Positions 1 to 64,000 of a DNA stretch of 64,000 nucleotides are shown piece by piece (position 1 is the stretch's first letter; each line of letters opens with the position of its first letter). Below the pieces are notes generated by a model, which searched no databases, was not told the origin of the DNA, and saw nothing but the letters and a program-made list of their open reading frames with translations. The position numbers were made by a program, and so were the translations under genes. The stretch is from positions 1 to 64,000 of the forward strand of contig JASJCY010000001.1 of NCBI GenBank assembly GCA_030065825.1. Reading direction: 5' to 3'. This DNA is from Nostocaceae cyanobacterium (GTDB taxonomy: Bacteria; Cyanobacteriota; Cyanobacteriia; Cyanobacteriales; Nostocaceae).

Positions 1-104
1 ACTGGCACATTTACCCTAAAACTGTCACATAGTAGTGATTTATCTATAATGCCTATAAATCAAGGAACATAGAGTTTTATTTCAAATTGAAGTATGTGTG
101 CCAG
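1..104. repeat. Possible inverted-repeat pair at window edge
   Basis: The first bases (ACTGGCACAT) reappear inverted at about 93-104 (ATGTGTGCCAGT). The spacing of about 100 bp and the AT-rich interior would fit a small MITE-like element, but the left flank lies outside the window, so a target duplication cannot be checked. A separate repeat end, TTGCGTAAGTCCT at 125-137, follows. Confidence 0.3.
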
Positions 105-135
105 TTACCAGAATTTTGTGACGCTTGCGTAAGTC

Positions 136-906
136 CTATACTTGACTAACTTGACGACCACTGATGTCTAAATTCCACATTTCTCGCCACATTGTTAGCC
201 AGTGCTGGGGATGGTAAAAAGACCGTTTGACTATCTTTTTAGTTGCAGATGGAAATTGACGTAGTTCTTTTTTTATTAATTCAAATACTCCTACATTTCC
301 CAATAATCTGACAATGCCTAAAACAGAACCAAAAATTGACATCAAAAATCCAGACATAAAAAATAACTTCAATGCTTGGAGTGAAAAAGGCATTTTTAAC
401 ATTTCTTTTTCATTCAGTCCATCTGTCAGCACAATTCCTACTACTTTCTCTGGGAACATATGGGCATACAAACGAACATTGTAACTACCAAAAGAATTAC
501 CCATTAAAATATAAGGAGGTTCGATTCCAGCGAGATTTAAAAGAGTGTCTAATTCTTTCACAATCTCAGAACTACAACGACGTTTATAACTCATGTCACT
601 CCAACCATATCCTGGTCGATCATAAATACAGACACGGGTAATTTTCCCTAATTCTTCAATGAGGAAATAACCATCAATTCCACCCAGACTATGGTCAATC
701 ACAACAGTAGGATTTCCCTTTCCTTGGGAATATAAATGTAGACGGTAACCGCCAATATCAATCAGTTGACCTGGCGGTTGCATTCGTTTATTTTCAAAGT
801 AAGTAGCAATCAAATTATAAGTAGTGGTAATTATAAGAAATAACCATTTAAAAGTAATCGACACAAAACTAGGAAGTAGGGATGTAGAAACTACGAATTT
901 TGTCAA
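136..906 (-). pseudogene. Alpha/beta hydrolase, 3'-truncated by a repeat
   Basis: This encodes an alpha/beta-hydrolase of about 256 residues. An N-terminal hydrophobic segment (about residues 17-35) precedes the PPGQL-IDIGGYRLHL region typical of the fold, followed by an HSLGG oxyanion-type loop, a YDRPGYGWSD strand and the nucleophile elbow GNSFG with the catalytic Ser. The fold normally continues with a catalytic Asp/His pair near the C-terminus. Here the frame stops right after the cap region, and no late catalytic His is visible. The stop codon abuts AGGACTTACGCAA, which is the terminal repeat of the MITE seen intact at 20481-20586, so the gene was probably cut by that element. The start is a TTG at 906, because an in-frame stop lies just upstream; ATG 783 would lose the membrane segment. 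It is probably inactive. Substrate unknown. Confidence 0.7.
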
Positions 907-1191
907 ATTATTATATCACTGATATTTCTCGGAGATTAAGTAAGTCCGTGCTAATATTTCAACCTATCTTAAGAAGTTTAAATGTAGGGTATGTTGTCGC
1001 GTAGCGCAACGCATCACCAACAATTTAAGGTGCGCTACCCCTGAGGGTACGACACCCTAGATCAAATTTATATTTTTTCATATACATTGAATTTTTTTCC
1101 CCGACTTACCCAATAGGTGAAAGCCTGGGCAATGCTACGTCTCTACCCATACCCCTTAAATTGGAGGGGATACAAAAATTTAACAATATGA
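907..1191. other. Intergenic region with degenerate palindromic repeat
   Basis: No gene was seen. At about 985-1060 there is an imperfect inverted repeat (AGGGTATGTTGTCG against CGACACCCTA) with the inner GTAGCGCAACGCA motif common as a dispersed cyanobacterial hairpin. A related GTAGGGTGTGTTGCGCAA stretch occurs near 48913. Confidence 0.4.
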
Positions 1192-1242
1192 TTGTTGTGT
1201 TACCCCTATATTGGATTATAATATAACTAACGTTCGATATAA
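1192..1242 (+). promoter_or_regulatory. tetR promoter and operator-like site (copy 1)
   Basis: A promoter-like TTGTGT (1195-1200) is followed 16 bases later by TATAAT (1217-1222). The operator-like block ATAACTAACGTTCGATATAA lies at 1223-1242, ending 5 bases before the TetR ATG. Two variants of this block occur upstream of the DUF2834 gene (3273-3292) and devC (3966-3985). It has the CGAA/TTCG half-site character usual for TetR operators. Placement between the -10 and the start codon would allow autorepression; this is an inference. Confidence 0.6.
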
Positions 1243-1247
1243 AAAAT

Positions 1248-1826
1248 ATGCCCAAAATTGTAGATCGGGAACAATATCGTCAGGAGTTGCTGTGGAAGTG
1301 CTTTGATTTATTTGCCCAGAAAGGCTACTCTGCGATCGCCATGCGAGAGATTGCCAAGGGTATAGGGGTTTCCACGGGAACGCTATATCATTACTTTCCT
1401 AGTAAGGAAGCTTTATTCTTGCAGTTAGTGGAAGAACAGACACAGGAGGACATCCTTATCTTTCTAGCAGAAGCTGGTAGTCCGGAAACATTACCTGAGA
1501 AAATCAAAGCCTTGATGAATTTTGTTGCCAAGTACGAAGACTACTTTATCAAACAACTTCTACTCTGGTTTGATTTCTTCCAACAGCAAGAACGGACTGA
1601 ACTGTTGAATAACCAAACTCTGAAAAAAGCTTGGAAACAAACAAAACAGGTACTCTCAGACTACTTACAAATTGAAGATGAAGCAATAATTACTTTCATC
1701 TGTAATGTATTAAATGGCTTGATAATGGGACGGATGTTTGAGGGGGAAACGGTTTCCTATGCACAGCAGGAAGAGTTGTTAATAAAAATGTTGACTAGCT
1801 TGAATATGGGGAGTGTAGACAGGTAG
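1248..1826 (+). CDS. TetR/AcrR family transcriptional regulator
   Basis: A 192-residue one-domain repressor. The N-terminal helix-turn-helix spans about residues 10-55 and has the family signature: CFDLFAQKGYSAIAMREIAKGIGVSTGTLYHYFPSKEAL. The all-helical C-terminal domain is expected to bind an effector and dimerise. It lies about 140 bp upstream of devB in the same direction, and the motif at 1223-1242 in its own leader recurs before two other genes of the cluster, so it most likely controls itself and the exporter. The ATG at 1248 starts directly on the conserved PKIVDREQ N-terminus. The effector is unknown; by analogy with other TetR-controlled exporters it could be the exported compound. 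Confidence 0.9.
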   Translation: MPKIVDREQYRQELLWKCFDLFAQKGYSAIAMREIAKGIGVSTGTLYHYFPSKEALFLQLVEEQTQEDILIFLAEAGSPETLPEKIKALMNFVAKYEDYFIKQLLLWFDFFQQQERTELLNNQTLKKAWKQTKQVLSDYLQIEDEAIITFICNVLNGLIMGRMFEGETVSYAQQEELLIKMLTSLNMGSVDR

Positions 1827-1966
1827 TGGCTAGTCTAGGACAATCCCTTATGTTTATCATACCAATTCGTAATAGTCTGCGCCAAGGCTTACACCTACGT
1901 AATACTCACCAAGTACGATAAGCAAGCTAGGTAATTAAGAAAACCAGATGATAACTGATAACTGAA

Positions 1967-3253
1967 ATGACTTTGCAATTATTTTCTAAACCTATTAATC
2001 CCTGGTTGTTGGGCTTGATGGTTACATCTGTGGGAGTCACAGGCACAATTGCTGTTTACGGAATCTCCAAATATGGCTTATTACCCCAGTCTGCACCCAC
2101 AACTATAGCAGCCCTACCAGAAGTTAAAAAAGTGACTGCCCTTGGTAGGTTGGAACCAGCAGGGGAAGTTATTAGCCTCTCTGCACCTCTGGCTTTGGAT
2201 GGCGATCGCATTACCAAATTACTGGTGAAGGAAGGGGAAAAAGTCAAAACCGGACAGGTGGTGGCGATTTTAGACTCTCAGCAACGCCTACAAGACGCTT
2301 TAGCACAGGCAAAAGAACAGGTGAGGATGGCAGAGGCTAAACTAAGCCAAGTCAAAGCTGGGGCGAAATTGGGGGCAATTCAAGCACAGCAAGCAACTAT
2401 TGCTCGTTTAGCGGTGGAAAAAACTACGGAGATTGAGGCACAAAAAGCTGCGATCGCTCGTTTGCAAGGGGAACTGAATACGGAAATTGCGGCTCAAACA
2501 GCCACTATAGGACGTTTACAGGCAGAATTGAGCAATGCCACCATGGAATACCAACGCCATCAAAGATTGTTTCAACAGGGGGCAATTTCTGCATCTTTAC
2601 GGGACAGCAAACGCTTGACTTTACAAACAACAGCCAAACAACTCCAGTCAGCACAAGCTAACCTGAAACGGATTCAATCATCCAAACAACAGCAAATTGC
2701 TGAAGCCAAAGCCAATCTCAAACGCATCCAATCATCGAGAACGGAACAACTAAATGTGGCAAAAGCTACTCTCAACCAAATTTCTGAGGTGCGTCCAGTG
2801 GATGTGCAAGTGGCGCAAACTGAGGTGGATAATGCGATCGCAGCGGTGAAGCAAGCAAAAACGAATCTAGAACAAGCTTATATCCGCTCACCAATCCCGG
2901 GACAAATCCTTAAGATTCACTCCCGAGTAGGGGAAAAAATTGCGGATGCAGGTATTGCTGAAATTGGACAAACTCAACATATGGTTGTGGTAGCGGAGGT
3001 TTATCAAACTGATATTGGTAAAGTTAGGCTAGGACAACAAGCAGTAATTACTGGTCAAGCTTTCTCCGGAAAAATACGGGGAAAGGTACAACATATTGGT
3101 TTACAAGTTAACCGTCAAAATGTGTTCAGCAACCAACCAGGAGAAAACTTGGATCAGCGAGTAATTGAGGTCAAAATCGCCATTAATCCAGAAGATTGTC
3201 CGCGAGTGGCTGGTTTGACTAACCTGCAAGTACAAACAGCAATCACATTGTAA
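1967..3253 (+). CDS. devB: DevB-type periplasmic membrane-fusion protein of ABC exporter
   Basis: A 428-residue HlyD/DevB-family adaptor. One N-terminal membrane anchor (about residues 13-34) is followed by a lipoyl-like half (ALGRLEPAGEVISLSAP ... VKEGEKVKTGQVVAILD), a long Ala/Gln-rich alpha-hairpin coiled coil (about residues 90-290) and the second lipoyl half (SPIPGQILKIHSRVGEKI). Such proteins link the DevC/DevA inner-membrane pump to a TolC-like outer-membrane channel. In Anabaena the founding DevBCA exports heterocyst glycolipids, but these genomes hold several paralogues. The adjacent TetR gene suggests a paralogue, so the substrate is open. DevC and DevA follow downstream, separated by a DUF2834 gene and repeats. 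Confidence 0.88.
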   Translation: MTLQLFSKPINPWLLGLMVTSVGVTGTIAVYGISKYGLLPQSAPTTIAALPEVKKVTALGRLEPAGEVISLSAPLALDGDRITKLLVKEGEKVKTGQVVAILDSQQRLQDALAQAKEQVRMAEAKLSQVKAGAKLGAIQAQQATIARLAVEKTTEIEAQKAAIARLQGELNTEIAAQTATIGRLQAELSNATMEYQRHQRLFQQGAISASLRDSKRLTLQTTAKQLQSAQANLKRIQSSKQQQIAEAKANLKRIQSSRTEQLNVAKATLNQISEVRPVDVQVAQTEVDNAIAAVKQAKTNLEQAYIRSPIPGQILKIHSRVGEKIADAGIAEIGQTQHMVVVAEVYQTDIGKVRLGQQAVITGQAFSGKIRGKVQHIGLQVNRQNVFSNQPGENLDQRVIEVKIAINPEDCPRVAGLTNLQVQTAITL

Positions 3254-3292
3254 TTTTTGTTTGATTTTATTTATAACGAATGTCTGATATAA
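3248..3292 (+). promoter_or_regulatory. Operator-like motif (copy 2) and possible promoter before DUF2834 gene
   Basis: TATAAC (3272-3277) is preceded by TTGTAA (3248-3253) with an 18-base spacer. The block ATAACGAATGTCTGATATAA (3273-3292) matches the motif upstream of tetR and devC. The ATG at 3280 sits inside this block, so it is unlikely to be the translation start; the AAAGGAA at about 3292-3297 serves the ATG at 3307. Confidence 0.55.
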
Positions 3293-3306
3293 AAGGAACT
3301 TTACCC

Positions 3307-3690
3307 ATGGTTTCAGGAGTTTATTTACTACTTTGCATTCTCGGCTTTGTCCTACCATACTCCCAATTTGTTCCTTTCCTGTGGGAGAATGGTTTAAATG
3401 TGCAATTGTTTGCACAACAGCTATTTATTAACCGCATTTCTGCCTTTTTTGCCATGGATGTGGCTGTTTCTTCCTTAGTTCTATGGACATTTGTATTTTG
3501 GGAAGGAACGCGCTTGAAGATGGGATTTCTCTGGGTGTATGTGGTTAGCAATCTTCTGGTTGGTGTTTCTTTTGCACTACCCTTATTTCTCCTCATGCGA
3601 CAGCGTCAAGGGGAATTTAGAATGAAGAATGAAGAATTAAGAATGAAGAATTTAGAATTAAGAATTAAGAATGAAGAATTTAGAATTTAG
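3307..3690 (+). CDS. DUF2834-type small membrane protein with repeat-encoded tail
   Basis: About 127 residues, with three to four hydrophobic helices (VYLLLCILGFVLPYS; FAMDVAVSSLVLWTFVF; FLWVYVVSNLLVGVSFALPLFLL). The pattern fits the DUF2834 family of small membrane proteins, whose function is unknown to me. ATG 3307 is chosen because AAAGGAA lies about 9 bases upstream; an earlier ATG at 3280 falls inside the operator-like motif. After RQRQGEFR the reading frame runs into the heptamer repeats, which add a highly charged tail of MKNEEL/MKNLEL units (about 26 residues) before a stop. The natural C-terminus was therefore probably near residue 100. Co-located with, and likely co-regulated with, the DevBCA exporter. 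Confidence 0.72.
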   Translation: MVSGVYLLLCILGFVLPYSQFVPFLWENGLNVQLFAQQLFINRISAFFAMDVAVSSLVLWTFVFWEGTRLKMGFLWVYVVSNLLVGVSFALPLFLLMRQRQGEFRMKNEELRMKNLELRIKNEEFRI

Positions 3691-3846
3691 AATTAAGAAT
3701 GAAGAATTTAGAATTTAGAATTAAGAATGAAGAATGAAGAATGAAGAATGAAGAATGAAGAATGAAGAATGAAGAATGAAGAATGAAGAATGAAGAATGA
3801 AGAATGAAGAATGAAGAATGAAGAATGAAGAATGAAGAATTTAGAA
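3612..3846. repeat. Heptamer short tandem repeat array (GAATGAA)
   Basis: About 235 bp built from GAATGAA heptamers with interspersed GAATTAA/GAATTTA variants; the most regular run is about 3727-3838. It belongs to the short tandemly repeated repetitive sequences known from heterocystous cyanobacteria. Its left end overlaps the 3' end of the DUF2834 gene. The rest of the gap to devC (3847-3964) holds no gene. Confidence 0.92.
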
Positions 3847-3939
3847 TTATTACCACATCGATGTAAGCATAGCCTACTTACAGAAGCCACTCCGTGTCTA
3901 CGGTGTAGGGTATCCACACGGCTTGTATCCAGTCTATTT

Positions 3940-3985
3940 TTGGTCAATTAGAGTTGGATTAATTTATAACGAACATTCGATTAAC
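3940..3985 (+). promoter_or_regulatory. Operator-like motif (copy 3) upstream of devC
   Basis: TATAAC (3965-3970) overlaps ATAACGAACATTCGATTAAC (3966-3985), the third copy of the tetR-associated block. This copy has the clearest dyad, CGAA-CA-TTCG. A possible -35 TTGGTC lies at 3940-3945. AGGAG at 3994-3998 is the ribosome binding site for devC (ATG 4006). Confidence 0.58.
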
Positions 3986-4005
3986 TTTATGCCAGGAGTG
4001 CCAAA

Positions 4006-5169
4006 ATGCTTCCTAAATTCTTTCGTCGAACCCCCTTAGCATGGCTACAACTAAACAAGGAAAAAATGCGGTTAGTGGTGGCGTTAGCGGGAATTGCCTT
4101 TGCCGATATGTTAATGTTTGTACAGTTGGGATTATTAGATTCATTATTTGATAGCGCTACCCAAGCACACCAAAACTTGCAAGCAGATTTAGTTTTAATT
4201 AATCCCAAATTTCAAACCCTGTTCTATGTCAAAAGTTTTCCCAGGGAGAGATTACAACAGACTTTGGCATATACAGGTGTCGAATCTGTGCGTCCTTTGT
4301 ACATAGATATTGCCCAATGGCAAAATCCTAAAAATCGCCTCAGTCGGGGGATTTTGGTGTGGGGAATCGATCCAGCAAACCCACCATTTAATTTCCCAGA
4401 GGTTAATCAAAAACTGGATGAATTGAAACTGCTCAACAGAGTAATTTTTGACCGTGCTTCTCGTCCAGAATACGGAGAAATTCCCCAGTTATTCGAGCAA
4501 CAGGGCATCGTAGAAGCGGAAGTAAATAAGCACAATATCCGCACAGTAGGTTTGTTTACATTGGGAGCTTCCTTTGGTGCCGATGGCAACATTATTACCA
4601 GTGATTCTACGTTTTTAACCCTATTTCCGAACCGCAAACCAAATCAGATAGAAGTAGGTTTGATTCAACTCCAACCCAATGCCAATGTAGAAGCGGTGCG
4701 ATCGCAACTGCAAGCAAATTTACCCAATGATGTGAAAGTTTTAACCCCCAAGGAATTTGCCCAAATTGAAATTGATTATTGGGGCAATCAAGGCATTGGA
4801 TTTATCTTTGGTTTGGGGGTAGCGGTGGGATTTATTGTCGGTATTGTCATTGTGTATCAAATTCTCTACTCTGACGTGTCAGAACACTTACCAGAATACG
4901 CTACCCTCAAAGCCATGGGATATAGCGATCGCTATTTAATGGTGATGTTGATGCAAGAAAGTCTTTTATTGGCAGCGTTAGGGTTTATACCTGGTGTAGC
5001 CCTGTCTATGGGTTTATATCAAATGACCTATGCAGCAACTTTATTACCCATTGCTATGAAGCTCAATCGGGCTATATTTGTCCTGATTTTAACTATTACC
5101 ATGTGTAGTATTTCGGGACTGATTGCCATGCGCAAACTCCGTAGTGCTGACCCCGCAGATATGTTTTAG
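4006..5169 (+). CDS. devC: DevC-type ABC exporter permease (FtsX/MacB fold)
   Basis: A 387-residue membrane protein of the DevC family. The first membrane helix is near residues 22-42 (RLVVALAGIAFADMLMFVQLGLLDSLF). A large extracytoplasmic domain follows, then a C-terminal FtsX-type trio of helices (about 262-285, 315-340, 350-372) ending in MRKLRSADPADMF, the usual DevC C-terminus. It pairs with DevA (ATPase) and DevB (adaptor). AGGAG lies 7 bases before the ATG. It is separated from devA by about 1.2 kb of short repeats, so co-transcription with devA would need read-through of that array. Confidence 0.88.
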   Translation: MLPKFFRRTPLAWLQLNKEKMRLVVALAGIAFADMLMFVQLGLLDSLFDSATQAHQNLQADLVLINPKFQTLFYVKSFPRERLQQTLAYTGVESVRPLYIDIAQWQNPKNRLSRGILVWGIDPANPPFNFPEVNQKLDELKLLNRVIFDRASRPEYGEIPQLFEQQGIVEAEVNKHNIRTVGLFTLGASFGADGNIITSDSTFLTLFPNRKPNQIEVGLIQLQPNANVEAVRSQLQANLPNDVKVLTPKEFAQIEIDYWGNQGIGFIFGLGVAVGFIVGIVIVYQILYSDVSEHLPEYATLKAMGYSDRYLMVMLMQESLLLAALGFIPGVALSMGLYQMTYAATLLPIAMKLNRAIFVLILTITMCSISGLIAMRKLRSADPADMF

Positions 5170-5186
5170 GAGTGATGGGATGATGA

Positions 5187-6212
5187 AGTAATAAGTAATA
5201 AGTAATAAGGAATCAAGAATCAAGAATCAGAAATCAGAAATCAGTAATCAGTAATCAAGAATCAGAAATCAGAAATCAGTAATCAGTAATCATTAATAAG
5301 TAATAAGTAATAAGTAATGAGGAATCAAGAATCAGGAATCAGGAATCAGGAATCAAGAATCAGGAATCAGTAATAAGTAATAAGTAATAAGTAATAAGTA
5401 ATGAGGAATCAAGAATCAGGAATCAGGAATCAGGAATCAGGAATCAGGAACTAGGAATCAGTAATGAGGAATCAGGAATCAGTAATCAGGAACCAGGAAT
5501 CAGGAATCAAGAATAAGTAATGAGGAACCAGTAATCAGGAATCAGTAATCAGGAACCAGGAATCAAGAATAAGTAATAAGTAATGAGGAATCAAGAATAA
5601 GTAATAAGTAATGAGGAATAAGTAATAAGTAATGAGGAATCAAGAATAAGTAATAAGTAATGAGGAACCAGGAATCAGGAATCAAGAATCAGGAATCAGG
5701 AATCAATAACCAGGAATGAGGAATCAAGAATCAGAAATCAGGAATGAGGAATTAGGAATGAGGAATCAAGAATCAGTAATCAGGAACCAGGAATCAAGAA
5801 TAAGTAATAAGTAATAAGTAATAAGTAATAAGTAATAATGAGGAACCAGTAATCAGGAATCAGTAATCAGGAACCAGGAATCAAGAATAAGTAATAAGTA
5901 ATGAGGAATCAGGAATGAGGAACCAGGAATCAGGAATCAAGAATGAGGAATCAGTAATGAGGAATCAAGAATGAGGAATCAGTAATGAGGAATCAGTAAT
6001 GAGGAATGAGGAATGAGGAATGAGGAATGAGGAATGAGGAATCAAGAATCAGGAATAAGTAATCAGGAACCAGAAATGAGGAATAAGTGATAAGTAACAA
6101 GTAATTAGGAATTAGGAATAAGTAATCAGGAATAAGTAATCAGGAATAAGTAATCAGGAATAAGTAATAAGTAATAAGTAATAAGTAATCAGGAATAAGT
6201 AATAAGTAATAA
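5187..6212. repeat. 1-kb short tandem repeat array between devC and devA
   Basis: About 1 kb of interwoven heptamer-type units: AATCAGG, AATCAGT, AATAAGT, AATGAGG, AATCAAG and AACCAGG. The unit type switches every few copies. No open frame of note runs through it on this strand. It is the largest short-repeat array in the window and splits the exporter genes devC and devA. The remaining 6213-6398 holds no gene; CCTTCTACCTTCTGCCTACTG-like low-complexity text precedes devA. Confidence 0.95.
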
Positions 6213-6398
6213 AGAATTAAATCTCCTCGCTATGAATGGAATAAACAAGTCAAATCCTCTTCCCTTCAGCCCCTTCTACCTTCTGCCTACTGCCTTGAAA
6301 GAAGTGATGATGTAATGGCGTAAAATGTTAATTAGCAATCCAAAATCCAAAATCACTAACGGATTATCTGTTTTTCAAAATCTAAAATTCAAATTCCT

Positions 6399-7103
6399 AT
6401 GAACACAGTTATATCTATCAAAAATCTCAACCACTGCTTTGGTACAGGACAACTGCGTAAACAAGTTTTATTTGACATTAACTTGGAGATTAAAGCAGGA
6501 GAAATCGTCATTTTAACAGGTCCTTCCGGTTCGGGAAAAACAACTCTGTTAACTCTCATGGGTGGATTACGTTCAGCTCAATCAGGCAGTTTGCAGATTT
6601 TAGGGCAAGAAATGTGCGGTGCAAATAAGCGACAACTGACAGAAATTCGTCGGCAAATTGGCTACATTTTCCAAGCACATAATCTCATGGCATTTTTAAC
6701 AGCCAAACAAAATGTACGTATGTCCCTAGAATTACATGACCAGATGTTAGCAGGAGATTTAGATGCTCAAGTAATCGCTATTTTAGAAGAAGTTGGTTTG
6801 GGCGATCGCGTCGATTATTATCCCGAAAAGCTTTCCGGAGGACAAAGACAAAGAGTCGCAATTGCTAGGGCTTTAGTCAGTCATCCCAAAATCGTTTTAG
6901 CAGACGAACCCACCGCTGCACTCGATAAAAAATCAGGACGGGATGTGGTGGAACTAATGTACCAACTAGCAAAAGAGCAAGGTTGTACCATCTTACTAGT
7001 TACCCATGATAACAGAATCTTAGATATAGGCGATCGCATTATCTATATGGAAGATGGTTGTCTCAAATCTCTAACAGCAACAATAGACCTCTCCGGAAAT
7101 TAA
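6399..7103 (+). CDS. devA: DevA-type ABC exporter ATP-binding protein
   Basis: A 234-residue MacB/LolD-type ATPase: Walker A GPSGSGKTT (about residues 41-49), Q-loop GYIFQAHNL, signature LSGGQRQR (about 145-152), Walker B IVLADEPTAALD and H-loop VTHDNR. It supplies the energy for DevC-DevB export. The last residues (about IDLSGN) and the stop codon lie inside the MITE at 7084-7177, so the original C-terminus has been replaced by a few residues. The ATPase core is complete, so the protein should work. No strong Shine-Dalgarno is seen before ATG 6399. Confidence 0.9.
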   Translation: MNTVISIKNLNHCFGTGQLRKQVLFDINLEIKAGEIVILTGPSGSGKTTLLTLMGGLRSAQSGSLQILGQEMCGANKRQLTEIRRQIGYIFQAHNLMAFLTAKQNVRMSLELHDQMLAGDLDAQVIAILEEVGLGDRVDYYPEKLSGGQRQRVAIARALVSHPKIVLADEPTAALDKKSGRDVVELMYQLAKEQGCTILLVTHDNRILDIGDRIIYMEDGCLKSLTATIDLSGN

Positions 7104-7177
7104 ATATGCGTTGTCCAAAACCGTTTTTCCAGACGTTGCATTGCAACGTCTCTACATTCTTTTTCACCAGATGTCTA
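7084..7177 (-). mobile_element. 94-bp MITE-like element, copy 1 (TAGAC...GTCTA ends)
   Basis: Starts TAGACCTCTCCGGAAATTAA and ends TTCACCAGATGTCTA, with a central palindrome (AGACGTTGCATTGCAACGTCT). In reverse orientation it matches two elements at 45119-45213 and 45247-45337: shared outer ends, the TTAAATATGCG block and a central AGACGT...ACGTCT stem whose core differs. It provides the devA stop codon. Confidence 0.82.
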
Positions 7178-7182
7178 ATTAA

Positions 7183-7641
7183 TTAGCCACCTTCCTTCTT
7201 CTCCAAATATTGCTGATGTTCCTCGGATGCTAACCAATAGGTGGAAGCTGGCTTAATTTCCGTCACAACTGGCTTTTCATACCTACCAGATACTTGTAAT
7301 TGTTGCTTGGAACTTCTAGCTGTAGCTTCCTGTTCAGGAGTGTGATAAAAAATGACTGAGCGATATTGTTCCCCTCTATCTGCACCTTGACGATTTAAAC
7401 TAGTGGGGTCATGAATTTGCCAAAATACTGTTAGTAATTCATCATAACTCAGCACACAGGGGTCATACTCCACCTGTGCTACCTCAGCATGTCCCGTAAT
7501 CCTGGCAGCAACATCCAAATAGCAGGGATTTTCAAAATGTCCTCCCATATATCCTACAGAAGTAGAGACAACACCCTTAACTCGACGAAAAGCTGCTTCT
7601 ACTCCCCAAAAACATCCACCACCAAAGGTTGCTTTTTCCAT
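7183..7641 (-). CDS. msrA: Peptide-methionine (S)-S-oxide reductase MsrA
   Basis: About 152 residues. The catalytic motif GGGCFWGVEAAF sits at the N-terminus with the nucleophilic Cys in GCFWG. MsrA landmarks follow: VGYMGG, GHAEVAQVEYDP, FWQIHDPTSLNRQGADRGEQYRS and the C-terminal EEHQQYLEKK. It repairs oxidised methionine (S-sulfoxide). ATG 7641 is preferred over an in-frame GTG two codons upstream. The protein is at the short end of the family, with no extra recycling-Cys extension. Confidence 0.95.
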   Translation of the reverse strand: MEKATFGGGCFWGVEAAFRRVKGVVSTSVGYMGGHFENPCYLDVAARITGHAEVAQVEYDPCVLSYDELLTVFWQIHDPTSLNRQGADRGEQYRSVIFYHTPEQEATARSSKQQLQVSGRYEKPVVTEIKPASTYWLASEEHQQYLEKKEGG

Positions 7642-7674
7642 AGTCACAGTACAATTTCCCTGTGTTTCCTCAAA

Positions 7675-8565
7675 TCAATTCGCTAACCATAAAGCCAGAT
7701 TACGCACATAGATTTTAATATCTTCTAAAGCACTCGGCTGATTTTTCACCCCATTTCCTGGGGGTTCATCTACAAAACTGGGACACCCCTTGCTAGTATC
7801 CCAATTGTAATCTAGAAAATGATGAAAACTAGAGTTAGCAACTGCTCGTCCTAACATATTACCCTGTGAATCTTGGTAATGTTCCATCGCTACCACCAGA
7901 TTAAAATCACGACCAGTAACTAAACTTTTACCCACAGCAATCACCCGTGCATTCTTATCCCCCGCACGCACTCCTATTCCTCCTTCATGGGGATGACTGG
8001 GAAAATATTCAATCATTCCCGAAGCTGAATGGGGATTTTTCAGCAATTCATGCACAGGTTCCACAGGGGTAATTTTTTGATAGTCCCCGTTAGCACCAGA
8101 ATGGTAATTAGGAAAAGAAATATAAGTAGTATATGGGTCATCAGGACAACAACGAGACTCATCAGGGTCAGGGTTTCTACTGTGAAAATAATGGACATCC
8201 CCGATGTCAACAATTCCACACATCGAACAACCCATATCCTGATGGTCGCGAGTGGTGAGTATACCCCCACCCCGTTGACGAAAAGCGTTAATACCTGCAC
8301 GGTCTTTATCACTTAACCCATCACCCACATCCAAAGCAAACAACCACAATTGATCAAAGTCCGATTGGTCAAGACTGCTTAAAATTGGGTCATTCCCTTC
8401 AACATCCGTGAGGCGATCACGCGCTGTCACTTCACATAATCGCTGTCCTGTTTCATCTTGCACAGATGACAGATATTCCTGTAGTAGCGAAAATCGCTGG
8501 ATACTCCAGTCATCTTCCGTTGTGGGAATAGTAGTTTGCAACAAAATGCGAATGGGTTGCACCAT
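7675..8565 (-). CDS. Conserved protein, glutamine amidotransferase/ThuA-like fold (uncertain)
   Basis: About 296 residues from ATG 8565; an in-frame TTG at 8595 would add ten residues and overlap the upstream gene end. The N-terminus RILLQTTIPTTEDDWSI and the segment FALDVGDGLSDKDRAGINAFRQRGGGILTTRDHQDMGCSMCG look like a class-I-amidotransferase or ThuA-like Rossmann core, ending a strand with GGGILTTRDH. Several His, Cys and Asp residues (MGCSMCG; HSRNPDPDESRCCPDD; FPSHPHEGG) could bind metal. No signal peptide or membrane segment. The function is not recognised. It lies 26 bases downstream of the GatD-like gene on the same strand, so the two may be co-transcribed. Confidence 0.5.
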   Translation of the reverse strand: MVQPIRILLQTTIPTTEDDWSIQRFSLLQEYLSSVQDETGQRLCEVTARDRLTDVEGNDPILSSLDQSDFDQLWLFALDVGDGLSDKDRAGINAFRQRGGGILTTRDHQDMGCSMCGIVDIGDVHYFHSRNPDPDESRCCPDDPYTTYISFPNYHSGANGDYQKITPVEPVHELLKNPHSASGMIEYFPSHPHEGGIGVRAGDKNARVIAVGKSLVTGRDFNLVVAMEHYQDSQGNMLGRAVANSSFHHFLDYNWDTSKGCPSFVDEPPGNGVKNQPSALEDIKIYVRNLALWLAN

Positions 8566-8591
8566 GGTTTTAGTAAAGAATAGGCAGATAT

Positions 8592-9413
8592 TCAAACTTT
8601 AGCAGCAACGGTCGTTGAGAGACTCAAATTCAACCGTTTTAACATGGCTTCTCGTCCCTGCATCGCCAAGGTATCATCTAAGGGTGATAAACTAATCTCC
8701 TGTTGATACTTTAGCTGCAAAGCCGTTTTAATCAACCAATCAGCCACAAAAGGATTTTTGGGTAATAGCGGACCATGGGAATAAGTGGCGATCGCATTTT
8801 GATAAAAAGCCCCTTCTGTACCATCTTCCCCATTATTACCCAAACCGTACACTACTTTTCCTAGGGCTTCTACTTTTCCTAACCGAGTACGTCCACCGTG
8901 GTTTTCAAAGCCAATTAAGTAAGGAGTAGCACCATCCAACATTTCTTTTAGTTCCTTCGCTAAACGAGAAGCAGTAACTTCAATTACTAAATTACCAATA
9001 CAACGTCGAGTATTTTCCCCAGGATGCACAGAAACTAAATCCAAGATTCCCAACCCTTCAATACGCTGTCCTAATCCTGGTTCATAGTAATGTCCTAAAA
9101 GTTGGGGAGAACCGCAGGTAAATACTCCAGGAGTACCATTTTCTAACTTCTCCCGCATTGCTTCCGCTTTTGCACCTTGTAAATCCCGCATGACAATTTC
9201 TTGCTGACGGTCTTGTGCCCCACCACCAACTATTACATCCACTCCACGGATATCAGTATCGGTAGCATTTTGGTCTAGGGGAATAATGTTAACATTAAAT
9301 CCACGCCATAGACTACGACGTTCAATCACGATCACATTTCCGCGATCGCCATAGGTACTCATTAACCTCGGATATAGCCAGCCAATATTTAATTCCAACT
9401 GTTGATTAGTCAT
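8592..9413 (-). CDS. GatD/CobQ-type glutamine amidotransferase
   Basis: About 273 residues of a CobB/CobQ-like class I glutamine amidotransferase. Landmarks are IGWLYPRLMSTYGDRGNV, VDVIVGGGAQDRQQE, the nucleophile region GVFTCGSPQLLG with the catalytic Cys, and IGFENHGGRTRLG plus YSHGPLLPKNP with the His. This arrangement matches the GatD partner of MurT, which amidates lipid II glutamate. No murT gene is next to it here, so the partner must be elsewhere if this is GatD. ATG 9413 is preferred over an upstream TTG because GGAG lies 6 bases before it. Confidence 0.75.
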   Translation of the reverse strand: MTNQQLELNIGWLYPRLMSTYGDRGNVIVIERRSLWRGFNVNIIPLDQNATDTDIRGVDVIVGGGAQDRQQEIVMRDLQGAKAEAMREKLENGTPGVFTCGSPQLLGHYYEPGLGQRIEGLGILDLVSVHPGENTRRCIGNLVIEVTASRLAKELKEMLDGATPYLIGFENHGGRTRLGKVEALGKVVYGLGNNGEDGTEGAFYQNAIATYSHGPLLPKNPFVADWLIKTALQLKYQQEISLSPLDDTLAMQGREAMLKRLNLSLSTTVAAKV

Positions 9414-9427
9414 AAGTCTCCAAAGCA

Positions 9428-9796
9428 ATTAAAAATTAAAAATTAAAAATTAAAAATTGGTAACTCCCAACTCCAAAATCTCAACTCCAAAATCCAAACT
9501 CTTAACTCCTAAAACAATTAAAAATTAAAAATTAAAAATTGGTAACTCCAAACTCCAAACTCCAAACTCCAAACTCCTAATTCCAAACTCCAAACTCCTA
9601 ATTCCTAATTTTTAATTCCAAACTCCTAATTCATAACTCCAAACTCCAAACTCCAAACTCCAAACTCCTAATTCCAAACTCCTAATTCCTAATTCCTAAT
9701 TCCTAATTCCTAATTCCTAATTCCTAATTCCAAACTCCAAACTCCTAATTCATAACTCCTAACTTCAAACTCCTAACTCCCAAGTCCTAACTCCTC
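9428..9796. repeat. Short tandem repeats (AATTAAA / CAAACTC / CTAATTC)
   Basis: About 370 bp of heptamer-type units, first AATTAAAA runs, then CAAACTC and CTAATTC runs. It fills the gap between the DinB gene and the GatD-like gene. No other feature is seen. Confidence 0.93.
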
Positions 9797-9814
9797 CTTC
9801 CTCACTTTTCCTAT

Positions 9815-10306
9815 CTATGGTCGTAAAATCCGGTGCATATCTAGAGATGGTGGTTTAATTTTTGTTTGGGTAAGCATATCGTGAATTTGTCCCCGATGGT
9901 GGGTTTGATGATTAAAAAGGTGCGTCAGTAATAAATTTACCGGGTCAGTATAAAGATTTCCTTGGTTATTGACGTAAGAAATTTCACTATTGATGAAACT
10001 CTGACTTAAATTGGACATAAAAGTTTCAATCGCTGCATCTTCTATGACACGCACCTCCCACAATTTCTCAAAGTCATCATAGAGGATAACATCAAGTCCG
10101 GTGGATGGCATTTCTTTACCCCTGAAGCGTCCCATCCAGATGCGATCGCCTAACATAATATGGTTGAGGGTTCCGTGAATACTCTTGAAAAAGGCTGGTC
10201 TAGTAAATTTGCGTTCCGCATCTGTAAGCTGGGATATGGCTTCATAAAGCTTGCGGTTAGCTAGGGTATTATAGCGTGCAAGCATTTGGAAATGTTGGAT
10301 AAACAT
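9815..10306 (-). CDS. DinB/DUF664-family protein
   Basis: A 163-residue four-helix-bundle protein. The N-terminus FIQHFQMLARYNTLANRKLY, the IHGTLNHIMLGDRIWMGRF segment and the C-terminal LLTHLFNHQTHHRGQIHDML fit the DinB-like family. The family's metal site is formed by one His in the NH-ML-D helix and a His pair in the HxxxH of the last helices, and all are present here. Members are often metal-dependent thiol transferases or simply uncharacterised; the specific role is unknown. ATG 10306 starts the conserved helix. Confidence 0.85.
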   Translation of the reverse strand: MFIQHFQMLARYNTLANRKLYEAISQLTDAERKFTRPAFFKSIHGTLNHIMLGDRIWMGRFRGKEMPSTGLDVILYDDFEKLWEVRVIEDAAIETFMSNLSQSFINSEISYVNNQGNLYTDPVNLLLTHLFNHQTHHRGQIHDMLTQTKIKPPSLDMHRILRP

Positions 10307-10617
10307 ATTTTTGGGAGAGTGCGATTACCTAGACTAAGCTGTTTTCATAATATTGTTACAGCCAAAGTTCTATAGAAAAGCAAATATAAGTAAGTCAACC
10401 TTAAAGAACATAAAATAGACCTCACCCCGTCCTAACGGACACCCCTCTCCTACCCTCTCCTTTTCCCCCTCTCCTTTTCCCCCTCTCCCATTGGGAGAGG
10501 GGTTAGGGGTGAGGGGTTGGGGGTGAGGTTTTACGTTTAATTTGGTTAATATAATTATGGTTTTTAAGTATAATAATATTTTTTAACTCTTTTGAACTAT
10601 AGTTAATCACTTTGAGA
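10307..10617. repeat. Intergenic region with CCTCACCCC palindromic repeat
   Basis: At about 10421-10528 a GC-rich inverted repeat runs from CCTCACCCCGTCC to GGGGGTGAGG, with an inner CTCTCCCATTGGGAGAG hairpin and low-complexity CCCTCTCCTTTT units. The same family occurs at 20352-20411. It may act as a terminator for either strand. No gene was seen in the gap. Confidence 0.65.
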
Positions 10618-11877
10618 ATGTTAAACCAAATAAATGGATTCAGAGATATCTCTTCAGAAAACCCAATTCAAGAAATTTGGAAACTACTAAGATACTTTCA
10701 ATATATTGATTTTACTGTTACTCAACATCGTCGGATACGAGAAATTTCAGATGCAGAATACAACAAACATAAAAAGAATATTGAAAAGCAAGCTAAACAA
10801 ATAGGTTATTGTATACGTCAAGCAGAGGAATACTTTCAAGTTTCTTCACAAGTTGGTCTTGCAACTCGTCCGAATTTACTTTATTACGGTGCTGTTAGTC
10901 TTTCTCGGGCTTTATATTTATTAAAACGAGATGGAAACTATTCTTTTGATGCTCTCAGGAAAAAAGAAAAACACAAACATCATGGTTTAGAACTCTGCGA
11001 CTCATTTAAGAGTAAGGATATAAAGAATGTAGAAGATTTTTTTAATTCTTTGCAATGTAATGTTTATATCAAACCAGATAAGGATGAGACAAAAAAGATT
11101 CCTTCGGGACATTTTGCTTTGTTTTATGAAAGTTTAATACCCTGTGCAATTAAATTTTATGCAAAGAGATATTTTGAGGGAGAAAGCGACGCTTTAGAAA
11201 CTTACTTACTATATCCTAATTTCAAACAAGCATTAATTAATGATTTATTGAATCAAACAATCAATATATCTAATCTTCTTAAGACGCTACCAGATATATT
11301 TTCAGAATTTAAAAATTTAGGATTGACATCGGATTTATGTCAAGGAGAATTAAAACTCGATATAAGAAGTAAGATGACAAATGAGGGATATAGACAAAAA
11401 GACTTTAGTAATTTATGTTTTCATTTTACAATCAACAATATTCCTATCCAGCAAAAACAAAAAATGATTGACTTAGTTAAAAAAAATCAACCTAACACTT
11501 ATATGATTAAGGAATTCGAGGATACTATTTATTTTAGGCTTTTAGAAACAAATTTTATTTTAGACAGAAAGTCTTTTGGTCTTGATGAAAATATACTTAA
11601 TAAACTGTTTCTTCCACATATGGTCGATGATATTGCTGGAAGAATATTCTATATCTTAAATCCAGAAAATTACATTCAAGAACCAGCAGCCCATTTTGTC
11701 ATCTTATTTTGCCTAGGAATGCTTTGCAGATACTATCCAGATGTGTGGATTAAAGTAATAGACGAGAATGTTTTAATTGCACAATTTACCGATTCCTTGC
11801 TGAACATTATCTATAGAAAATTTCCGAATTTGATATTAGACCAAATGATGTTAACCAAGCATCACGTACATTTATAA
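10618..11877 (+). CDS. YaaC-like protein
   Basis: About 419 residues. The N-terminal third has YCIRQAEEYFQVSSQVGLATRPNLLYYGAVSLSRALYLL, the pattern I associate with the YaaC family: a helix carrying a polar pair, then T-P-LLYY and a small helix. The C-terminal AAHFVILFCLGMLCRYYP is also typical. The family's biochemical role is not known to me. ATG 10618 is the first ATG; a TTG two codons earlier is possible. Codon use is AT-richer than the neighbours, which could reflect acquisition. It stands alone, 77 bp upstream of a Uma2 gene. Confidence 0.65.
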   Translation: MLNQINGFRDISSENPIQEIWKLLRYFQYIDFTVTQHRRIREISDAEYNKHKKNIEKQAKQIGYCIRQAEEYFQVSSQVGLATRPNLLYYGAVSLSRALYLLKRDGNYSFDALRKKEKHKHHGLELCDSFKSKDIKNVEDFFNSLQCNVYIKPDKDETKKIPSGHFALFYESLIPCAIKFYAKRYFEGESDALETYLLYPNFKQALINDLLNQTINISNLLKTLPDIFSEFKNLGLTSDLCQGELKLDIRSKMTNEGYRQKDFSNLCFHFTINNIPIQQKQKMIDLVKKNQPNTYMIKEFEDTIYFRLLETNFILDRKSFGLDENILNKLFLPHMVDDIAGRIFYILNPENYIQEPAAHFVILFCLGMLCRYYPDVWIKVIDENVLIAQFTDSLLNIIYRKFPNLILDQMMLTKHHVHL

Positions 11878-11954
11878 ATTCCTCAAAAGCAAAAGCCAAT
11901 ATTACTTGAATCAGTATAAACTAGAAATAAAGCTCACAAGAGGTAGATAAACTT

Positions 11955-12683
11955 ATGGTTGAGCAAGTTTTAATCAATGACGATGACTTCTATATCCCAG
12001 ACGCTAACCAATTAATAACCGAAGATGATACACCTGTCGATAATTTTGCTTCCGATAAACAACAACGGCTGTTAGTCAGTTCTCTTTATAGTTCCTTGCA
12101 AAACAAGACTTTTCTTGCAGAGTCTAATATCGGCATTTATTACACCGACTTACAACCACCAATTGTACCTGATATCTTCCTCAGTTTAGACGCACAAATG
12201 CCTGAAAATTGCTGGGAGAAACAAAACCGTTGTTATATGGTTTGGCGATTTGGTAAACCCCCAGAGGTTGTAATTGAAATTGTCTCCAATAAACTAGGGA
12301 ATGAATTGGGAGAAAAACTGAGAATTTATCAACAAATGCGGGTGAGTTATTACATAGTATACGACCCCACCCAACAATTAAGCGAACAAATTCTACGGAT
12401 TTATGAACTCAGAGGAAGACGTTACTTTGAAACCACAGAAACTTGGTTAGAACAAGTGGGGTTAGGTGTAACAATCTGGGAAGGAGAGTTTGAAAGTAGA
12501 CAGGATACTTGGCTGCGCTGGTGCTACCAAGATGGTAATATTTTATTCACTGGTGATGAACGCGCACAACAAGCTGAACAACTTTTGGAACAAGAACGTA
12601 TAGCCAAAGAACAAGCCGAACAACGCGCTCAATTATTGGCTGAACAATTGCGGAATATGGGTATCGATCCAGATACTCTATAA
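11955..12683 (+). CDS. Uma2 family (DUF820) restriction-endonuclease-like protein
   Basis: A 242-residue Uma2/DUF820 protein, a family greatly expanded in filamentous cyanobacteria. The PD-(D/E)xK-like core shows IYYTDLQPPIVPDIFLSLD (the Asp) and PPEVVIEIVSNK (the ExK-type pair). A C-terminal coiled coil (ERAQQAEQLLEQERIAKEQAEQRA) ends with the common NMGIDPDTL tail. Nuclease activity has been inferred from fold; the cellular role is unknown. Confidence 0.9.
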   Translation: MVEQVLINDDDFYIPDANQLITEDDTPVDNFASDKQQRLLVSSLYSSLQNKTFLAESNIGIYYTDLQPPIVPDIFLSLDAQMPENCWEKQNRCYMVWRFGKPPEVVIEIVSNKLGNELGEKLRIYQQMRVSYYIVYDPTQQLSEQILRIYELRGRRYFETTETWLEQVGLGVTIWEGEFESRQDTWLRWCYQDGNILFTGDERAQQAEQLLEQERIAKEQAEQRAQLLAEQLRNMGIDPDTL

Positions 12684-12734
12684 AATAGCTAACACTGATT
12701 AACAATTCATATTTTGTATCAGCCTCCACAACCA

Positions 12735-12783
12735 CCTAGGATTTAAATCCCAGGCTAATAGTCAAAGTCATCTAAAGATGACT
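12735..12783 (+). repeat. Two-hairpin element, copy 1
   Basis: Palindrome CCTAGGATTTAAATCCCAGG (12735-12754) is followed by a linker CTAATAGTCAA and the hairpin AGTCATC-TAAA-GATGACT (12766-12783). The same architecture with different but still pairing stems is at 13071-13121 (inverted) and 63157-63205. Confidence 0.75.
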
Positions 12784-12905
12784 GGGTAATATGCTGCAAA
12801 CATTTTTTGATTTCGTATCACCTTTTTAGTCAAATACCGTACTGCTGCGCTTGATGCAAGCTACAGTTAACCCTCTTGTGTCACTCTGGGAAGAGAAAAA
12901 TAAAT

Positions 12906-13039
12906 GTAGGTTGGGTAGAACGAAGTGAAACCCAACAATACCAAAGTTTTTGGTTGTTGAGTTACTCTACTCTTCGAGAAAGCTTCGCTTACGAGTTGCC
13001 TCCCTTTGGTCGTCTACGCTGTCACTCTACCCAACCTAC
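12906..13039. mobile_element. 134-bp MITE-like element with GTAGGTTGGGTAGA ends
   Basis: Perfect 14-bp terminal inverted repeats, GTAGGTTGGGTAGA (12906-12919) and TCTACCCAACCTAC (13026-13039). The interior holds ACGAAGTGAAACCCAAC, a common dispersed cyanobacterial repeat. No clear target duplication. No gene lies in 12684-13148. Confidence 0.75.
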
Positions 13040-13070
13040 TATTTTCCTTAACTGAACCGTATTGCTTTTT

Positions 13071-13121
13071 AGTCTACTTTAGTAGACTTAGACTGTTAGC
13101 CTTGGAATTAATTCCAAGGCT
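13071..13121 (-). repeat. Two-hairpin element, copy 2 (inverted)
   Basis: Hairpin AGTCTACTTTAGTAGACT (13071-13088) plus the perfect 24-bp palindrome AGCCTTGGAATT/AATTCCAAGGCT (13098-13121). Read on the minus strand it has the same order as copies 1 and 3: palindrome, CTAACAGTCTA linker, AGTC-TAAA-GACT hairpin. It lies just downstream of the ManC-fusion gene and could serve as its terminator. Confidence 0.75.
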
Positions 13122-13148
13122 GATGCAAGAGGTAAACTCAACAGCTGA

Positions 13149-15677
13149 TTAAACCTCAGCTACCACTTGTTCCTGTTCTCTTTCCACAAACCCTTGCACG
13201 CGATCGCGATACTCTCTCAATGAATTTTCTGCCCAATCGCGGTTATTGCTGTTAGAATACAAATGGACAACTGGTTCGCTAGCATCTGGTAATATTAATA
13301 CCCAACTGTCATCATAGGGTTGGCAAATTTTTACCCCATCTCGTAAATCTAAGCATTCCGCTGGGTGGGTGTCTACCAAGTAGCGCATTAATGCCCCTTT
13401 AACTCGCCAAGGACAGCGGATTGTATGAGTTTTGTAAATTACCCTGGGTAATTCTGTGCGCACGGAAGCAAGCGATCGCTCTTGGATTGTCAACATTTCA
13501 ATTAGTTTGGCAATACAGAACATGGAATCAAATCCAGGATGTAGTTGGGGGAAAATAAAGCCAGTCTCCCCGCTACCACCCAAAACCACATTCGGATTCT
13601 TCTGTGCAGCTTCCATCAATGCTGTAGGATTTACCTTAGTACGAATTACTTTAGCATCATGACGACGGGCAATTTGTTCCACTGCACTGGATGCATGAAC
13701 CGGTACTACTACTGCACTGCGGGGATGAGAAGTTAACATCATATCTACCATCAAAGCAGTAAGCATTTCCCCACGGATAGCCATCCCAGATTCATCAACC
13801 AAAATCAACTGTTCTCCATTGGCTGATACCTGAACGCCAAAGTTAGCTTTCAGCGCTTCCACCACATGACCAAGTTGATTTAATAATGCTTCCCGCTCTA
13901 TTGTAGAAACAGCTGTTTTATTGAGGCTAGCATTTAATACTACCGCATCTGCCCCAAATTTATCTAACATTTGGGGTAACACTGCGCCAGATACAGCATA
14001 AACATAGTCTATTACCACTTTTGCCCGACTGTTGCGAATCGTTTCAATTTTTAACAATTTCTCAAAAGCAGTGCAGTAGCCGTCAACAGATTGGGTAGGA
14101 TATGCCACATCACCAATTTCATGAATTTGCGATCGCCGCATATCTTCTTTAAAGTAAGCCCCCTCAATTTTCTTTTCTAGAGCTTTGGAGATATTAATTC
14201 CTTTACCATCCATAAACTCAATTAAAATGTAGTCAGGACGGTCTGGGTGTACCCGGATATGGATACCCCCAACTACTGACATGGTAGGTATAACTGTGCG
14301 GGTGATGGGAATAGCTGTAGCATCTAGATTTTGCACATCAACACCCACTGACATTAAACCAGCAATAATTGACCGAGTCACCATGCGGGAGATATTGCGT
14401 TGATCCCGGGAAACAGCAACTTGAGAACCTGGTTTTAAAGTCGAACCGTAAGCTGCACCCAACTTCACAGCAAATTCTGGGGTAATGTCAATATTTGCTA
14501 ATCCCTGTACCCCTCGTTGCCCAAATAAATTTCGTTGAGCGATGTTACCCCAAATTAAGTTAATATTGAGAGTAGCTCCCGACTCAATTTTTTTGCTGGG
14601 CCATACCCGCACACCAGTGTTAATTTTAGCTTCTTCTCCCACCGTAGACAGGGAACCAACTACAGCTGCTTCTAATACATGTGCGCGACGGTCTACACGA
14701 GTTCCACGGGCTATTACACAGGCAAATAACTCAGCTTCTTCTCCAATAATTGCCCCATTCCAAATTATCGGACGCTTGAGATTAGCATCAGCCCCAATTG
14801 TCACATTATCACCGATGACCGTTCCGGCTTCAATTTGCACTCTAGCACCAATACGGCAATTATCGCCAATAATCACCGGAGGTTCAATGTTAGCTGTGCG
14901 TTCAATATAGGTGTTTTGACCTTTCCACACCCCAGGAGAAACCTCTTGATAAGCAAAATCAAGTTTGACCTTCTGTTCTAGAGCATCATACTGAGCTTCC
15001 CGATAAGCATCCAAATGACCGACATCACACCAGTAACCTTGGGCAACGTAACCATACATGGGTTCGTCATTTGACAGCAAGAGGGGAAATAAATCTTTAG
15101 AAAAGTCTGATTCAGTATTTTCTGGTAAATAATCTAAAACTTCTGGCTCTAAAATATACGCACCAGTATTAACTGTATCAGAAAAAATTTCACTGGTAGT
15201 GGGTTTCTCTAAAAAACGGCGAATGCGATTTTCTTCATCAGTAATTACCACCCCAAACTCAATGGGGTTGGGGACACGAGTCAAAATTAATGTCGCTTTT
15301 GATTTTTTTTGTTTATGAAATTCAATCGCTGCTGTCAGGTCAAAATCTGTAATACTATCACCACTAATTACTAAAAATGTGTCATCAAGGAGTTCCGCAA
15401 TATTTTTAACACATCCTGCGGTTCCCAGGGGCTGATCTTCCTCCACCGCATAGGTTATTTGTACACCAAAATCTCTGCCATCTTGGAAGTAGTCTCGCAT
15501 CACATCAGGTAAATAATGTAGCGTCGCAATCACTTCCGTAATTTGATGACCTTTGAGAAGATTAATGATATGTTCGGCAATGGGTCGGTTGAGAATGGGA
15601 ACCATAGGTTTAGGTAAATCGCTAGTTAGCGGACGTAACCTGGTTCCCGAACCCCCTGCCATCAGTACTGCACGCAT
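13149..15677 (-). CDS. Mannose-1-phosphate guanylyltransferase fused to a phosphoglucomutase-like domain
   Basis: 842 residues. Residues 1-232 form an NTP-transferase domain ([12 protein letters not shown] signature at about 7-18, then [11 protein letters not shown]). About 250-380 form left-handed beta-helix hexapeptide repeats. From about 385 to 830 there is a phosphomannomutase/phosphoglucomutase-like region. That last region lacks the usual TASHNP phosphoserine loop: [14 protein letters not shown] stands there. The DGDGDR metal loop is replaced by [10 protein letters not shown]. It is therefore probably not a mutase; the nucleotidyltransferase half looks intact. It likely makes GDP-mannose or a similar NDP-sugar. 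AAGGAGG lies 8 bases before ATG 15677. Confidence 0.85.
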
Positions 15678-15857
15678 AAATCCTCCTTATCTGTTTGCAG
15701 CAACTGCTGCCTGAAAACCGATGAGATAGGTTTTTTGTTTGATTTTGTCTTTTTCTAGTGTCCTACGGATATTGGATTTTGCGGAACTCCCCCAGAATTT
15801 ATCTGGTCAAGAGTAGTCAGTGGTGAGTTAGGAGTTAGGGGTTAGGAGTTAGGAGTT
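15678..15857. repeat. Leader of ManC fusion and short GAGTTAG repeats
   Basis: The gap includes a GAGTTAG/GGAGTTA heptamer run at about 15823-15857. The repeat units contain AGGAG, which then lies 2-9 bases before the ATG of the small ORF at 15858. Confidence 0.75.
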
Positions 15858-16013
15858 ATGAGTTGGGAATATCTGGTTGTTCTCAAAGAAGGTAAATTAC
15901 ACTGGAATAGGGAGGATGTATTAATTGACTGGATACCGAAAATTACCCCCAATACTAATTGGGGTGTGTCGGTTGTCAATTGGCAAGCCTCTGTAGCAAT
16001 ACTTAACTTCTAG
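15858..16013 (+). CDS. Small ORF, 51 residues, unknown
   Basis: A 51-codon frame beginning MSWEYLVVLKEGKL and ending VNWQASVAILNF, Trp-rich and globular in character. An AGGAG within the preceding short repeats lies 9 bases upstream of the ATG. The amino-acid composition looks protein-like, not repeat-derived, and the frame ends just before the next small gene. I do not recognise it. Conservation in related genomes would decide whether it is real. Confidence 0.4.
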   Translation: MSWEYLVVLKEGKLHWNREDVLIDWIPKITPNTNWGVSVVNWQASVAILNF

Positions 16014-16036
16014 TTTATCAGTTGCTCACGGAGTTG

Positions 16037-16240
16037 ATGGCAATGACTGATTTGATCATTTTTGGATTGATAGTTGTTTATGTTGGTGGTGTATGGAAAT
16101 TCTGGAGTGGGTTTGAACGTACCAATTTCAACCGGACTTTCGTTAATCGCCTAAAGTTATCTTTACTATGGCCTGCTTTGTTTATTGCTAATAAATCTTA
16201 TCGTCGCAATTTTAGAAAGGCGCTTAAAGGTCAACAATGA
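16037..16240 (+). CDS. Small membrane protein, unknown
   Basis: 67 residues from ATG 16037 (or 65 from ATG 16043, whose spacing to the CGGAG at 16029-16033 is better). One strong membrane helix (LIIFGLIVVYVGGVWKFW) is followed by a basic soluble part with LLWPALFIANKSYRRNFRKAL. The helix plus amphipathic basic tail is like many small cyanobacterial membrane proteins. No function is assigned. It lies 23 bases after the 51-residue ORF, so the pair may be co-transcribed. Confidence 0.6.
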   Translation: MAMTDLIIFGLIVVYVGGVWKFWSGFERTNFNRTFVNRLKLSLLWPALFIANKSYRRNFRKALKGQQ

Positions 16241-16406
16241 AGATAGTACAATTAAAATAATATTTTGGTGGGATCTGTTACTAGGTCACTAATTCTCTCA
16301 CTATTTCCCACAAATCTCCACAAATCGCACAAAAATTACCTAGACCATAAATCATTTACTGTTGAATAGTGGTTGATTGTATACTATCAAAACTATTTTC
16401 TGAGAT

Positions 16407-17219
16407 ATGAGCGATTTGTGGAAGTTTTGTGTTGCACGTATCTGGTTAATTGGTGGTACCAGTGAAAGTGCGATGTTAGCAGTGGCGATCGCCCAATCTG
16501 AGATTCCTTGCACTGTTACTGTCACCACAGAATCAGCGCGATCGCTCTATCCTGACTCTCAATTTTTACAAGTTTGGGTAGGGCATTTAACTGCTGAGAC
16601 TCTACAACAATTTAGGCAGGAACAGCAAATTGTCGCCATTGTCGATGCATCCCATCCCTATGCTGTGGAAATCTCCCAGATGGCGATCGCATTTGCTGAA
16701 GAATACAATCTTCCTTACCTACGCTATGAACGTCCTCTGGGGGAGAGTAGGGAGAGTGGGGAGAGTGGGGAGAGTGGGGAGAGTGGGGAGATTGTTTATT
16801 TAGATAGTTTTAATACTCTTGTGGGTAGTAATCATTTGCAAGGTGAAAGGGTGTTGCTAACGGTGGGATATAGACCCTTAAACCTGTTTCTACCTTGGCA
16901 AAGGTCTGCAACCCTATTTACGCGGTTACTCCCCTCTTCAACAGCCTTACAGGTGGCTTTCAGGGCAGGTTTTACCCCAGATAGAATCATTTGTTTGCGT
17001 CCTCCCATTTCTGCCGACTTAGAAGCGGCTTTGTGGCATCATTGGGACATTTCTGTGGTGGTTACCAAGGCTTCAGGAACTGCTGGAGGAGAGAATGTGA
17101 AGCGCAAGCTTGCAGCAAAGTTAGGGATAAAGTTGATAATTATTACTCGTCCACAAGTTAACTATCCGCAGCAAACCAGTGATGTGTCAATGGTGCTGGA
17201 GTTTTGTAATCGAAAATAA
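16407..17219 (+). CDS. cobK: Cobalt-precorrin-6A reductase CobK/CbiJ, with in-frame repeat insertion
   Basis: 270 residues. The Rossmann start IWLIGGTSESAMLAVAIAQ, the VDASHPYAVEISQMAI segment and the C-terminal SGTAGGENVKRKLAAKL match CobK/CbiJ, which reduces precorrin-6A in cobalamin synthesis. Between RYERPLGES and IVYLDSF, at about 16740-16790, a 9-base repeat (GGGAGAGTG) encodes a Gly-Glu-Ser run (about five copies) in frame. The run falls in a probable surface loop, so the enzyme may still work. ATG 16407 puts nine residues before the first strand. No other cob gene is adjacent. Confidence 0.85.
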   Translation: MSDLWKFCVARIWLIGGTSESAMLAVAIAQSEIPCTVTVTTESARSLYPDSQFLQVWVGHLTAETLQQFRQEQQIVAIVDASHPYAVEISQMAIAFAEEYNLPYLRYERPLGESRESGESGESGESGEIVYLDSFNTLVGSNHLQGERVLLTVGYRPLNLFLPWQRSATLFTRLLPSSTALQVAFRAGFTPDRIICLRPPISADLEAALWHHWDISVVVTKASGTAGGENVKRKLAAKLGIKLIIITRPQVNYPQQTSDVSMVLEFCNRK

Positions 17220-17315
17220 ATTAATAAATTAAGTAAGTATAGGAATCCGGTTTGATTCGTGTTCGCGTAAGCGTGACGCAGTCTTACAGCAGTTTTCATC
17301 TATTTGAACCACATT

Positions 17316-17526
17316 CAGTAGATCACAAAGTTTTTTAGAAGTCTTGCCACATCGATATTTCAGCAAAATACTCTCGCATCGGGAAAGCACGTTTTAATCA
17401 GTATTTCAGCCAATAGTGCTAGCTGCTATTGAGCGATCGCTATTAAACTTATGCTGAATACTCCAAAAGTGACGATGGCTGAAACCCTTATTTTTACGTT
17501 CATTTCCGAAAGTTTGTGATCTACTG
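17316..17526. mobile_element. 211-bp MITE, CAGTAG family, with 5-bp target duplication
   Basis: Ends are CAGTAGATCACAAAGTTTT (from 17316) and, inverted, CAGTAGATCACAAACTTTC (to 17526). It is flanked by direct repeats ACATT at 17311-17315 and 17527-17531. The interior ATGGCTGAAACCCTTATTTT (about 17475) recurs at 24580 in the left end of the large element. No gene lies in 17220-17945; the rest of the gap (17532-17945) holds only low-complexity and palindromic fragments. Confidence 0.85.
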
Positions 17527-17945
17527 ACATTGATCGTAGGGGTTTAGCAATGCGCTTTACCCCTACAGCGTGGTCTATTTACCTGAAAATCGCTGTAATT
17601 CTTCGTGAAGATAGGGAACTCTTAACGGGGAACTCTTAACAGAAAATGTACTGAGCTTTTTAAGCGCAAGCGCAGGCTACGCCAACAAAAATCAAATAGG
17701 AGTTCTATAGGTGGAAATAAACACAACTATATTACGAAACGCAAATAAAGAGTGAAACCTTTACCAATGACGACCCTAAAAGCGTTCGCTTTATTTATAT
17801 CTACCTACTTAATAAATTAAAAATGTTTACATAGCAGGCTTTTGTGCCCTTTAAAATGTTTGGTTTATTGACGCCGTTTTGTAATAGGTTCTAAAAGGTA
17901 GTTAGAAAAGATGCGGATACCAGATACCAGATTCCAGAGAATATT

Positions 17946-20288
17946 ATGAAGTGGAATTTCACTAAACAAAAAAGACAAAGGTTGCGGTTGTGTTGGATGT
18001 TAGTGGTAATTCCTGTTTGCATAATTATGCTGTTTACAGTTCCAGGTTGGAGTCAATCATTAAACAGGGATGTGAAATTGATGCAAAATTCTGCTCAAAT
18101 AAAATCCAATGAAATAGATGAAAAAGTTGAAAATTTGCTCTCAAAAATGACTTTGTCAGAAAAAGTAGGGCAGATGACACAGATAACCCTGCAAGCAGTT
18201 TCTAAAACTGAAGGGAAAGTTGACCAAAAATATGAGGTCGATCTCCAAAAATTACAAGAAGCAATTACGAAATATCATATAGGTTCAATTCTTAATGTTT
18301 ATAATACTGCCTTAAATTTAGATGAATGGCATCAATTAATTACTCAAATTCAAGATATTGCCACTAAACAAACCCGTATCGGTATTCCTATTATTTATGG
18401 TATTGATGCTATTCATGGAGCAAATTATACCCGTGAGGCTACCTTATTTCCTCAGAATATTGCTATGGCAGCTACACGCAATTGGGAACTGGTAAAAAAA
18501 TCTGCGGAAATTACAGCTTATGAAGTGCGTGCTTCGGGAATACCCTGGAATTTTAACCCTGTGTTAGGTGTGGGACGTAACCCTTTATGGTCTCGAATTT
18601 ATGAAACTTTTGGGGAAGATACCTATTTAGTTTCAACTATGGGAGAAGCCTATGTTAAAGGTTTAGAAGGAGAGAATAATCAAATTGGTGCAACAGATAA
18701 AGTTGCTGGCTGTGTTAAACATTATTTGGGATATAGTTTTCCTTTATCAGGAGGGGACCGCACACCAGCATGGATTCCCGAAAGAATGCTGCGGGATTAC
18801 TTTTTGCCTCCCTTCCAAAAAGCGATTGACGCTGGTGTGCATACAGTTATGGTCAATTCCTCGGAAATTAATGGGATTCCCGTACATAGCGATCGCTATT
18901 TACTGACAGATGTGTTGCGTCAGGAGTTGGGATTTAAAGGGTTTGTTGTTAGTGACTGGGAGGATGTCAAAAATCTTTATAATCGTGATCGAGTTGCCTC
19001 ATCACCTAAAGAAGCGGTGTTAATGGCTGTGATGGCAGGGATAGATATGAGTATGGTTCCCTATGATTTCAGTTTCTATAATTATTTAATAGAATTGGTC
19101 AAGGAAGGAAAAATTCCCCAGTCGCGGATTGATGAGTCAGTCAGACGAATTTTGCGGGTTAAATTTGCCTTGAATCTGTTTGATAATCCCTATCCAAATC
19201 TGCAAATGAAGGATAAGGTAGGTAGTCCAGAATTTGCTCAAGTTAGTTTACAAGCTGCCAGAGAAGCGTTAACTTTACTCAAAAATGATAATGGTTTACT
19301 ACCACTAAATAAAAATCAAAAAATCTTAGTAACCGGACCAAATGCAAATTTACGTTCTGTTCTCAATGGTGGCTGGACTTATACTTGGCAAGGAAATGAA
19401 GAGTCTCTATATCCAAAAACTCAAAAAACAATTTTATCAGGATTACAAGCAAAATTAGGCAGGGCTAATATTACCTATATTGAGGGCACAAAATTTGACG
19501 AAGCTGTGAATATTGACCAAGCAGTTGCTGCTGCTAAAAATGTCGATGTAGCAATTGTTGTTTTGGGTGAGGAAACCTATACAGAAACTCCAGGAAATAT
19601 CCATGACTTAGCACTACCAGCAGCACAATTACAATTAGCTGCTGCTATTGAAAAAACTGGAACCCCAGTTGTATTAGTATTGGTAGAAGGACGACCCCGA
19701 ATTATCACACCAATAGTAGATGATGCTAAGGCAATTTTAATGGCTTATTTACCGGGTGCAGCAGGGGGAGAAGCGATTGCTGATGTACTTTTGGGAGATT
19801 ATAATCCCTCTGGGAAGCTACCTATTACCTATCCTCGTCATCCTAATGATTTGGTTCCCTATGACCATAAACCGATAGAGGTAGATAATCCAAATAAATT
19901 AGACCCCTTATTTACCTTTGGTTCCGGATTAAGTTACACAACTTTCAAATACAGTAATCTCAAATTTAATCGTAAACAAATTCGTGTAGGTGAATCTATC
20001 AATATCAAGGTTACTGTTAAAAACACTGGCAATAAAACTGGCAAAGAAGTTGTAGAACTTTATCTCAGTGATTTGTACCGTACAATATCTCCTCCAGTTA
20101 AACAGTTGAAAAGATTTCAGGGAGTTACCTTACAGCCAAATGAAAGTAAAACAGTTGAGTTTACCCTTAATCAAGATGATTTTGCTTTTCATGGTCGTGA
20201 CAATCAGCGTATCGTTGAACCTGGGGAATTTAAAGTAGCTATAGGAGATTTGTCCGCTAAATTTGAACTACTTCCATCACGAAAATAA
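17946..20288 (+). CDS. bglX: Secreted glycoside hydrolase family 3 beta-glucosidase
   Basis: 780 residues. A basic N-terminus and hydrophobic core with cleavage near GWSQS (about residue 37) indicate export. The GH3 N-terminal barrel shows EKVGQMTQ, PIIYGIDAIHGANY, FPQNIAMAATRNWEL, VAGCVKHYLGYS and the nucleophile GFVVSDWEDV (Asp at about 337). The C-terminal GH3 domain (TLLKNDNGLLPLNKNQKILVTGP) and a fibronectin-III-like domain (GKEVVELYLSDLYRTISPPVKQLKRFQGV) complete the usual BglX architecture. It probably hydrolyses beta-glucosides in the periplasm. It has no obvious operon partners. Confidence 0.92.
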   Translation: MKWNFTKQKRQRLRLCWMLVVIPVCIIMLFTVPGWSQSLNRDVKLMQNSAQIKSNEIDEKVENLLSKMTLSEKVGQMTQITLQAVSKTEGKVDQKYEVDLQKLQEAITKYHIGSILNVYNTALNLDEWHQLITQIQDIATKQTRIGIPIIYGIDAIHGANYTREATLFPQNIAMAATRNWELVKKSAEITAYEVRASGIPWNFNPVLGVGRNPLWSRIYETFGEDTYLVSTMGEAYVKGLEGENNQIGATDKVAGCVKHYLGYSFPLSGGDRTPAWIPERMLRDYFLPPFQKAIDAGVHTVMVNSSEINGIPVHSDRYLLTDVLRQELGFKGFVVSDWEDVKNLYNRDRVASSPKEAVLMAVMAGIDMSMVPYDFSFYNYLIELVKEGKIPQSRIDESVRRILRVKFALNLFDNPYPNLQMKDKVGSPEFAQVSLQAAREALTLLKNDNGLLPLNKNQKILVTGPNANLRSVLNGGWTYTWQGNEESLYPKTQKTILSGLQAKLGRANITYIEGTKFDEAVNIDQAVAAAKNVDVAIVVLGEETYTETPGNIHDLALPAAQLQLAAAIEKTGTPVVLVLVEGRPRIITPIVDDAKAILMAYLPGAAGGEAIADVLLGDYNPSGKLPITYPRHPNDLVPYDHKPIEVDNPNKLDPLFTFGSGLSYTTFKYSNLKFNRKQIRVGESINIKVTVKNTGNKTGKEVVELYLSDLYRTISPPVKQLKRFQGVTLQPNESKTVEFTLNQDDFAFHGRDNQRIVEPGEFKVAIGDLSAKFELLPSRK

Positions 20289-20351
20289 ACTCAAGTCGCT
20301 GAAATATTTCCCAGTTATAGCGGTTTTCACGCTTGATAGAATACAGATGAA

Positions 20352-20411
20352 CCTCACCCCCTTCCCCTCTCCGAACTTGCAACAGAGGGGTGTCCGCAGG
20401 ACGGGGTGAGG
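20352..20411. repeat. CCTCACCCC...GGGGTGAGG hairpin repeat
   Basis: Inverted repeat with CCTCACCCC/GGGGTGAGG ends and a CCCCTCTCC...AGAGGGGTG inner stem. It is related to 10421-10528 and lies about 60 bases after the bglX stop, where it could terminate transcription. Confidence 0.65.
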
Positions 20412-20480
20412 TTTCGAGTGTATTGGACTCAACTGAAAAGCGCTATATCAGTTTATGATTGATTTTTGAGAAAACAATTT

Positions 20481-20586
20481 CAGGACTTACGCAACTGGCA
20501 TATTGATAGTGTTTGTAGTAAGGGTTTTAACCCGGATTTTGAGAACCAAAAGTTGATTTTTGAATGTGACACTTGCGTAAGTCCTG
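20481..20586. mobile_element. 106-bp MITE with CAGGACTTACGCAA ends and AATTT duplication
   Basis: Perfect 14-bp terminal inverted repeats, CAGGACTTACGCAA (20481-20494) and TTGCGTAAGTCCTG (20573-20586). Direct repeats AATTT flank it (20476-20480 and 20587-20591). A solo end of the same repeat truncates the hydrolase near position 136. No gene lies in 20289-20727. Confidence 0.9.
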
Positions 20587-20727
20587 AATTTAATGGTTAA
20601 TAAATATTGTTGCTTAATTTGGTGATAATTGTACCAAAAAATTCTATTCATACACAAAAAAAATAGAAATATTGCAGTGCAATATTTCTACCAAGAATTC
20701 GATTCAGAATCTAGGGTGAATAAGTAA

Positions 20728-21129
20728 TTATCTATTTTTGTTAATTATATGGATAACCGCACCAGTAGCTGCACCATTAATAGCATTTTTTACTGGATTT
20801 TTACAGTTTGTAATGATGCCAGATACTGTACTTGCTGCTGCACCAACTCCTATATCTTGAGCTAAATTCCGTCTTCTTCCTCTTGTAATTCTAGAACGGT
20901 TAGCAAGGTTTACGGCAGCACCGGCAGCTGCACCATTAACTGCATTACGACCAGTAGAACATGTTCCTGTGATAGCTCCAGATACTACACCTGTACCTGC
21001 ACCAGTTGCTGTATCTCTGATTATGTTTTGATCAGCAGCAGCTGGCTTGGCTGGGATGAGAGTAGTACCTATCAAAGTGGTAGCTATTAAGCTAGGTAAA
21101 ACTGTAAGTTTCCAAGTTAATCTCGTCAT
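20728..21129 (-). CDS. Exported glycine-zipper-like protein
   Basis: 133 residues from ATG 21129, which has AAGGAGGT 5-12 bases upstream; an upstream extension is not supported. A signal peptide (LTWKLTVLPSLIATTLIGTTL) is cleaved near PAAAD. Repeated Gly/Ala-rich segments follow: TGAGTGVVSGAITG, NGAAAGAAVNLA, GVGAAASTVSGI, NGAATGAVIHI, each GxxxG/AxxxG-like, with two Cys (GTCSTGR; TNCKNP). Two half-repeats of about 55 residues are visible. Glycine-zipper proteins often insert in or anchor to the outer membrane; the specific function is unknown. Confidence 0.7.
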   Translation of the reverse strand: MTRLTWKLTVLPSLIATTLIGTTLIPAKPAAADQNIIRDTATGAGTGVVSGAITGTCSTGRNAVNGAAAGAAVNLANRSRITRGRRRNLAQDIGVGAAASTVSGIITNCKNPVKNAINGAATGAVIHIINKNR

Positions 21130-21277
21130 GCGTACCTCCTTCAAGAAGTCAACTATTTGAGAAACTCTTCCCATACAAATTAGGGCATGGAGCATGGGGA
21201 ATGAGGAAAATTATATTTCCATCTAACTTGAAAAAGTCAGTTTTACTATACTCCCCCTATCCTATTATAACTTAAAT

Positions 21278-21547
21278 TCACAAAGCCTGAATCCACTCTG
21301 TGACTGAGTATTCTGTCCAAATGCCATTTTGCCAATAAGGGTCATTTTCTACTAATTGACAAACTGTTTTTTCATCTGGTGCATCATAAATACCAAAAAC
21401 TTTTGTTAAATCTTTGGTAGGACCAATAGTAATTAATACGCCAGATTCTTTTTGCTTTGCAAGTCCGTCTAGATGCGCTTGCCGATAAGGTGCGCGTTTT
21501 TCTAAGACGTTTTCGCAGTAGCTTCCCCACATTACATATTTAGCCAT
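21278..21547 (-). CDS. YciI-like protein
   Basis: 89 residues, a single ferredoxin-like YciI domain. The active-site-like His in YRQAHLDGLAKQKESG and the Asp in VENDPYWQNGIW match the family pattern (a His-Asp pair). Related proteins handle chloromuconate-like ring compounds, but most are uncharacterised. It stands alone between the glycine-zipper gene and pheT. Confidence 0.85.
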   Translation of the reverse strand: MAKYVMWGSYCENVLEKRAPYRQAHLDGLAKQKESGVLITIGPTKDLTKVFGIYDAPDEKTVCQLVENDPYWQNGIWTEYSVTEWIQAL

Positions 21548-21565
21548 GGATGTTGATGGTTGACT

Positions 21566-21652
21566 CCTAAAACAATTAAAAATTAAAAATTAAAAATTGT
21601 TAACTCTTAACTCCTGGACGCAAGCTTTGCGCCCCTACAAACTCCGCGCCTT
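21566..21652. repeat. Short repeats and GCGCAAGCTTTGCGC hairpin
   Basis: AATTAAAA heptamer-type units are followed by GGACGCAAGCTTTGCGCCCC, a palindromic repeat present in three tandem copies at about 56214-56300. It lies 3' of pheT and could act as its terminator. Confidence 0.75.
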
Positions 21653-24079
21653 CTAACTTCTCAAGCTGACGCCGAATTTTTCTACCAATGCATCACGGAC
21701 TTTGTTGTGTACGGGTTCAATTTCTTTGTCAGTTAGGGTGCGATCGCTTACTCGATAAATGAGACGAAATGCTAAACTCCGCTGTCCTTGAGGTACATGC
21801 TCACCGCGATACTCATCAAACAGTTCCACTGATTCCAGCAGTTCCCTCCCGGCTTTGGTAATCACTTTTTCGATTTCGGCAACTGTTATCTTTACGGGTG
21901 CAAAAAATGCAATATCCCTATCCGATGCGGGATAGCTGGAAAATGGTTTAAATGTGGGGACGAGAATTTCCTCTGTATCTAAGGCATCCAAAAGCACATC
22001 TAAATCCAATTGGAACACATATACTGAATCTGGTAAGTCTCTTTTTTGCCGCAATTGGGGATGTAACTGTCCAAAAATACCGAGTCTGTTCCCAGATATC
22101 CACAAAGAGGCTGTACGTCCGGGATGTAAGCGTTCGTCCCGTCGATCTGGTTGATATTCTACCTCTACACCCATTTGCGTGAAGACGCTTTCTAAAATGC
22201 CCTTGGCTGCAAACCAAGTCATGGGTTGTTCTCTTCCGCTGGTTGTCCATTTGCTGGTGGTGCAGTCACCTCCCATAATCCCAGCGATGATATCCGCTTC
22301 CTGTAAACCCTCTTCTTGCCAGAAAATTCGTCCAATTTCAAAGCCATTTAAGGAACCACTCCCTTGTTCGATATTGTACTGAAATGCATCTATCAATCCG
22401 GCAATTAAATCGGTACGGAGAGCAGAATATTCGCTAAATAGGGGATTATTCAGGGCTATTTGTCTATCTTCCCCTGGCTTTACCAAGGAGTAGTGCATTA
22501 GTTCTGTTAGTCCTTCTGCCCGGAAACTGGCACGTAATTTACGAATTAATTCCTGATCCAAGGGTAAATAACCAGCTTCTGATTTATCCGGCAGGGTATC
22601 GCAGAAATTATCATAACCATAAAGACGGGCAATCTCTTCAATTAGGTCTATTTCCCGCTCTAAGTCGCGGTAACGGTAGGAGGGGACTGTAACTATCCAA
22701 GTACCTGCTCCCGTTTGTTTAAGCTCGCATCCCAGTGCTGTGAGGATACGTTCAACATCGGCTTCCTGGAGTTCTCCTACATCATCCCCTAATTTTACCA
22801 ATCCCAAAACTTGATTAACTCGCTCTAAACGCAGTTCAATGGAACCTGTGGAGGTAGCAGGACGGGTGTCAGAAATCTCTTGGGTGACAATTTTACCTCC
22901 TGCTAGTTCGGTAATTAGACTTAAAGCACGGCGACAGGCAATTTCCAATCCGGCATTATTTACACCCCGCTCATACCTACTGGAAGATTCACTTCTTAAA
23001 CCTACACTGCGGGAAGAACGACGAATAGCTACATTATCAAACAGTGCCGCTTCTAACAGCAAATTTTGGGTATCTCCATGGACTTCTGTTTCTTCCCCTC
23101 CCATGACTCCCCCTAAAGCAACTGGTTTCTCATTAGCAGTAATTAACAGATTTTGGGTGGATAGCTTACGAGTTTGCCCATCTAGGGTTTTCAAGGTTTC
23201 TCCCCCATTGGCAAAACGCACACCAATGGCGATTTTCTCACCACCTGCAACTGATTTGAGGCGATCGCCATCGAATGCGTGGAGGGGTTGTCCCCATTCA
23301 AACAATACGTAGTTAGTAATATCAACGATATTATTGATTGGTCTCACTCCTGTCGCCAACAATCGCTGTTGCAACCAAGCTGGGGAAGGGGCAATTTTGA
23401 CATCGCTAATTACTGTCCCAATATACGCCGGACAGGCTTTGGTATCCTCAACTTTAATTGTTAAATTCCCCACACCAGAATCCAGTGATAATTCTGATGG
23501 CTCAGGAATTGTCAACTTACCACCTGTTAAAGCCGCAACTTCCCGCGCTACCCCCACCATACTTAAAGCATCCGCACGGTTCGCAGTGGCAGTTAAGTCT
23601 AAAATGACATCATCTAAACCCAAGAGGGGACGGACATCACTACCCAGTTTGAGGTTCTCTTGGGTAAAAATATGAATCCCATCCACATCGCTGGGTAAAC
23701 CCAATTCCTTTAAGGAGCAAATCATGCCATTGGATGGTACACCCCGCAGTTTTGCTGGTTTGATTTTCAAATCAACGTTGGGCAGAAAAGTACCCACGAC
23801 AGCAACTGCCACATATATATCAGCACGGACATTGGGAGCACCACAGACAATATTTAAGGTTTCTCCCCTACCAATATCAACTTGACAAACACTCAATTTA
23901 TCAGCGTTGGGGTGGGGTTGGCGTTCTAATACTTTCCCCACCACCACACCATTAGCCCAGGTGCGACGGTCTTCTATTTCTTCTACCTCAAACCCTGCCA
24001 TTGTCAGGGTTTCCGCTAATTCTTCTGGGGTCAGTTTGATTTCGACTAGCTCCTGTAGCCAATTTAAAGAAATACGCAT
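21653..24079 (-). CDS. pheT: Phenylalanine--tRNA ligase beta subunit
   Basis: 808 residues, full length for a bacterial PheT. The N-terminus [14 protein letters not shown] is followed by the EMAP/tRNA-binding domain ([25 protein letters not shown]), the B3/B4 editing domain, the B5 domain and the catalytic-like core ([28 protein letters not shown]). It ends in the C-terminal anticodon-binding FDX-ACB domain ([17 protein letters not shown]). It forms the alpha2beta2 enzyme with PheS, which is not adjacent, as is common in cyanobacteria. Confidence 0.98.
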
Positions 24080-24273
24080 AACGCTTACTATGACAGGCTT
24101 ATAATCATTTTCAAGTAAGTTTAATCAGGAGATAGTAAGCATAGGCTTAGTTTATCCCTAGAATCACTATTGTAAAGCCCATAGCGTTAATCCTTGGCAG
24201 GTTTTTCTGATGTGTTATTACCGGGAGCATGGGAGCGGTTATCCCACCCTTCGGGAAGCAAGCTACAGTAAGC

Positions 24274-24517
24274 TTAGACGCTACATCCTAACGCCTGTAA
24301 ATTTATAGCCGCGTTCAAATCCCTATCTAAACTAAAACCACAGTTTTCACAATTAAAAGTCCGCTCAGATCAGCTCAGAGTTTGTTTTTTATAACCGCAA
24401 TTGCTACAGGTTTTAGAACTTGGATAGAACCTATGAGCTACTATTAATTCACTTCCAAACTTCTTGCACTTATATTCAAGTTGTCCCCTAAACTCGTAAA
24501 ATCCACAATCAGATATT
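24274..24517 (-). pseudogene. tnpB: tnpB C-terminal fragment (IS200/IS605 type)
   Basis: Reading the minus strand from 24516 gives ISDCGFYEFRGQLEYK, then FYPSSKTCSNCG and, after an in-frame TGA, ERTFNCENCGFSLDRDLNAA. These are the TnpB zinc ribbon (two CxxC pairs) and the third RuvC motif with its Asp. One nonsense codon lies between the Cys pairs. The matching upstream half (ending KNNKLSQSI) is at 29652-29939. The two halves join exactly if the intervening element and one copy of its 5-bp duplication are removed. Confidence 0.88.
24513..24517. repeat. Target-site duplication, left copy (ATATT)
   Basis: ATATT directly precedes CAGTAGACC at 24518; the right copy is at 29652-29656. Joining the flanks through one ATATT restores the tnpB frame (LSQS-ISDCG). 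Confidence 0.8.
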
Positions 24518-24630
24518 CAGTAGACCGAAAAGTTTTGCGATCGCTCTATTATCAATGGTGTTTACTGACTGATTTACAATGGCTGAAACCCCTATTTTTA
24601 CCTTGGTTTTCAAAAGTTTGTGATTTAGTG
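24518..24630. mobile_element. Left MITE-like end of the composite element
   Basis: A 113-bp unit from CAGTAGACCGAAAAG to CAAAAGTTTGTGATTTAGTG. Its inner end is an eroded copy of the terminus (CACTAAATCACAAAC when inverted). It shares ATGGCTGAAACCCC-TATTTTTAC with the MITE at 17316-17526. It encodes the last ~26 residues of the neighbouring fusion gene. Confidence 0.75.
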
Positions 24631-26621
24631 ATTAACTCTTCTACTTCTTTAATATTAAGCGAATCCTCAGTTAGGGGACGATGCTTAATGGTGATACAGT
24701 TATAATCTGCCCCTGAATGTTTTCCTCTTAAAACGTCAATGGTTCTTTTGACTGCCTTATAGCCTACCAGATGTCCAGACTGATCAATAATTAACTGTAA
24801 AGGACTCTTGTCATCAAGTAACCTTTTAGCTTTTTCCATGGACAAGTCCAAAATACCGAAAACCTTCACTTTATTTTCTAATTCTAATTCTGTGACCGCT
24901 TTAATAGCCACTTCCGTCGCTAAATTTGAGCCACCCCAAAGGATTTGTACTTGAGAATTATCTTTATCTTTTAGTAGTTGTTTAACTTTTATAATATCCT
25001 TACGAGAAGCAACCCCAACTGAGTCCTTTATTTTGATGCGAGGGTGTGCATTGATGCTTTTTAAGACCCCTTGAAGATAGGGATAGTAACGTTCATAAAT
25101 AGCCCCATCAACCAAAGCCACTTCAACGATTTTTTCTTTTGAGGGTGAATTAGGCAGTATATGTTTTTTCGCCCATTTTGCTAAGTATTCCCCTGAATCA
25201 TAGCCCATTTGAAATTTATCTGTGTCGTAGCAAGCAATGGCTAAATCTTCTGCCTCTGAAGGTTCAAAACAAAAATCAACGGTGGTAATGGCTACTCCAG
25301 CGTCACTAGCATGCATCAAAGCATCTTTTGATTTAATCGGGTCTTCGGGGGTTAAGATAATCCCATCTATTCCCTTTTTAACCAACTCTTTGATCGCTTT
25401 AGCTTCATCTTCGACACCATAACCATAAGGAATAGCCCAAATTTCCACACGACGGTTAGCAGCACGACGCATTCCTAATTCATAGGCTTCAAAAATACTT
25501 TGCTGAGGTTCTGGTTTCAGGAGAGCAATGCGTAAACGAGGGGGTCGTGGTTGTCTAATCTGCTGTTCCCAATTGGGCATTAACCTAGACTGTTCCGAAT
25601 TTTTAGCCCGTTTTAGTTGAAAAGCTGACCAGAATTTCGTACCCCACAAATCTGCCCCCTTTAACTGCGCTTCTCGTAGATTAGCCCCTGTAAACTGCTC
25701 CCCTTGTGAGTTGGTGTTACTACTCAAATCAGCAAAACGCAACTTTGCCTTCTCTAGATTAGCCTTATAAAAATCAGCCCCCATTAATTGAGCACGGTTA
25801 AAATTGGCTGATTGTAAATTAGCGCCATAGAAATTGGCATGGTTAAAGTTAGCCCATAATGCTCTAATTCCCTTTAAATTGGCTTTAGAGAAGTCAGCAT
25901 ATTGAAAATTTGCTCCATACAAATTACTATTCTTTAATTCACCCTTTTCAACGATGGCTCCTTCAAGGAAGGCTCCTTTAAGGATGGCTCCTTTAAAGTT
26001 AGCTCGTGATAGATTCGCCCCTTGTAACTTAGCATCGGTTAGATCAGCCCCTTCTAGATTAGCTCCTGCTAAGTTGGCATTTCGTAAATCACTTCCCCGT
26101 AAGTTAATCCCTTGAAGATCAGCGCCTGAGAGATTGGCTCCTTTTAAGTTAGAATTGGAAAGATTCATGGCGCGTTTTTTTACTTTTAATAACCCGTTCT
26201 CGAAGGAAAAATCTCTACATACTTCGAGTCTAAGCTCGGACATTTTTCCATCAGGGGCTTTGAATCCAGGGTTTCCTTGGCAATGTTTATTTAAAACCTT
26301 CAGCGCGGCAATACGTCCATCACTATATTCATTGCTAGATTCCTCATGCAGCACGTTTCGGGCTTGTTGTATCTCCTCTCGTCGTCGGTTCGGTATAGTG
26401 ACGATATAGGACACCACTGCCAATAAAATTGCACCCTCACTTAAGATGACTGCTAACTTGAATAAAGAAATTGTCTGAAGCCAATCGACTAAATCAGAAA
26501 GTTTTGTATCAACAATCGCAATTGGCTTCAATATTTTGGACTTTTTTCCGGTTGTCTGTTTACCATTGGCAGGTTGAGAGTGATTAATATTTTCTGATGA
26601 GATTTTTTTTTCTTTATCCAT
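24552..26621 (-). CDS. Pentapeptide-repeat / periplasmic sugar-binding-like fusion protein
   Basis: 689 residues with an unusual domain order. One membrane helix near 53-75 (LFKLAVILSEGAILLAVVSYIV) is followed by a helical linker. About 155-325 hold pentapeptide repeats (NLKGANLSGADLQGINLRGS...) forming a right-handed beta-helix. About 358-610 hold a LacI/ribose-binding-like domain (RIALLKPEPQQSIFEAYELGMRRAA; GIDGIILTPEDPIKSKDALMHASDAGVAITTVD; VQILWGGSNLATEVAIKAV). No DNA-binding or transport domain is present. It may sense a small ligand. The last ~26 residues come from the flanking MITE. It lies 126 bases downstream of the lipoprotein gene, same strand. Function unknown. Confidence 0.8.
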   Translation of the reverse strand: MDKEKKISSENINHSQPANGKQTTGKKSKILKPIAIVDTKLSDLVDWLQTISLFKLAVILSEGAILLAVVSYIVTIPNRRREEIQQARNVLHEESSNEYSDGRIAALKVLNKHCQGNPGFKAPDGKMSELRLEVCRDFSFENGLLKVKKRAMNLSNSNLKGANLSGADLQGINLRGSDLRNANLAGANLEGADLTDAKLQGANLSRANFKGAILKGAFLEGAIVEKGELKNSNLYGANFQYADFSKANLKGIRALWANFNHANFYGANLQSANFNRAQLMGADFYKANLEKAKLRFADLSSNTNSQGEQFTGANLREAQLKGADLWGTKFWSAFQLKRAKNSEQSRLMPNWEQQIRQPRPPRLRIALLKPEPQQSIFEAYELGMRRAANRRVEIWAIPYGYGVEDEAKAIKELVKKGIDGIILTPEDPIKSKDALMHASDAGVAITTVDFCFEPSEAEDLAIACYDTDKFQMGYDSGEYLAKWAKKHILPNSPSKEKIVEVALVDGAIYERYYPYLQGVLKSINAHPRIKIKDSVGVASRKDIIKVKQLLKDKDNSQVQILWGGSNLATEVAIKAVTELELENKVKVFGILDLSMEKAKRLLDDKSPLQLIIDQSGHLVGYKAVKRTIDVLRGKHSGADYNCITIKHRPLTEDSLNIKEVEELITKSQTFENQGKNRGFSHCKSVSKHH

Positions 26622-26747
26622 GACTGATTAATAATTCTCTAAAATTAATTATCAAAAAATATCTTTTAATTATTCCCCATCTCACATCTTCCACTTTCGA
26701 GTGGGAGAGTAAGTAGAGACCATGGCGCACCTAGGAAATTATAAGGG

Positions 26748-28148
26748 TTACAGGCGATTATTTACCCAATTATCATGTGGTGCAAGATATGAGCCATCTA
26801 ATTGTCTAAATCCTTCAGGAGTCAGTTCAGTTATTAAAACCAGATCCGAGGCTTGAGTTCGCCCTTTAGTTAAATCAATCCTAACGCCACCGAGATCAAA
26901 TTTAGACACAGCAATCTGCTTTAAGAAATTCTCACGATTAATTTTACCTGGTATTTCTTGGAGAATTTTTAGGGTCATTTTGCCAACAATATAGCCTTCT
27001 AAGAAAACATTATTAAATTGATCACTCTTGACCTTCGATTCCGCTTCTTTGACACGATAACTCTTGAGCTTCGATTTCGCTTCTTTGACAATAGGCAGAT
27101 CGGACTTCGACTTCAATAGTGGTACTACTTGGGTCATGATCACTTTGTCTTTGATACCATATTCTTCTAAGTCTAATTTTAATTCTTGAGCATCAGCAAA
27201 GGATAGGGATGAAATAAGCCAATTGTTTCCTTCATCTTGAGCTAATTTGATAAATCGTGCAATATTGCTAAAAGTCCCCGCTGTTACCACTAATTTACAG
27301 TTTATTCCTCTTGTTTTTTCCCATTGTTTCAAGGAGTCATAGCCTGGTTTCACATAGGGGGTATTACGCTTATATAATCCCACTGGTGCAAGTATTGTTT
27401 TGCCCTTCTTTTCCTTCTTTTTATGGTCTAAAAACTGGTCATAGAAGCCCACAATCTCCTCGTCTGCCCCTACTTTTTTTAAACTCTCCCTTAAACCTTC
27501 TAATCCTGACATACCATAGCTATCATCTTGAACATAAGCACAGATTTCACTGGGTTTTATACCTTTCTTTAAAGCCATCTTGACCACCATTTCTATTTCT
27601 TGTGTGTAACTGGCTCGGTAATTGATAATTAGCTCAGAAGACTTAGAAGAGTCTCGCAACAGTTGCGCTCCCGTTAAGAAACCCACCGCTGGAACCTGTT
27701 TTTTCTTCAAGATAGGTAATGTCACTTTGGCTGTTGGTGTACCAACATTACCAATCATCAATAAAATCCCCGAATCAATTAATTTTTTTGTCTTTTGACT
27801 GGCAACTGGTGGTTCATAATAGTCGTTTTCAAAAATTATCTCAATTTTTTTTCCCTTGACCAATTGACCATTTAAAGCGACTTTCAACCCTAATTTTAGG
27901 TTATTTCCTAGAGCTTCTTCCTGTCCTCTCAACGCCAGTATAGACCCCAGTCGGATGGTTCGTTGGGTAACGCCTTCTTCCATGACCTCCGAGGTTCCTG
28001 TTGTGCAGCCATTCACCAATATCCAGCCAAAGCTGAGAACAAAACATCTCATCAAAGACAACTTAAGAGAATTACGAATTAGACTTTTGATTTGTCTGGC
28101 TCTGAGGCTCCCTTCTTGACTGGTTTTTTTTTCTTTTTCTCTCGACAT
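26748..28148 (-). CDS. Substrate-binding lipoprotein (Leu/Ile/Val-binding type I fold)
   Basis: A periplasmic-binding protein of the Peripla_BP_6 type: TIRLGSILALRGQEEALGNNLKLGLKVALNGQL, GILLMIGNVGTPTAKVTLPILKKKQVPAVGF, EICAYVQDDSYGMSGLEGLRESL and a C-terminal IDLTKGRTQASDLVLITEL. A lipobox VNGC follows a short hydrophobic stretch (MRCFVLSFGWIL). ATG 28148 gives 466 residues; ATG 28052 starts right at the signal-peptide-like segment, and the sequence upstream of it is an IS remnant, so 28052 may be the older or true start. No permease or ATPase genes are nearby, which argues for a sensing role with the next gene. Confidence 0.78.
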   Translation of the reverse strand: MSREKEKKTSQEGSLRARQIKSLIRNSLKLSLMRCFVLSFGWILVNGCTTGTSEVMEEGVTQRTIRLGSILALRGQEEALGNNLKLGLKVALNGQLVKGKKIEIIFENDYYEPPVASQKTKKLIDSGILLMIGNVGTPTAKVTLPILKKKQVPAVGFLTGAQLLRDSSKSSELIINYRASYTQEIEMVVKMALKKGIKPSEICAYVQDDSYGMSGLEGLRESLKKVGADEEIVGFYDQFLDHKKKEKKGKTILAPVGLYKRNTPYVKPGYDSLKQWEKTRGINCKLVVTAGTFSNIARFIKLAQDEGNNWLISSLSFADAQELKLDLEEYGIKDKVIMTQVVPLLKSKSDLPIVKEAKSKLKSYRVKEAESKVKSDQFNNVFLEGYIVGKMTLKILQEIPGKINRENFLKQIAVSKFDLGGVRIDLTKGRTQASDLVLITELTPEGFRQLDGSYLAPHDNWVNNRL

Positions 28149-28530
28149 ATTTTTGTATTCCTTTACCTTTAATCTGCTGACATTGAATAGTGGAATAACT
28201 GTAAGCAAAAGCTATTAATAAAACCAGAGAAATCAAGCGTTTATCTTCAACATTGGTGTCTGATAAATTATAACCACTCTTCTTGAAATATCTAAACATT
28301 TATTCTATATCAAACCTTTGTTTATAGGCAAAAATAACAGACTCTAGGCTTTCCAGCTTTCTTAAGATAAACCATCCTTGTTTGGATGCGACTCCGTTGA
28401 TTTTACGTTTCCACTTACAGGCAACATTAAAACTAAAAAAAACACGAGTCTTTGTGACTTTAATTCCTTTGATAAAATAATAAAACCCAGGTACTAATCC
28501 CAGATTATTTAGCTTAATTTCCTTCGGGAG
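28083..28530 (-). pseudogene. IS4-family transposase remnant
   Basis: The minus strand encodes GIKVTKTRVFFSFNVACKWKRK, GWFILRKLESLESVIFAYKQRFDIE, a TAA stop at 28297-28299, then MFRYFKKSGYNL and LISLVLLIAFAYSYSTIQ. The Y(2)R(3)E(6)K signature of IS4-type transposases is complete except that the codon right after the Glu is now a stop (GAA to TAA is the simplest change). The 5' half and the end after KYVERK are missing. Its 3' end overlaps the possible start of the lipoprotein gene. The region 28531-28808 holds GTTCCCT-type short repeats and no gene. Confidence 0.8.
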
Positions 28531-28808
28531 AGGGAAGAGGGAACGGGCAACAAGCTTGGAGTGAAATTTTTGTCCAAAGGTTTGGTTGCCCGTGAGTTTC
28601 CTCTCCCAAGAGCGCGGGTCTGAGTCCCCCACCTGTTGCCGGCAAGCGTTGATGGAGATTTAAATCCCCCATCACAGGCAGTCCTGTTCCCTATTAAGAA
28701 TTCCCTGTTCCCTTTTAATTAAAATATCTTTTTCTAGCATGAAATTTCACACCCCATATATATAAAGCTTTTCAAGCTATTTCGTCACCCCCTCAGTGAA
28801 ATAATAAA

Positions 28809-28961
28809 TCAACATTTACTTTTAGAACCATCAGGCATAGTAGCACCCCAAAAGTTTGTAAATTTTGACTTAATACCGCTCAAAATAGTCTCTGACAAAT
28901 TAGCATTGGTAAAATTGCTAAAGCTTAAATTAGCATTACTCAGATTAGCATTACCTAAATT
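28809..28961 (-). pseudogene. Pentapeptide-repeat gene, C-terminal fragment
   Basis: The minus strand reads NLGNANLSNANLSFSNFTNANLSETILSG, then FTNFWGATMPDGSKSKC and a stop, the usual end of cyanobacterial pentapeptide proteins. The 5' side is cut exactly at the IS terminus CAGTAGACCC (28962). It is not the missing end of the fusion gene, whose repeats differ. Confidence 0.82.
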
Positions 28962-29651
28962 CAGTAGACCCAAAAGTTATGCATTCGCCAAGAAAATAGT
29001 AGTTTCTGATATATTTTTCCAAAAATTATCAAAAGCTGTTTATTATCAATTAATGATAAGCTGAACTTATGATAACAGGTCTACTACTTGACGTAAAAAC
29101 TCAAGCATTTGTTTGAGGGTAAATAGATAGGAAAAGACTTGTCGAGAACTTCTTTTTAAACGACTAAGATAATGCCATATTAAATAAATCCAAATATTAA
29201 TTATTAAAAATGCTCAAGCTAAAAAGATAAATCGAATTATGAGATTTTTAATAGTTGTTTTAATGAGGGATTAATTTTTCATCCGATAGCTACTTTCAAT
29301 CCCGAATCTCAGACGATAATCATCATGTATTAGGTGCAATGACAATTTAACTTTATGGACTCCATAAACAAAAAACTCTTGCCCATGACCTCGTCTTTTA
29401 CCTTTCTTATACTTACAAATTATCCAAACATGAAAACTAACTTAACCATATTTATCACTGTTTAAAGAGTAAGTCCTGTTTGTAACTACCTCTACCTCGA
29501 ATTAATTGTCTAGTCCCTCCAGATTTACCTCGAATAATAACTGGCATTTCAAAGGGAATATTCAAAGCTAACAACCATTGCTTCTTACTGGTAAATATTA
29601 GTTTTTTAAGTCACTACGAACACAGCGATCGCAGAACTTTTCGCTCTACTC
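28962..29651 (-). mobile_element. Degenerate IS forming the right end of the composite element
   Basis: The left terminus CAGTAGACCCAAAAGTT (28962) and the right terminus at 29651 (inverted GAGTAGAGCGAAAAGTTCTG) bound a 690-bp unit. A transposase remnant covers 29068-29610. The N-terminal half of the transposase is deleted. Confidence 0.72.
29068..29610 (-). pseudogene. DDE transposase remnant (IS4-like)
   Basis: Minus-strand pieces: MPVIIRGKSGGTRQLIRGRGSYKQD, then after a frameshift near 29463 VWIICKYKKGKRRGHGQEFFVYGVHKVKLSLHLIHDDYRLRFGIESSYRMKN, an in-frame stop, and finally LKQMLEFLRQVVDLLS with a stop at 29068. YRLRFGIESSYRMK resembles the YREK region of IS4-type enzymes. At least one frameshift and about three internal stops make it inactive. 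I am not sure of the exact IS family. Confidence 0.75.
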
Positions 29652-29939
29652 ATATTGACTGAGACAACTTGTTATTTTTAACCATCCCAGAAATATTTAA
29701 ATCTTCTACTACTATCTTTGCGTGGTTTTTGCATAAGTAAGTAGTGATTTTATCAAGAGTGTCTTTTCTGAGGTTGGCAACACGAGCCTGTAGTTTGGTA
29801 AGTTTAATTTTTGCTTTATACCTGTTATTACTTCCTTTTTCTTTACGAGCTAACTGTTTAGATAAACGTTGTAATTTAGCTAGTTGTTTTTTGTAGTGTT
29901 TAGGATGATGATAATTCTTTAGGGAGAATGTTAGGAAAC
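29652..29939 (-). pseudogene. tnpB: tnpB middle fragment (IS200/IS605 type)
   Basis: An uninterrupted minus-strand frame of about 95 codons: HHPKHYKKQLAKLQRLSKQLARKEKGSNNRYKAKIKLTKLQARVANLRKDTLDKITTYL, then KIVVEDLNISGMVKNNKLSQSI. The second RuvC motif (VEDLN, with its Glu) is intact. It stops at the ATATT duplication; the rest is at 24274-24517. The 5' part of tnpB is missing and the frame runs into the 216-bp repeats. Confidence 0.88.
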
Positions 29940-30578
29940 GATAATATATTTATGTCATCAAATCTTGATAAAAAAATGGGCAGGGGTATCCACCCAATAC
30001 CCATATTATAGCAGAAATTTGGTATCTGTAAACCCTGAAATCTCGTCGCGCGCCAAATGATAATGGTTATCAAACTCAGTAAATTCGATATGAAAAGACC
30101 ATTTTGAAAATTGCAATTAAATTTTACAGTTAAGCCGTCAGAGGTGTCAGGAAACGATTATATACTTATGTCATTAAATCTTGATAAAAAAATGGGCAGG
30201 AGTACCCACCTAATACCCATATTATAGCAGAAATTCGGTATCTGTAAACCCTGAAATCTCGTCGCGCACCAAATGATAATGGTTATCAAACTCGCTAAAT
30301 TTGATATGAAAAGACGATTTTGAAAATTGTAATTAAATTTTACAGTTAAGCTGTCAGAGGTGTCAGGAAACGATAATATATTTATGTCATCAAATCTTGA
30401 TAAAAAAATGGGCAGGAGTACCCACCTAATACCCATATTATAGCAGAAATTTGGTATCTGTAAACCCTGAAATCTCGTCGCGCGCCAAATGATAATGGTT
30501 ATCAAACTCGCTAAAAATGGCATAAAAAGACGATTTTGAAAATTTTAATAAAATTTTACAATTCAGCCCCGACTTCAC
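29931..30578. repeat. Three 216-bp tandem repeats
   Basis: Copies begin at 29931, 30147 and 30363 (T(T/C)AGGAAACG), a period of exactly 216 bp. They share GTCAT-AAATCTTGATAAAAAA, ATGGGCAGG-GTA-CCACC, AATACCCATATTATAGCAG and CGTCGCGC-CCAAATGATAATGG. Differences are scattered single bases, and copy 3 diverges in its last ~40 bp. Although 216 is divisible by three, neither strand gives a convincing protein. The terminal part (30560-30600) has a CCCGACTTC...GTCGGGG stem. Confidence 0.93.
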
Positions 30579-30599
30579 AGAAGTTGTCGGGGTTGTAAC

Positions 30600-31904
30600 T
30601 CAACTTAAATGCATAAATATAATCTTCAGTAAATCTGCCCTAGTGAATGGTTTACTTAAATACCCCGATACCCCCATAAACCTGGCTTTAACTTGCTCTA
30701 CAATTCCTTTAGTACCAGTAACCATAATAATGGGAGTATGTTTAAACTTAGAATTACTGCGAATCATCCGACATAATTCATAACCGTCAATTCCTGCCAT
30801 GTTCAAATCTACTAATATCAAATCTGGTTGATGACGAATAATGGAAATTGGTGCATGTAATGGTTCGCTAATAGTAATTACAGAAAAAACTTCATCGTCC
30901 AAGAAACGACTAATTTCTCTTAATAATGTAAGACTTTCATCTACAGCCACAATTTTATAATGTTTGCGTCCAGTGGTGGCAGGATTTACATTTTCAGATT
31001 CAGCTTTGGTGTTATACTTTCTCCCATTACCAATTACCCCTTGATTACTACCAACTATAAAGGGATTTTCTGATTGCATAATTAAAGAATTGCTTTCCCC
31101 GTTACTCATTGGTAATTTATCAAAGGGTGGATCTGGTGCATGGAGTACAATTCCCCCATTGATAATGTAAGGGTATATGTTTTTTGCTAACTGGAGTTCA
31201 TCTTGATTTAAAATTACTGCTAAATGGCGTAAACTTAACCCTTTTAACCAGTGAGTCAAATTTTTTTCTGTATCTAACAAGATTTTTTGGGGATTATTTG
31301 TATTCTGAATCCAAAGATATGGACGTTGATAAGGTGAAGAAATTACTGGTGCCATTGACTGCCAAGCTTGTAATCTTTGCTGACAAAAATTGAGAATTTT
31401 TTCTACATCTAAATTACAAATTCTCGTAATATTATCCAGACTATTTGTTAATTCATAACTGCCTTGTTTAATAGCTAAAAATGACTCAATTACCTCTTTA
31501 ACTAATTCTTGAATTAACAACGCTGCTTGTTGATGATTAAGATATTGTTGGTTAATTAACCAACATATAGCCTCATACTCAGGATGCTTGGTAGATTGAG
31601 GTGATGATTGGGCTTCAAACATCACCCGCATTTGCAAGCGAATATCATCAGTTAAGGTGGGAATTTGATGAGATAAGCGACGTAAGTGCCTCTCTAACCT
31701 ATCGAAGGGTGCGACGGAATGACTGGCATAAATTATTTTACCTGAATCTAAATAAATAGACCAAGAAACTGAATTACTCAATGCTTGTAAGCAAGTAGTT
31801 TCATAACAACTCCATAAGTGCCTGAGTACACTCCGGGAAGCTATTTTGGTAAATGTGCCATAATTATTAGTGACTTGGGGAATTGCTGTGGAGATTGGAA
31901 CCAT
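30600..31904 (-). CDS. PatA-like response regulator (PATAN + REC)
   Basis: 434 residues. The N-terminal PATAN/DUF4388-related region (about 20-270) has LSNSVSWSIYLDSGKIIYASHSVAPFDRLERHLRRL, as in PatA and other cyanobacterial PATAN-REC proteins. The C-terminal receiver (about 315-434) has the phosphoacceptor in LILVDLNMAGIDGYELC, the Thr in MVTGT and the Lys in GYLSKPF. The acidic pair at its start reads VDE instead of DD. Such proteins act in phototaxis, motility or heterocyst patterning; which of these applies here is not clear. ATG 31904 is chosen; GTG 31916 is possible. No histidine kinase is nearby. Confidence 0.85.
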   Translation of the reverse strand: MVPISTAIPQVTNNYGTFTKIASRSVLRHLWSCYETTCLQALSNSVSWSIYLDSGKIIYASHSVAPFDRLERHLRRLSHQIPTLTDDIRLQMRVMFEAQSSPQSTKHPEYEAICWLINQQYLNHQQAALLIQELVKEVIESFLAIKQGSYELTNSLDNITRICNLDVEKILNFCQQRLQAWQSMAPVISSPYQRPYLWIQNTNNPQKILLDTEKNLTHWLKGLSLRHLAVILNQDELQLAKNIYPYIINGGIVLHAPDPPFDKLPMSNGESNSLIMQSENPFIVGSNQGVIGNGRKYNTKAESENVNPATTGRKHYKIVAVDESLTLLREISRFLDDEVFSVITISEPLHAPISIIRHQPDLILVDLNMAGIDGYELCRMIRSNSKFKHTPIIMVTGTKGIVEQVKARFMGVSGYLSKPFTRADLLKIIFMHLS

Positions 31905-31916
31905 ATATTGTATCAC

Positions 31917-32697
31917 TAAATCTAATGGTATTTTTTGTCTTGGGAACTCTTAACAGGGAATAGGGAATGGCAAATGGGGAATGCCCTCTGGTAATGGACT
32001 ATAGCAGTTCTAAATCATTTAAATATAAGGGAGGGTCGGTTATTCTAAGCTGGAAGCACTAATGACAAATGAGGGTCATCAACAAAAGTCTCACAACTCA
32101 AAATTAACTATTTTTCTTGCCAATATTTCAGTATTGGAGGATATAAATAACATTAATATGCTTTAATATCAAGATGCTATTGAAAATATTAAATTTTATG
32201 AAAAATATATTGATGAACACAATGACTGTATGCAGAAAGTAGTTTGTGTTGTGATTTTATCCATGAGATTGGTGTTAAAAAGCATTGGAATCCTTTGATT
32301 TTTAAGCTTATTTTAACTACATGAAAACTTTACTAAAATCTGCAAAAATTACGTAATTTTTTGCTGTTATCTGTGCTATATATTATGAAATATCGACCAA
32401 TAGGGCTAATGGATACCCCTTGTAATATTAGCCTCACCTCCAGAAGGGGTGGGGAAGATGCGGCAACTATATAGTAACTAATCAGTCGGACTTGATTATG
32501 AGATATTATTTTCTCAACCAAAACCTAAGTTAAATTTTTTGCTTCCATAAGTAGGTGTTTCAGTAGTACTCAAGCCTTGAGGCGCGAACTAATCTACTAG
32601 CAAACAGCGTACTTATAGTAGCTGCCTGGATTTCAAATATATACTTTGAAGGGAGGGAAATTTAGCTTTGGAGTTAAACATAATATAAATAGTAGTT
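31917..32697. other. Intergenic region, no gene recognised
   Basis: 781 bp, AT-rich. A short open stretch at 32061-32165 (MTNEGHQQKSHNSKL...) and ENIKFYEKYIDEHND at about 32178 look like pieces of a decayed gene, but I cannot identify a parent. An imperfect GGATACCCCTTG/CCAGAAGGGGT stem lies near 32413-32452. Confidence 0.4.
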
Positions 32698-33372
32698 ATG
32701 TTAGATACAGTTCAATTAGATGAAGTAGTTGAATTCGCGGAGAATCCCGAACCGCGTTGTCCTTGTGTATTGTTGCTAGATACTTCTGGTTCGATGCAAG
32801 GAGAGCCTATCGAAGCTTTAAATCAGGGCTTGTTGGGCTTTAAGGATGAATTAGTGAAAAATTCTTTGGCGTCTAGGCGAGTAGAGGTAGCAATAGTTAC
32901 ATTTGATAGTCATATTAACGTGGTACAAGACTTTGTAACTGCCGATCAATTCGAGCCGCCGATATTGACAGCCCAAGGGTTGACAAACATGGGTTCGGCA
33001 ATTCATAAAGCCTTAGATATGATTGGAGAGCGTAAGGCACAGTATCGAGCCAATGGTATTGCTTACTACCGTCCTTGGGTGTTTATGATTACTGATGGTG
33101 AACCCCAAGGGGAATTAGATGATGTAGTCACCGAAGCAGCAAAGCGTTTGCAAACGGATGAAGAAAATAAGCGGGTAGCTTTTTTCTCGGTGGGTGTGGA
33201 GAATGCTAATATGACGCGCTTAAGTCAAATAGGTGTGCGTACTCCCTTAAAGCTGAAGGGATTAAATTTTGTGGAGATGTTTGTGTGGCTCTCAGCTAGT
33301 ATGTCAGCGGTTTCTCATTCCAAGGTAGACGAACAAGTAGCGCTACCACCTATTGGCTGGGGTTCTGTATAA
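32698..33372 (+). CDS. VWA-domain protein, TerY-like (TerY-P triad)
   Basis: 224 residues, a single von Willebrand A domain. The MIDAS motif DTSGSMQG is at about residues 28-35, the metal-binding Thr lies in GLTNMG (about 94), and the Asp in MITDGEPQGE (about 131). It matches TerY-type VWA proteins and is the first gene of a VWA/PP2C/kinase triad, which has been described as the TerY-P phosphorylation module linked to tellurium-resistance-type stress systems. No TerD/TerC gene is in the window. VWA probably recruits partners through bound metal. Confidence 0.9.
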   Translation: MLDTVQLDEVVEFAENPEPRCPCVLLLDTSGSMQGEPIEALNQGLLGFKDELVKNSLASRRVEVAIVTFDSHINVVQDFVTADQFEPPILTAQGLTNMGSAIHKALDMIGERKAQYRANGIAYYRPWVFMITDGEPQGELDDVVTEAAKRLQTDEENKRVAFFSVGVENANMTRLSQIGVRTPLKLKGLNFVEMFVWLSASMSAVSHSKVDEQVALPPIGWGSV

Positions 33373-33433
33373 GGAAGTCACGGATTCAAAAGCCACCTGG
33401 TTCGATACACAGCTAGCTGTGGGACAAAATTCT

Positions 33434-34216
33434 ATGAACATCTCTGAAAAAATACCTGGTTGGCGGGTAGTAGCTGCCTCGGTATGTGGAACAAGTCATA
33501 TCAAAAACTCTCAATTGTGTCAAGATGCCCATCACTGGCAGATATTGCCAGATAATATTTTGGTGGTGGCAGCAGCGGATGGGGCTGGTTCTGCAAGGCT
33601 GGGGAAAGTGGGTGCGATGGTGGCTGTGGAGGTGGCAATTGAAACTATATGCCTAGGAGAAGTTACCCAAAAAACCCTGGCAGAAGATGAGCGGGTGCGA
33701 TCGCTTTTGAGTGAGGCGCTGTTAGCTGCTAAAAAAGCTGTGGAAGAAGAGGCAGTTGCTTGTGGGGCACAACCCCAAGATTTAGCTAGTACGTTAATTA
33801 TTGTCGTAGCTACCCCAGAAATGGCGGGGGTGGCACAAATTGGGGATGGTGTGGCGGTGGCAGGAGATGGTATGGGTAATCTCAGAGCGCTGACTATACC
33901 CGATAATGGTGAATATATTAATCAAACTAATTTTCTCACCTCAGTTGGAGCCTTGGATACAGCACAAGTTAGTTTATGGCGTGAAACTGTTGTTAATGTT
34001 GGTGTCCTCACCGATGGTTTGCAGATGCTAGCTATGAATATGGCTATTGGTGCACCTCATAAACCATTCTTTTTCCCCCTGTTTGACTTTATAGGCAAAG
34101 CAGAGGACAAAACAGCCGCAGGGGAACAGCTAGTAAGATTTTTACGTTCACAAAAGATTACACAACGTACTGATGATGATTTAACCCTCGTCCTGGCAGC
34201 ATTTTGTAGCAGTTAG
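33434..34216 (+). CDS. PP2C-type serine/threonine phosphatase (TerY-P triad)
   Basis: About 260 residues from ATG 33434. An in-frame TTG at 33353 would overlap the VWA gene by 20 bases and add a poorly conserved leader, so it is less likely. PP2C motifs: SQLCQDAHHW, VVAAADGAGSARLG with the metal-binding Asp, ASTLIIVVATPEMAGVAQIGDGVAVAGD, VLTDGLQMLA and DDDLTLVLAAF. It belongs to the PP2C_2 group seen in TerY-P operons and would counter the kinase encoded downstream. Confidence 0.9.
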   Translation: MNISEKIPGWRVVAASVCGTSHIKNSQLCQDAHHWQILPDNILVVAAADGAGSARLGKVGAMVAVEVAIETICLGEVTQKTLAEDERVRSLLSEALLAAKKAVEEEAVACGAQPQDLASTLIIVVATPEMAGVAQIGDGVAVAGDGMGNLRALTIPDNGEYINQTNFLTSVGALDTAQVSLWRETVVNVGVLTDGLQMLAMNMAIGAPHKPFFFPLFDFIGKAEDKTAAGEQLVRFLRSQKITQRTDDDLTLVLAAFCSS

Positions 34217-34254
34217 CGGCGGGTCAAACACTATCCCCATACTGATATTCTCCC

Positions 34255-36444
34255 ATGCAGGTACTGCGTTGTCTCCCTAACCAAGAAACAGTTCCCATTA
34301 ACCTCACCGTCAGTTTAGGACGGGGAGGTGAGGCTTGTGTGTATACAGTGCCAACGGATGACAATTTAGTGGCTAAAGTTTATCACAAGCCTACGAAGCA
34401 GCAAGCCCGCAAGTTACAGGTCATGCTGGCTCATCCTCCGGAAAATCCGACTGCGAACCTGGGACATATTTCCATTGCTTGGCCCTGTGAACTGTTAAAA
34501 TCAGCAGATGGTAGCGATGGCATTATTGGCTTTTTAATGCCCCGGATTCGGGGTATGCGTCCGGCTATTGACTTTTACAACCCCAGAACCCGTCGCCAAC
34601 ACTGTCCGTTATTTAACTATCATTATCTGATTCGTACTGCCCGCAATTTAGCTGCTACATTTGCTGCTGTTCACGCTAGTGGTTACTGTGTAGGGGATGT
34701 GAATGAGTCGAATATTCTAGTGAGCGATACTGCCTTAATAACCTTAGTAGACACGGACTCATTTCAGGTACATGATCCAGATAATCATAAAGTATACCGT
34801 TGCCAAGTTGGTAAACCAGAATTTACTCCTCCAGAACTACAGAATAAAACCTTTGCTCAGTGCGATCGCTTAATTAGCCATGATTTATTTGGGTTGGGTG
34901 TGTTGCTATTTCAATTATTAATGGAAGGTACCCACCCATTTTCTGGTATCTATGAAGGTAAAGATGATCCACCAACCTATGAAGCACGTATAGCTAGTGG
35001 TCATTTTACTTACAGTCAAAACCGGAGTGTACCCTATACCCCTACTCCTATTGCTCCAGCTTGGGAAACTATCCATCCTAGGCTGCAAGAACTATTTTTA
35101 CGTTGTTTTGAAGAGGGACACAACAATCCCCTGGTGCGTCCGGCTGCTCAAACTTGGTTGTCAGCACTGAGTGAAATTGAAAACAGCCTGATTACCTGTA
35201 CTACTAATTCCCAGCATCGCTACAGCAACCACCTGGAAAGTTGTCCTTGGTGTGAGAGAACTTTACGATTGGGGGGACGAGATCCATTTCCATCCCAATC
35301 AGCGGTAGAAAAGAAAGAACATCTGCAACCTCGTATTAAACGGCGAAAACGTTCTACTCACAAACCGCGATCGCCATTACCCCAGCGAAATTTACCACAG
35401 CATAAATACAGTTATCAAAATAATTCTCACCACAATTATCGGCAGCCAGTTCTTCCCCAACATATTTCTTATTATAAAACTCGCCAAAAACCGAAGTTTT
35501 ATCCAATTATTTTTTGCCTGCTGGGATTTGGATTTTTAGGCTTTTTAGATTTCCAATTTACCAATCGTCCTGTTGAAACTGCTAATAGTTATAGTCAACA
35601 AAATTTGATTGTTTCTCAGCCGACTAATAACCTTAGTTTTGCCGATTATTATCAGCAGGGCTATGCTTTTTACAAAGTGCGGAACTATCGGGGAGCGGTT
35701 GAAAAATTTAGCCTTGCCTTACAAAAGAATCCCTATCATTCTAGAACTTATATGAATCGGGGTAATGCTCAATATAACCTGAGAAATTATGAAGCTGCAA
35801 TTGCTGATTATGACCGAGCAATTGAGATTAATCCCAATGAGTTCAAGGCTTATGTAAACAGGGGTAATGTCCGTTATGTGATGGCAGAATACAGCCGAGA
35901 TCCCAACAACGATTACAATTTAGCAATTCAAGACTATAATAATGCCTTGGGTATCAATCCCCAAGAAGTAGAGGCTTATATCCGTAGGGGTATGGTTCGC
36001 TATCGAATTGCTAAATATCGGGGGGATTTTCAGCCAGATTTTCAGTCAGCTCTTGAGGATTTAGATCAGGCAATTGCTCTGAATGCATCCAAACCAGAAG
36101 CATTTTTTCAAAGGGGTTTAATTCGTTATCAAATTGCCCAATATAGCAGTAATTTTGAAGAAGAATATAGATTAGTTATTCAAGATTTTGACCAGGCTTT
36201 ACAGATAAATTCTCGGTTGGCAAAAGTTTACTTGAAACGAGGTATTGTCAGATATGAACTGGCTCAATATTCTGGGAATAAATCGAAGAACTATTCTTTG
36301 AAAGCAGTTGAGGATTTACAGACAGCTGCCAAAATTGCCCTTGAACAAGATGATATGCATAACTACCAACAAGCAATCAGTAGTATGTGTGTAATTGCAG
36401 AAAATAGATGTGATTCTTTATATAAAACATTGCATAAAAAGTAG
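34255..36444 (+). CDS. Protein kinase with zinc-ribbon, membrane helix and TPR repeats (TerY-P triad)
   Basis: 729 residues. The kinase domain (about 1-300) has a glycine loop LGRGGEACVY, the Lys in LVAKVYHKP, a catalytic loop GYCVGDVNESNILV (VGD in place of HRD, Asn kept), and VDTDSF in place of DFG, all usual for this YegI-like subgroup. A zinc-ribbon-like HRYSNHLESCPWCE follows (about 322-335). A basic linker, one membrane helix (about 420-436) and TPR repeats (about 465-720, units like AFYKVRNYRGAVEKFSLALQKNPY) complete it. The TPR part would be outside the cytoplasm if the helix is a true anchor. Gene order VWA-PP2C-kinase supports one operon. Confidence 0.9.
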   Translation: MQVLRCLPNQETVPINLTVSLGRGGEACVYTVPTDDNLVAKVYHKPTKQQARKLQVMLAHPPENPTANLGHISIAWPCELLKSADGSDGIIGFLMPRIRGMRPAIDFYNPRTRRQHCPLFNYHYLIRTARNLAATFAAVHASGYCVGDVNESNILVSDTALITLVDTDSFQVHDPDNHKVYRCQVGKPEFTPPELQNKTFAQCDRLISHDLFGLGVLLFQLLMEGTHPFSGIYEGKDDPPTYEARIASGHFTYSQNRSVPYTPTPIAPAWETIHPRLQELFLRCFEEGHNNPLVRPAAQTWLSALSEIENSLITCTTNSQHRYSNHLESCPWCERTLRLGGRDPFPSQSAVEKKEHLQPRIKRRKRSTHKPRSPLPQRNLPQHKYSYQNNSHHNYRQPVLPQHISYYKTRQKPKFYPIIFCLLGFGFLGFLDFQFTNRPVETANSYSQQNLIVSQPTNNLSFADYYQQGYAFYKVRNYRGAVEKFSLALQKNPYHSRTYMNRGNAQYNLRNYEAAIADYDRAIEINPNEFKAYVNRGNVRYVMAEYSRDPNNDYNLAIQDYNNALGINPQEVEAYIRRGMVRYRIAKYRGDFQPDFQSALEDLDQAIALNASKPEAFFQRGLIRYQIAQYSSNFEEEYRLVIQDFDQALQINSRLAKVYLKRGIVRYELAQYSGNKSKNYSLKAVEDLQTAAKIALEQDDMHNYQQAISSMCVIAENRCDSLYKTLHKK

Positions 36445-37544
36445 AGACATGGGTAATGGGTAATTGGTAATTGGTAATTGGTAATTGGTAATGGGTAATG
36501 GGTAATGGGTAATGGGTAATTGGTAATTGGTAATTGGTAATTGGTAATGGGTAATGGGTAATTGGTAATTGGTAATTGGATCTCCCGTTACCGTGACGGG
36601 GTGACTTGACTCTACACTTTGAGTGGATGTAGCATCCCCGTCACTTTGGTGAAAATCGCTATGTCCTAGTTAGTTGAAGAGAAACGGGATTTGGGATGGG
36701 TGGAGTAAGCTGTTAAGCATTTAAACTAACTATTGAGACTGATAGGGAGATGGGGAGAAGGATTTAGGGTTTGTTCCCTAATTGAAGAATATCTAATTTA
36801 AGTGCGTCTTAGCTTATGAAATATTATCGTGAGTCAAAGAGAACCGGGGTTCGTAACGGTTTCTTGAATATAAAATTCTGACAGTAGCCACTCCGTGTCT
36901 AAATAAGGAGAGGGGAAGGGGTGAGGTTTATTGTGTACCACCCGTAGGGAGATAAAACTCCCGTGAGGATCTAAACCATGTCTATTTTGAAACCGATAGT
37001 TTTTGATTCCCTGTTCTCTATTCCCTATTCCCTATTCCCTATTCCCTATTAAGAGTTCCCTATTCCCTTTTGACAAACTCCAGGTTTCAACTTGGACGAG
37101 GTTTAGAAACGGGGTTTCTTTTGGTGTAAATACTCAGATTCTCGATTCTCAACCCACCCCAAACCCGGTTTCTTTGGTCTTTACCTTTTATTTATAAACA
37201 CCCTGTGAGGACGGATTCACTGAATATTCAAAAATGGTAAATATCATAACTAATATCTAGTTTTTAATGCTGATGATTGAGGATGAAAGTTTCTCAGATG
37301 TAAGGCTGAAGCTAGTTATTTAATTTTGAGTATTTTTGCTATGGTTGTGTAAATTATATTTGATTTATTAAGTATTAAATAAGCTTTGTCAATTTTTCAT
37401 AAAGATAATTCAAATATTTACCTGTTCTTCATACTTTCGAGAGAAATAACCTTTAGATTGTTTACTGAACAAAGCACAATTTTCTTATCTCCAAAAAAGT
37501 CCGAAATCAAATATTAATCCACCTCAAGACTTGAATTTTATCTC
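36445..37544. repeat. 1.1-kb intergenic region with short repeats and AAACCGGGTTT element
   Basis: Short tandem repeats GGTAATT/GGTAATG run at about 36448-36578, and CTATTCC/CCTATTC at about 37015-37068. A hairpin-type element with AGAAACGGGGTTTCTT and AAACCCGGTTTCT ends covers 37105-37173, one of six members in the right half of the window. The last 340 bp before rfbF are AT-rich and repeat-free and probably carry the promoter of the polysaccharide cluster, but no clear box is seen. Confidence 0.8.
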
Positions 37545-38318
37545 ATGAAAGTAGTGATTTTGGCTGGAGGTTTGGGTACACGCTTAAGCGAAGAAACTAG
37601 CGTTAAACCCAAGCCTATGGTGGATATCGGTGGCAAGCCTATTCTATGGCATATTATGAAAATTTACTCTGCCCACGGTATCAAAGATTTTATTATTTGT
37701 TGTGGTTACAAAGGTCACGTAATTAAGGAGTATTTTGCTAATTATTTTTTATACATGTCTGATGTAACTTTTGACATGAGATATAACCAGATGAATGTCC
37801 ATTCTGGTTATGCAGAACCATGGCGAATCACTTTAGTAGATACTGGTGACAATACCATGACAGGAGGGCGTTTAAAGCGTATCCGAGAGCATGTTGGTAA
37901 TGACAGTTTTTGCTTTACTTATGGTGATGGTGTCAGTAATGTAAATATTACCGAATTGATTAATTTTCACAAAAGCCAACAGACTTTAGCAACCCTGACT
38001 GCAGTCCAACCACCAGGACGTTTTGGAGCTATGGTATTAGGAGGTGAACAAACAAAAATTACCCAATTTAGGGAAAAACCAGAAGGTGATGGAGCCTGGA
38101 TTAATGGTGGTTATTTTATCTTAGAACCCCAAGTAATTGATTTTATTGCTGATGACTCTACAGTCTGGGAAAAAGAGCCATTAGAAAAGTTAGCTAATTT
38201 AGACCAATTATCTGCTTATAAACATGATGGTTTTTGGCAACCTATGGATACTTTACGGGATAAAAAGTATTTAGAGGGATTGTGGAACGCTGGCAAGGCA
38301 CCTTGGAAGGTGTGGTAG
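37545..38318 (+). CDS. rfbF: Glucose-1-phosphate cytidylyltransferase
   Basis: 257 residues, the full RfbF length. The nucleotide-binding start [39 protein letters not shown] and the [23 protein letters not shown] and [19 protein letters not shown] segments identify CDP-glucose synthase (CTP + glucose-1-P). It begins the polysaccharide cluster. CDP-glucose normally feeds a 4,6-dehydratase (RfbG), which is not seen here, so a different use of CDP-glucose by the SDR gene at 39945 is possible. Confidence 0.94.
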
Positions 38319-38374
38319 CATAGAAGTCTATTAAAAAAGACTAACTAAATCGAGTTTAAGGTGCAAGAACAGCA

Positions 38375-39592
38375 ATGTACGATTTTGCAATCATAGGTGG
38401 GGGAATTGTCGGACTTTCTACCGGGATGGCTTTATGCCAACGCTATCCTCAAGCCCGGATTTTAGTGTTGGAAAAAGAAAGCCAGTGGGCTTTTCATCAA
38501 ACTGGTAATAATAGTGGGGTGATTCACTCTGGTATTTACTACAAACCAGGGAGTTTTAAAGCTAAATTCAGCCGTGATGGTTGTCGCTCCATGGTAGAAT
38601 TTTGCCAAGAACATGGCATTGCTCATGAAGTTTGTGGTAAGGTAATTGTTGCCACGGATGAAAGCGAATTACCCCGGCTAGAAAATCTTTATAAACGAGG
38701 CTTGGAAAATGGTATAGAAGTTAAAAGAATCAGTGGTGAGGAAGTTAAAGAAATTGAGCCTCATGTTAGTTCTGTTGGTGGCATTCACGTTCTTTCAACT
38801 GGTATTGTCAACTATAAGCAAGTTTGCCTTAAGTATGCTGAATTAATTCAAAATCAAGGAGGGGAACTGCGTCTAAATACTAAAGTTGAAAAAATCGTCT
38901 CCAAAGGTGACTATCAGGTACTAGAAACCAACAATGGTAGCTTTGAAACCCGATTTCTAATTAACTGTGCTGGCTTGTATAGCGATCGCGTTGCTAAAAT
39001 GGGTAAAGTAGACCCCAAAGCAAAAATAGTACCTTTCCGGGGCGAATATTACGAACTGACACCAGAAAAACGCTATCTAGTTAAAGGCTTAATTTACCCG
39101 GTTCCCAATCCGGAATTTCCTTTCTTGGGTGTCCATTTTACTCGGATGATTGATGGTAGTGTCCACGCGGGACCGAATGCGGTTTTAAGTTTAAAGCGGG
39201 AAGGTTATAGGAAAACAGATTTTAACTTGGGTGATTTTGCGGAAGTAATGACCTATCCAGGCTTTTGGAAACTAGCAGCAAAACACGCTGATGAAGGAAT
39301 CAAGGAAATAATTCGCTCTTTTAGTAAAGCTGCCTTTACAAGAAGTTTACAAAAATTGATTCCCGAAGTGCAAGCAGAAGACTTAGTTCCCACCCATGCT
39401 GGAGTTCGCGCTCAAGCCTTAATGAACGATGGTAAATTAGTGGATGACTTTTTGATTATTCATGGTCAAAATTCCGTTCATGTTTGCAATGCACCTTCCC
39501 CCGCAGCGACTTCTTCTATTGAAATCGGTAAAGCAATTGTCAAAGAAATCCCCGAACAGCCCCATCTATCCACAATTAGGACTTACGCATAA
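38375..39592 (+). CDS. lhgO: L-2-hydroxyglutarate oxidase-like FAD enzyme
   Basis: 405 residues. The N-terminal FAD-binding motif DFAIIGGGIVGLSTGMALCQRYP and the DAO-fold pieces HQTGNNSGVIHSGIYYKPGSFKA, STGIVNYKQVCLKYAE and HAGVRAQAL match LhgO, which oxidises L-2-hydroxyglutarate to 2-oxoglutarate. It lies 56 bases after rfbF and before the SDR gene, an odd place for a housekeeping repair enzyme. It may be a paralogue acting on another 2-hydroxy acid or a sugar acid in this pathway; that is an inference. Confidence 0.85.
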   Translation: MYDFAIIGGGIVGLSTGMALCQRYPQARILVLEKESQWAFHQTGNNSGVIHSGIYYKPGSFKAKFSRDGCRSMVEFCQEHGIAHEVCGKVIVATDESELPRLENLYKRGLENGIEVKRISGEEVKEIEPHVSSVGGIHVLSTGIVNYKQVCLKYAELIQNQGGELRLNTKVEKIVSKGDYQVLETNNGSFETRFLINCAGLYSDRVAKMGKVDPKAKIVPFRGEYYELTPEKRYLVKGLIYPVPNPEFPFLGVHFTRMIDGSVHAGPNAVLSLKREGYRKTDFNLGDFAEVMTYPGFWKLAAKHADEGIKEIIRSFSKAAFTRSLQKLIPEVQAEDLVPTHAGVRAQALMNDGKLVDDFLIIHGQNSVHVCNAPSPAATSSIEIGKAIVKEIPEQPHLSTIRTYA

Positions 39593-39944
39593 TATCATGT
39601 TGGTTTAAATAGTTACTGTATTTGTGTAGGACGGTAATAGGTAATGGGTAATAGGAATAGGAATATTAGCATTTACCAACATACCGCACATCTGCACTTG
39701 GATGAGAAACCGGGTTTATTGGGAAGATTCTGTCAAAATCCTTTTGCAAGTTATTTATAAACCCGGTTTCTTAATTAGTAATTAATTAGCCGGACTTGAT
39801 ATCAAAGGGCTGTTAGAAACCGGGTTTTTGTTGGGATATGATAGTTAGATTCTCAACCTTCGACCTACAAAAACCTGGTTTCTTAGTTAATTAACCAGGG
39901 TTAGTGCGTCAGTCCTAGTAATATATGTATAGGATGAGACGAAG
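39593..39944. repeat. Two AAACCGGGTTT hairpin elements
   Basis: Members at 39705-39771 and 39815-39883, each about 68 bp with AGAAACCGGGTTT at one end and AAACC(C/T)GGTTTCT at the other. Between gene ends they could form long hairpins. Nothing else is seen in the gap. Confidence 0.82.
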
Positions 39945-41012
39945 ATGAAAGTACTGGTTACTGGATGTGAAGGTTATCTTGGTTGTTTGTTACCTCCCTT
40001 ATTGATGGAGAAGGGACATGAAGTTATCGGTGTAGATACTGGATTTTACAAAGTTGGTTGGTTATACAATGGAACCGCAGTTACAGCGAAAACCCTGAAT
40101 AAAGATATTCGCCACATCACGGAGTCAGATTTGCAGGGTGTGGAAGCTGTAGTTCACATGGCGGAACTTTCCAACGACCCCACGGGACAGTTAGCACCTA
40201 ATATTACCTACGAAATTAACCATAAAGGCTCTGTAAGGCTGGCGAAACTGGCAAAACGAGTGGGAGTATCTCGCTTTGTTTATATGTCTTCTTGCAGCGT
40301 TTACGGCGTTGCTGTTGAGGGTGATGTCACAGAAGCTTCTTTGGTGAATCCGCAAACGGCTTATGCAGAATGTAAAACCTTGGTAGAAAGAGATGTGCAG
40401 CCATTAGCGGATGATAATTTTTCTCCCACCTTTATGCGCAACGCTACAGCCTTTGGTGCTTCTCCCCGGATGCGCTTTGATATTGTCTTAAATAACTTGG
40501 CTGGGTTGGCATGGACTACCAAAGAAATTAAAATGACCAGTGATGGTACACCTTGGCGTCCCTTGGTTCATGCATTGGATATTTGCAAAGCCATTGTTTG
40601 CGCTCTGGAAGCTCCTCGGGATATTGTACATAATCAAATCTTTAATGTGGGAGATACTAGCAATAACTACCGAGTCAAAGAAGTTGCAGAGATTATTGCT
40701 GATGTGTTTCCTGGTTGTCAATTAAGCTTTGGTACAAATGGGGCTGATAACCGCAGTTACCGAGTCTCTTTTGAGAAGATTAATACCATTCTTCCTGGTT
40801 TTAAGTGTGATTGGAATGCCGAAAAAGGTGCCCAACAATTGTTAGATATATTTAGTCTGATAGACATGAGTAAAGATACATTCATGTTTAGAGGCTTTAC
40901 TCGCTTAAAGCAATTGGAATATCTCATTAGTACTCAACAAATTGATAGTAGTTTCTTCTGGAAGTCATATATTCCAGTTAGAGAATTACCCCGAGAACAG
41001 GTATTAGCTTAG
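39945..41012 (+). CDS. NAD-dependent epimerase/dehydratase (extended SDR)
   Basis: 355 residues. The Rossmann motif VTGCEGYLGCLLPPLL (a GxxGYLG variant), VVHMAELSNDP, the Ser-rich strand VYMSSCSVYG and the catalytic YAECK (YxxxK) mark an extended SDR acting on nucleotide sugars. The mid-region RNATAFGASPRMRFDIVLNNLAG is typical of dehydratase/epimerase relatives. The exact reaction cannot be read from sequence; position after rfbF suggests a CDP-sugar substrate. Confidence 0.87.
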   Translation: MKVLVTGCEGYLGCLLPPLLMEKGHEVIGVDTGFYKVGWLYNGTAVTAKTLNKDIRHITESDLQGVEAVVHMAELSNDPTGQLAPNITYEINHKGSVRLAKLAKRVGVSRFVYMSSCSVYGVAVEGDVTEASLVNPQTAYAECKTLVERDVQPLADDNFSPTFMRNATAFGASPRMRFDIVLNNLAGLAWTTKEIKMTSDGTPWRPLVHALDICKAIVCALEAPRDIVHNQIFNVGDTSNNYRVKEVAEIIADVFPGCQLSFGTNGADNRSYRVSFEKINTILPGFKCDWNAEKGAQQLLDIFSLIDMSKDTFMFRGFTRLKQLEYLISTQQIDSSFFWKSYIPVRELPREQVLA

Positions 41013-41517
41013 TCACAGAAAAACTAAATAATTAGAAGCAGGTAATTAGAAGGAGGCTGAGCCTCCAAACTCTAGTTACCAGGCTGAGCCTCCAAACCCT
41101 AGTTACCAGGCTGAGCCTGGTAACTAGAATATAGAGCCTCTGGCTCTTGTTTTAGAAGGAGGCTGAGCCTCCAAACCCTGGTTACCAGGCTGAGCCTGGT
41201 AACCAGAATATAGAGCCTCTGGCTCTTGTTTTCTCTTAGTAACTACCGTGACCCTAGTTATTAGAAAAAGTCACAGAAAAACTAATAATTAGAAGCAGGT
41301 AATTAGAAGGAGGCTGAGCCTCCAAACCCTAGTTACCAGGCTGAGCCTGGTAACTAGAAATAGAGCCTCTGGCTCTTGTTTTAGAAGGAGGCTGAGCCTC
41401 CAAACCCTGGTTACCAGGCTGAGCCTGGTAACTAGAATATAAAGCTTCTGGCTTTTAACTAGAATATAGAGCTAGAAGCTCTTTTTGATAACGAAAAAAA
41501 CGAAGAATTAGAAGATG
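41011..41517. repeat. Duplicated block of nested palindromes
   Basis: A block starting AGTCACAGAAAAACTAA at 41011 recurs at 41269 (offset 258 bp). Each block contains several perfect palindromes: GGAGGCTGAGCCTCC, GGTTACCAGGCTGAGCCTGG and AGAGCCTCTGGCTCT. The first copy begins at the stop codon of the SDR gene. The sequence ends 5 bases before the next ATG. All palindromes centre on a CTGAG or CTCTG core. Confidence 0.92.
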
Positions 41518-41521
41518 ATAA

Positions 41522-42472
41522 ATGGCTAAATTACTCACAATTGCTATCCCGACTTACAATCGTGCGGAATTATTAGATAAACAACTTGCATGGCTAGCAA
41601 AAGCCATTAAGGGACTGGAATCAAATTGTGAAATAATCATCTCTGATAATTGTTCGTCAGATAATACCCAAGAAGTCATCAAAAAGTGGGAACAGCATTT
41701 CCTTGAATTACCCTTTAAAGTGAATAAAAATCTGACAAATATAGGGGTAATGAGAAATATTGCTTACTGTATAAATGCTGCTTCTAGTGAATATTTATGG
41801 ATGGTTGGTGATGACGATCCGATTCAGGAAAGGACTCTGGGTTATGTGTTAGAAAATCTCAAACAACATCCGGAATTATCGTTGTTAACTCTTAATTTTT
41901 CCTGTCGTTATCAACCAACGGGCGAATTAATTTATTCACGCTGTTTTGATATTGAGCATGAAGAAATAAATGCTGATGGTAAAACAGTGTTCCAACGTTG
42001 TTTAGAAGAAAATCATTCTGGGATTGGATTTCTCACTGCTCAGGTATACAAAACAGAAGTTATTCAAAATGCCCTCAAACATTGGTCATCTAGTGTAAAT
42101 AATATGGAAGCCCAAGTATATTGGGTAGGATATTGTGCTGCTCATGGTAGTGTCAAAGTCACAAAAGAAACCTATCTAGAAAGTGCTTTTGGTAGTAGTT
42201 ATTGGATGCGGGAACCAAAGACATTACTGAGGATGCAATATATCGATTTACCGACTATTTATGCCAAAATTGAGGAAATAGGATATCCCAAAAAATATTG
42301 CAGAAGCTTGATTATAAACCACTTTGTTCACAATAATTGGAGGGTATTTTTTGGTGCTTTAAAAAGATGGCCCCTAATCGCAATTAACACTATTTTGCCT
42401 TATCTCAGTTTGGTGACTAATTCTGTTTTGCAAATGGTTTTCTTGCCAAAAAATGTAGAAAATAGTGCATAA
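41522..42472 (+). CDS. Family 2 glycosyltransferase
   Basis: 316 residues of a GT-A enzyme: TIAIPTYNRAELLDKQLAWL, IIISDNCSSDNTQEVI and the metal-binding YLWMVGDDDPI. The region after about residue 230 is hydrophobic near the end (LIAINTILPYLSLVTNSVLQMVF), perhaps a membrane-associated tail. It probably adds one residue to the lipid-linked repeat unit. Its sugar specificity is unknown. Its start follows the palindrome block directly. Confidence 0.87.
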   Translation: MAKLLTIAIPTYNRAELLDKQLAWLAKAIKGLESNCEIIISDNCSSDNTQEVIKKWEQHFLELPFKVNKNLTNIGVMRNIAYCINAASSEYLWMVGDDDPIQERTLGYVLENLKQHPELSLLTLNFSCRYQPTGELIYSRCFDIEHEEINADGKTVFQRCLEENHSGIGFLTAQVYKTEVIQNALKHWSSSVNNMEAQVYWVGYCAAHGSVKVTKETYLESAFGSSYWMREPKTLLRMQYIDLPTIYAKIEEIGYPKKYCRSLIINHFVHNNWRVFFGALKRWPLIAINTILPYLSLVTNSVLQMVFLPKNVENSA

Positions 42473-42777
42473 CGAACAACAACAAGTATAGGATTACTAT
42501 TTGATTTTTGTTGGTGCGTTATGACTTTAGTCATAACGCACTCTACACCCTATTATCAACTTTGTGTCTTAGTGTCTTAGTGGTTAACAAAGTCTTTCTT
42601 TTAAACACAAATGTACATAGACACAAAGACTAGTATTCATGTGTCTTGGTTCTGATTAATATCTTGTAATTTTTAAGAAAAACAAAAGATATTAATCTTC
42701 CAGAAAAATATGCAATATAAAAAGACAAACAACCTTGTGTTGCGCTTGATTCAATTAACCAGAGGTATTCGTTAAAC
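42473..42777. terminator. Intergenic region with strong 12-bp hairpin
   Basis: GTGCGTTATGAC-TTTA-GTCATAACGCAC (42514-42541) is a perfect 12-bp stem with a 4-base loop, 42 bases after the glycosyltransferase stop. It lacks a long U-run, so it may be a terminator, a dispersed repeat or both. No gene is seen in the gap. Confidence 0.5.
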
Positions 42778-43332
42778 ATGAAATTTATTGAAACCAAGCT
42801 CAAAGGAGCATTTATTATTGAGTTGGAAGAAAAAGAAGACCAGCGTGGTTTTTTTGCCCGTACTTTTTGTGGCAAAGAATTTGAAGCACACGGGATAAAA
42901 CCAGTAGTTGCTCAATGCAATATGTCTTTTAATTATAAAAAAGGAACTCTACGGGGAATGCATTATCAAACTTCCCCAGCAACGGAAACTAAATTAGTGC
43001 GTTGTACTAAAGGTGCTATCTACGATGTGATTATTGATATGCGTCCTGATTCTCCGACTTTTTTATCCCATATTGGTGTGGAATTATCTGAAGAGAATCA
43101 TCGAGCTTTATACGTTCCAGAAATGTTTGCTCACGGTTATCAAGCTCTAACAGATGGTTGTGAAGTCATATATCAGGTAGGGGAATTTTATACTCCTGGT
43201 TATGAGCGTGGTTTGCGCTATGATGACCCATTTTTTAGCATTGAATGGCCCCTAGAAGTAACAGAAATTTCTGAGAAAGATTTGAGTTGGTCTTTAATGC
43301 GGATGATGAGCGTTGGTGCTACTTCTGTTTAG
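42778..43332 (+). CDS. rfbC: dTDP-4-dehydrorhamnose 3,5-epimerase-like protein
   Basis: 184 residues, the RfbC cupin length. LKGAFIIELEEKEDQRGFFARTF, the catalytic-type His in LRGMHYQ, KLVRCTKGAIYDVIIDMR and YVPEMFAHGYQAL with ALTDGCEVIYQV match RfbC. RfbA, B and D are not here, so the substrate could be a CDP- or GDP-linked 4-keto sugar instead of dTDP-4-keto-6-deoxyglucose. The neighbouring 43333-43610 holds one AAACCGGGTTT element (43364-43431). Confidence 0.9.
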   Translation: MKFIETKLKGAFIIELEEKEDQRGFFARTFCGKEFEAHGIKPVVAQCNMSFNYKKGTLRGMHYQTSPATETKLVRCTKGAIYDVIIDMRPDSPTFLSHIGVELSEENHRALYVPEMFAHGYQALTDGCEVIYQVGEFYTPGYERGLRYDDPFFSIEWPLEVTEISEKDLSWSLMRMMSVGATSV

Positions 43333-43363
43333 TCATATCTTGCAGCATTCTCAACAACCATTG

Positions 43364-43431
43364 AGAAACCGGGTTTATGAACGAAAAATTAAGGTTTTGA
43401 TGGGTAAACCTTTTCAATAAACCCGGTTTCT
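43364..43431. repeat. AAACCGGGTTT hairpin element
   Basis: AGAAACCGGGTTTATGAACG at one end and AAACCCGGTTTCT at the other, 68 bp. It lies 32 bases after the rfbC stop. Confidence 0.8.
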
Positions 43432-43610
43432 GACCCTGGTGCAAGATGTATGTTTAATAGAAACTAGCTGTTATTTACCCTGAGATTAAATACATTTTGT
43501 TGCTGTAGTATCATCATTTTTTAAATTTAATATCTTGGTGTATCTTCCATGAAAAAATAATACTTAACAGCAATAAACCCATAAGTAAATTTGAGAAAGG
43601 AACTTAATCA

Positions 43611-44924
43611 ATGATAATTGTAGATAAAGCTTTGCAAGCAAGAGCAGAAGCAGGTAATCCTGTGAAAGTTGGGATGATTGGTGCTGGATTTATGGGTAGG
43701 GGAATTGCTAATCAAATTATCAATTCTGTCCCCGGTATGGAGTTAGTTGCTATCTCTAATCGTCAAATTGATGCTGCAAAACGTGCATATGCAGAAGCGG
43801 GAGTAGAAGAGGTTGAGAATGTCTCCACTGTCAGTGAATTAGAAGTAGCGATCGCTCAAGGTAAGTCTGCAATTACCGAAGATGCAATGTTACTTTGTCG
43901 CGCTGGGGGTATTGATGCACTGATTGAAGTTACTGGTGCAGTGGAGTTCGGTGCAAGGGTGGTTATGGAAGCTATTGCTCACTGCAAACATGTAATCATG
44001 ATGAATGCGGAACTCGACGGTACTATCGGTGCAATTCTGAAAGTATACGCTGATAAAGCTGGGGTTATCCTCACTGCTTGCGATGGGGATCAGCCAGGGG
44101 TGGAAATGAACCTCTACCGCTTTGTGAAAAGCATTGGCTTGACTCCCTTATTATGCGGCAATATTAAGGGATTGCAAGATCCTTACCGCAACCCTACTAC
44201 CCAAGCAGCTTTTGCCCAACGTTGGGGTCAAAAAGCGCACATGGTCACTAGCTTTGCTGATGGTACGAAAATCTCTTTTGAGCAAGCAATCGTTGCTAAT
44301 GCTACGGGGATGAAAGTGGCAAAGCGGGGGATGCTGGGATATGACTTTAAGGGTCATGTGGATGAGATGACCACCATGTATGATCTAGAGCAACTCCAGG
44401 AATTAGGTGGTATCGTTGATTACGTCGTGGGAGCCAAACCGGGTCCAGGGGTATTTGTATTTGCTACCCATGATGACCCCAAACAACGCCATTATCTGAA
44501 TTTGTATAAATTGGGTGAGGGTCCTCTGTATAGTTTTTATACCCCTTACCATCTTTGTCACTTTGAAGTTCCTTTGTCTGTGGCTCGTGCAGTCCTTTTC
44601 CACGACTATGTTTTATCACCTTTAGGTGCTCCTGTAGTGGATGTGGTTGCTACCGCTAAAACTGACCTTAAGGCTGGAGATACTATCGACCCCATAGGCT
44701 ATTACATGACCTATGGACAGTGTGAAAATTCAGACATTGTCAATCAGCAGAATCTTTTACCGATGGGTTTAGCTGAAGGATGCCGTCTCAAGACAGATAT
44801 TCCCAAGGATAGAGTCTTGACTTACGAGGATGTGGAATTACCTGAAGGCAGACTTTGCGACAAACTGCGCATGGAGCAAAATGCATATTTTTATTCCGTA
44901 AAAACTCTTGCGGCAGTTGTATAA
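43611..44924 (+). CDS. COG4091-type NAD(P)-dependent oxidoreductase with SAF domain
   Basis: 437 residues. The Rossmann start VKVGMIGAGFMGRGIANQI and the homoserine-dehydrogenase-like middle (EVTGAVEFGARVVMEAIAHCKHVIMMNAELDGTIG) are followed by a C-terminal SAF-like part (ATAKTDLKAGDTIDPIGYYMTYG; LPMGLAEGCRLKTDIPKDRVLTYEDVEL). This matches the predicted homoserine-dehydrogenase-like family. In this cluster it may act on a branched or acidic sugar precursor. AAAGGAA precedes the ATG by about 9 bases. Exact reaction unknown. Confidence 0.82.
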   Translation: MIIVDKALQARAEAGNPVKVGMIGAGFMGRGIANQIINSVPGMELVAISNRQIDAAKRAYAEAGVEEVENVSTVSELEVAIAQGKSAITEDAMLLCRAGGIDALIEVTGAVEFGARVVMEAIAHCKHVIMMNAELDGTIGAILKVYADKAGVILTACDGDQPGVEMNLYRFVKSIGLTPLLCGNIKGLQDPYRNPTTQAAFAQRWGQKAHMVTSFADGTKISFEQAIVANATGMKVAKRGMLGYDFKGHVDEMTTMYDLEQLQELGGIVDYVVGAKPGPGVFVFATHDDPKQRHYLNLYKLGEGPLYSFYTPYHLCHFEVPLSVARAVLFHDYVLSPLGAPVVDVVATAKTDLKAGDTIDPIGYYMTYGQCENSDIVNQQNLLPMGLAEGCRLKTDIPKDRVLTYEDVELPEGRLCDKLRMEQNAYFYSVKTLAAVV

Positions 44925-45118
44925 AGTATTTGATTTATTGAGTAAATCAGGGAATAGGGAATAGGGAATAGGGAGTGGGGAATAGGGAACGGGGAACGGG
45001 GAATAGGGAACGGGGAATAGGGAATAGGGTAAGAAGAAGCAAGTGTTTGTTTCATTAGACCTTTGGCAAAAATAAGAGCCTATTTTGTCAATTCTTGTCT
45101 CTATTGCCTATTGCCTAT
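44925..45118. repeat. Short tandem repeats (GGGAATA / GGGAACG)
   Basis: GGGAATA and GGGAACG units at about 44950-45030. The remaining sequence to 45118 is low complexity (CTATTGCCTATTGCC). Confidence 0.85.
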
Positions 45119-45213
45119 TAGACATCTGGTGAAAAAGAATGTTCCAGACGTAAAATTTTACGTCTGGAAGAAGGGTTGTAGCTGACGCATATTTAATTTC
45201 GACCAGATGTCTA
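45119..45213 (+). mobile_element. MITE-like element, copy 2 (TAGAC...GTCTA)
   Basis: 95 bp, TAGACATCTGGTGAAAAAGA to CGACCAGATGTCTA, with a central CCAGACGTAAAATTTTACGT stem. Same family as 7084-7177 and 45247-45337. Confidence 0.85.
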
Positions 45214-45246
45214 TTGCCTATTCTTTGACTTCTGCAAAAAGTCTAT

Positions 45247-45337
45247 TAGACATCTCCGGAAAAGAATGTAGAGACGTAAAATTTTACGTCTCTACAAGGG
45301 TTGTAGCTGACGCATATTTAATTTTCGGAGAGGTCTA
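45247..45337 (+). mobile_element. MITE-like element, copy 3 (TAGAC...GTCTA)
   Basis: 91 bp, TAGACATCTCCGGAAAAGAA to CGGAGAGGTCTA, with the same GTTGTAGCTGACGCATATTT block as copy 2. The outer stem differs (CTCCGG against CTGGTGAA) but pairs with its own far end. Confidence 0.85.
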
Positions 45338-45387
45338 TTCGTGGGGGGTTTAATAATGCGTGACTTTTATAGTTAGAAATAGAAATT

Positions 45388-46488
45388 ATGAAAATTGCTT
45401 TAGTACATGATTACTTAACCCAAAAAGGAGGAGCAGAGCGGGTATTTGAATTACTTTGTAAGCGCTACCCAGAAGCAGATATTTTTACTTCTTTGTACAA
45501 TCCAACACAAACTATTGAGTTGGGAGAGCGTATAGTTAACACAACATTTTTGCAGAAAATTCCGGGTGCAACAAAATATTTTCGATTGATGGCTCCATTA
45601 TATTTTCCTGCATTTCGTGCCCTGAATTTGCAAGAATATGATGTGATTATCAGTAGCAGTACTAGCTTTGCCAAAGCGGTAAGAAAAAAGCCAGAAGCAC
45701 GCCATATTTGCTTTTGTCATAATGTTACTCGTTTTTTGTGGGATACGGACAATTATTTACGGGAGTACACAGATTATAAATATTTTTCTACCTTAATAAA
45801 TAAAATATTTCAATTTATGAGAAAGGTAGATTTAAAATATGCCCAGGAACCTGACATTTACGTTGCTAATTCGAGGGTTGTAGCTAAACGAATTGAAAAT
45901 ATTTATGGTAAAGATGCCATTGTGATTAACTTTCCCATTGATACTAGTAAGTTTATTTATTCAGACCAAAAAGAAGAATTCTATCTAGCAGCAGCGCGGA
46001 TGATTAGCTATAAACGCCTTGATGTTATTGTTGAAGCTTTTAATTGGCTAGGATGGCGGTTATTAATTTTAGGTAATGGTCCAGAAAACGAACGTTTACA
46101 GTCTCATTCTTTAGCAAATGTTCAATTTTTGGGACACATTACTGATAAAGAACGTATGCAGTTATTTGCCAAGGCTAAATCAGTAATTGTGGCAGCATTG
46201 GAGGATTATGGATTAGTTCCTATAGAGGCTAATGCTAGTGGTACACCGGTAATTTCTTATGGAGCCGGAGGAGTTTTAGATACTCAAATACCAGGGAGAA
46301 CTGGAGTCTTTTTTAATCGACAAACTCCCGATGCATTGCAAGCTGCATTATTAGAAGGAAATGCGATTAATTGGAATTACACTCATATTCGTAATCATGC
46401 GGTAAATAATTTTTCTGAAGAAGTTTTCTTCCATAAAGTCGAGCAAGTTATCGAACAAGCCTGTAGCAGAGGGCAATCATTAAATTAA
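45388..46488 (+). CDS. Family 4 (GT-B) glycosyltransferase
   Basis: 366 residues. KIALVHDYLTQKGGAERVFELLCKRYPEADIFTSLY is the N-terminal domain, and the C-terminal donor-binding domain has VIVAALEDYGLVPIEANASGTPVISYGAGGVLDTQIPGRTGVFF with the EX7E-type Glu pair. It resembles WbaZ/mannosyltransferase-like proteins. It is the first gene after the MITE pair and lies 24 bases upstream of the Wzc-like gene, so the two are probably one transcription unit. Confidence 0.88.
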   Translation: MKIALVHDYLTQKGGAERVFELLCKRYPEADIFTSLYNPTQTIELGERIVNTTFLQKIPGATKYFRLMAPLYFPAFRALNLQEYDVIISSSTSFAKAVRKKPEARHICFCHNVTRFLWDTDNYLREYTDYKYFSTLINKIFQFMRKVDLKYAQEPDIYVANSRVVAKRIENIYGKDAIVINFPIDTSKFIYSDQKEEFYLAAARMISYKRLDVIVEAFNWLGWRLLILGNGPENERLQSHSLANVQFLGHITDKERMQLFAKAKSVIVAALEDYGLVPIEANASGTPVISYGAGGVLDTQIPGRTGVFFNRQTPDALQAALLEGNAINWNYTHIRNHAVNNFSEEVFFHKVEQVIEQACSRGQSLN

Positions 46489-46512
46489 TTTGTTACACGA
46501 AGGATAAGAAAA

Positions 46513-48750
46513 GTGGTTCAAAACAGTCTCAATCCTAATGCCAATCCAGTTGCAGAAACAGAACCTGGTTACGGAGAATTGTTTGCAGTTTTAATCCGCA
46601 GGTTTCCTTGGTTCTTAGGTATATTTATTATTTCTATTGTTGTTGCAGGGGTAATAACTATTAAGACTAAGTCTACTTATAAAAGCTCAATGCAATTGTT
46701 AGTAGAACCTAATTATCAAGGCAAGGTAGAAAGGGGAGGGGTGCCTAATGAGGCTAAAAATGAGTTTACTGACCCTTATTTTGTAGTTGATACAGCTACC
46801 CAATTAAACCTGATGCGGACTTCTGGACTTTTGCAACAGGCGATTAAAAAGCTAAAATCTGATTATCCAGATTTAAAATTAGAGAAGCTCCGACGCTCTT
46901 TATCTTTAACTCAAATTAAAGACAAAGAAGATAATATTGCTACTAAAATATTTGAAGTAGAATATACTAGCACAGACCCAGTTAAGACACAAAAAGTCCT
47001 ACAAGCTATTCGGGAAGTATACATACAATACAATAAAAAACAGCAGGAAGAACGTTTAAAAAAGGGTCTGAAAGTAATTAGAGAACAACTGAAACAGGTA
47101 AGTGATGAAGTTACCACTGCTGAAGGAAATTTGCAAAGATTTCGCAGAAACCAAAATTTAATTGATCCAGAATCCCAAGCACAAGCACTGGAGAAAGCGT
47201 TTAATAATTTGCAACAACAACGACGCTCTACCTTAGCTGAATATCAGGAAACTATAGCTCGTTATAACTCTTTACAAAAACAACTCAAGCGTAGTCCTCA
47301 AAATGCTCTGGTTTCTTCTCGTCTGAGTCAATCTTCTCGTTATCAATCCTTACTCAATGAAATTCAAAAAACAGAGTTAGCTATATCCCAAGAACGTCTG
47401 CGTTTTACAGATGAGACACCGCAAGTGCAAAAACTCATCGCTCAACGTAATAGCCAAATGGAATTATTACAACAGGAGGTGGGACGAACTTTAGGGAGAA
47501 AATCAGCAAATAACAATGGTTCAAATTCAATTCTTTTACAACAAGGACAGTTAGGTCAAATTGATATTAATCTTGCTAGTCAATTGGTAGAAACCCAAAC
47601 ACATTTATTGGCTTTAAGAGCTCGCGATCACAGTTTGGCAGAGAAAGAGCAACAAATGCAGTCAAAAATTAAACGTTTCCCTCTAATTTTGGCTGAATAT
47701 AATCGTTTACAACCGCAGATACAATTAGGTAGAAACAGATTGCAGCAGTTGTTAAAAGCTGAACAAGAACTAAGACAAGAACTCTCTAAGGGAGGATTTG
47801 ATTGGCAAGTTGTGGAGGAACCTTTACTGGGTATAAAAGTAGGTCCAAAACCCAAACAGAACCTGTTATTGGGAGCAGTGGTAGGGTTAATGCTGGGAGC
47901 GATTTCTGCTTTTGTGCGGGAATCTTCTGATGATGCTGTTCGTACCACTGCGGAGTTAGAAAAGCAGGTTCCTTTGCCATTAATAGGAACAACTCCCAAG
48001 TTACCAGCTGCCAAAACAACAGAATTGATCGATTTACCTTTTGGTAAACCAGAATTCCTGTCTCCGTGGACAATTCAAATTTTGCAATCTCCAGCGCGTT
48101 GGGAATCTCTAGATATGATTTTTAAGAATATCGAATTGATGAGTGAGGTTTCTAGCTTAAAATCTTTGATGGTTACCTCTGCAATACCTGATGAAGGTAA
48201 ATCATCTATGGCATTTGGATTAGCAATGAGTGCTGCACGTTTGCATAAAAAAGTACTGTTAATCGATGCCAATTTAAGGGAACCTAGTCTGCATCTCCAG
48301 GTAAATATTCCTAACGAACATGGACTTTCATCTCTGCTTACAACTGATGTTTCTTTACCCAATCAGATTGGGATTCAATCTCCACAATCATCATATATCG
48401 ATATTTTAACTGCTGGACCTATTCCTGCTGATCCGGCAAATTTGTTAAGTTCCCCCCGTATGGCACAATTGATGGCAACATTTGAAGAAAACTATGATTT
48501 AGTTATTCTTGATGCTCCTCCAGTCTTAGGGTTAGTAGATGCTATGCTTACCGCTTCTTCTTGTCGGAGTGTGGTTATGGTTGCCAGTATTGGTAGAGTA
48601 ACTCGAACCCAGCTTGCTCAAGCTACAGCTATGCTTAGTAGGTTAAACTTAATTGGTGTAGTAGCAAATGGAGTTTCTAACTCTACATATAGCTATGTAC
48701 CATATGCTAAGCAAAATCGATTGGCACTGCAACCAGCTATGGAAAAATAA
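46513..48750 (+). CDS. Wzc-like polysaccharide co-polymerase / tyrosine autokinase
   Basis: 745 residues from a GTG start. An N-terminal Wzz domain has a membrane helix (about 35-55), a long coiled coil (about 170-400) and a second helix near 452-470 (NLLLGAVVGLMLGAISAFV). The cytoplasmic kinase part has Walker A SAIPDEGKSS (about 557-566), Walker A' LLIDANLREPSLH and Walker B LVILDAPPVLGLVD. The C-terminal tail has only three Tyr (TYSYVPYAK), fewer than in Wzc. It probably controls chain length and export of the polysaccharide. Confidence 0.9.
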   Translation: MVQNSLNPNANPVAETEPGYGELFAVLIRRFPWFLGIFIISIVVAGVITIKTKSTYKSSMQLLVEPNYQGKVERGGVPNEAKNEFTDPYFVVDTATQLNLMRTSGLLQQAIKKLKSDYPDLKLEKLRRSLSLTQIKDKEDNIATKIFEVEYTSTDPVKTQKVLQAIREVYIQYNKKQQEERLKKGLKVIREQLKQVSDEVTTAEGNLQRFRRNQNLIDPESQAQALEKAFNNLQQQRRSTLAEYQETIARYNSLQKQLKRSPQNALVSSRLSQSSRYQSLLNEIQKTELAISQERLRFTDETPQVQKLIAQRNSQMELLQQEVGRTLGRKSANNNGSNSILLQQGQLGQIDINLASQLVETQTHLLALRARDHSLAEKEQQMQSKIKRFPLILAEYNRLQPQIQLGRNRLQQLLKAEQELRQELSKGGFDWQVVEEPLLGIKVGPKPKQNLLLGAVVGLMLGAISAFVRESSDDAVRTTAELEKQVPLPLIGTTPKLPAAKTTELIDLPFGKPEFLSPWTIQILQSPARWESLDMIFKNIELMSEVSSLKSLMVTSAIPDEGKSSMAFGLAMSAARLHKKVLLIDANLREPSLHLQVNIPNEHGLSSLLTTDVSLPNQIGIQSPQSSYIDILTAGPIPADPANLLSSPRMAQLMATFEENYDLVILDAPPVLGLVDAMLTASSCRSVVMVASIGRVTRTQLAQATAMLSRLNLIGVVANGVSNSTYSYVPYAKQNRLALQPAMEK

Positions 48751-49550
48751 CTCATGTTCCCAAGGGTAAAATGGGCAGTGTCTACCCTATTAATTAATCA
48801 AAAAATCTAAATAAAAGTAAGGTGGGCACTGCCCATCCTACTGATTTATATGGAATCAATTTCGGGATAATATTGTATAGATAGAAATCATATTTGATTT
48901 TTTCAAAAATGCGTAGGGTGTGTTGCGCAAAGGGCAACACACCAAAATAGAGATGAGTGAGTGGGCAGTGCCTACCCTATTGATTTATATGAAATAAATT
49001 TCGGGATAATATTGTATATATTAATATGAGTGGGGTAGGCATCTTGCCTGGTTGGTGAAATATAGAAAATGGGCAGGGATGCGCGTTCCACAAACCAAGA
49101 TACTCATCGCACAAAACTATCAAAATTATCCCGCATTTATGCAACGGCAGGAATCATATTTTATTTTTTATTAAAAATGTTTGTTGTATTGATTGTTGCT
49201 ATTTTGGGGTAACAAAAAATATTTTATCTAAGCTTGATAAATATCGAAAGATATGTTTTTTTGCTTAAAGATTTTGTGAAGATTAGATATAGTTCATGTC
49301 TATATTTACAACTTATTATAATCTATAAATTAACCCTACATAAAAACCGGGTAATAATTTCAAATCCCGGTGTTTTAGGTATTGTAGAGTTAAAAAATAA
49401 CGGTATCTTTTCTCAACAAGTAAGTTATATTACCGTTAATTTTATGTCTTATATACTCTACTTTTTGGTGCGAAAAGACAAAGTCATATATAAATGGCGT
49501 TCACAGCCTTTGATATAAGGTCAACAACCCTGTACTAATTCATAACAAAT
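48751..49550. other. 800-bp intergenic region upstream of hepC-like gene
   Basis: Near-repeats TTTCGGGATAATATTGTATA follow GATTTATATG-AAT-AAT at about 48848-48884 and 48985-49020, each preceded by GGGCAGTGCC-type text. A GTGTTGCGCAAAGGGCAACAC hairpin is at about 48918. An open stretch at 49234-49518 starts with TTG and looks unlike a real protein, so I do not call it. The long leader suggests a regulated promoter for the hepC-hepA pair. No consensus box is claimed. Confidence 0.5.
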
Positions 49551-50369
49551 ATGACCTCCTCAATAATTACGACTCTACAGAATTACTACACTGTCAATCA
49601 GCAAAACCAAGATACTCAAAAACGATACTACACGCTTTTATGGCGAAGGGGTCAACTATTAGTAAAGCCTGTAGAAAAATGTAAACAGCCATATTTATAT
49701 GTACTGAATGAACAAGAATCTTTAGTAAAATGTTTACAACATTCTCCAGTTAATTTGGTACGTATAGATCCAAAGTTAGGTGAGGCAAAGGTAAGATTTT
49801 GGGCAGATAGCTGCAAACAAGCTTATAAACCAATATACTTACGTATTCCTGTTGATAAGAATATACCAAAAACCCATGGTCTATTGTTACTAAGGTGGTT
49901 AAAAAGGTTAACTGAGTGGTTGACAGCTTTAATATTAATGCTAATATTTAGTCCATTAATGCTAGGACTAATTTTACTGATTCAACTTGATTCTCCAGAG
50001 TCACTTTTTTCCCGTGAGTGGCATGTTGGAGAACGGGGTAAACTGTTTCGTAAGTTTCAATTTTGCATCACCCCAGTCAACAAAACAAATCTTGGATACC
50101 ACAGAAGCAGAATCATGGTTTTACAACCTTGGATAACTAAGTACGGTTTAGAAAAACTGCCACAGTTATTAAATGTTTTGCGTGGTGAGATGAGTTTGTT
50201 TGGACCTCATTGTTGGTGTTTGCAATCAGCAGTCAGACTTTCTCCAGAAAAACAAAGACAGTTAAATAAATTACCAGGAATTATAGGTTTATGGCAGTTT
50301 AAAGCACAGTCAGAAATTCTATCTTTAGATAACCAGAATCTGACAACATTTATCCCTAGTAAGCAGTAA
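49551..50369 (+). CDS. hepC: HepC-like sugar transferase (polyprenyl-phosphate type)
   Basis: 272 residues. The C-terminal half has the bacterial sugar-transferase layout: a membrane segment WLTALILMLIFSPLMLGLILLIQ, then SLFSREWHVGERGKLFRKFQF and KYGLEKLPQLLNVLRGEMSLFGPH. Two hallmark sites differ from active family members (KFQFC in place of KFR-(S/T)M, FGPHC in place of VGPRP). Its position directly upstream of a HepA-type transporter matches hepC-hepA of Anabaena, so I use that name with caution. It may start the repeat unit or have a changed role. Confidence 0.75.
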   Translation: MTSSIITTLQNYYTVNQQNQDTQKRYYTLLWRRGQLLVKPVEKCKQPYLYVLNEQESLVKCLQHSPVNLVRIDPKLGEAKVRFWADSCKQAYKPIYLRIPVDKNIPKTHGLLLLRWLKRLTEWLTALILMLIFSPLMLGLILLIQLDSPESLFSREWHVGERGKLFRKFQFCITPVNKTNLGYHRSRIMVLQPWITKYGLEKLPQLLNVLRGEMSLFGPHCWCLQSAVRLSPEKQRQLNKLPGIIGLWQFKAQSEILSLDNQNLTTFIPSKQ

Positions 50370-50465
50370 ATTATTTTTTATACGTCGCCTTACATTCCAA
50401 AAAAATACATGCGAATTATGTCAAGCGGCGTATATATTTTGTCAAAATTGTATAAACAAAATCCC

Positions 50466-52316
50466 ATGGATATCAAGCTTTCTCAACCACTGCCAAATAT
50501 CTTTAAGAATCTAATCAAGACTACTAGATTTTGGCAAAACAATTCTTTAATTCTGCGAGAGTTTCAACATTTTCCTAAGATAACTATTTATGCCTTACTT
50601 TTTTCAGTTTTAGCTGCTGCGTTTGAAGGAGTGAGTATTGGATTACTACTTCCTTTTTTGCAAAAATTGACTACTCCCAATGCAGCACCGTTTAAAATTG
50701 GCTTAGAATGGTTTGATGTTTGGATTTTGGGAATTAATGCATCCCCTGTTAGTCGTCTATATCGTATTTCTATTCTGATTTTATTTACTACTTGGATTCG
50801 TGCAGGATTTAACTATCTGGCACAATTAAATACTGAATTAGCTCAACTTCATCTTGGCGATCGCTTACGCAAGCAGATATTTGAGCAGTTACAATCTTTG
50901 CCCATTAGTTATTTTAATAAAAATCGTTCTAGTGAAATAGTTAATACGTTAACTACGGAAATTGAGCGCATCAGACAGGGTTTTAGCGGTGCGTCTTTTC
51001 TGCTGACAAGAGGTTTGACTATTTTAGTTTACCTTGTTTCTATGGTTGTAATTTCATGGCAATTAACAATTATTTCTGTATTGTTATTTTCACTGTTAGG
51101 TGTGGGTTTCAAAACCCTGAATGCCAAAATTAGAGAAAAAAGTTTTGGTATGTCAACTGCTAACGGTCAGTTTACATCTACAGCGATGGAATTTCTTCAG
51201 GGAATTCGCACAGTTCATGCATTTTCTACTCAAGATTTTGAGCGTCAACGTTATTATAATAAGAGTGAAAATGTAGTTGCTGCTTCCAAAAAAGTTGCTT
51301 TAACTTGGACTTTAATTAAGCCATTTGCGGAAGGGGTAGCTACTACCGTTCTTGTCAGCATGATTATTTTAGCTTTTAGTAGATATGTAATTCATGGTCA
51401 TCTCCAAGTTGCTTCTTTGCTAACATTTTTCTTTGTCTTATTCCGCTTAGTGCCGATTATGCAAGATGTGAATGGTACTATGGCATTTATTAGCACTCTC
51501 CAAGGTTCAGCAGAAAATATTAAGGAACTGATTCGCAAAGACAATAAAACTTATTTTCAAAACGGTAAAATTGAGTTTCAGAGTTTAGAAAGGTCTATTG
51601 ATTTAGTCTCAGTAGATTTTGCTTATGAACCAAGCCATCGAGTTTTACATGATATTACCCTTACCATTGAAAAAGGAAAAATGACGGCTTTAGTGGGGGG
51701 AACTGGTGCAGGTAAAACCACTCTTGCAGATTTAATTCCTCGATTTTATGACGCTACCCAAGGAAGTATTTTAATCGATGGTGTGGATGTACGGGCATTT
51801 GAAATTGCTTCTTTGCGTCGCAAAATAGCTGTGGTTAGTCAGGATAGTTTTATTTTCAATACTTCTGTTTGGAATAATATTGCCTATGGTACATCAGAAG
51901 CAAAATTAGAAGAAATTAAAGAAGCAGCATGTTTAGCAAATGCACTTGAATTTATTCTGGAAATGCCAGAAGGTTTTGATACAAAATTAGGGGATCGTGG
52001 AGTATGTTTATCAGGAGGACAAAGACAAAGAATTGCTATTGCTCGTGCTTTATTACGTAACCCAGAAATTTTGATTTTAGATGAGGCTACTAGTGCTTTA
52101 GATTCTGTTACGGAGCGATTAATTCAAGAGTCTTTAGAAAAGCTAGCAGTGGGTAGAACTGTAATTGCTATTGCTCACCGTCTTTCTACAATTTCTAAAG
52201 CCGATAAAGTTGTAGTTCTCGAACATGGAAAAATTGTAGAACAAGGTGATTATCAAGAATTACTGATGCAAAAAGGCAAACTTTGGGAATATCATAAAGC
52301 CCAATATGAACTGTAA
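50466..52316 (+). CDS. hepA: HepA-like ABC exporter (membrane + ATPase)
   Basis: 616 residues from ATG 50466; an ATG at 50409 would add 19 residues without a clear ribosome site. The six-helix membrane domain (about 45-340) is followed by an ATPase with Walker A GGTGAGKTT (about 412), signature LSGGQRQR (about 515), Walker B ILILDEAT and AHRLSTIS. This MsbA-type architecture matches HepA, needed for the heterocyst envelope polysaccharide layer in Anabaena. It follows the hepC-like gene by about 95 bases. Confidence 0.85.
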   Translation: MDIKLSQPLPNIFKNLIKTTRFWQNNSLILREFQHFPKITIYALLFSVLAAAFEGVSIGLLLPFLQKLTTPNAAPFKIGLEWFDVWILGINASPVSRLYRISILILFTTWIRAGFNYLAQLNTELAQLHLGDRLRKQIFEQLQSLPISYFNKNRSSEIVNTLTTEIERIRQGFSGASFLLTRGLTILVYLVSMVVISWQLTIISVLLFSLLGVGFKTLNAKIREKSFGMSTANGQFTSTAMEFLQGIRTVHAFSTQDFERQRYYNKSENVVAASKKVALTWTLIKPFAEGVATTVLVSMIILAFSRYVIHGHLQVASLLTFFFVLFRLVPIMQDVNGTMAFISTLQGSAENIKELIRKDNKTYFQNGKIEFQSLERSIDLVSVDFAYEPSHRVLHDITLTIEKGKMTALVGGTGAGKTTLADLIPRFYDATQGSILIDGVDVRAFEIASLRRKIAVVSQDSFIFNTSVWNNIAYGTSEAKLEEIKEAACLANALEFILEMPEGFDTKLGDRGVCLSGGQRQRIAIARALLRNPEILILDEATSALDSVTERLIQESLEKLAVGRTVIAIAHRLSTISKADKVVVLEHGKIVEQGDYQELLMQKGKLWEYHKAQYEL

Positions 52317-52850
52317 ATTGGTAATTGGTAATGGGTAATTGGTAATTGGTAATTGGTAATTGGTAATTGGTAATTGGTAATTGGTAATTGGTAATTGGTA
52401 ATGGGTAATGGGTAATTGGTAATTGGTAATAAATAACCTGTTAAAACTCTAAGAGGATGTTTGAAAAGTATTATTTTAACATCACAACCCTAAAAACCTA
52501 ACCCCTTCCCTAGTAGGGAAGGGGAACATAAAAATAGGGGTTTCAAAGTCTGTTTCCTCCTAGGAGAGAGATAAGAAGTGAGGTTTTTTCGTAAAGCTTT
52601 AGACTTGACAAACAACCTCTAAGAGGATGTTTATAAAATAAATAAAAACTGAGAGTCCAGAAACCGGGTTTCTTTTGGCATACATACTCAAATTCTCGGT
52701 TCTCCACCTATAAAAACCCGGTTTCTAATCTCCATGGTTGCCCTTAAATGGTGCAATATATGATGATTTTACCTTTACCAAAACACAGCACTCCAACTTG
52801 ATAAATAATTAGCCAGACTTGATATAATTCATAGGGATAACTGAAACAAT
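52317..52850. repeat. Intergenic short repeats and AAACCGGGTTT element
   Basis: GGTAATT/GGTAATG units run at about 52315-52428. A CCTTCCCTAGTAGGGAAGG palindrome lies near 52506. An AGAAACCGGGTTTCTTTTGG...AAACCCGGTTTCT element is at 52659-52726. No gene is seen. Confidence 0.85.
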
Positions 52851-53831
52851 ATGTTGTTTAATCAAGACAATAATCTTCCTTTAGCCAGCGTTATTATTCC
52901 TACCTACAATCGCTGTAATTACCTCCAAGAAGCAATTGATAGTGCTGTCAAACAGACTTATCAAAACATTGAAATTATTATTTGTGATAATTGCAGCACT
53001 GACGAAACTCAGGATGTAGTTGCAGCTTTTGGAGACTCTCGGATTAAATATTGGCAACAACCCCAAAATATCGGGATGTTTGACAATCAAATGCACGCTT
53101 TTAAGGTGGCTAAAGGTAAATATGTTGCTAGTCTCCATGATGATGATATCTGGGAAAAGGATTTTTTAGCCAAGTTAGTTCCAATTTTGGAATTACAACC
53201 AAATGCGGTTCTAGCTTTTTGCAATCAATATATTATTGATAGTAATAGCAACATTGATCATGCAGCTACTGAAAGATATACACAGGCTTATAAAAGGAAT
53301 TTATTAATAGAAGGTATTTATCCATTTTTTCAGGAAATTGGATTAGTAAATAAATCAATTCCTACAGCAGCTTCTTGCTTAATACGTAATGGTTTAATTG
53401 ACTGGAATAACATACCTCCAGAAGTTGGTGGAATGTGGGATTTATATTTAACTTATCTTTGTTGTATATCCGGTTATGGAGCATACTATTATCCAGAAAA
53501 ACTGACTCGATATCGGGAACACCAACATACCGATACTATGCTCAGTGGAAATCGAAAGTATCAAGCCAAAATTCGCAAAGCCAAAAGTGAAATATTTTGC
53601 TATAAAAAGTTTATGGAAGACCCTTTACTAGAGAAATTTAAACCATACTTTCGCCAAAAATGGTTGTCATCTCATACAACTTTAGCTGTAGGTTTACTTC
53701 GCAGTAAACAAATCAAAGCGGCTCGTTCTTATCTTTGGAGTGCAATTAGCCAACAAAAATTTAATCTACGCACTCTAGCTGCACTTACTCTTAGTTATGC
53801 ACCGCAAAATTTAGCCAATCTTCTCCTATAA
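52851..53831 (+). CDS. Family 2 glycosyltransferase
   Basis: 326 residues. SVIIPTYNRCNYLQEAIDSAVKQTYQNIEIIICDNCSTDETQDVV and the DxD-type site ASLHDDDIWEKDFL define a GT2 enzyme. The C-terminal half has RYREHQHTDTMLSGN and a helical tail. Sugar specificity unknown. It begins a three-glycosyltransferase run downstream of hepA. Confidence 0.9.
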   Translation: MLFNQDNNLPLASVIIPTYNRCNYLQEAIDSAVKQTYQNIEIIICDNCSTDETQDVVAAFGDSRIKYWQQPQNIGMFDNQMHAFKVAKGKYVASLHDDDIWEKDFLAKLVPILELQPNAVLAFCNQYIIDSNSNIDHAATERYTQAYKRNLLIEGIYPFFQEIGLVNKSIPTAASCLIRNGLIDWNNIPPEVGGMWDLYLTYLCCISGYGAYYYPEKLTRYREHQHTDTMLSGNRKYQAKIRKAKSEIFCYKKFMEDPLLEKFKPYFRQKWLSSHTTLAVGLLRSKQIKAARSYLWSAISQQKFNLRTLAALTLSYAPQNLANLLL

Positions 53832-53896
53832 ATTTTAAACTCTACATATACGAGGAAAGATAAAAAACAAGAAGTAATTCTATAGGTCATTAGTCA

Positions 53897-55099
53897 GTGA
53901 AAATTTGTATTGTTACTCATAAAATTAAAAAAGGTGATGGTCAGGGTAGAGTAAACTATGAAGTAGTAAAAGAAGCTATCAATCGTGGACATCATCTCAC
54001 ATTATTAGCTAGTGAAATCGCACCGGAATTATTACAAACTCCCCTAGTTAATTGGGTTTGTATTCCAGTAGCAGGTATACCCACCGAATTGCTGCGAAAT
54101 TTCTTTTTTGCTCAAAAAAGTGCTGCATGGTTGCGTCAACATCGCCAAGAAGTTGATTTAGTCAAAGTTAACGGTGCAATTACCCTTACCAGCGCAGATG
54201 TTAACGCAGTGCATTTTGTCCACAGTTCTTGGTTAAAATCCCCCGTGCATATTTCCCGCATTCGTCGAGATATTTACGGTTTGTACCAATGGCTGTACAG
54301 CGCTTTAAATGCCCGGTGGGAAAAATTGGCTTTTCAGAAAGCACAAATCATAGTTGCAGTATCCCAAAAGGTAGCACAGGAATTAATCAATATTGGTGTA
54401 TCCAAAAAACGTATCCGGGTAATTGTTAACGGTGTTGACTTGCAAGAATTTACACCGGGTGTCGCTTTTCGCTCAAAATTCAATTTACCAGAAAATGTCC
54501 CTTTGGCGCTATTTGCAGGAGATATCCGCACAAGACGCAAAAACTTAGATACCGTACTTCAGGCTTTAGTCAAAGTCCCTAATTTACATCTAGCTGTCGT
54601 GGGAAATACTGAGGGTAGCCCCTTTCCTCAGCTAGCGAAATCCTTGGGATTACAGCAACGGGTACATTTTCTGGGTTATCGCCGGGACGTTGCCGAAATT
54701 ATGCGGACAGCAGATGTATTTGTTTTTCCCTCTCGTTACGAAGCTTGCACCCTGGTATTGCTAGAAGCCCTCGCCTCTGGATTGCCTGTCATTACAGCTA
54801 TTACCACAGGAGGAGCAGAATTAGTTACACCGGAATCTGGGGTAATTTTACCCAATTCAGATGATACCGAGGCTCTAGCCCAGGCTTTATCTGACTTAAT
54901 CAGTAATAGCACTCTCAGGGAACGAATGGGTAAAGCAGCTCGTGCTTTTGCTGAACAACATAGCTGGAATGTGATGGCACAAACCTATATCGATTTATTT
55001 GAGGAGTTAAGCCAAAATGCGCCACACTGTTCTCATCCCCACCTATCGCCGTCCTCTCGACCTTTCACGCTGTCTATCAGCCCTACAGACACAAACTAG
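53897..55099 (+). CDS. Family 4 (GT-B) glycosyltransferase, long tail overlapping next gene
   Basis: 400 residues from a GTG. The C-terminal domain has ADVFVFPSRYEACTLVLLEALASGLPVITAITTGGAELV with the EX7E motif, and IRVIVNGVDLQEF. The conserved fold ends near DLFEEL (about residue 372). The last ~28 residues (QNAPHCSHPHLSPSS...) are read in a different frame over the first 83 bases of the next gene and have no domain character, so the original stop may have been lost. Confidence 0.88.
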   Translation: MKICIVTHKIKKGDGQGRVNYEVVKEAINRGHHLTLLASEIAPELLQTPLVNWVCIPVAGIPTELLRNFFFAQKSAAWLRQHRQEVDLVKVNGAITLTSADVNAVHFVHSSWLKSPVHISRIRRDIYGLYQWLYSALNARWEKLAFQKAQIIVAVSQKVAQELINIGVSKKRIRVIVNGVDLQEFTPGVAFRSKFNLPENVPLALFAGDIRTRRKNLDTVLQALVKVPNLHLAVVGNTEGSPFPQLAKSLGLQQRVHFLGYRRDVAEIMRTADVFVFPSRYEACTLVLLEALASGLPVITAITTGGAELVTPESGVILPNSDDTEALAQALSDLISNSTLRERMGKAARAFAEQHSWNVMAQTYIDLFEELSQNAPHCSHPHLSPSSRPFTLSISPTDTN

Positions 55100-55994
55100 G
55101 TTACCATTTCAGGTGATAGTGATTGTCCGAGATACGGATACGGAAACTTGGCAATTCCTAGCAGACTTCAATCCCGGTAACTTACCGTTGCGTACCGTCA
55201 AAGTTATGGTTCCAGGGGTAGTTGCAGCCCTCAATGCTGGCTTGGAAGCGGTGGAAGGAGATATTGTTTCCATCACCGATGATGATGCTGCACCCCATTG
55301 CGATTGGTTAGAAAGAATTGCCGCTTACTTTATCAATGATAGTTGCATTGGTGGAGTTGGTGGACGGGATTGGGTATACCAAAATCATAAGTTAGAAGAT
55401 GATTCCCGTGAGGTTGTCGGTAAGTTACAGTGGTTTGGACGAGTCATTGGTAACCATCACTTGGGAGTAGGAACACCTAGGGAAGCAGATGTTCTCAAAG
55501 GGGTAAACATGAGTTTTCTCTCCTGTGCGATCGCACCTTTGCGTTTTGATGCCAGAATGCGGGGTACGGGTGCCCAAGTACACTTTGAGCTTGCGTTTTG
55601 TCTGGCATTAAAAAGGGCAGGATGGAAGTTAATTTTCGATCCCCAAGTGGAGGTAGATCACTATCCAGCAAAGCGTTTTGATGAAGATAAACGGCAGCAA
55701 TTTAATCACATTGCCTTTACAAATGCAGTCCACAACGAAACCCTAGCCTTATTAGAACATTTTTCTGATGTACAAAGGTTAGTGTTTTTTATTTGGAGTT
55801 CATTAGTAGGAACCCGAGAAGCATTAGGTTTTGTACAGTGGTTACGATTGTTACCCAGCGAAGGCAGTTTATCAGGACAAAAATGGCTGGCTTCCATGCG
55901 GGGACGTTGGCAAGGCTTTTGTACATGGCAACAGTATCAACAGACACACCAAAAAAGGGATCGCCGTTTACTGGTTTCTACAGACGCTGAATGA
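55017..55994 (+). CDS. Family 2 glycosyltransferase
   Basis: 325 residues. TVLIPTYRRPLDLSRCLSALQTQTRLPFQVIVIV, GDIVSITDDDAAPHCDWLERIAAYF (DxD site) and GVNMSFLSCAIAPLRFD fit GT2. The middle has RMRGTGAQVHFELAFCLALKRAGWKLIFDPQ, where the Glu would be the base. GAGGAG lies about 12 bases before ATG 55017, inside the upstream gene, so translation is probably coupled. Confidence 0.9.
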   Translation: MRHTVLIPTYRRPLDLSRCLSALQTQTRLPFQVIVIVRDTDTETWQFLADFNPGNLPLRTVKVMVPGVVAALNAGLEAVEGDIVSITDDDAAPHCDWLERIAAYFINDSCIGGVGGRDWVYQNHKLEDDSREVVGKLQWFGRVIGNHHLGVGTPREADVLKGVNMSFLSCAIAPLRFDARMRGTGAQVHFELAFCLALKRAGWKLIFDPQVEVDHYPAKRFDEDKRQQFNHIAFTNAVHNETLALLEHFSDVQRLVFFIWSSLVGTREALGFVQWLRLLPSEGSLSGQKWLASMRGRWQGFCTWQQYQQTHQKRDRRLLVSTDAE

Positions 55995-56317
55995 TGGAAA
56001 AATGACCGTAGGGGCGGGGTTTCCCCGCCCGGAATTCAAAATTCAAAATACCCCTACGGGAAAGCAAGCTACAAAATTAAAAATTCAAAATTGGTGATTC
56101 CTAAAACAATTAAAAATTCAAAATTGGTAATTCCGAAAACAATTAAAAATACCCTACGGGAAGCGCAAAGCGCTACAAAATTCAAAATTGGTAACTCCGC
56201 GCCTTCTAACTTCTGGGCGCAAGCTTTGCGCCCCTATAAACTTCTGGGCGCAAGCTTTGTGCCCCTACAAAATTCTGGGCGCAAGCTTTGCGCCCCTACA
56301 AATTCCTAACTTTTTAA
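55995..56317. repeat. Short repeats and tandem GGGCGCAAGCTTTGCGCCC hairpins
   Basis: AATTAAAAATTCAAAATTGG-type units run at about 56040-56195. Three tandem copies of TTCTGGGCGCAAGCTTTGCG, each with the perfect GGGCGCAAGCTTTGCGCCC palindrome (one copy with a base change), lie at about 56214-56300. The family also lies 3' of pheT. Confidence 0.88.
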
Positions 56318-57754
56318 ATGATGAATATTAGACAAACATTTTCCCCTGATTCCTCCTATATTTTGCCAAAAAAACCATCAACTTTAGGGTGGCTAGCAAT
56401 TGGGGGATTTATCCTCTTAACAACTGTCTGTACCCTAGCTGGTGCTGGTAGCATTATTCGTCCTGTCTTTCCCCTAACTGCGTTGATAGTTGCATTTTTT
56501 CTATACTTAAAATATCCGATATTATACTTAGGTTTTACCTGGTGGATTTGGTTTCTGACGCCCTTGGTTCGCCGTCTGGTAGATTATCGCAGTGGTTGGG
56601 TAGATCCGAATATTATCCTACTAGCGCCTTTCTTGGTAACTCTGGTAACTGGTATCACTTTACTCAAACACCTGCCTAAATCCTACCGCAATGGTGGTTT
56701 TCCATTTGTGATGGCGATTATTAGTGTGGGCTATGGTTTCCTGGTGGGACTCATTTATTTTGATAAGATGTTGGTCTTCCGCACAACACTGGACTGGATT
56801 ACACCGATTCTGTTTGGGTTCCATCTGTTTGTGAATTGGCGAGAGTATCCCCAGTATCGGCAAAATATGCAAAATGTATTTATCTGGGGCGTATTATTAA
56901 CGGGTATTTACGGAGTTATTCAGTATCTGATTGCACCAGAATGGGATTGCTTTTGGTTAATCCAAACCAGACTAACTACATTTGGCGATCCCGAACCCTT
57001 GGGGATTCGTGTCTGGAGTACCATGAATTCACCCGGTCCGTTTGCAATCGTGATGATGGCGGGGTTAGTATTGTTATTTAGTAGTCAACATTCCCTGCGG
57101 ATTTTCGCCTCAGCTGCGGGTTATTTGGCATTTCTCTTAAGTATGGCACGTGCTGCTTGGGGAGGGTGGTTAATAGCACTGCTTTCTTTGCTGACTAATC
57201 TCAAACCCAAGCTGCAAATGCGGTTAATGTTAACCATTCTGATTATGGCATTATGCGTAGTTCCACTGACTACCGTTGAACCATTTTCGGAGGTGATTAG
57301 CGATCGCTTTGAAACTTTCACTAATATCGAAAAAGACCAAAGTTTTATGGATCGTTCGGAAAATTACGAAAGAAATCTCAACGTTGCTTTGTCTACGGCT
57401 TTGGGTAATGGTATTGGTGGAACTTGGATGGTTGACGACGATGGTAAGCTAATTCAGATTGTCTTGGATAGTGGTATTTTAGATACATTTTTTGCCTTGG
57501 GTTGGTTTGGTGCAATTCCTTACCTGGGAGCAATTATTATCCTATTACATAATTTATTTCAGGGTTCTGAAGGACGCAGTGATTCCTTTGCTAGTGCTTC
57601 TCGTTCGATTTGTATAGCGATCTTCTTTCAGTTGATTTTTAGTAGCTTAATGATTTCCCTTGCAGGTGTGGTGTTTTGGGGATTTTTGGGGATGGGTATG
57701 GCTGCGAAGAAATATTATTTACAACAGCGGGTAAATGGTAGAAATAATTATTAA
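56318..57754 (+). CDS. O-antigen polymerase/ligase-like membrane protein (Wzy/WaaL type)
   Basis: 478 residues with about ten to twelve membrane helices and the Wzy_C-type loop (DRFETFTNIEKDQSFMDRSENYERNLNVALSTALGNGIGG) between the later helices. Such proteins polymerise or ligate lipid-linked repeat units at the outer face of the inner membrane. It would be the polymerase of this cluster. Its last codons overlap the convergent gene by 4 bases. ATG 56318 or 56321 is the start. Confidence 0.85.
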   Translation: MMNIRQTFSPDSSYILPKKPSTLGWLAIGGFILLTTVCTLAGAGSIIRPVFPLTALIVAFFLYLKYPILYLGFTWWIWFLTPLVRRLVDYRSGWVDPNIILLAPFLVTLVTGITLLKHLPKSYRNGGFPFVMAIISVGYGFLVGLIYFDKMLVFRTTLDWITPILFGFHLFVNWREYPQYRQNMQNVFIWGVLLTGIYGVIQYLIAPEWDCFWLIQTRLTTFGDPEPLGIRVWSTMNSPGPFAIVMMAGLVLLFSSQHSLRIFASAAGYLAFLLSMARAAWGGWLIALLSLLTNLKPKLQMRLMLTILIMALCVVPLTTVEPFSEVISDRFETFTNIEKDQSFMDRSENYERNLNVALSTALGNGIGGTWMVDDDGKLIQIVLDSGILDTFFALGWFGAIPYLGAIIILLHNLFQGSEGRSDSFASASRSICIAIFFQLIFSSLMISLAGVVFWGFLGMGMAAKKYYLQQRVNGRNNY

Positions 57755-59598
57755 TCGCGAGAGATTAGACCATTAATTTGAGCTTTTCCATCAGCAAAAT
57801 TAAAAACTTCAAACATTAATTGAACTTCATAACTACTTGATTTAATTACTTGGGAATCATTATTCCTAAATTTCCTTACACAATTGTAAGTGTCATCTGC
57901 TTCTTTTTGGATTTGCGATCCAGTTTCGACAACAGGCTGTTCTTTTATGGTAGAATTTAATTTTTTATCAACTGTATTTAAGTATTTATCAATTTTTAAA
58001 TAGCAATTTAATTTTGTCCATTCTGGTAATTGGTTGTATTTTTGAATCAAAATTGTCTGATATCTTTCTTTTCTTTTTTGATTCATATTCTCTGTTTCTG
58101 TTTGGTTGTCACTATCTGTTTGATATATCTGTTTGTATACCTCTAAACCTTGTTTAGTTTCAGATGGAGGTAAAGGAGTATTCTCTTCTAATCCTTCTGA
58201 AATAAATTCACCTGGCATATATTCATTTTTGTTTCTATCTTTAACTAAATTTGTTTCAGTTAAATTTATTTTATTGAAATCCACTTTAGACCAGTTAAGT
58301 ACAATCTCAGCTATTGTGGCTTCTATTAGCAATTTTGTTTCTTGATTGTCTTTGGTATAAAGTTTAGATAAAAAATCATTTATTCGTTTATTTTTAATTT
58401 CAAAATTTATTTTATCTAAAGCTAATACAACTTCATGAAAATATTTTAGATTTATTCTAGAAAATTTATCTTGCTCCATTTCATTTATAAAATAAATCAC
58501 ATTCTGGACATTTTGAGAAATTTTATCTTTGTGAATTGACTTAAGGTCGTCTCGTATATCTTTAATCTCTTTAAATAAATCATCCAGAATTTTTTTCTTG
58601 GCTTCTTCGATATAAAGTTGAATTTTGGTGATATCTCCTTGAGCAATCTTTCCTAAAAAGCCAGATTCTGATTTGAGTAATTCTTGCAAGATAGTCACTC
58701 TTGATAGACCAATTAATGACTGAGCATCTTTTTTGCCTATACCTTTTATATACTCTTGTTTTGCTTGTTCTAACTGTAAATTTAATTCGTATGCTTGACC
58801 GATTTTTGGTGATATTTCAGAATCAGGATTAATTATTTGTAGCTTTTTATAACTTTTTATGCTTTGAGCAAAATCATTGTTATTAAAATATTCTTGGGAT
58901 TGTTGAACAAATTTTTCTTCTAATTTAGAAACTCCAACTTCCTTTATTCCCCAAAAGGTAGAGGCTAAAACAATTGCTGCTAAAAGTGTAACCTCGCTAT
59001 GAAAATGACGAGGAATAGAGATTTTATCAAGCCATTTCTTAACTTGATTTTTACCTGTATCTGTGAGGGTTCCACCTGCGAAGAAAACTCCCAATAAGGC
59101 TTGAGTGAGTGTCACAAAAGTTCCAGCAATATTTGAGCTTCCAATTGCTAAAATCACTTGTAGTGTTTGAGTAAAAATAGCAGTTGCTCCGATTGAAACA
59201 AAAACTGTTGCAGTATTAGCTATCCAATCTGATCTATCCCAGTTACTAATTTGGGTTCTAAACTTTTTCCACCACCAAGAGTTAGGCTTTTTAGTGTATA
59301 ATTCAATCTCTTTCTCTAACTGATTTTTTTGGATTAAATAATTCTTTCTATGTTTTCCTTCCCAAGCGGATATTAGTCTAACTAATTGTTTTTTCAACTC
59401 AACATCATTTTTGGAGATGATTGTGATATCTTCAACCGTTTGTTTGTTTCCAATGTCATCATTTTCATCGATGAATTCTTGAATCCAATCGCGAATAAGT
59501 AAAACTTGAACAACTTGGTCAAATGATGGGATAGTTGTTGACTTAAGTTCGGTCAGTTGTATTTGATATTGGTCTATAGCATCATTAAAATTAGTCAT
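57751..59598 (-). CDS. Membrane protein with coiled-coil/TPR-like region, unknown
   Basis: About 615 residues from ATG 59598, which has AAGGAA upstream; the frame is open further upstream but lacks a site. Two or three membrane helices lie near residues 135-215 (TATVFVSIGATAIFTQTLQVILAI; VTLLAAIVLASTFWGI). A long helical region follows, with a TPR-like segment (SQEYFNNNDFAQSIKSYKKLQIINPDSE) and many charged residues to the end. Not recognised. It is AT-rich and converges with the polymerase gene, overlapping it by 4 bases. Confidence 0.7.
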   Translation of the reverse strand: MTNFNDAIDQYQIQLTELKSTTIPSFDQVVQVLLIRDWIQEFIDENDDIGNKQTVEDITIISKNDVELKKQLVRLISAWEGKHRKNYLIQKNQLEKEIELYTKKPNSWWWKKFRTQISNWDRSDWIANTATVFVSIGATAIFTQTLQVILAIGSSNIAGTFVTLTQALLGVFFAGGTLTDTGKNQVKKWLDKISIPRHFHSEVTLLAAIVLASTFWGIKEVGVSKLEEKFVQQSQEYFNNNDFAQSIKSYKKLQIINPDSEISPKIGQAYELNLQLEQAKQEYIKGIGKKDAQSLIGLSRVTILQELLKSESGFLGKIAQGDITKIQLYIEEAKKKILDDLFKEIKDIRDDLKSIHKDKISQNVQNVIYFINEMEQDKFSRINLKYFHEVVLALDKINFEIKNKRINDFLSKLYTKDNQETKLLIEATIAEIVLNWSKVDFNKINLTETNLVKDRNKNEYMPGEFISEGLEENTPLPPSETKQGLEVYKQIYQTDSDNQTETENMNQKRKERYQTILIQKYNQLPEWTKLNCYLKIDKYLNTVDKKLNSTIKEQPVVETGSQIQKEADDTYNCVRKFRNNDSQVIKSSSYEVQLMFEVFNFADGKAQINGLISRD

Positions 59599-59840
59599 GA
59601 TCAAATTCCTTGTGTGGTGTTTTAGAGATTCCTGGGAAAGGGTGGGTAAACCAATTTGGTGCGAGTATTCAGAATTACCCACCAGACCTGTTTGGACAAG
59701 CCATAAATTGTCAAAAGACATCTTGTAAAACTTATCCTAGTACACTACAGAGGAAATAAAGCACCTTTGAAGTAACAAAAAAGGGTAGACTTGAAATCCA
59801 CCCCATAGACCTTATGGATTAAATTTTTGGTTTTAAACCT

Positions 59841-60122
59841 TTAGTACCGATTTCCTCCCCGTCTAGAGGAACCTCTGTTTTCACGGGGTTTAGCCTTATT
59901 AACTTTGATGGTGCGTCCCATCCATTCAGCCCCATCCAGAGCTTCAATCGCTGCAACTTCTTCTGCATCCGTTTCCATTTCTACGAAACCAAAACCTCGC
60001 ACCCGTCCAGTTTCCCTGTCTGTGGGTAGTTGAACCTTTTTCACAGTTCCATATTCTGCAAAAACTTGTCTGACGTCATCTTCCTCAACTTGATAAGACA
60101 GATTACCGACATAAATTGACAT
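59841..60122 (-). CDS. RRM-type RNA-binding protein
   Basis: 93 residues with one RNA-recognition motif: RNP2 IYVGNLSY (about 3-10) and RNP1 RGFGFVEM (about 44-51), followed by a short basic Gly/Arg/Ser tail (ENRGSSRRGGNRY). This is the cyanobacterial Rbp family, often cold-induced, with its mRNA controlled through the 5' leader. The C-terminal tail is short. The leader 60123-60250 has no recognised element but is long enough for such control. Confidence 0.94.
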   Translation of the reverse strand: MSIYVGNLSYQVEEDDVRQVFAEYGTVKKVQLPTDRETGRVRGFGFVEMETDAEEVAAIEALDGAEWMGRTIKVNKAKPRENRGSSRRGGNRY

Positions 60123-60772
60123 AAAACATCTCCAGAATCAGATAGTGTAGAGAGTTGGATTCGGAGACAGGCTTGTATATCTTGATCATCGAGATAAAAA
60201 CAAACTGCAAAACCGAATATAGCCTTCCTCATTGATGAGGATAACACAATATTTACAAAGCCTGCATACCGTACTTGATGTTAAAGTGGTTATTTTTTTG
60301 AGGGCTGAAACTGGGGTATTTTGAGGATTTTTAACTTTTGTCACCTACACCCTACTGGCTATCGCAACAGTTTTATTTTGGGGTTAAAACCGTTTTTTTA
60401 ATGAAATAGTTTTTTGGGGTTAAAACCGTTTTTTTAATGAAATAGTTTTTTGGGGGGTGAAACCGTTAGAGGTTATTTATAAAGTAAACCTTAAGACCCA
60501 AGAAACCGGGTTTCTTTGAGACTAAGTACGATGGGGATTCGATACTCCACCCATAGAAACCCGGTTTCTTACGATGGGGATTCGATACTCCACCCATAGA
60601 AACCCGGTTTCTTACGATGGGGATTCGATACTCCACCCATAGAAACCCGGTTTCTAATACCAATTTGAAAAAAGAATGGGACACATGGTTGGTAGGGACG
60701 CGGTTTCTGTGTCCCTACAATTAGATTTGTTGCAAAGATTTAGGGAAGGGAGTTATTTGAGTGTTCCAACCC
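60123..60772. repeat. Intergenic region with 36-bp and 43-bp direct repeats
   Basis: TTTTGGGGTTAAAACCGTTT units (36-bp period) repeat from about 60373 to 60470. An AGAAACCGGGTTTCTT element at 60501-60655 has its second half (ACGATGGGGATTCGATACTC...GGTTTCTT, 43 bp) repeated three times, so only one left end but three right ends remain. No gene is seen. Confidence 0.88.
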
Positions 60773-63052
60773 TTATAAACTCAAGCTGTAAACAATTACC
60801 TTTGCTTTCCAATCTTCTTCTACAAACACCAAATATTCACCATTTCTGCGACGATAAGCGCGGATACCGTAAGGAATATCAATCCATCCACTTTCAAAGG
60901 CTACCTCTTTCCCTGGCTTGATGATTTTGACAAATTTTCCGGTTTGTGCTTTGTAGATGTAAACTTCTGCGGTTTTAAAGGTGACTAAAAATACGTAGTC
61001 TCCCGCTATACTCATGGAGGCTGTTAACAATTCTGGATTTGCTTGGGGGTTATAGGGAACTTTTATTCGCCAGCGTTGTCTGGGATTTCCTGAACTCCAG
61101 TGATCGTAGCGCGCTAGTTCGGAACCATACCATTTGGAATCATCACGGGTTGCGGGGTGTTCTCTTGTAAACCCAGACAAATACATGGTGTCGGTTGCGG
61201 GTATATATTCAATTCTTCTGATGTCGGTAAAGATGTGGGGAGTTTTCTGTTTTTCTATAGCGCTATAGTTGTAGATGGGATTACCCTTGTCATCTATTCC
61301 TTGTAGGGGATAATGACGAATACCCACACCATCATGGGTGCGTAAGGTTTTCCATACGTCTCCTTTGCTATCTACCCACCAACCACCTATATAGGGATAA
61401 TCTTTGCTATTGTCGTACTCACCCTTGTCGAATGCACCGTTACCATTGCGATCGCGCCAAATCCATTCTCCCTCTGGTGGTTGAAAGGTTAACCAATTTC
61501 CCTTGATAGCTTTTCCACCTTTACCATTTGTCCCCACAAACATCCCGGAAGGAATTGCAATTTCTCCATCTGTGCTTGGTTGGAAACGATAAATTTCCAG
61601 GAAACTGTTATACATATCTGTGAGGAACATGATGGGTTTACCCTGGATGCGACGAAAAAAGACGGAGGTAGGGGATGTGTGTAGACGGGGATCTTGGGGG
61701 TATTTAAAGGGGTTGAGTGTATAACCTTTATATGTCCATTGCTTACCCGCACCTTTGCGGTAGTCCATTAAAAAACGTTCCTGTTTGGCGAATACCTCCA
61801 CCCCGTCTGTTTGGGGATCGACATCTGCATTATCGACAAAATGCAAACCTAGTAATCGCCACTGTAGCTTTCCTGATGGTGAAAGTTTCCTTAAATCAGT
61901 CCCTCCATGGAAACCATTGCTAACATAAATATTTCCAGATGCATCCGTACCCACTCCACTTAAGTCGTAAAATTTTAAATCTCGGACTTCCCCAGAAACA
62001 CCTGCATAAATACCGCCTTTAACGCCGAAAGTCCGCACCATTACAGCCTTACGGCGGATATCATAAATTAGTACTTGCTGACGAGGACCATTTTCTGCTA
62101 CCAACAACCTACCGCGATTATCAATGGCGATCGCGCTGGGTTTTACCACATCTGCAATCTGTTGTGGTAATTGTTTTCCGTATCTGGAATAATGTAGAAT
62201 TTTTGCAGGTATATTTCCCTGTTTTTGGGAAATCACCCACAAATTTCCTTGTTTATCTATAGCAATCTGTTGGGGACGGAAAACTTGAAAACTGCCTAAT
62301 CGCCTACCAAAGAATTTGGTACTGTAGATATAAATCTGGTTAGCTGCTACATCGCTGACATATAAACGACCATTTGCTGTAGCTAATCCAGTAATAGGAC
62401 TTTTGGTACTAATAATTAGCATACTTCTATCCCAACCTCGTCCCCCAATAAAAGGTGCGGGTTTTCCCGATAGATAATAGCGTCGGACACAATACCAAGT
62501 AGTTCCCGATGGTGGATAATCTCCCCCTGGTTTACCCTCCAAGGATTGTTGCATAGCTACGTAGATATAATTGCGATCAACTGCAATTACTTTCCCCCCA
62601 TGTCTTCCCCATCCATGCAAATCTTCGGCTTTACCAATTACATCTCCGTTTTGATAAATTCCTACCTCTCGTCCTGCTTCATCCCAAATGCTATTAGTAT
62701 AAACTTTGCCATCAGCAGTGACATACATTCCATCAATTTGAATTTGTACCCATTTATTACCACCACCAAAACTATTACCTATCCACGAGGTTTTGTAGGC
62801 AAATGCTGATGCATCACCAGTTGTCAAATAAATAGCAATGATAATAGTAGTGATGATACCAATGATTGTGTAGCAGTAAGCATATAAGTTAGGAAATTCT
62901 GTTTTGTTTAAAAGGGAAAGGGGAACAGAGAATAGGGAACAAAAAAATGTTCTCATTTGAAAACTTAGTCCTATTCTTGACAAGATTTTTACTAACTTTA
63001 TGTATCGAGAGTAACTATAATTAAAGATTTTTTTGAAGAGTAGATTAATCAT
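60773..63052 (-). CDS. NHL-like beta-propeller protein, probably exported
   Basis: About 759 residues from ATG 63052; the frame upstream runs into a hairpin repeat, so a longer start is unlikely. A basic N-terminus precedes one hydrophobic segment (CYTIIGIITTIIIAIYLTT), which may anchor or export it. The rest is a run of beta-propeller/NHL-type blades: ITGLATANGRLYVSDVAANQIYIYS, QQIAIDKQGNLWVISQKQG, PSAIAIDNRGRLLVAENGPRQQVLIYD, VGTDASGNIYVSNGF. Such proteins bind carbohydrates or proteins. Two stretches (GEWIWRDRNGNGAFDKGEYD) resemble a Ca-binding loop. Function unknown. Confidence 0.8.
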   Translation of the reverse strand: MINLLFKKIFNYSYSRYIKLVKILSRIGLSFQMRTFFCSLFSVPLSLLNKTEFPNLYAYCYTIIGIITTIIIAIYLTTGDASAFAYKTSWIGNSFGGGNKWVQIQIDGMYVTADGKVYTNSIWDEAGREVGIYQNGDVIGKAEDLHGWGRHGGKVIAVDRNYIYVAMQQSLEGKPGGDYPPSGTTWYCVRRYYLSGKPAPFIGGRGWDRSMLIISTKSPITGLATANGRLYVSDVAANQIYIYSTKFFGRRLGSFQVFRPQQIAIDKQGNLWVISQKQGNIPAKILHYSRYGKQLPQQIADVVKPSAIAIDNRGRLLVAENGPRQQVLIYDIRRKAVMVRTFGVKGGIYAGVSGEVRDLKFYDLSGVGTDASGNIYVSNGFHGGTDLRKLSPSGKLQWRLLGLHFVDNADVDPQTDGVEVFAKQERFLMDYRKGAGKQWTYKGYTLNPFKYPQDPRLHTSPTSVFFRRIQGKPIMFLTDMYNSFLEIYRFQPSTDGEIAIPSGMFVGTNGKGGKAIKGNWLTFQPPEGEWIWRDRNGNGAFDKGEYDNSKDYPYIGGWWVDSKGDVWKTLRTHDGVGIRHYPLQGIDDKGNPIYNYSAIEKQKTPHIFTDIRRIEYIPATDTMYLSGFTREHPATRDDSKWYGSELARYDHWSSGNPRQRWRIKVPYNPQANPELLTASMSIAGDYVFLVTFKTAEVYIYKAQTGKFVKIIKPGKEVAFESGWIDIPYGIRAYRRRNGEYLVFVEEDWKAKVIVYSLSL

Positions 63053-63156
63053 CTTACTTGTGTATAACTGTGTATAAGAATATTTGAGGGGATCGCAGTT
63101 AAGAATATTCCTAGTGGTTTGTCCCATTAATTCTGAGGGGTTTCCATCACACCCAC

Positions 63157-63205
63157 CTGGGACTATAAGTCCCAGTCTAATAGTCAAAGTCATATAAATA
63201 TGACT
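63157..63205 (+). repeat. Two-hairpin element, copy 3
   Basis: CTGGGACTATAAGTCCCAG (63157-63175), linker TCTAATAGTCAA, hairpin AGTCATA-TAAA-TATGACT (63188-63205). Same design as 12735-12783 and the inverted 13071-13121. The surrounding 63194-63675 also holds GTTGGGTTGAGG...AAAACCCAAC repeats at about 63244-63272 and is otherwise AT-rich with no gene. Confidence 0.75.
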
Positions 63206-63675
63206 ATAAAACTAGCCATCAAAACTAATGGGACAGAACACTAGGTTGGGTTGAGGCTTTGCAAAACCCAACAAACTCGGCAAAATGAATATTGGATTTT
63301 CTTCCACTCCTGGGGAGAAGTCAGTTACAAACCAACCTACACATTTTTATTTTTTAGCCTATTCCTTGCAGTATTGGGGGGTGAGGATAGAGATTGATAT
63401 CATTTACCCTTCGCTTTACTTATATCTAACAAAACGCTGGTTTCCTATTGAATAAATCATCTTCATGGAAACTTTATTTAAATTACATATGATTTTTAAA
63501 AACAATTAAATTACATCCAATATTTTGACTAAAAGACACCAAGATATTAAAACTTCATAAAAAAGTAAATTTAACTACAAAAAAACATAGGATTAAATTG
63601 TCATTTGATATATAAATTAATCATCTTGAATTATTTGCTTAAAAACAATCCATACACAGATAAAGCATCAAATAA

Positions 63676-64000
63676 ATGGAAGAAAAACAAGAGAATATCG
63701 CTTCACCATCTGCATCAATTTTTTGTCTGGGATTAGGTTGGTTTCCGAAAACACCCGGAGGATTAGAAAGGTATATTTATGAACTGACTCAACAGTTAGT
63801 AGCTAATCAAGACAAAGTAGAATTATGTGGAGTTGGTTTACCAGATACTGAACCTAATTCACTGCTAAAACTATATAATTTAGCTTCTGCAGATAGTCCA
63901 ATTTGGCAGAGGTTTTTGTCTATTCGGAGGAACTTCCGGAAGATAAATATTAACAAGGTAGATGCAATTAATTTACACTTTGCATTATACAGCTTTCCAA
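63676..64000 (+). CDS. Glycosyltransferase family 4, N-terminal part, cut by window end
   Basis: ATG 63676 opens a frame to the window end (108 codons). ASIFCLGLGWFPKTPGGLERYIYELTQQLVANQDKVELCGVG is the N-terminal domain of GT-B glycosyltransferases, with the PGGLERY loop near the acceptor site. The C-terminal donor domain lies outside. It may belong to the same polysaccharide gene set, although the beta-propeller and RRM genes lie between. Confidence 0.82.
   Translation, partial: MEEKQENIASPSASIFCLGLGWFPKTPGGLERYIYELTQQLVANQDKVELCGVGLPDTEPNSLLKLYNLASADSPIWQRFLSIRRNFRKININKVDAINLHFALYSFP

Follow-up and report, generated by a model that had tools for sequence, protein, structure and literature searches.

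A conserved, uncharacterised cyanobacterial gene pair has been captured by a mobile element that interrupts tnpB in a Nostocaceae genome. Within the 64,000-nucleotide stretch of DNA analysed here (the window), the capturing element is a transposase-less, non-autonomous composite of the mobile insertion cassette/TIME-COMP type, presumably mobilised in trans. The reading that we favour, at a probability of roughly 0.7, combines a composite with ISH3-type ends that would have been mobilised in trans, a conserved operon with a putative ligand-sensing role, and lateral transfer of that operon with diversification. Mobile units of this type are already known, but the gene pair inside is a conserved operon whose proteins appear to have changed unusually fast after transfer.

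The site of insertion comprises the following features:

24274..24517, minus strand: 3' part of the interrupted tnpB, carrying an in-frame TGA
24513..24517: left target-site duplication (TSD), ATATT
24518..29651: transposase-less composite element, 5,134 bp, defined by terminal inverted repeats, TSD and the tnpB frame regained on removal
29652..29656: right TSD, ATATT
29657..29925, minus strand: upstream part of the interrupted tnpB, without its 5' end

An earlier note on this DNA had placed a 5.1-kb unit within tnpB at 24513-29656, and its ATATT flanks, inverted repeats and frame were all reproduced. The ATATT copies bordering the composite form a perfect 5-bp duplication (chance match of two random window 5-mers, p = 0.0014), and the outer ends are inverted repeats identical at 27/32 positions in strict register; a repeat search returned them at 88% identity over 32 nt. 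Removal of 24518-29651 together with one ATATT restores the TnpB frame exactly, as had been claimed, the joined flanks reading ...NISGMVKNNKLSQSISDCGFYEFRGQLEYKCKKFGSELIVAHRFYPSSKTCSNCGYKKQTLS*SERTF..., a typical TnpB zinc-ribbon region. The host tnpB is defective regardless of the insert, having one in-frame TGA and lacking its 5' end. On contig C304, a paralogous tnpB without an insert covers the insertion site, with 77% identity over query 127-626. A search of the same genome for the complete 5.1-kb unit found this single copy and no second one. The element holds no intact transposase, again as claimed, and its description as a well-bounded mobile unit whose cargo comes without transport machinery is supported.

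The ends of the composite were assigned to an ISH3-like IS/MITE family, with these members in the window:

17316..17526: other MITE-family copy in the window, TSD ACATT
24518..24630: left bounding unit, a MITE-family copy reduced by deletion to 113 bp, recognised by identity to genomic MITE copies
28962..29651, minus strand: right bounding unit, a 690-bp internally deleted ISH3-like IS, recognised by both ends and transposase remnants

The proposed sharing of ends with the MITE at 17316 was reproduced, and the same ends occur on many further copies in the genome. Across the window their pattern has 5 occurrences, where 0.31 would be expected. Conservation of the ends and of the 5-bp duplication in other MITE and IS copies, on which the earlier note had made its reading depend, was likewise observed: ten inspected family elements, namely the composite and nine other copies, all have exact 5-bp duplications. 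The composite is itself built of the left MITE and the right IS derivative, the latter with two ends of its own. The inner end of the left unit has decayed (TTTAGTG in place of TCTACTG), and this unit is 84-85% identical to MITE copies of the same genome (L002-L006). The right unit resembles a 1,491-bp ISH3-like copy on contig C12 whose transposase is broken. The transposase remnant of the right unit matched NF033541 (ISH3) at E=2.4e-6, and fragments of the C12 copy did so at E=2.6e-19 and 1.9e-15; all three matches are partial and, the transposase genes being broken, stay under the 225-bit threshold set for the full protein. No intact ISH3 transposase was seen among the inspected family copies, and present-day mobility of the composite is therefore doubtful.

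Between the bounding units lie the cargo and its upstream DNA:

24552..26621, minus strand: fusion gene, 689 aa, with a membrane helix, pentapeptide beta-helix and Peripla_BP_4 domain (Pfam, alignment, AlphaFold2, Foldseek)
26748..28148, minus strand: lipoprotein gene, Peripla_BP_6, a type-I periplasmic binding protein (Pfam, alignments, AlphaFold2, Foldseek)
28518..28716: small interspersed repeat upstream of the operon, identified as a gap in the DNA alignment and missing in Richelia
28809..28961, minus strand: 3' remainder of a small pentapeptide gene that the right IS has truncated (DNA homology to Richelia)

The cargo had been described as a binding-protein lipoprotein and a pentapeptide/sugar-binding fusion, and Pfam agreed, giving a Peripla_BP_6 lipoprotein and a pentapeptide/Peripla_BP_4 fusion. 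A Foldseek search with the AlphaFold2 model of the fusion protein (mean pLDDT 81) returned pentapeptide solenoids as well as sugar-binding proteins; for its binding domain, Foldseek found TorT and XylFII complexes, and there was a weak match to the TorT model. In the fusion family alignment, the cysteine pairs C114/C135 and C451/C464 are both invariant, which suits an extracytoplasmic location. The lipoprotein was matched by Foldseek to Leu/Ile/Val-type binding proteins; its reading frame opens at TTG 28208, although comparison with Richelia makes ATG 28148 the likelier start. Upstream, the stretch 28518..28716 has >20 matches in the genome. Two small ORFs, 28072-28299 and 28300-28632, were not accepted as genes: neither matched a family, and in the Richelia copy of the second region there is an indel.

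The same two genes are adjacent in ~18 other cyanobacterial genomes, including Okeania, Trichodesmium and Xenococcus, in the order Peripla_BP_6 lipoprotein, then membrane-anchored pentapeptide/Peripla_BP_4 fusion. None of these loci has ISH3-family ends at 0-1 mismatches around the operon. The earlier note's view of an orphan pair as the cargo of the element is thus no more than half right, and what it had named as a refutation applies to the cargo: the pair stands together elsewhere, free of such ends; it is a captured operon, not an element-specific gene set. In one other place the pair is mobile, namely in Richelia sp. UBA3308, inside a coxA interruption element with a serine recombinase. 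Searches of plasmids for the pair returned only distant ABC binding proteins, all at <60% identity, and on viral contigs the fusion was matched through its pentapeptide part alone. Solo distant fusions in three genomes (G091, G033 and G024; 36-39% identity) have unrelated neighbour genes and were used for alignment only. A DUF4388/receiver gene adjoins the pair in Okeania and another lies near the window element (30600-31916); this neighbourhood was treated as coincidence because strand and order differ.

Comparison of the window and Richelia copies points to lateral transfer between these lineages: synonymous divergence of the pair is ~0.15 (0.14-0.17), against 2.09 for pheT. Synonymous and noncoding divergence is small, whereas amino-acid change is accelerated in the binding domain. 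Over the pair, omega was ~1.45 (p=0.01; one genome pair), and in the Peripla_BP_4 part it was 3.3 (p=0.0002; one genome pair, with the domain split chosen after seeing the data). In this one genome pair, the rates suggest that the proteins, above all the sugar-type domain, changed under diversifying selection after transfer.

The two proteins are most likely a periplasmic ligand-sensing pair. Outside cyanobacteria, homologues of the lipoprotein stand in chemosensory operons, with an MCP directly downstream in 41/48 loci and CheA in 37/48. The lipoprotein shares its origin with ligand-binding lipoproteins found alongside chemoreceptors of Che/Chp-type systems, mostly in Gammaproteobacteria; in cyanobacteria, the position of the chemoreceptor is occupied by a protein that spans the membrane once and bears a pentapeptide beta-helix plus a second binding domain, of the sugar type. 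The two most probably make up a periplasmic complex for ligand sensing or relay, with its output passing through the membrane anchor. No MCP, CheW or CheA gene lies beside the pair in any of 20 cyanobacterial loci, and the fusion lacks any known signalling domain, so that a signalling output is something we only infer.

Unlikely, in our estimate, is a cell-surface recognition module shaped by an arms race or by partner recognition. An omega that exceeds 1, chiefly through the sugar-type domain, and carriage on two unrelated mobile elements would suit it, as would a triple-TIR/WD40 gene near the pair in two distant genomes, one of them with a patatin as well. Against it, neither cargo protein matched a PADLOC model at E 0.001, the TIR-WD40 neighbours occur in 2 loci only, and omega is just 0.3-0.4 in Okeania/Trichodesmium. 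Large genomes of cyanobacteria commonly contain TIR-WD40 genes. We are similarly sceptical of its fuller form, an undescribed, laterally mobile cyanobacterial surface-recognition system of chemoreceptor-accessory origin, in which binding domains on a lipoprotein and on a pentapeptide rod anchored in the membrane would travel on the ISH3 composite and the coxA element, the sugar-type domain being diversified by an antagonist or partner.

It is improbable that the genes are decaying, functionless passengers whose omega near 1 reflects neutrality. Counting gave a dN/dS of ~1.25 with intervals that include 1, there are indels, the lipoprotein gene contains a 35-nt duplication, and the C-terminus of the fusion has been replaced by MITE sequence, its final ~25 aa being encoded by the left MITE. 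Yet the 1,072 aligned codons contain 0 stop codons, where ~29 would be expected if unconstrained, and no frameshift; moreover, changes fall in 5-12% of family-invariant columns versus 51-58% of the most variable. Equally improbable is a role in passing substrates to an ABC transporter whose genes lie elsewhere: both domains come from families of ABC-transporter binding proteins, but no conserved permease or ATPase gene stands beside the pair in cyanobacterial loci (none is adjacent in the window), the binding domain is tied to a beta-helix and membrane helix unlike a transporter subunit, and the non-cyanobacterial lipoprotein homologues accompany chemoreceptors.

As to how the composite arose, the operon would have become flanked by a MITE on one side and, on the other, by a copy of the same ISH3-like IS with an internal deletion; the entire 5,134-bp block was then presumably carried into tnpB, with a 5-bp duplication, by an ISH3-type transposase supplied in trans that worked on both outer ends. 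In Richelia sp. UBA3308, the small pentapeptide gene upstream of the pair is intact, and DNA homology to this region (L206:7911-8152) starts exactly at 28961, the inner junction of the right IS. The inner end of the right unit therefore cuts a gene that Richelia has intact, while its outer end abuts tnpB, which argues that the block moved as one. Queries with the upstream noncoding DNA and with Richelia DNA from the 5' side of the cut gene gave weak pentapeptide matches only, and thus no donor scar was found in the same genome. Assembly in place by two steps, with an ISH3-like element entering tnpB first and the operon following by homologous recombination with an operon-flanking IS copy, would likewise account for the IS ends at the two borders, the ATATT duplications and the fact that the tnpB frame can be restored, but we consider it a poor candidate: it requires a further recombination event involving donor DNA that is circular or duplicated, and the bounding units are so unlike inside (113-bp MITE derivative versus 690-bp IS derivative) that the two outer ends acting together is the simpler account.

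The element offers a clear example of an entire cyanobacterial operon moved by two miniature IS derivatives, and the donor context can be read from a second genome. A conserved but uncharacterised pair of proteins is defined as well, one that has chemosensory relatives beyond the cyanobacteria, and the contrast between low synonymous or noncoding and fast amino-acid divergence makes re-tuning or diversification of sensor pairs on host change testable.

Mobile insertion cassettes (MIC231 of Bacillus cereus; mic-qnrD) carry passengers between IS-type inverted repeats, with a TSD, no transposase and an expectation of transposition in trans (PMC3913671). The window element shares with them outer ends that are IS-related inverted repeats, a TSD of the family's length, passenger genes and no functional transposase; it differs in having ISH3-type ends and two distinct IS-derived units rather than bare ends, and in that its mobility is presumed. 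TIME-COMPs are composites of two Tn3-derived miniature elements that mobilise the DNA between them, with AT-rich 5-6 bp duplications (PMC4133298). Miniature elements on either side of the cargo and an AT-rich 5-bp duplication are common to both, whereas the window element is ISH3-like and has a 690-bp IS derivative on one side. The Richelia relative's pair rides in coxA on an element with a serine recombinase, like the heterocyst-type elements that interrupt coxA and other genes (PMC4874684); the window element instead has transposon ends and a TSD, and no recombinase. Che/Chp-type operons (Thiothrix, Hahella, Sedimenticola and others) share a lipoprotein 38-48% identical and the order lipoprotein, then membrane protein, but there the partner is an MCP with CheW/CheA, not a pentapeptide/Peripla_BP_4 fusion lacking a signalling domain. 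Type-I periplasmic binding proteins also serve sensing in TorT/TorS, XylFII/LytS and LuxP/LuxQ; the present pair has such domains, but places two of them on two proteins, with no histidine kinase in or beside it.

The earlier note had proposed a bounded mobile unit in tnpB, and its bounds, end repeats and repair of the tnpB frame all held. ATATT stands on either side of 24518-29651 in the window, and the outer ends of the element are inverted repeats identical at 27/32 positions (88% over 32 nt in a repeat search). When the element was removed in silico, the flanks and a single ATATT gave a continuous TnpB frame through ...NNKLSQS-ISDCGFYEF..., the sole break being a TGA ~48 codons beyond the junction. 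A tnpB paralogue without the insert, on contig C304 of the same genome, was 77% identical across the insertion point. As two random window 5-mers are identical with a probability of 0.0014, the duplication and the frame test together are well beyond chance. Adjoining the truncated 5' end of tnpB are tandem repeats of ~216-bp units (29930-30600), with related copies dispersed through the genome.

CAGTA(A/G)A-type ends were matched 44 times in the genome at ≤1 mismatch, against 14 for a reversed control pattern. Nine further family elements were read, and 9/9 carried exact 5-bp target site duplications (TSDs). These elements and the parts of the composite are as follows.

17316-17526: MITE, TSD ACATT
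L002-L006: MITE copies in the same genome, TSDs ATATT, GAACT, ATAAG, AAATT and AATGT
C186 and C40: copies on two further contigs, TSDs AATCT and AGACT
C12: 1,491-bp IS on another contig, TSD ATTAT
24518-24630: left unit (113 bp), derived from the MITE by deletion
24552-26621, minus strand: pentapeptide/Peripla_BP_4 fusion gene
26748-28148, minus strand: Peripla_BP_6 lipoprotein gene
28962-29651: right unit (690 bp), an IS with an internal deletion and its own two ends

Fragments of an ISH3-family transposase were found in the C12 copy (NF033541, E=2.6e-19 and 1.9e-15), and one in the right unit also matched ISH3 (E=2.4e-6). The element is therefore a composite of two unlike derivatives of one IS family around the cargo, non-autonomous, with ISH3-like ends, and inserted in tnpB. 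It would presumably be mobilised in trans.

DNA homologous to the cargo was present in Richelia sp. UBA3308 as three blocks of 79-84% identity. This homology starts exactly at 28961, the base adjoining the inner end of the right IS, where a small pentapeptide gene is intact in Richelia and only its 3' part remains in the window. The right IS is thus flanked by the pentapeptide gene inside and tnpB outside; such unlike flanks are what whole-block transposition by the outer ends predicts, and they are direct evidence that the element moved as one block. A search of the window's genome did not find the 5' half of the cut gene elsewhere. Similarity to Richelia extends over ~70 nt of the left MITE; Richelia may thus also carry a MITE in decayed form, and the left unit may be older than the window/Richelia split. 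A small interspersed repeat upstream of the operon (28518-28716) has many genomic relatives and is absent from Richelia.

In Richelia, the pair lies within a ~19-kb element that splits coxA. The first gene of this element is a serine recombinase, recognised by its Resolvase and Recombinase domains; other products include a patatin-like phospholipase and a triple-TIR/WD40 protein. The same coxA has a second break further along, at two weakly integrase-like genes. Across L205/L206 (G417:C321:5280-29518), coxA is in at least three pieces; the ~19-kb element lies in the first gap, and the integrase-like genes in and after the second. Heterocyst-forming cyanobacteria have a known class of coxA-interrupting elements (PMC4874684), and the Richelia insertions are candidate developmental excision elements. 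Two distant cyanobacteria, Richelia and Xenococcaceae MO_188.B29, encode triple-TIR plus WD40 proteins a short way downstream of the pair (L130:12054-16232; L147:13576-17140, equal to L091:13569-17101), with TIRs 58-69% identical.

The cargo is a conserved operon: the lipoprotein and fusion genes stand side by side, in unchanged order, in Okeania, Trichodesmium, Hydrocoleum, Geitlerinema, Baaleninema, Oscillatoria, Symploca, Xenococcus, Pleurocapsa and Acaryochloris; none of these loci had ISH3-like family ends at 0-1 mismatches. The Okeania pair has pilM and pilN of the type IV pilus in its vicinity, along with a Mur-ligase/FolC-type gene and a DUF4388/receiver gene. A gene with the same DUF4388/receiver domains lies beside the element (30600-31916), in a different orientation. 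Three Trichodesmium MAGs (L077, L081, L082) have two lipoprotein genes beside one fusion gene; in L082, one of the two is partly degraded. Within the window's own family, a close lipoprotein was found in 0/59 genomes (one distant match, E=2e-7), and likewise in none of a larger sample. Non-cyanobacterial lipoproteins (38-48% identity) came mainly from Gammaproteobacteria. Among the 48 such loci with an intact ORF, MCP directly followed the lipoprotein in 41 and CheA was present in 37; CheY and CheW were often upstream. Homologues in the gammaproteobacterial loci L149-L200 (e.g., L158:6226-14562) sit within Che/Chp-like operons of CheY, CheW, lipoprotein, MCP and CheA hybrid, and apparently serve as dedicated binding lipoproteins for a chemoreceptor system. 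MCP, CheW or CheA adjoined the pair in 0/20 cyanobacterial loci.

Between the window and Richelia, pheT gave dN 0.15 and a near-saturated dS of 2.09, versus a dS of 0.14-0.17 for the pair and 87-90% identity in the noncoding DNA around it. The pair is thus far younger in these two genomes than their core genes and has a history of lateral transfer. Its amino-acid change equalled or exceeded synonymous change in rate: counting gave omega values of 1.25 and 1.27 (intervals 0.89-1.79 and 0.99-1.72), and the estimates from a codon model, fitted with the flanks of gaps removed, were 1.41 (p=0.15) for the lipoprotein, 1.48 (p=0.03) for the fusion and 1.45 (p=0.01) for the two together. With a post hoc domain split in this single genome pair, the Peripla_BP_4 part of the fusion had an omega of 3.3 (p=0.0002) and the remainder one of 1.0. 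Neutral decay did not fit the data, as no stop codons were present versus ~29 expected, and 51% and 58% of the columns that vary most had changed, versus only 5% and 12% of the family-invariant ones. Omega was mostly 0.1-0.5 elsewhere in the family and 0.06-0.30 for the Okeania neighbour genes. Protein change has accelerated with reading frames kept, which suggests diversifying selection, perhaps in response to an antagonist or a new ligand.

The product of the upstream gene is a lipoprotein that has the type-I periplasmic binding fold (Peripla_BP_6, Pfam; AlphaFold2 pLDDT 76) and whose best PDB match was 4kv7, a Leu/Ile/Val-type binding protein. At 27020-27090, this gene has a 35-nt near-perfect direct duplication, the added residues being missing from relatives. 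In the downstream product, a single membrane helix is combined with a pentapeptide beta-helix and a Peripla_BP_4 domain (pLDDT 81); the parts of this protein matched glucose/galactose/ribose-type binding proteins and pentapeptide solenoids, including HetL. Two cysteine pairs, invariant in 21 sequences, suit a periplasmic location; the final ~25 residues of the window ORF are encoded by the MITE. The two proteins probably form a periplasmic sensing complex. Nothing on a pentapeptide/periplasmic-binding fusion in cyanobacteria was found in the open literature, which is weak evidence given that most subscription journals lay outside its scope. In construction, the element resembles mobile insertion cassettes (PMC3913671) and TIME-COMP elements (PMC4133298).
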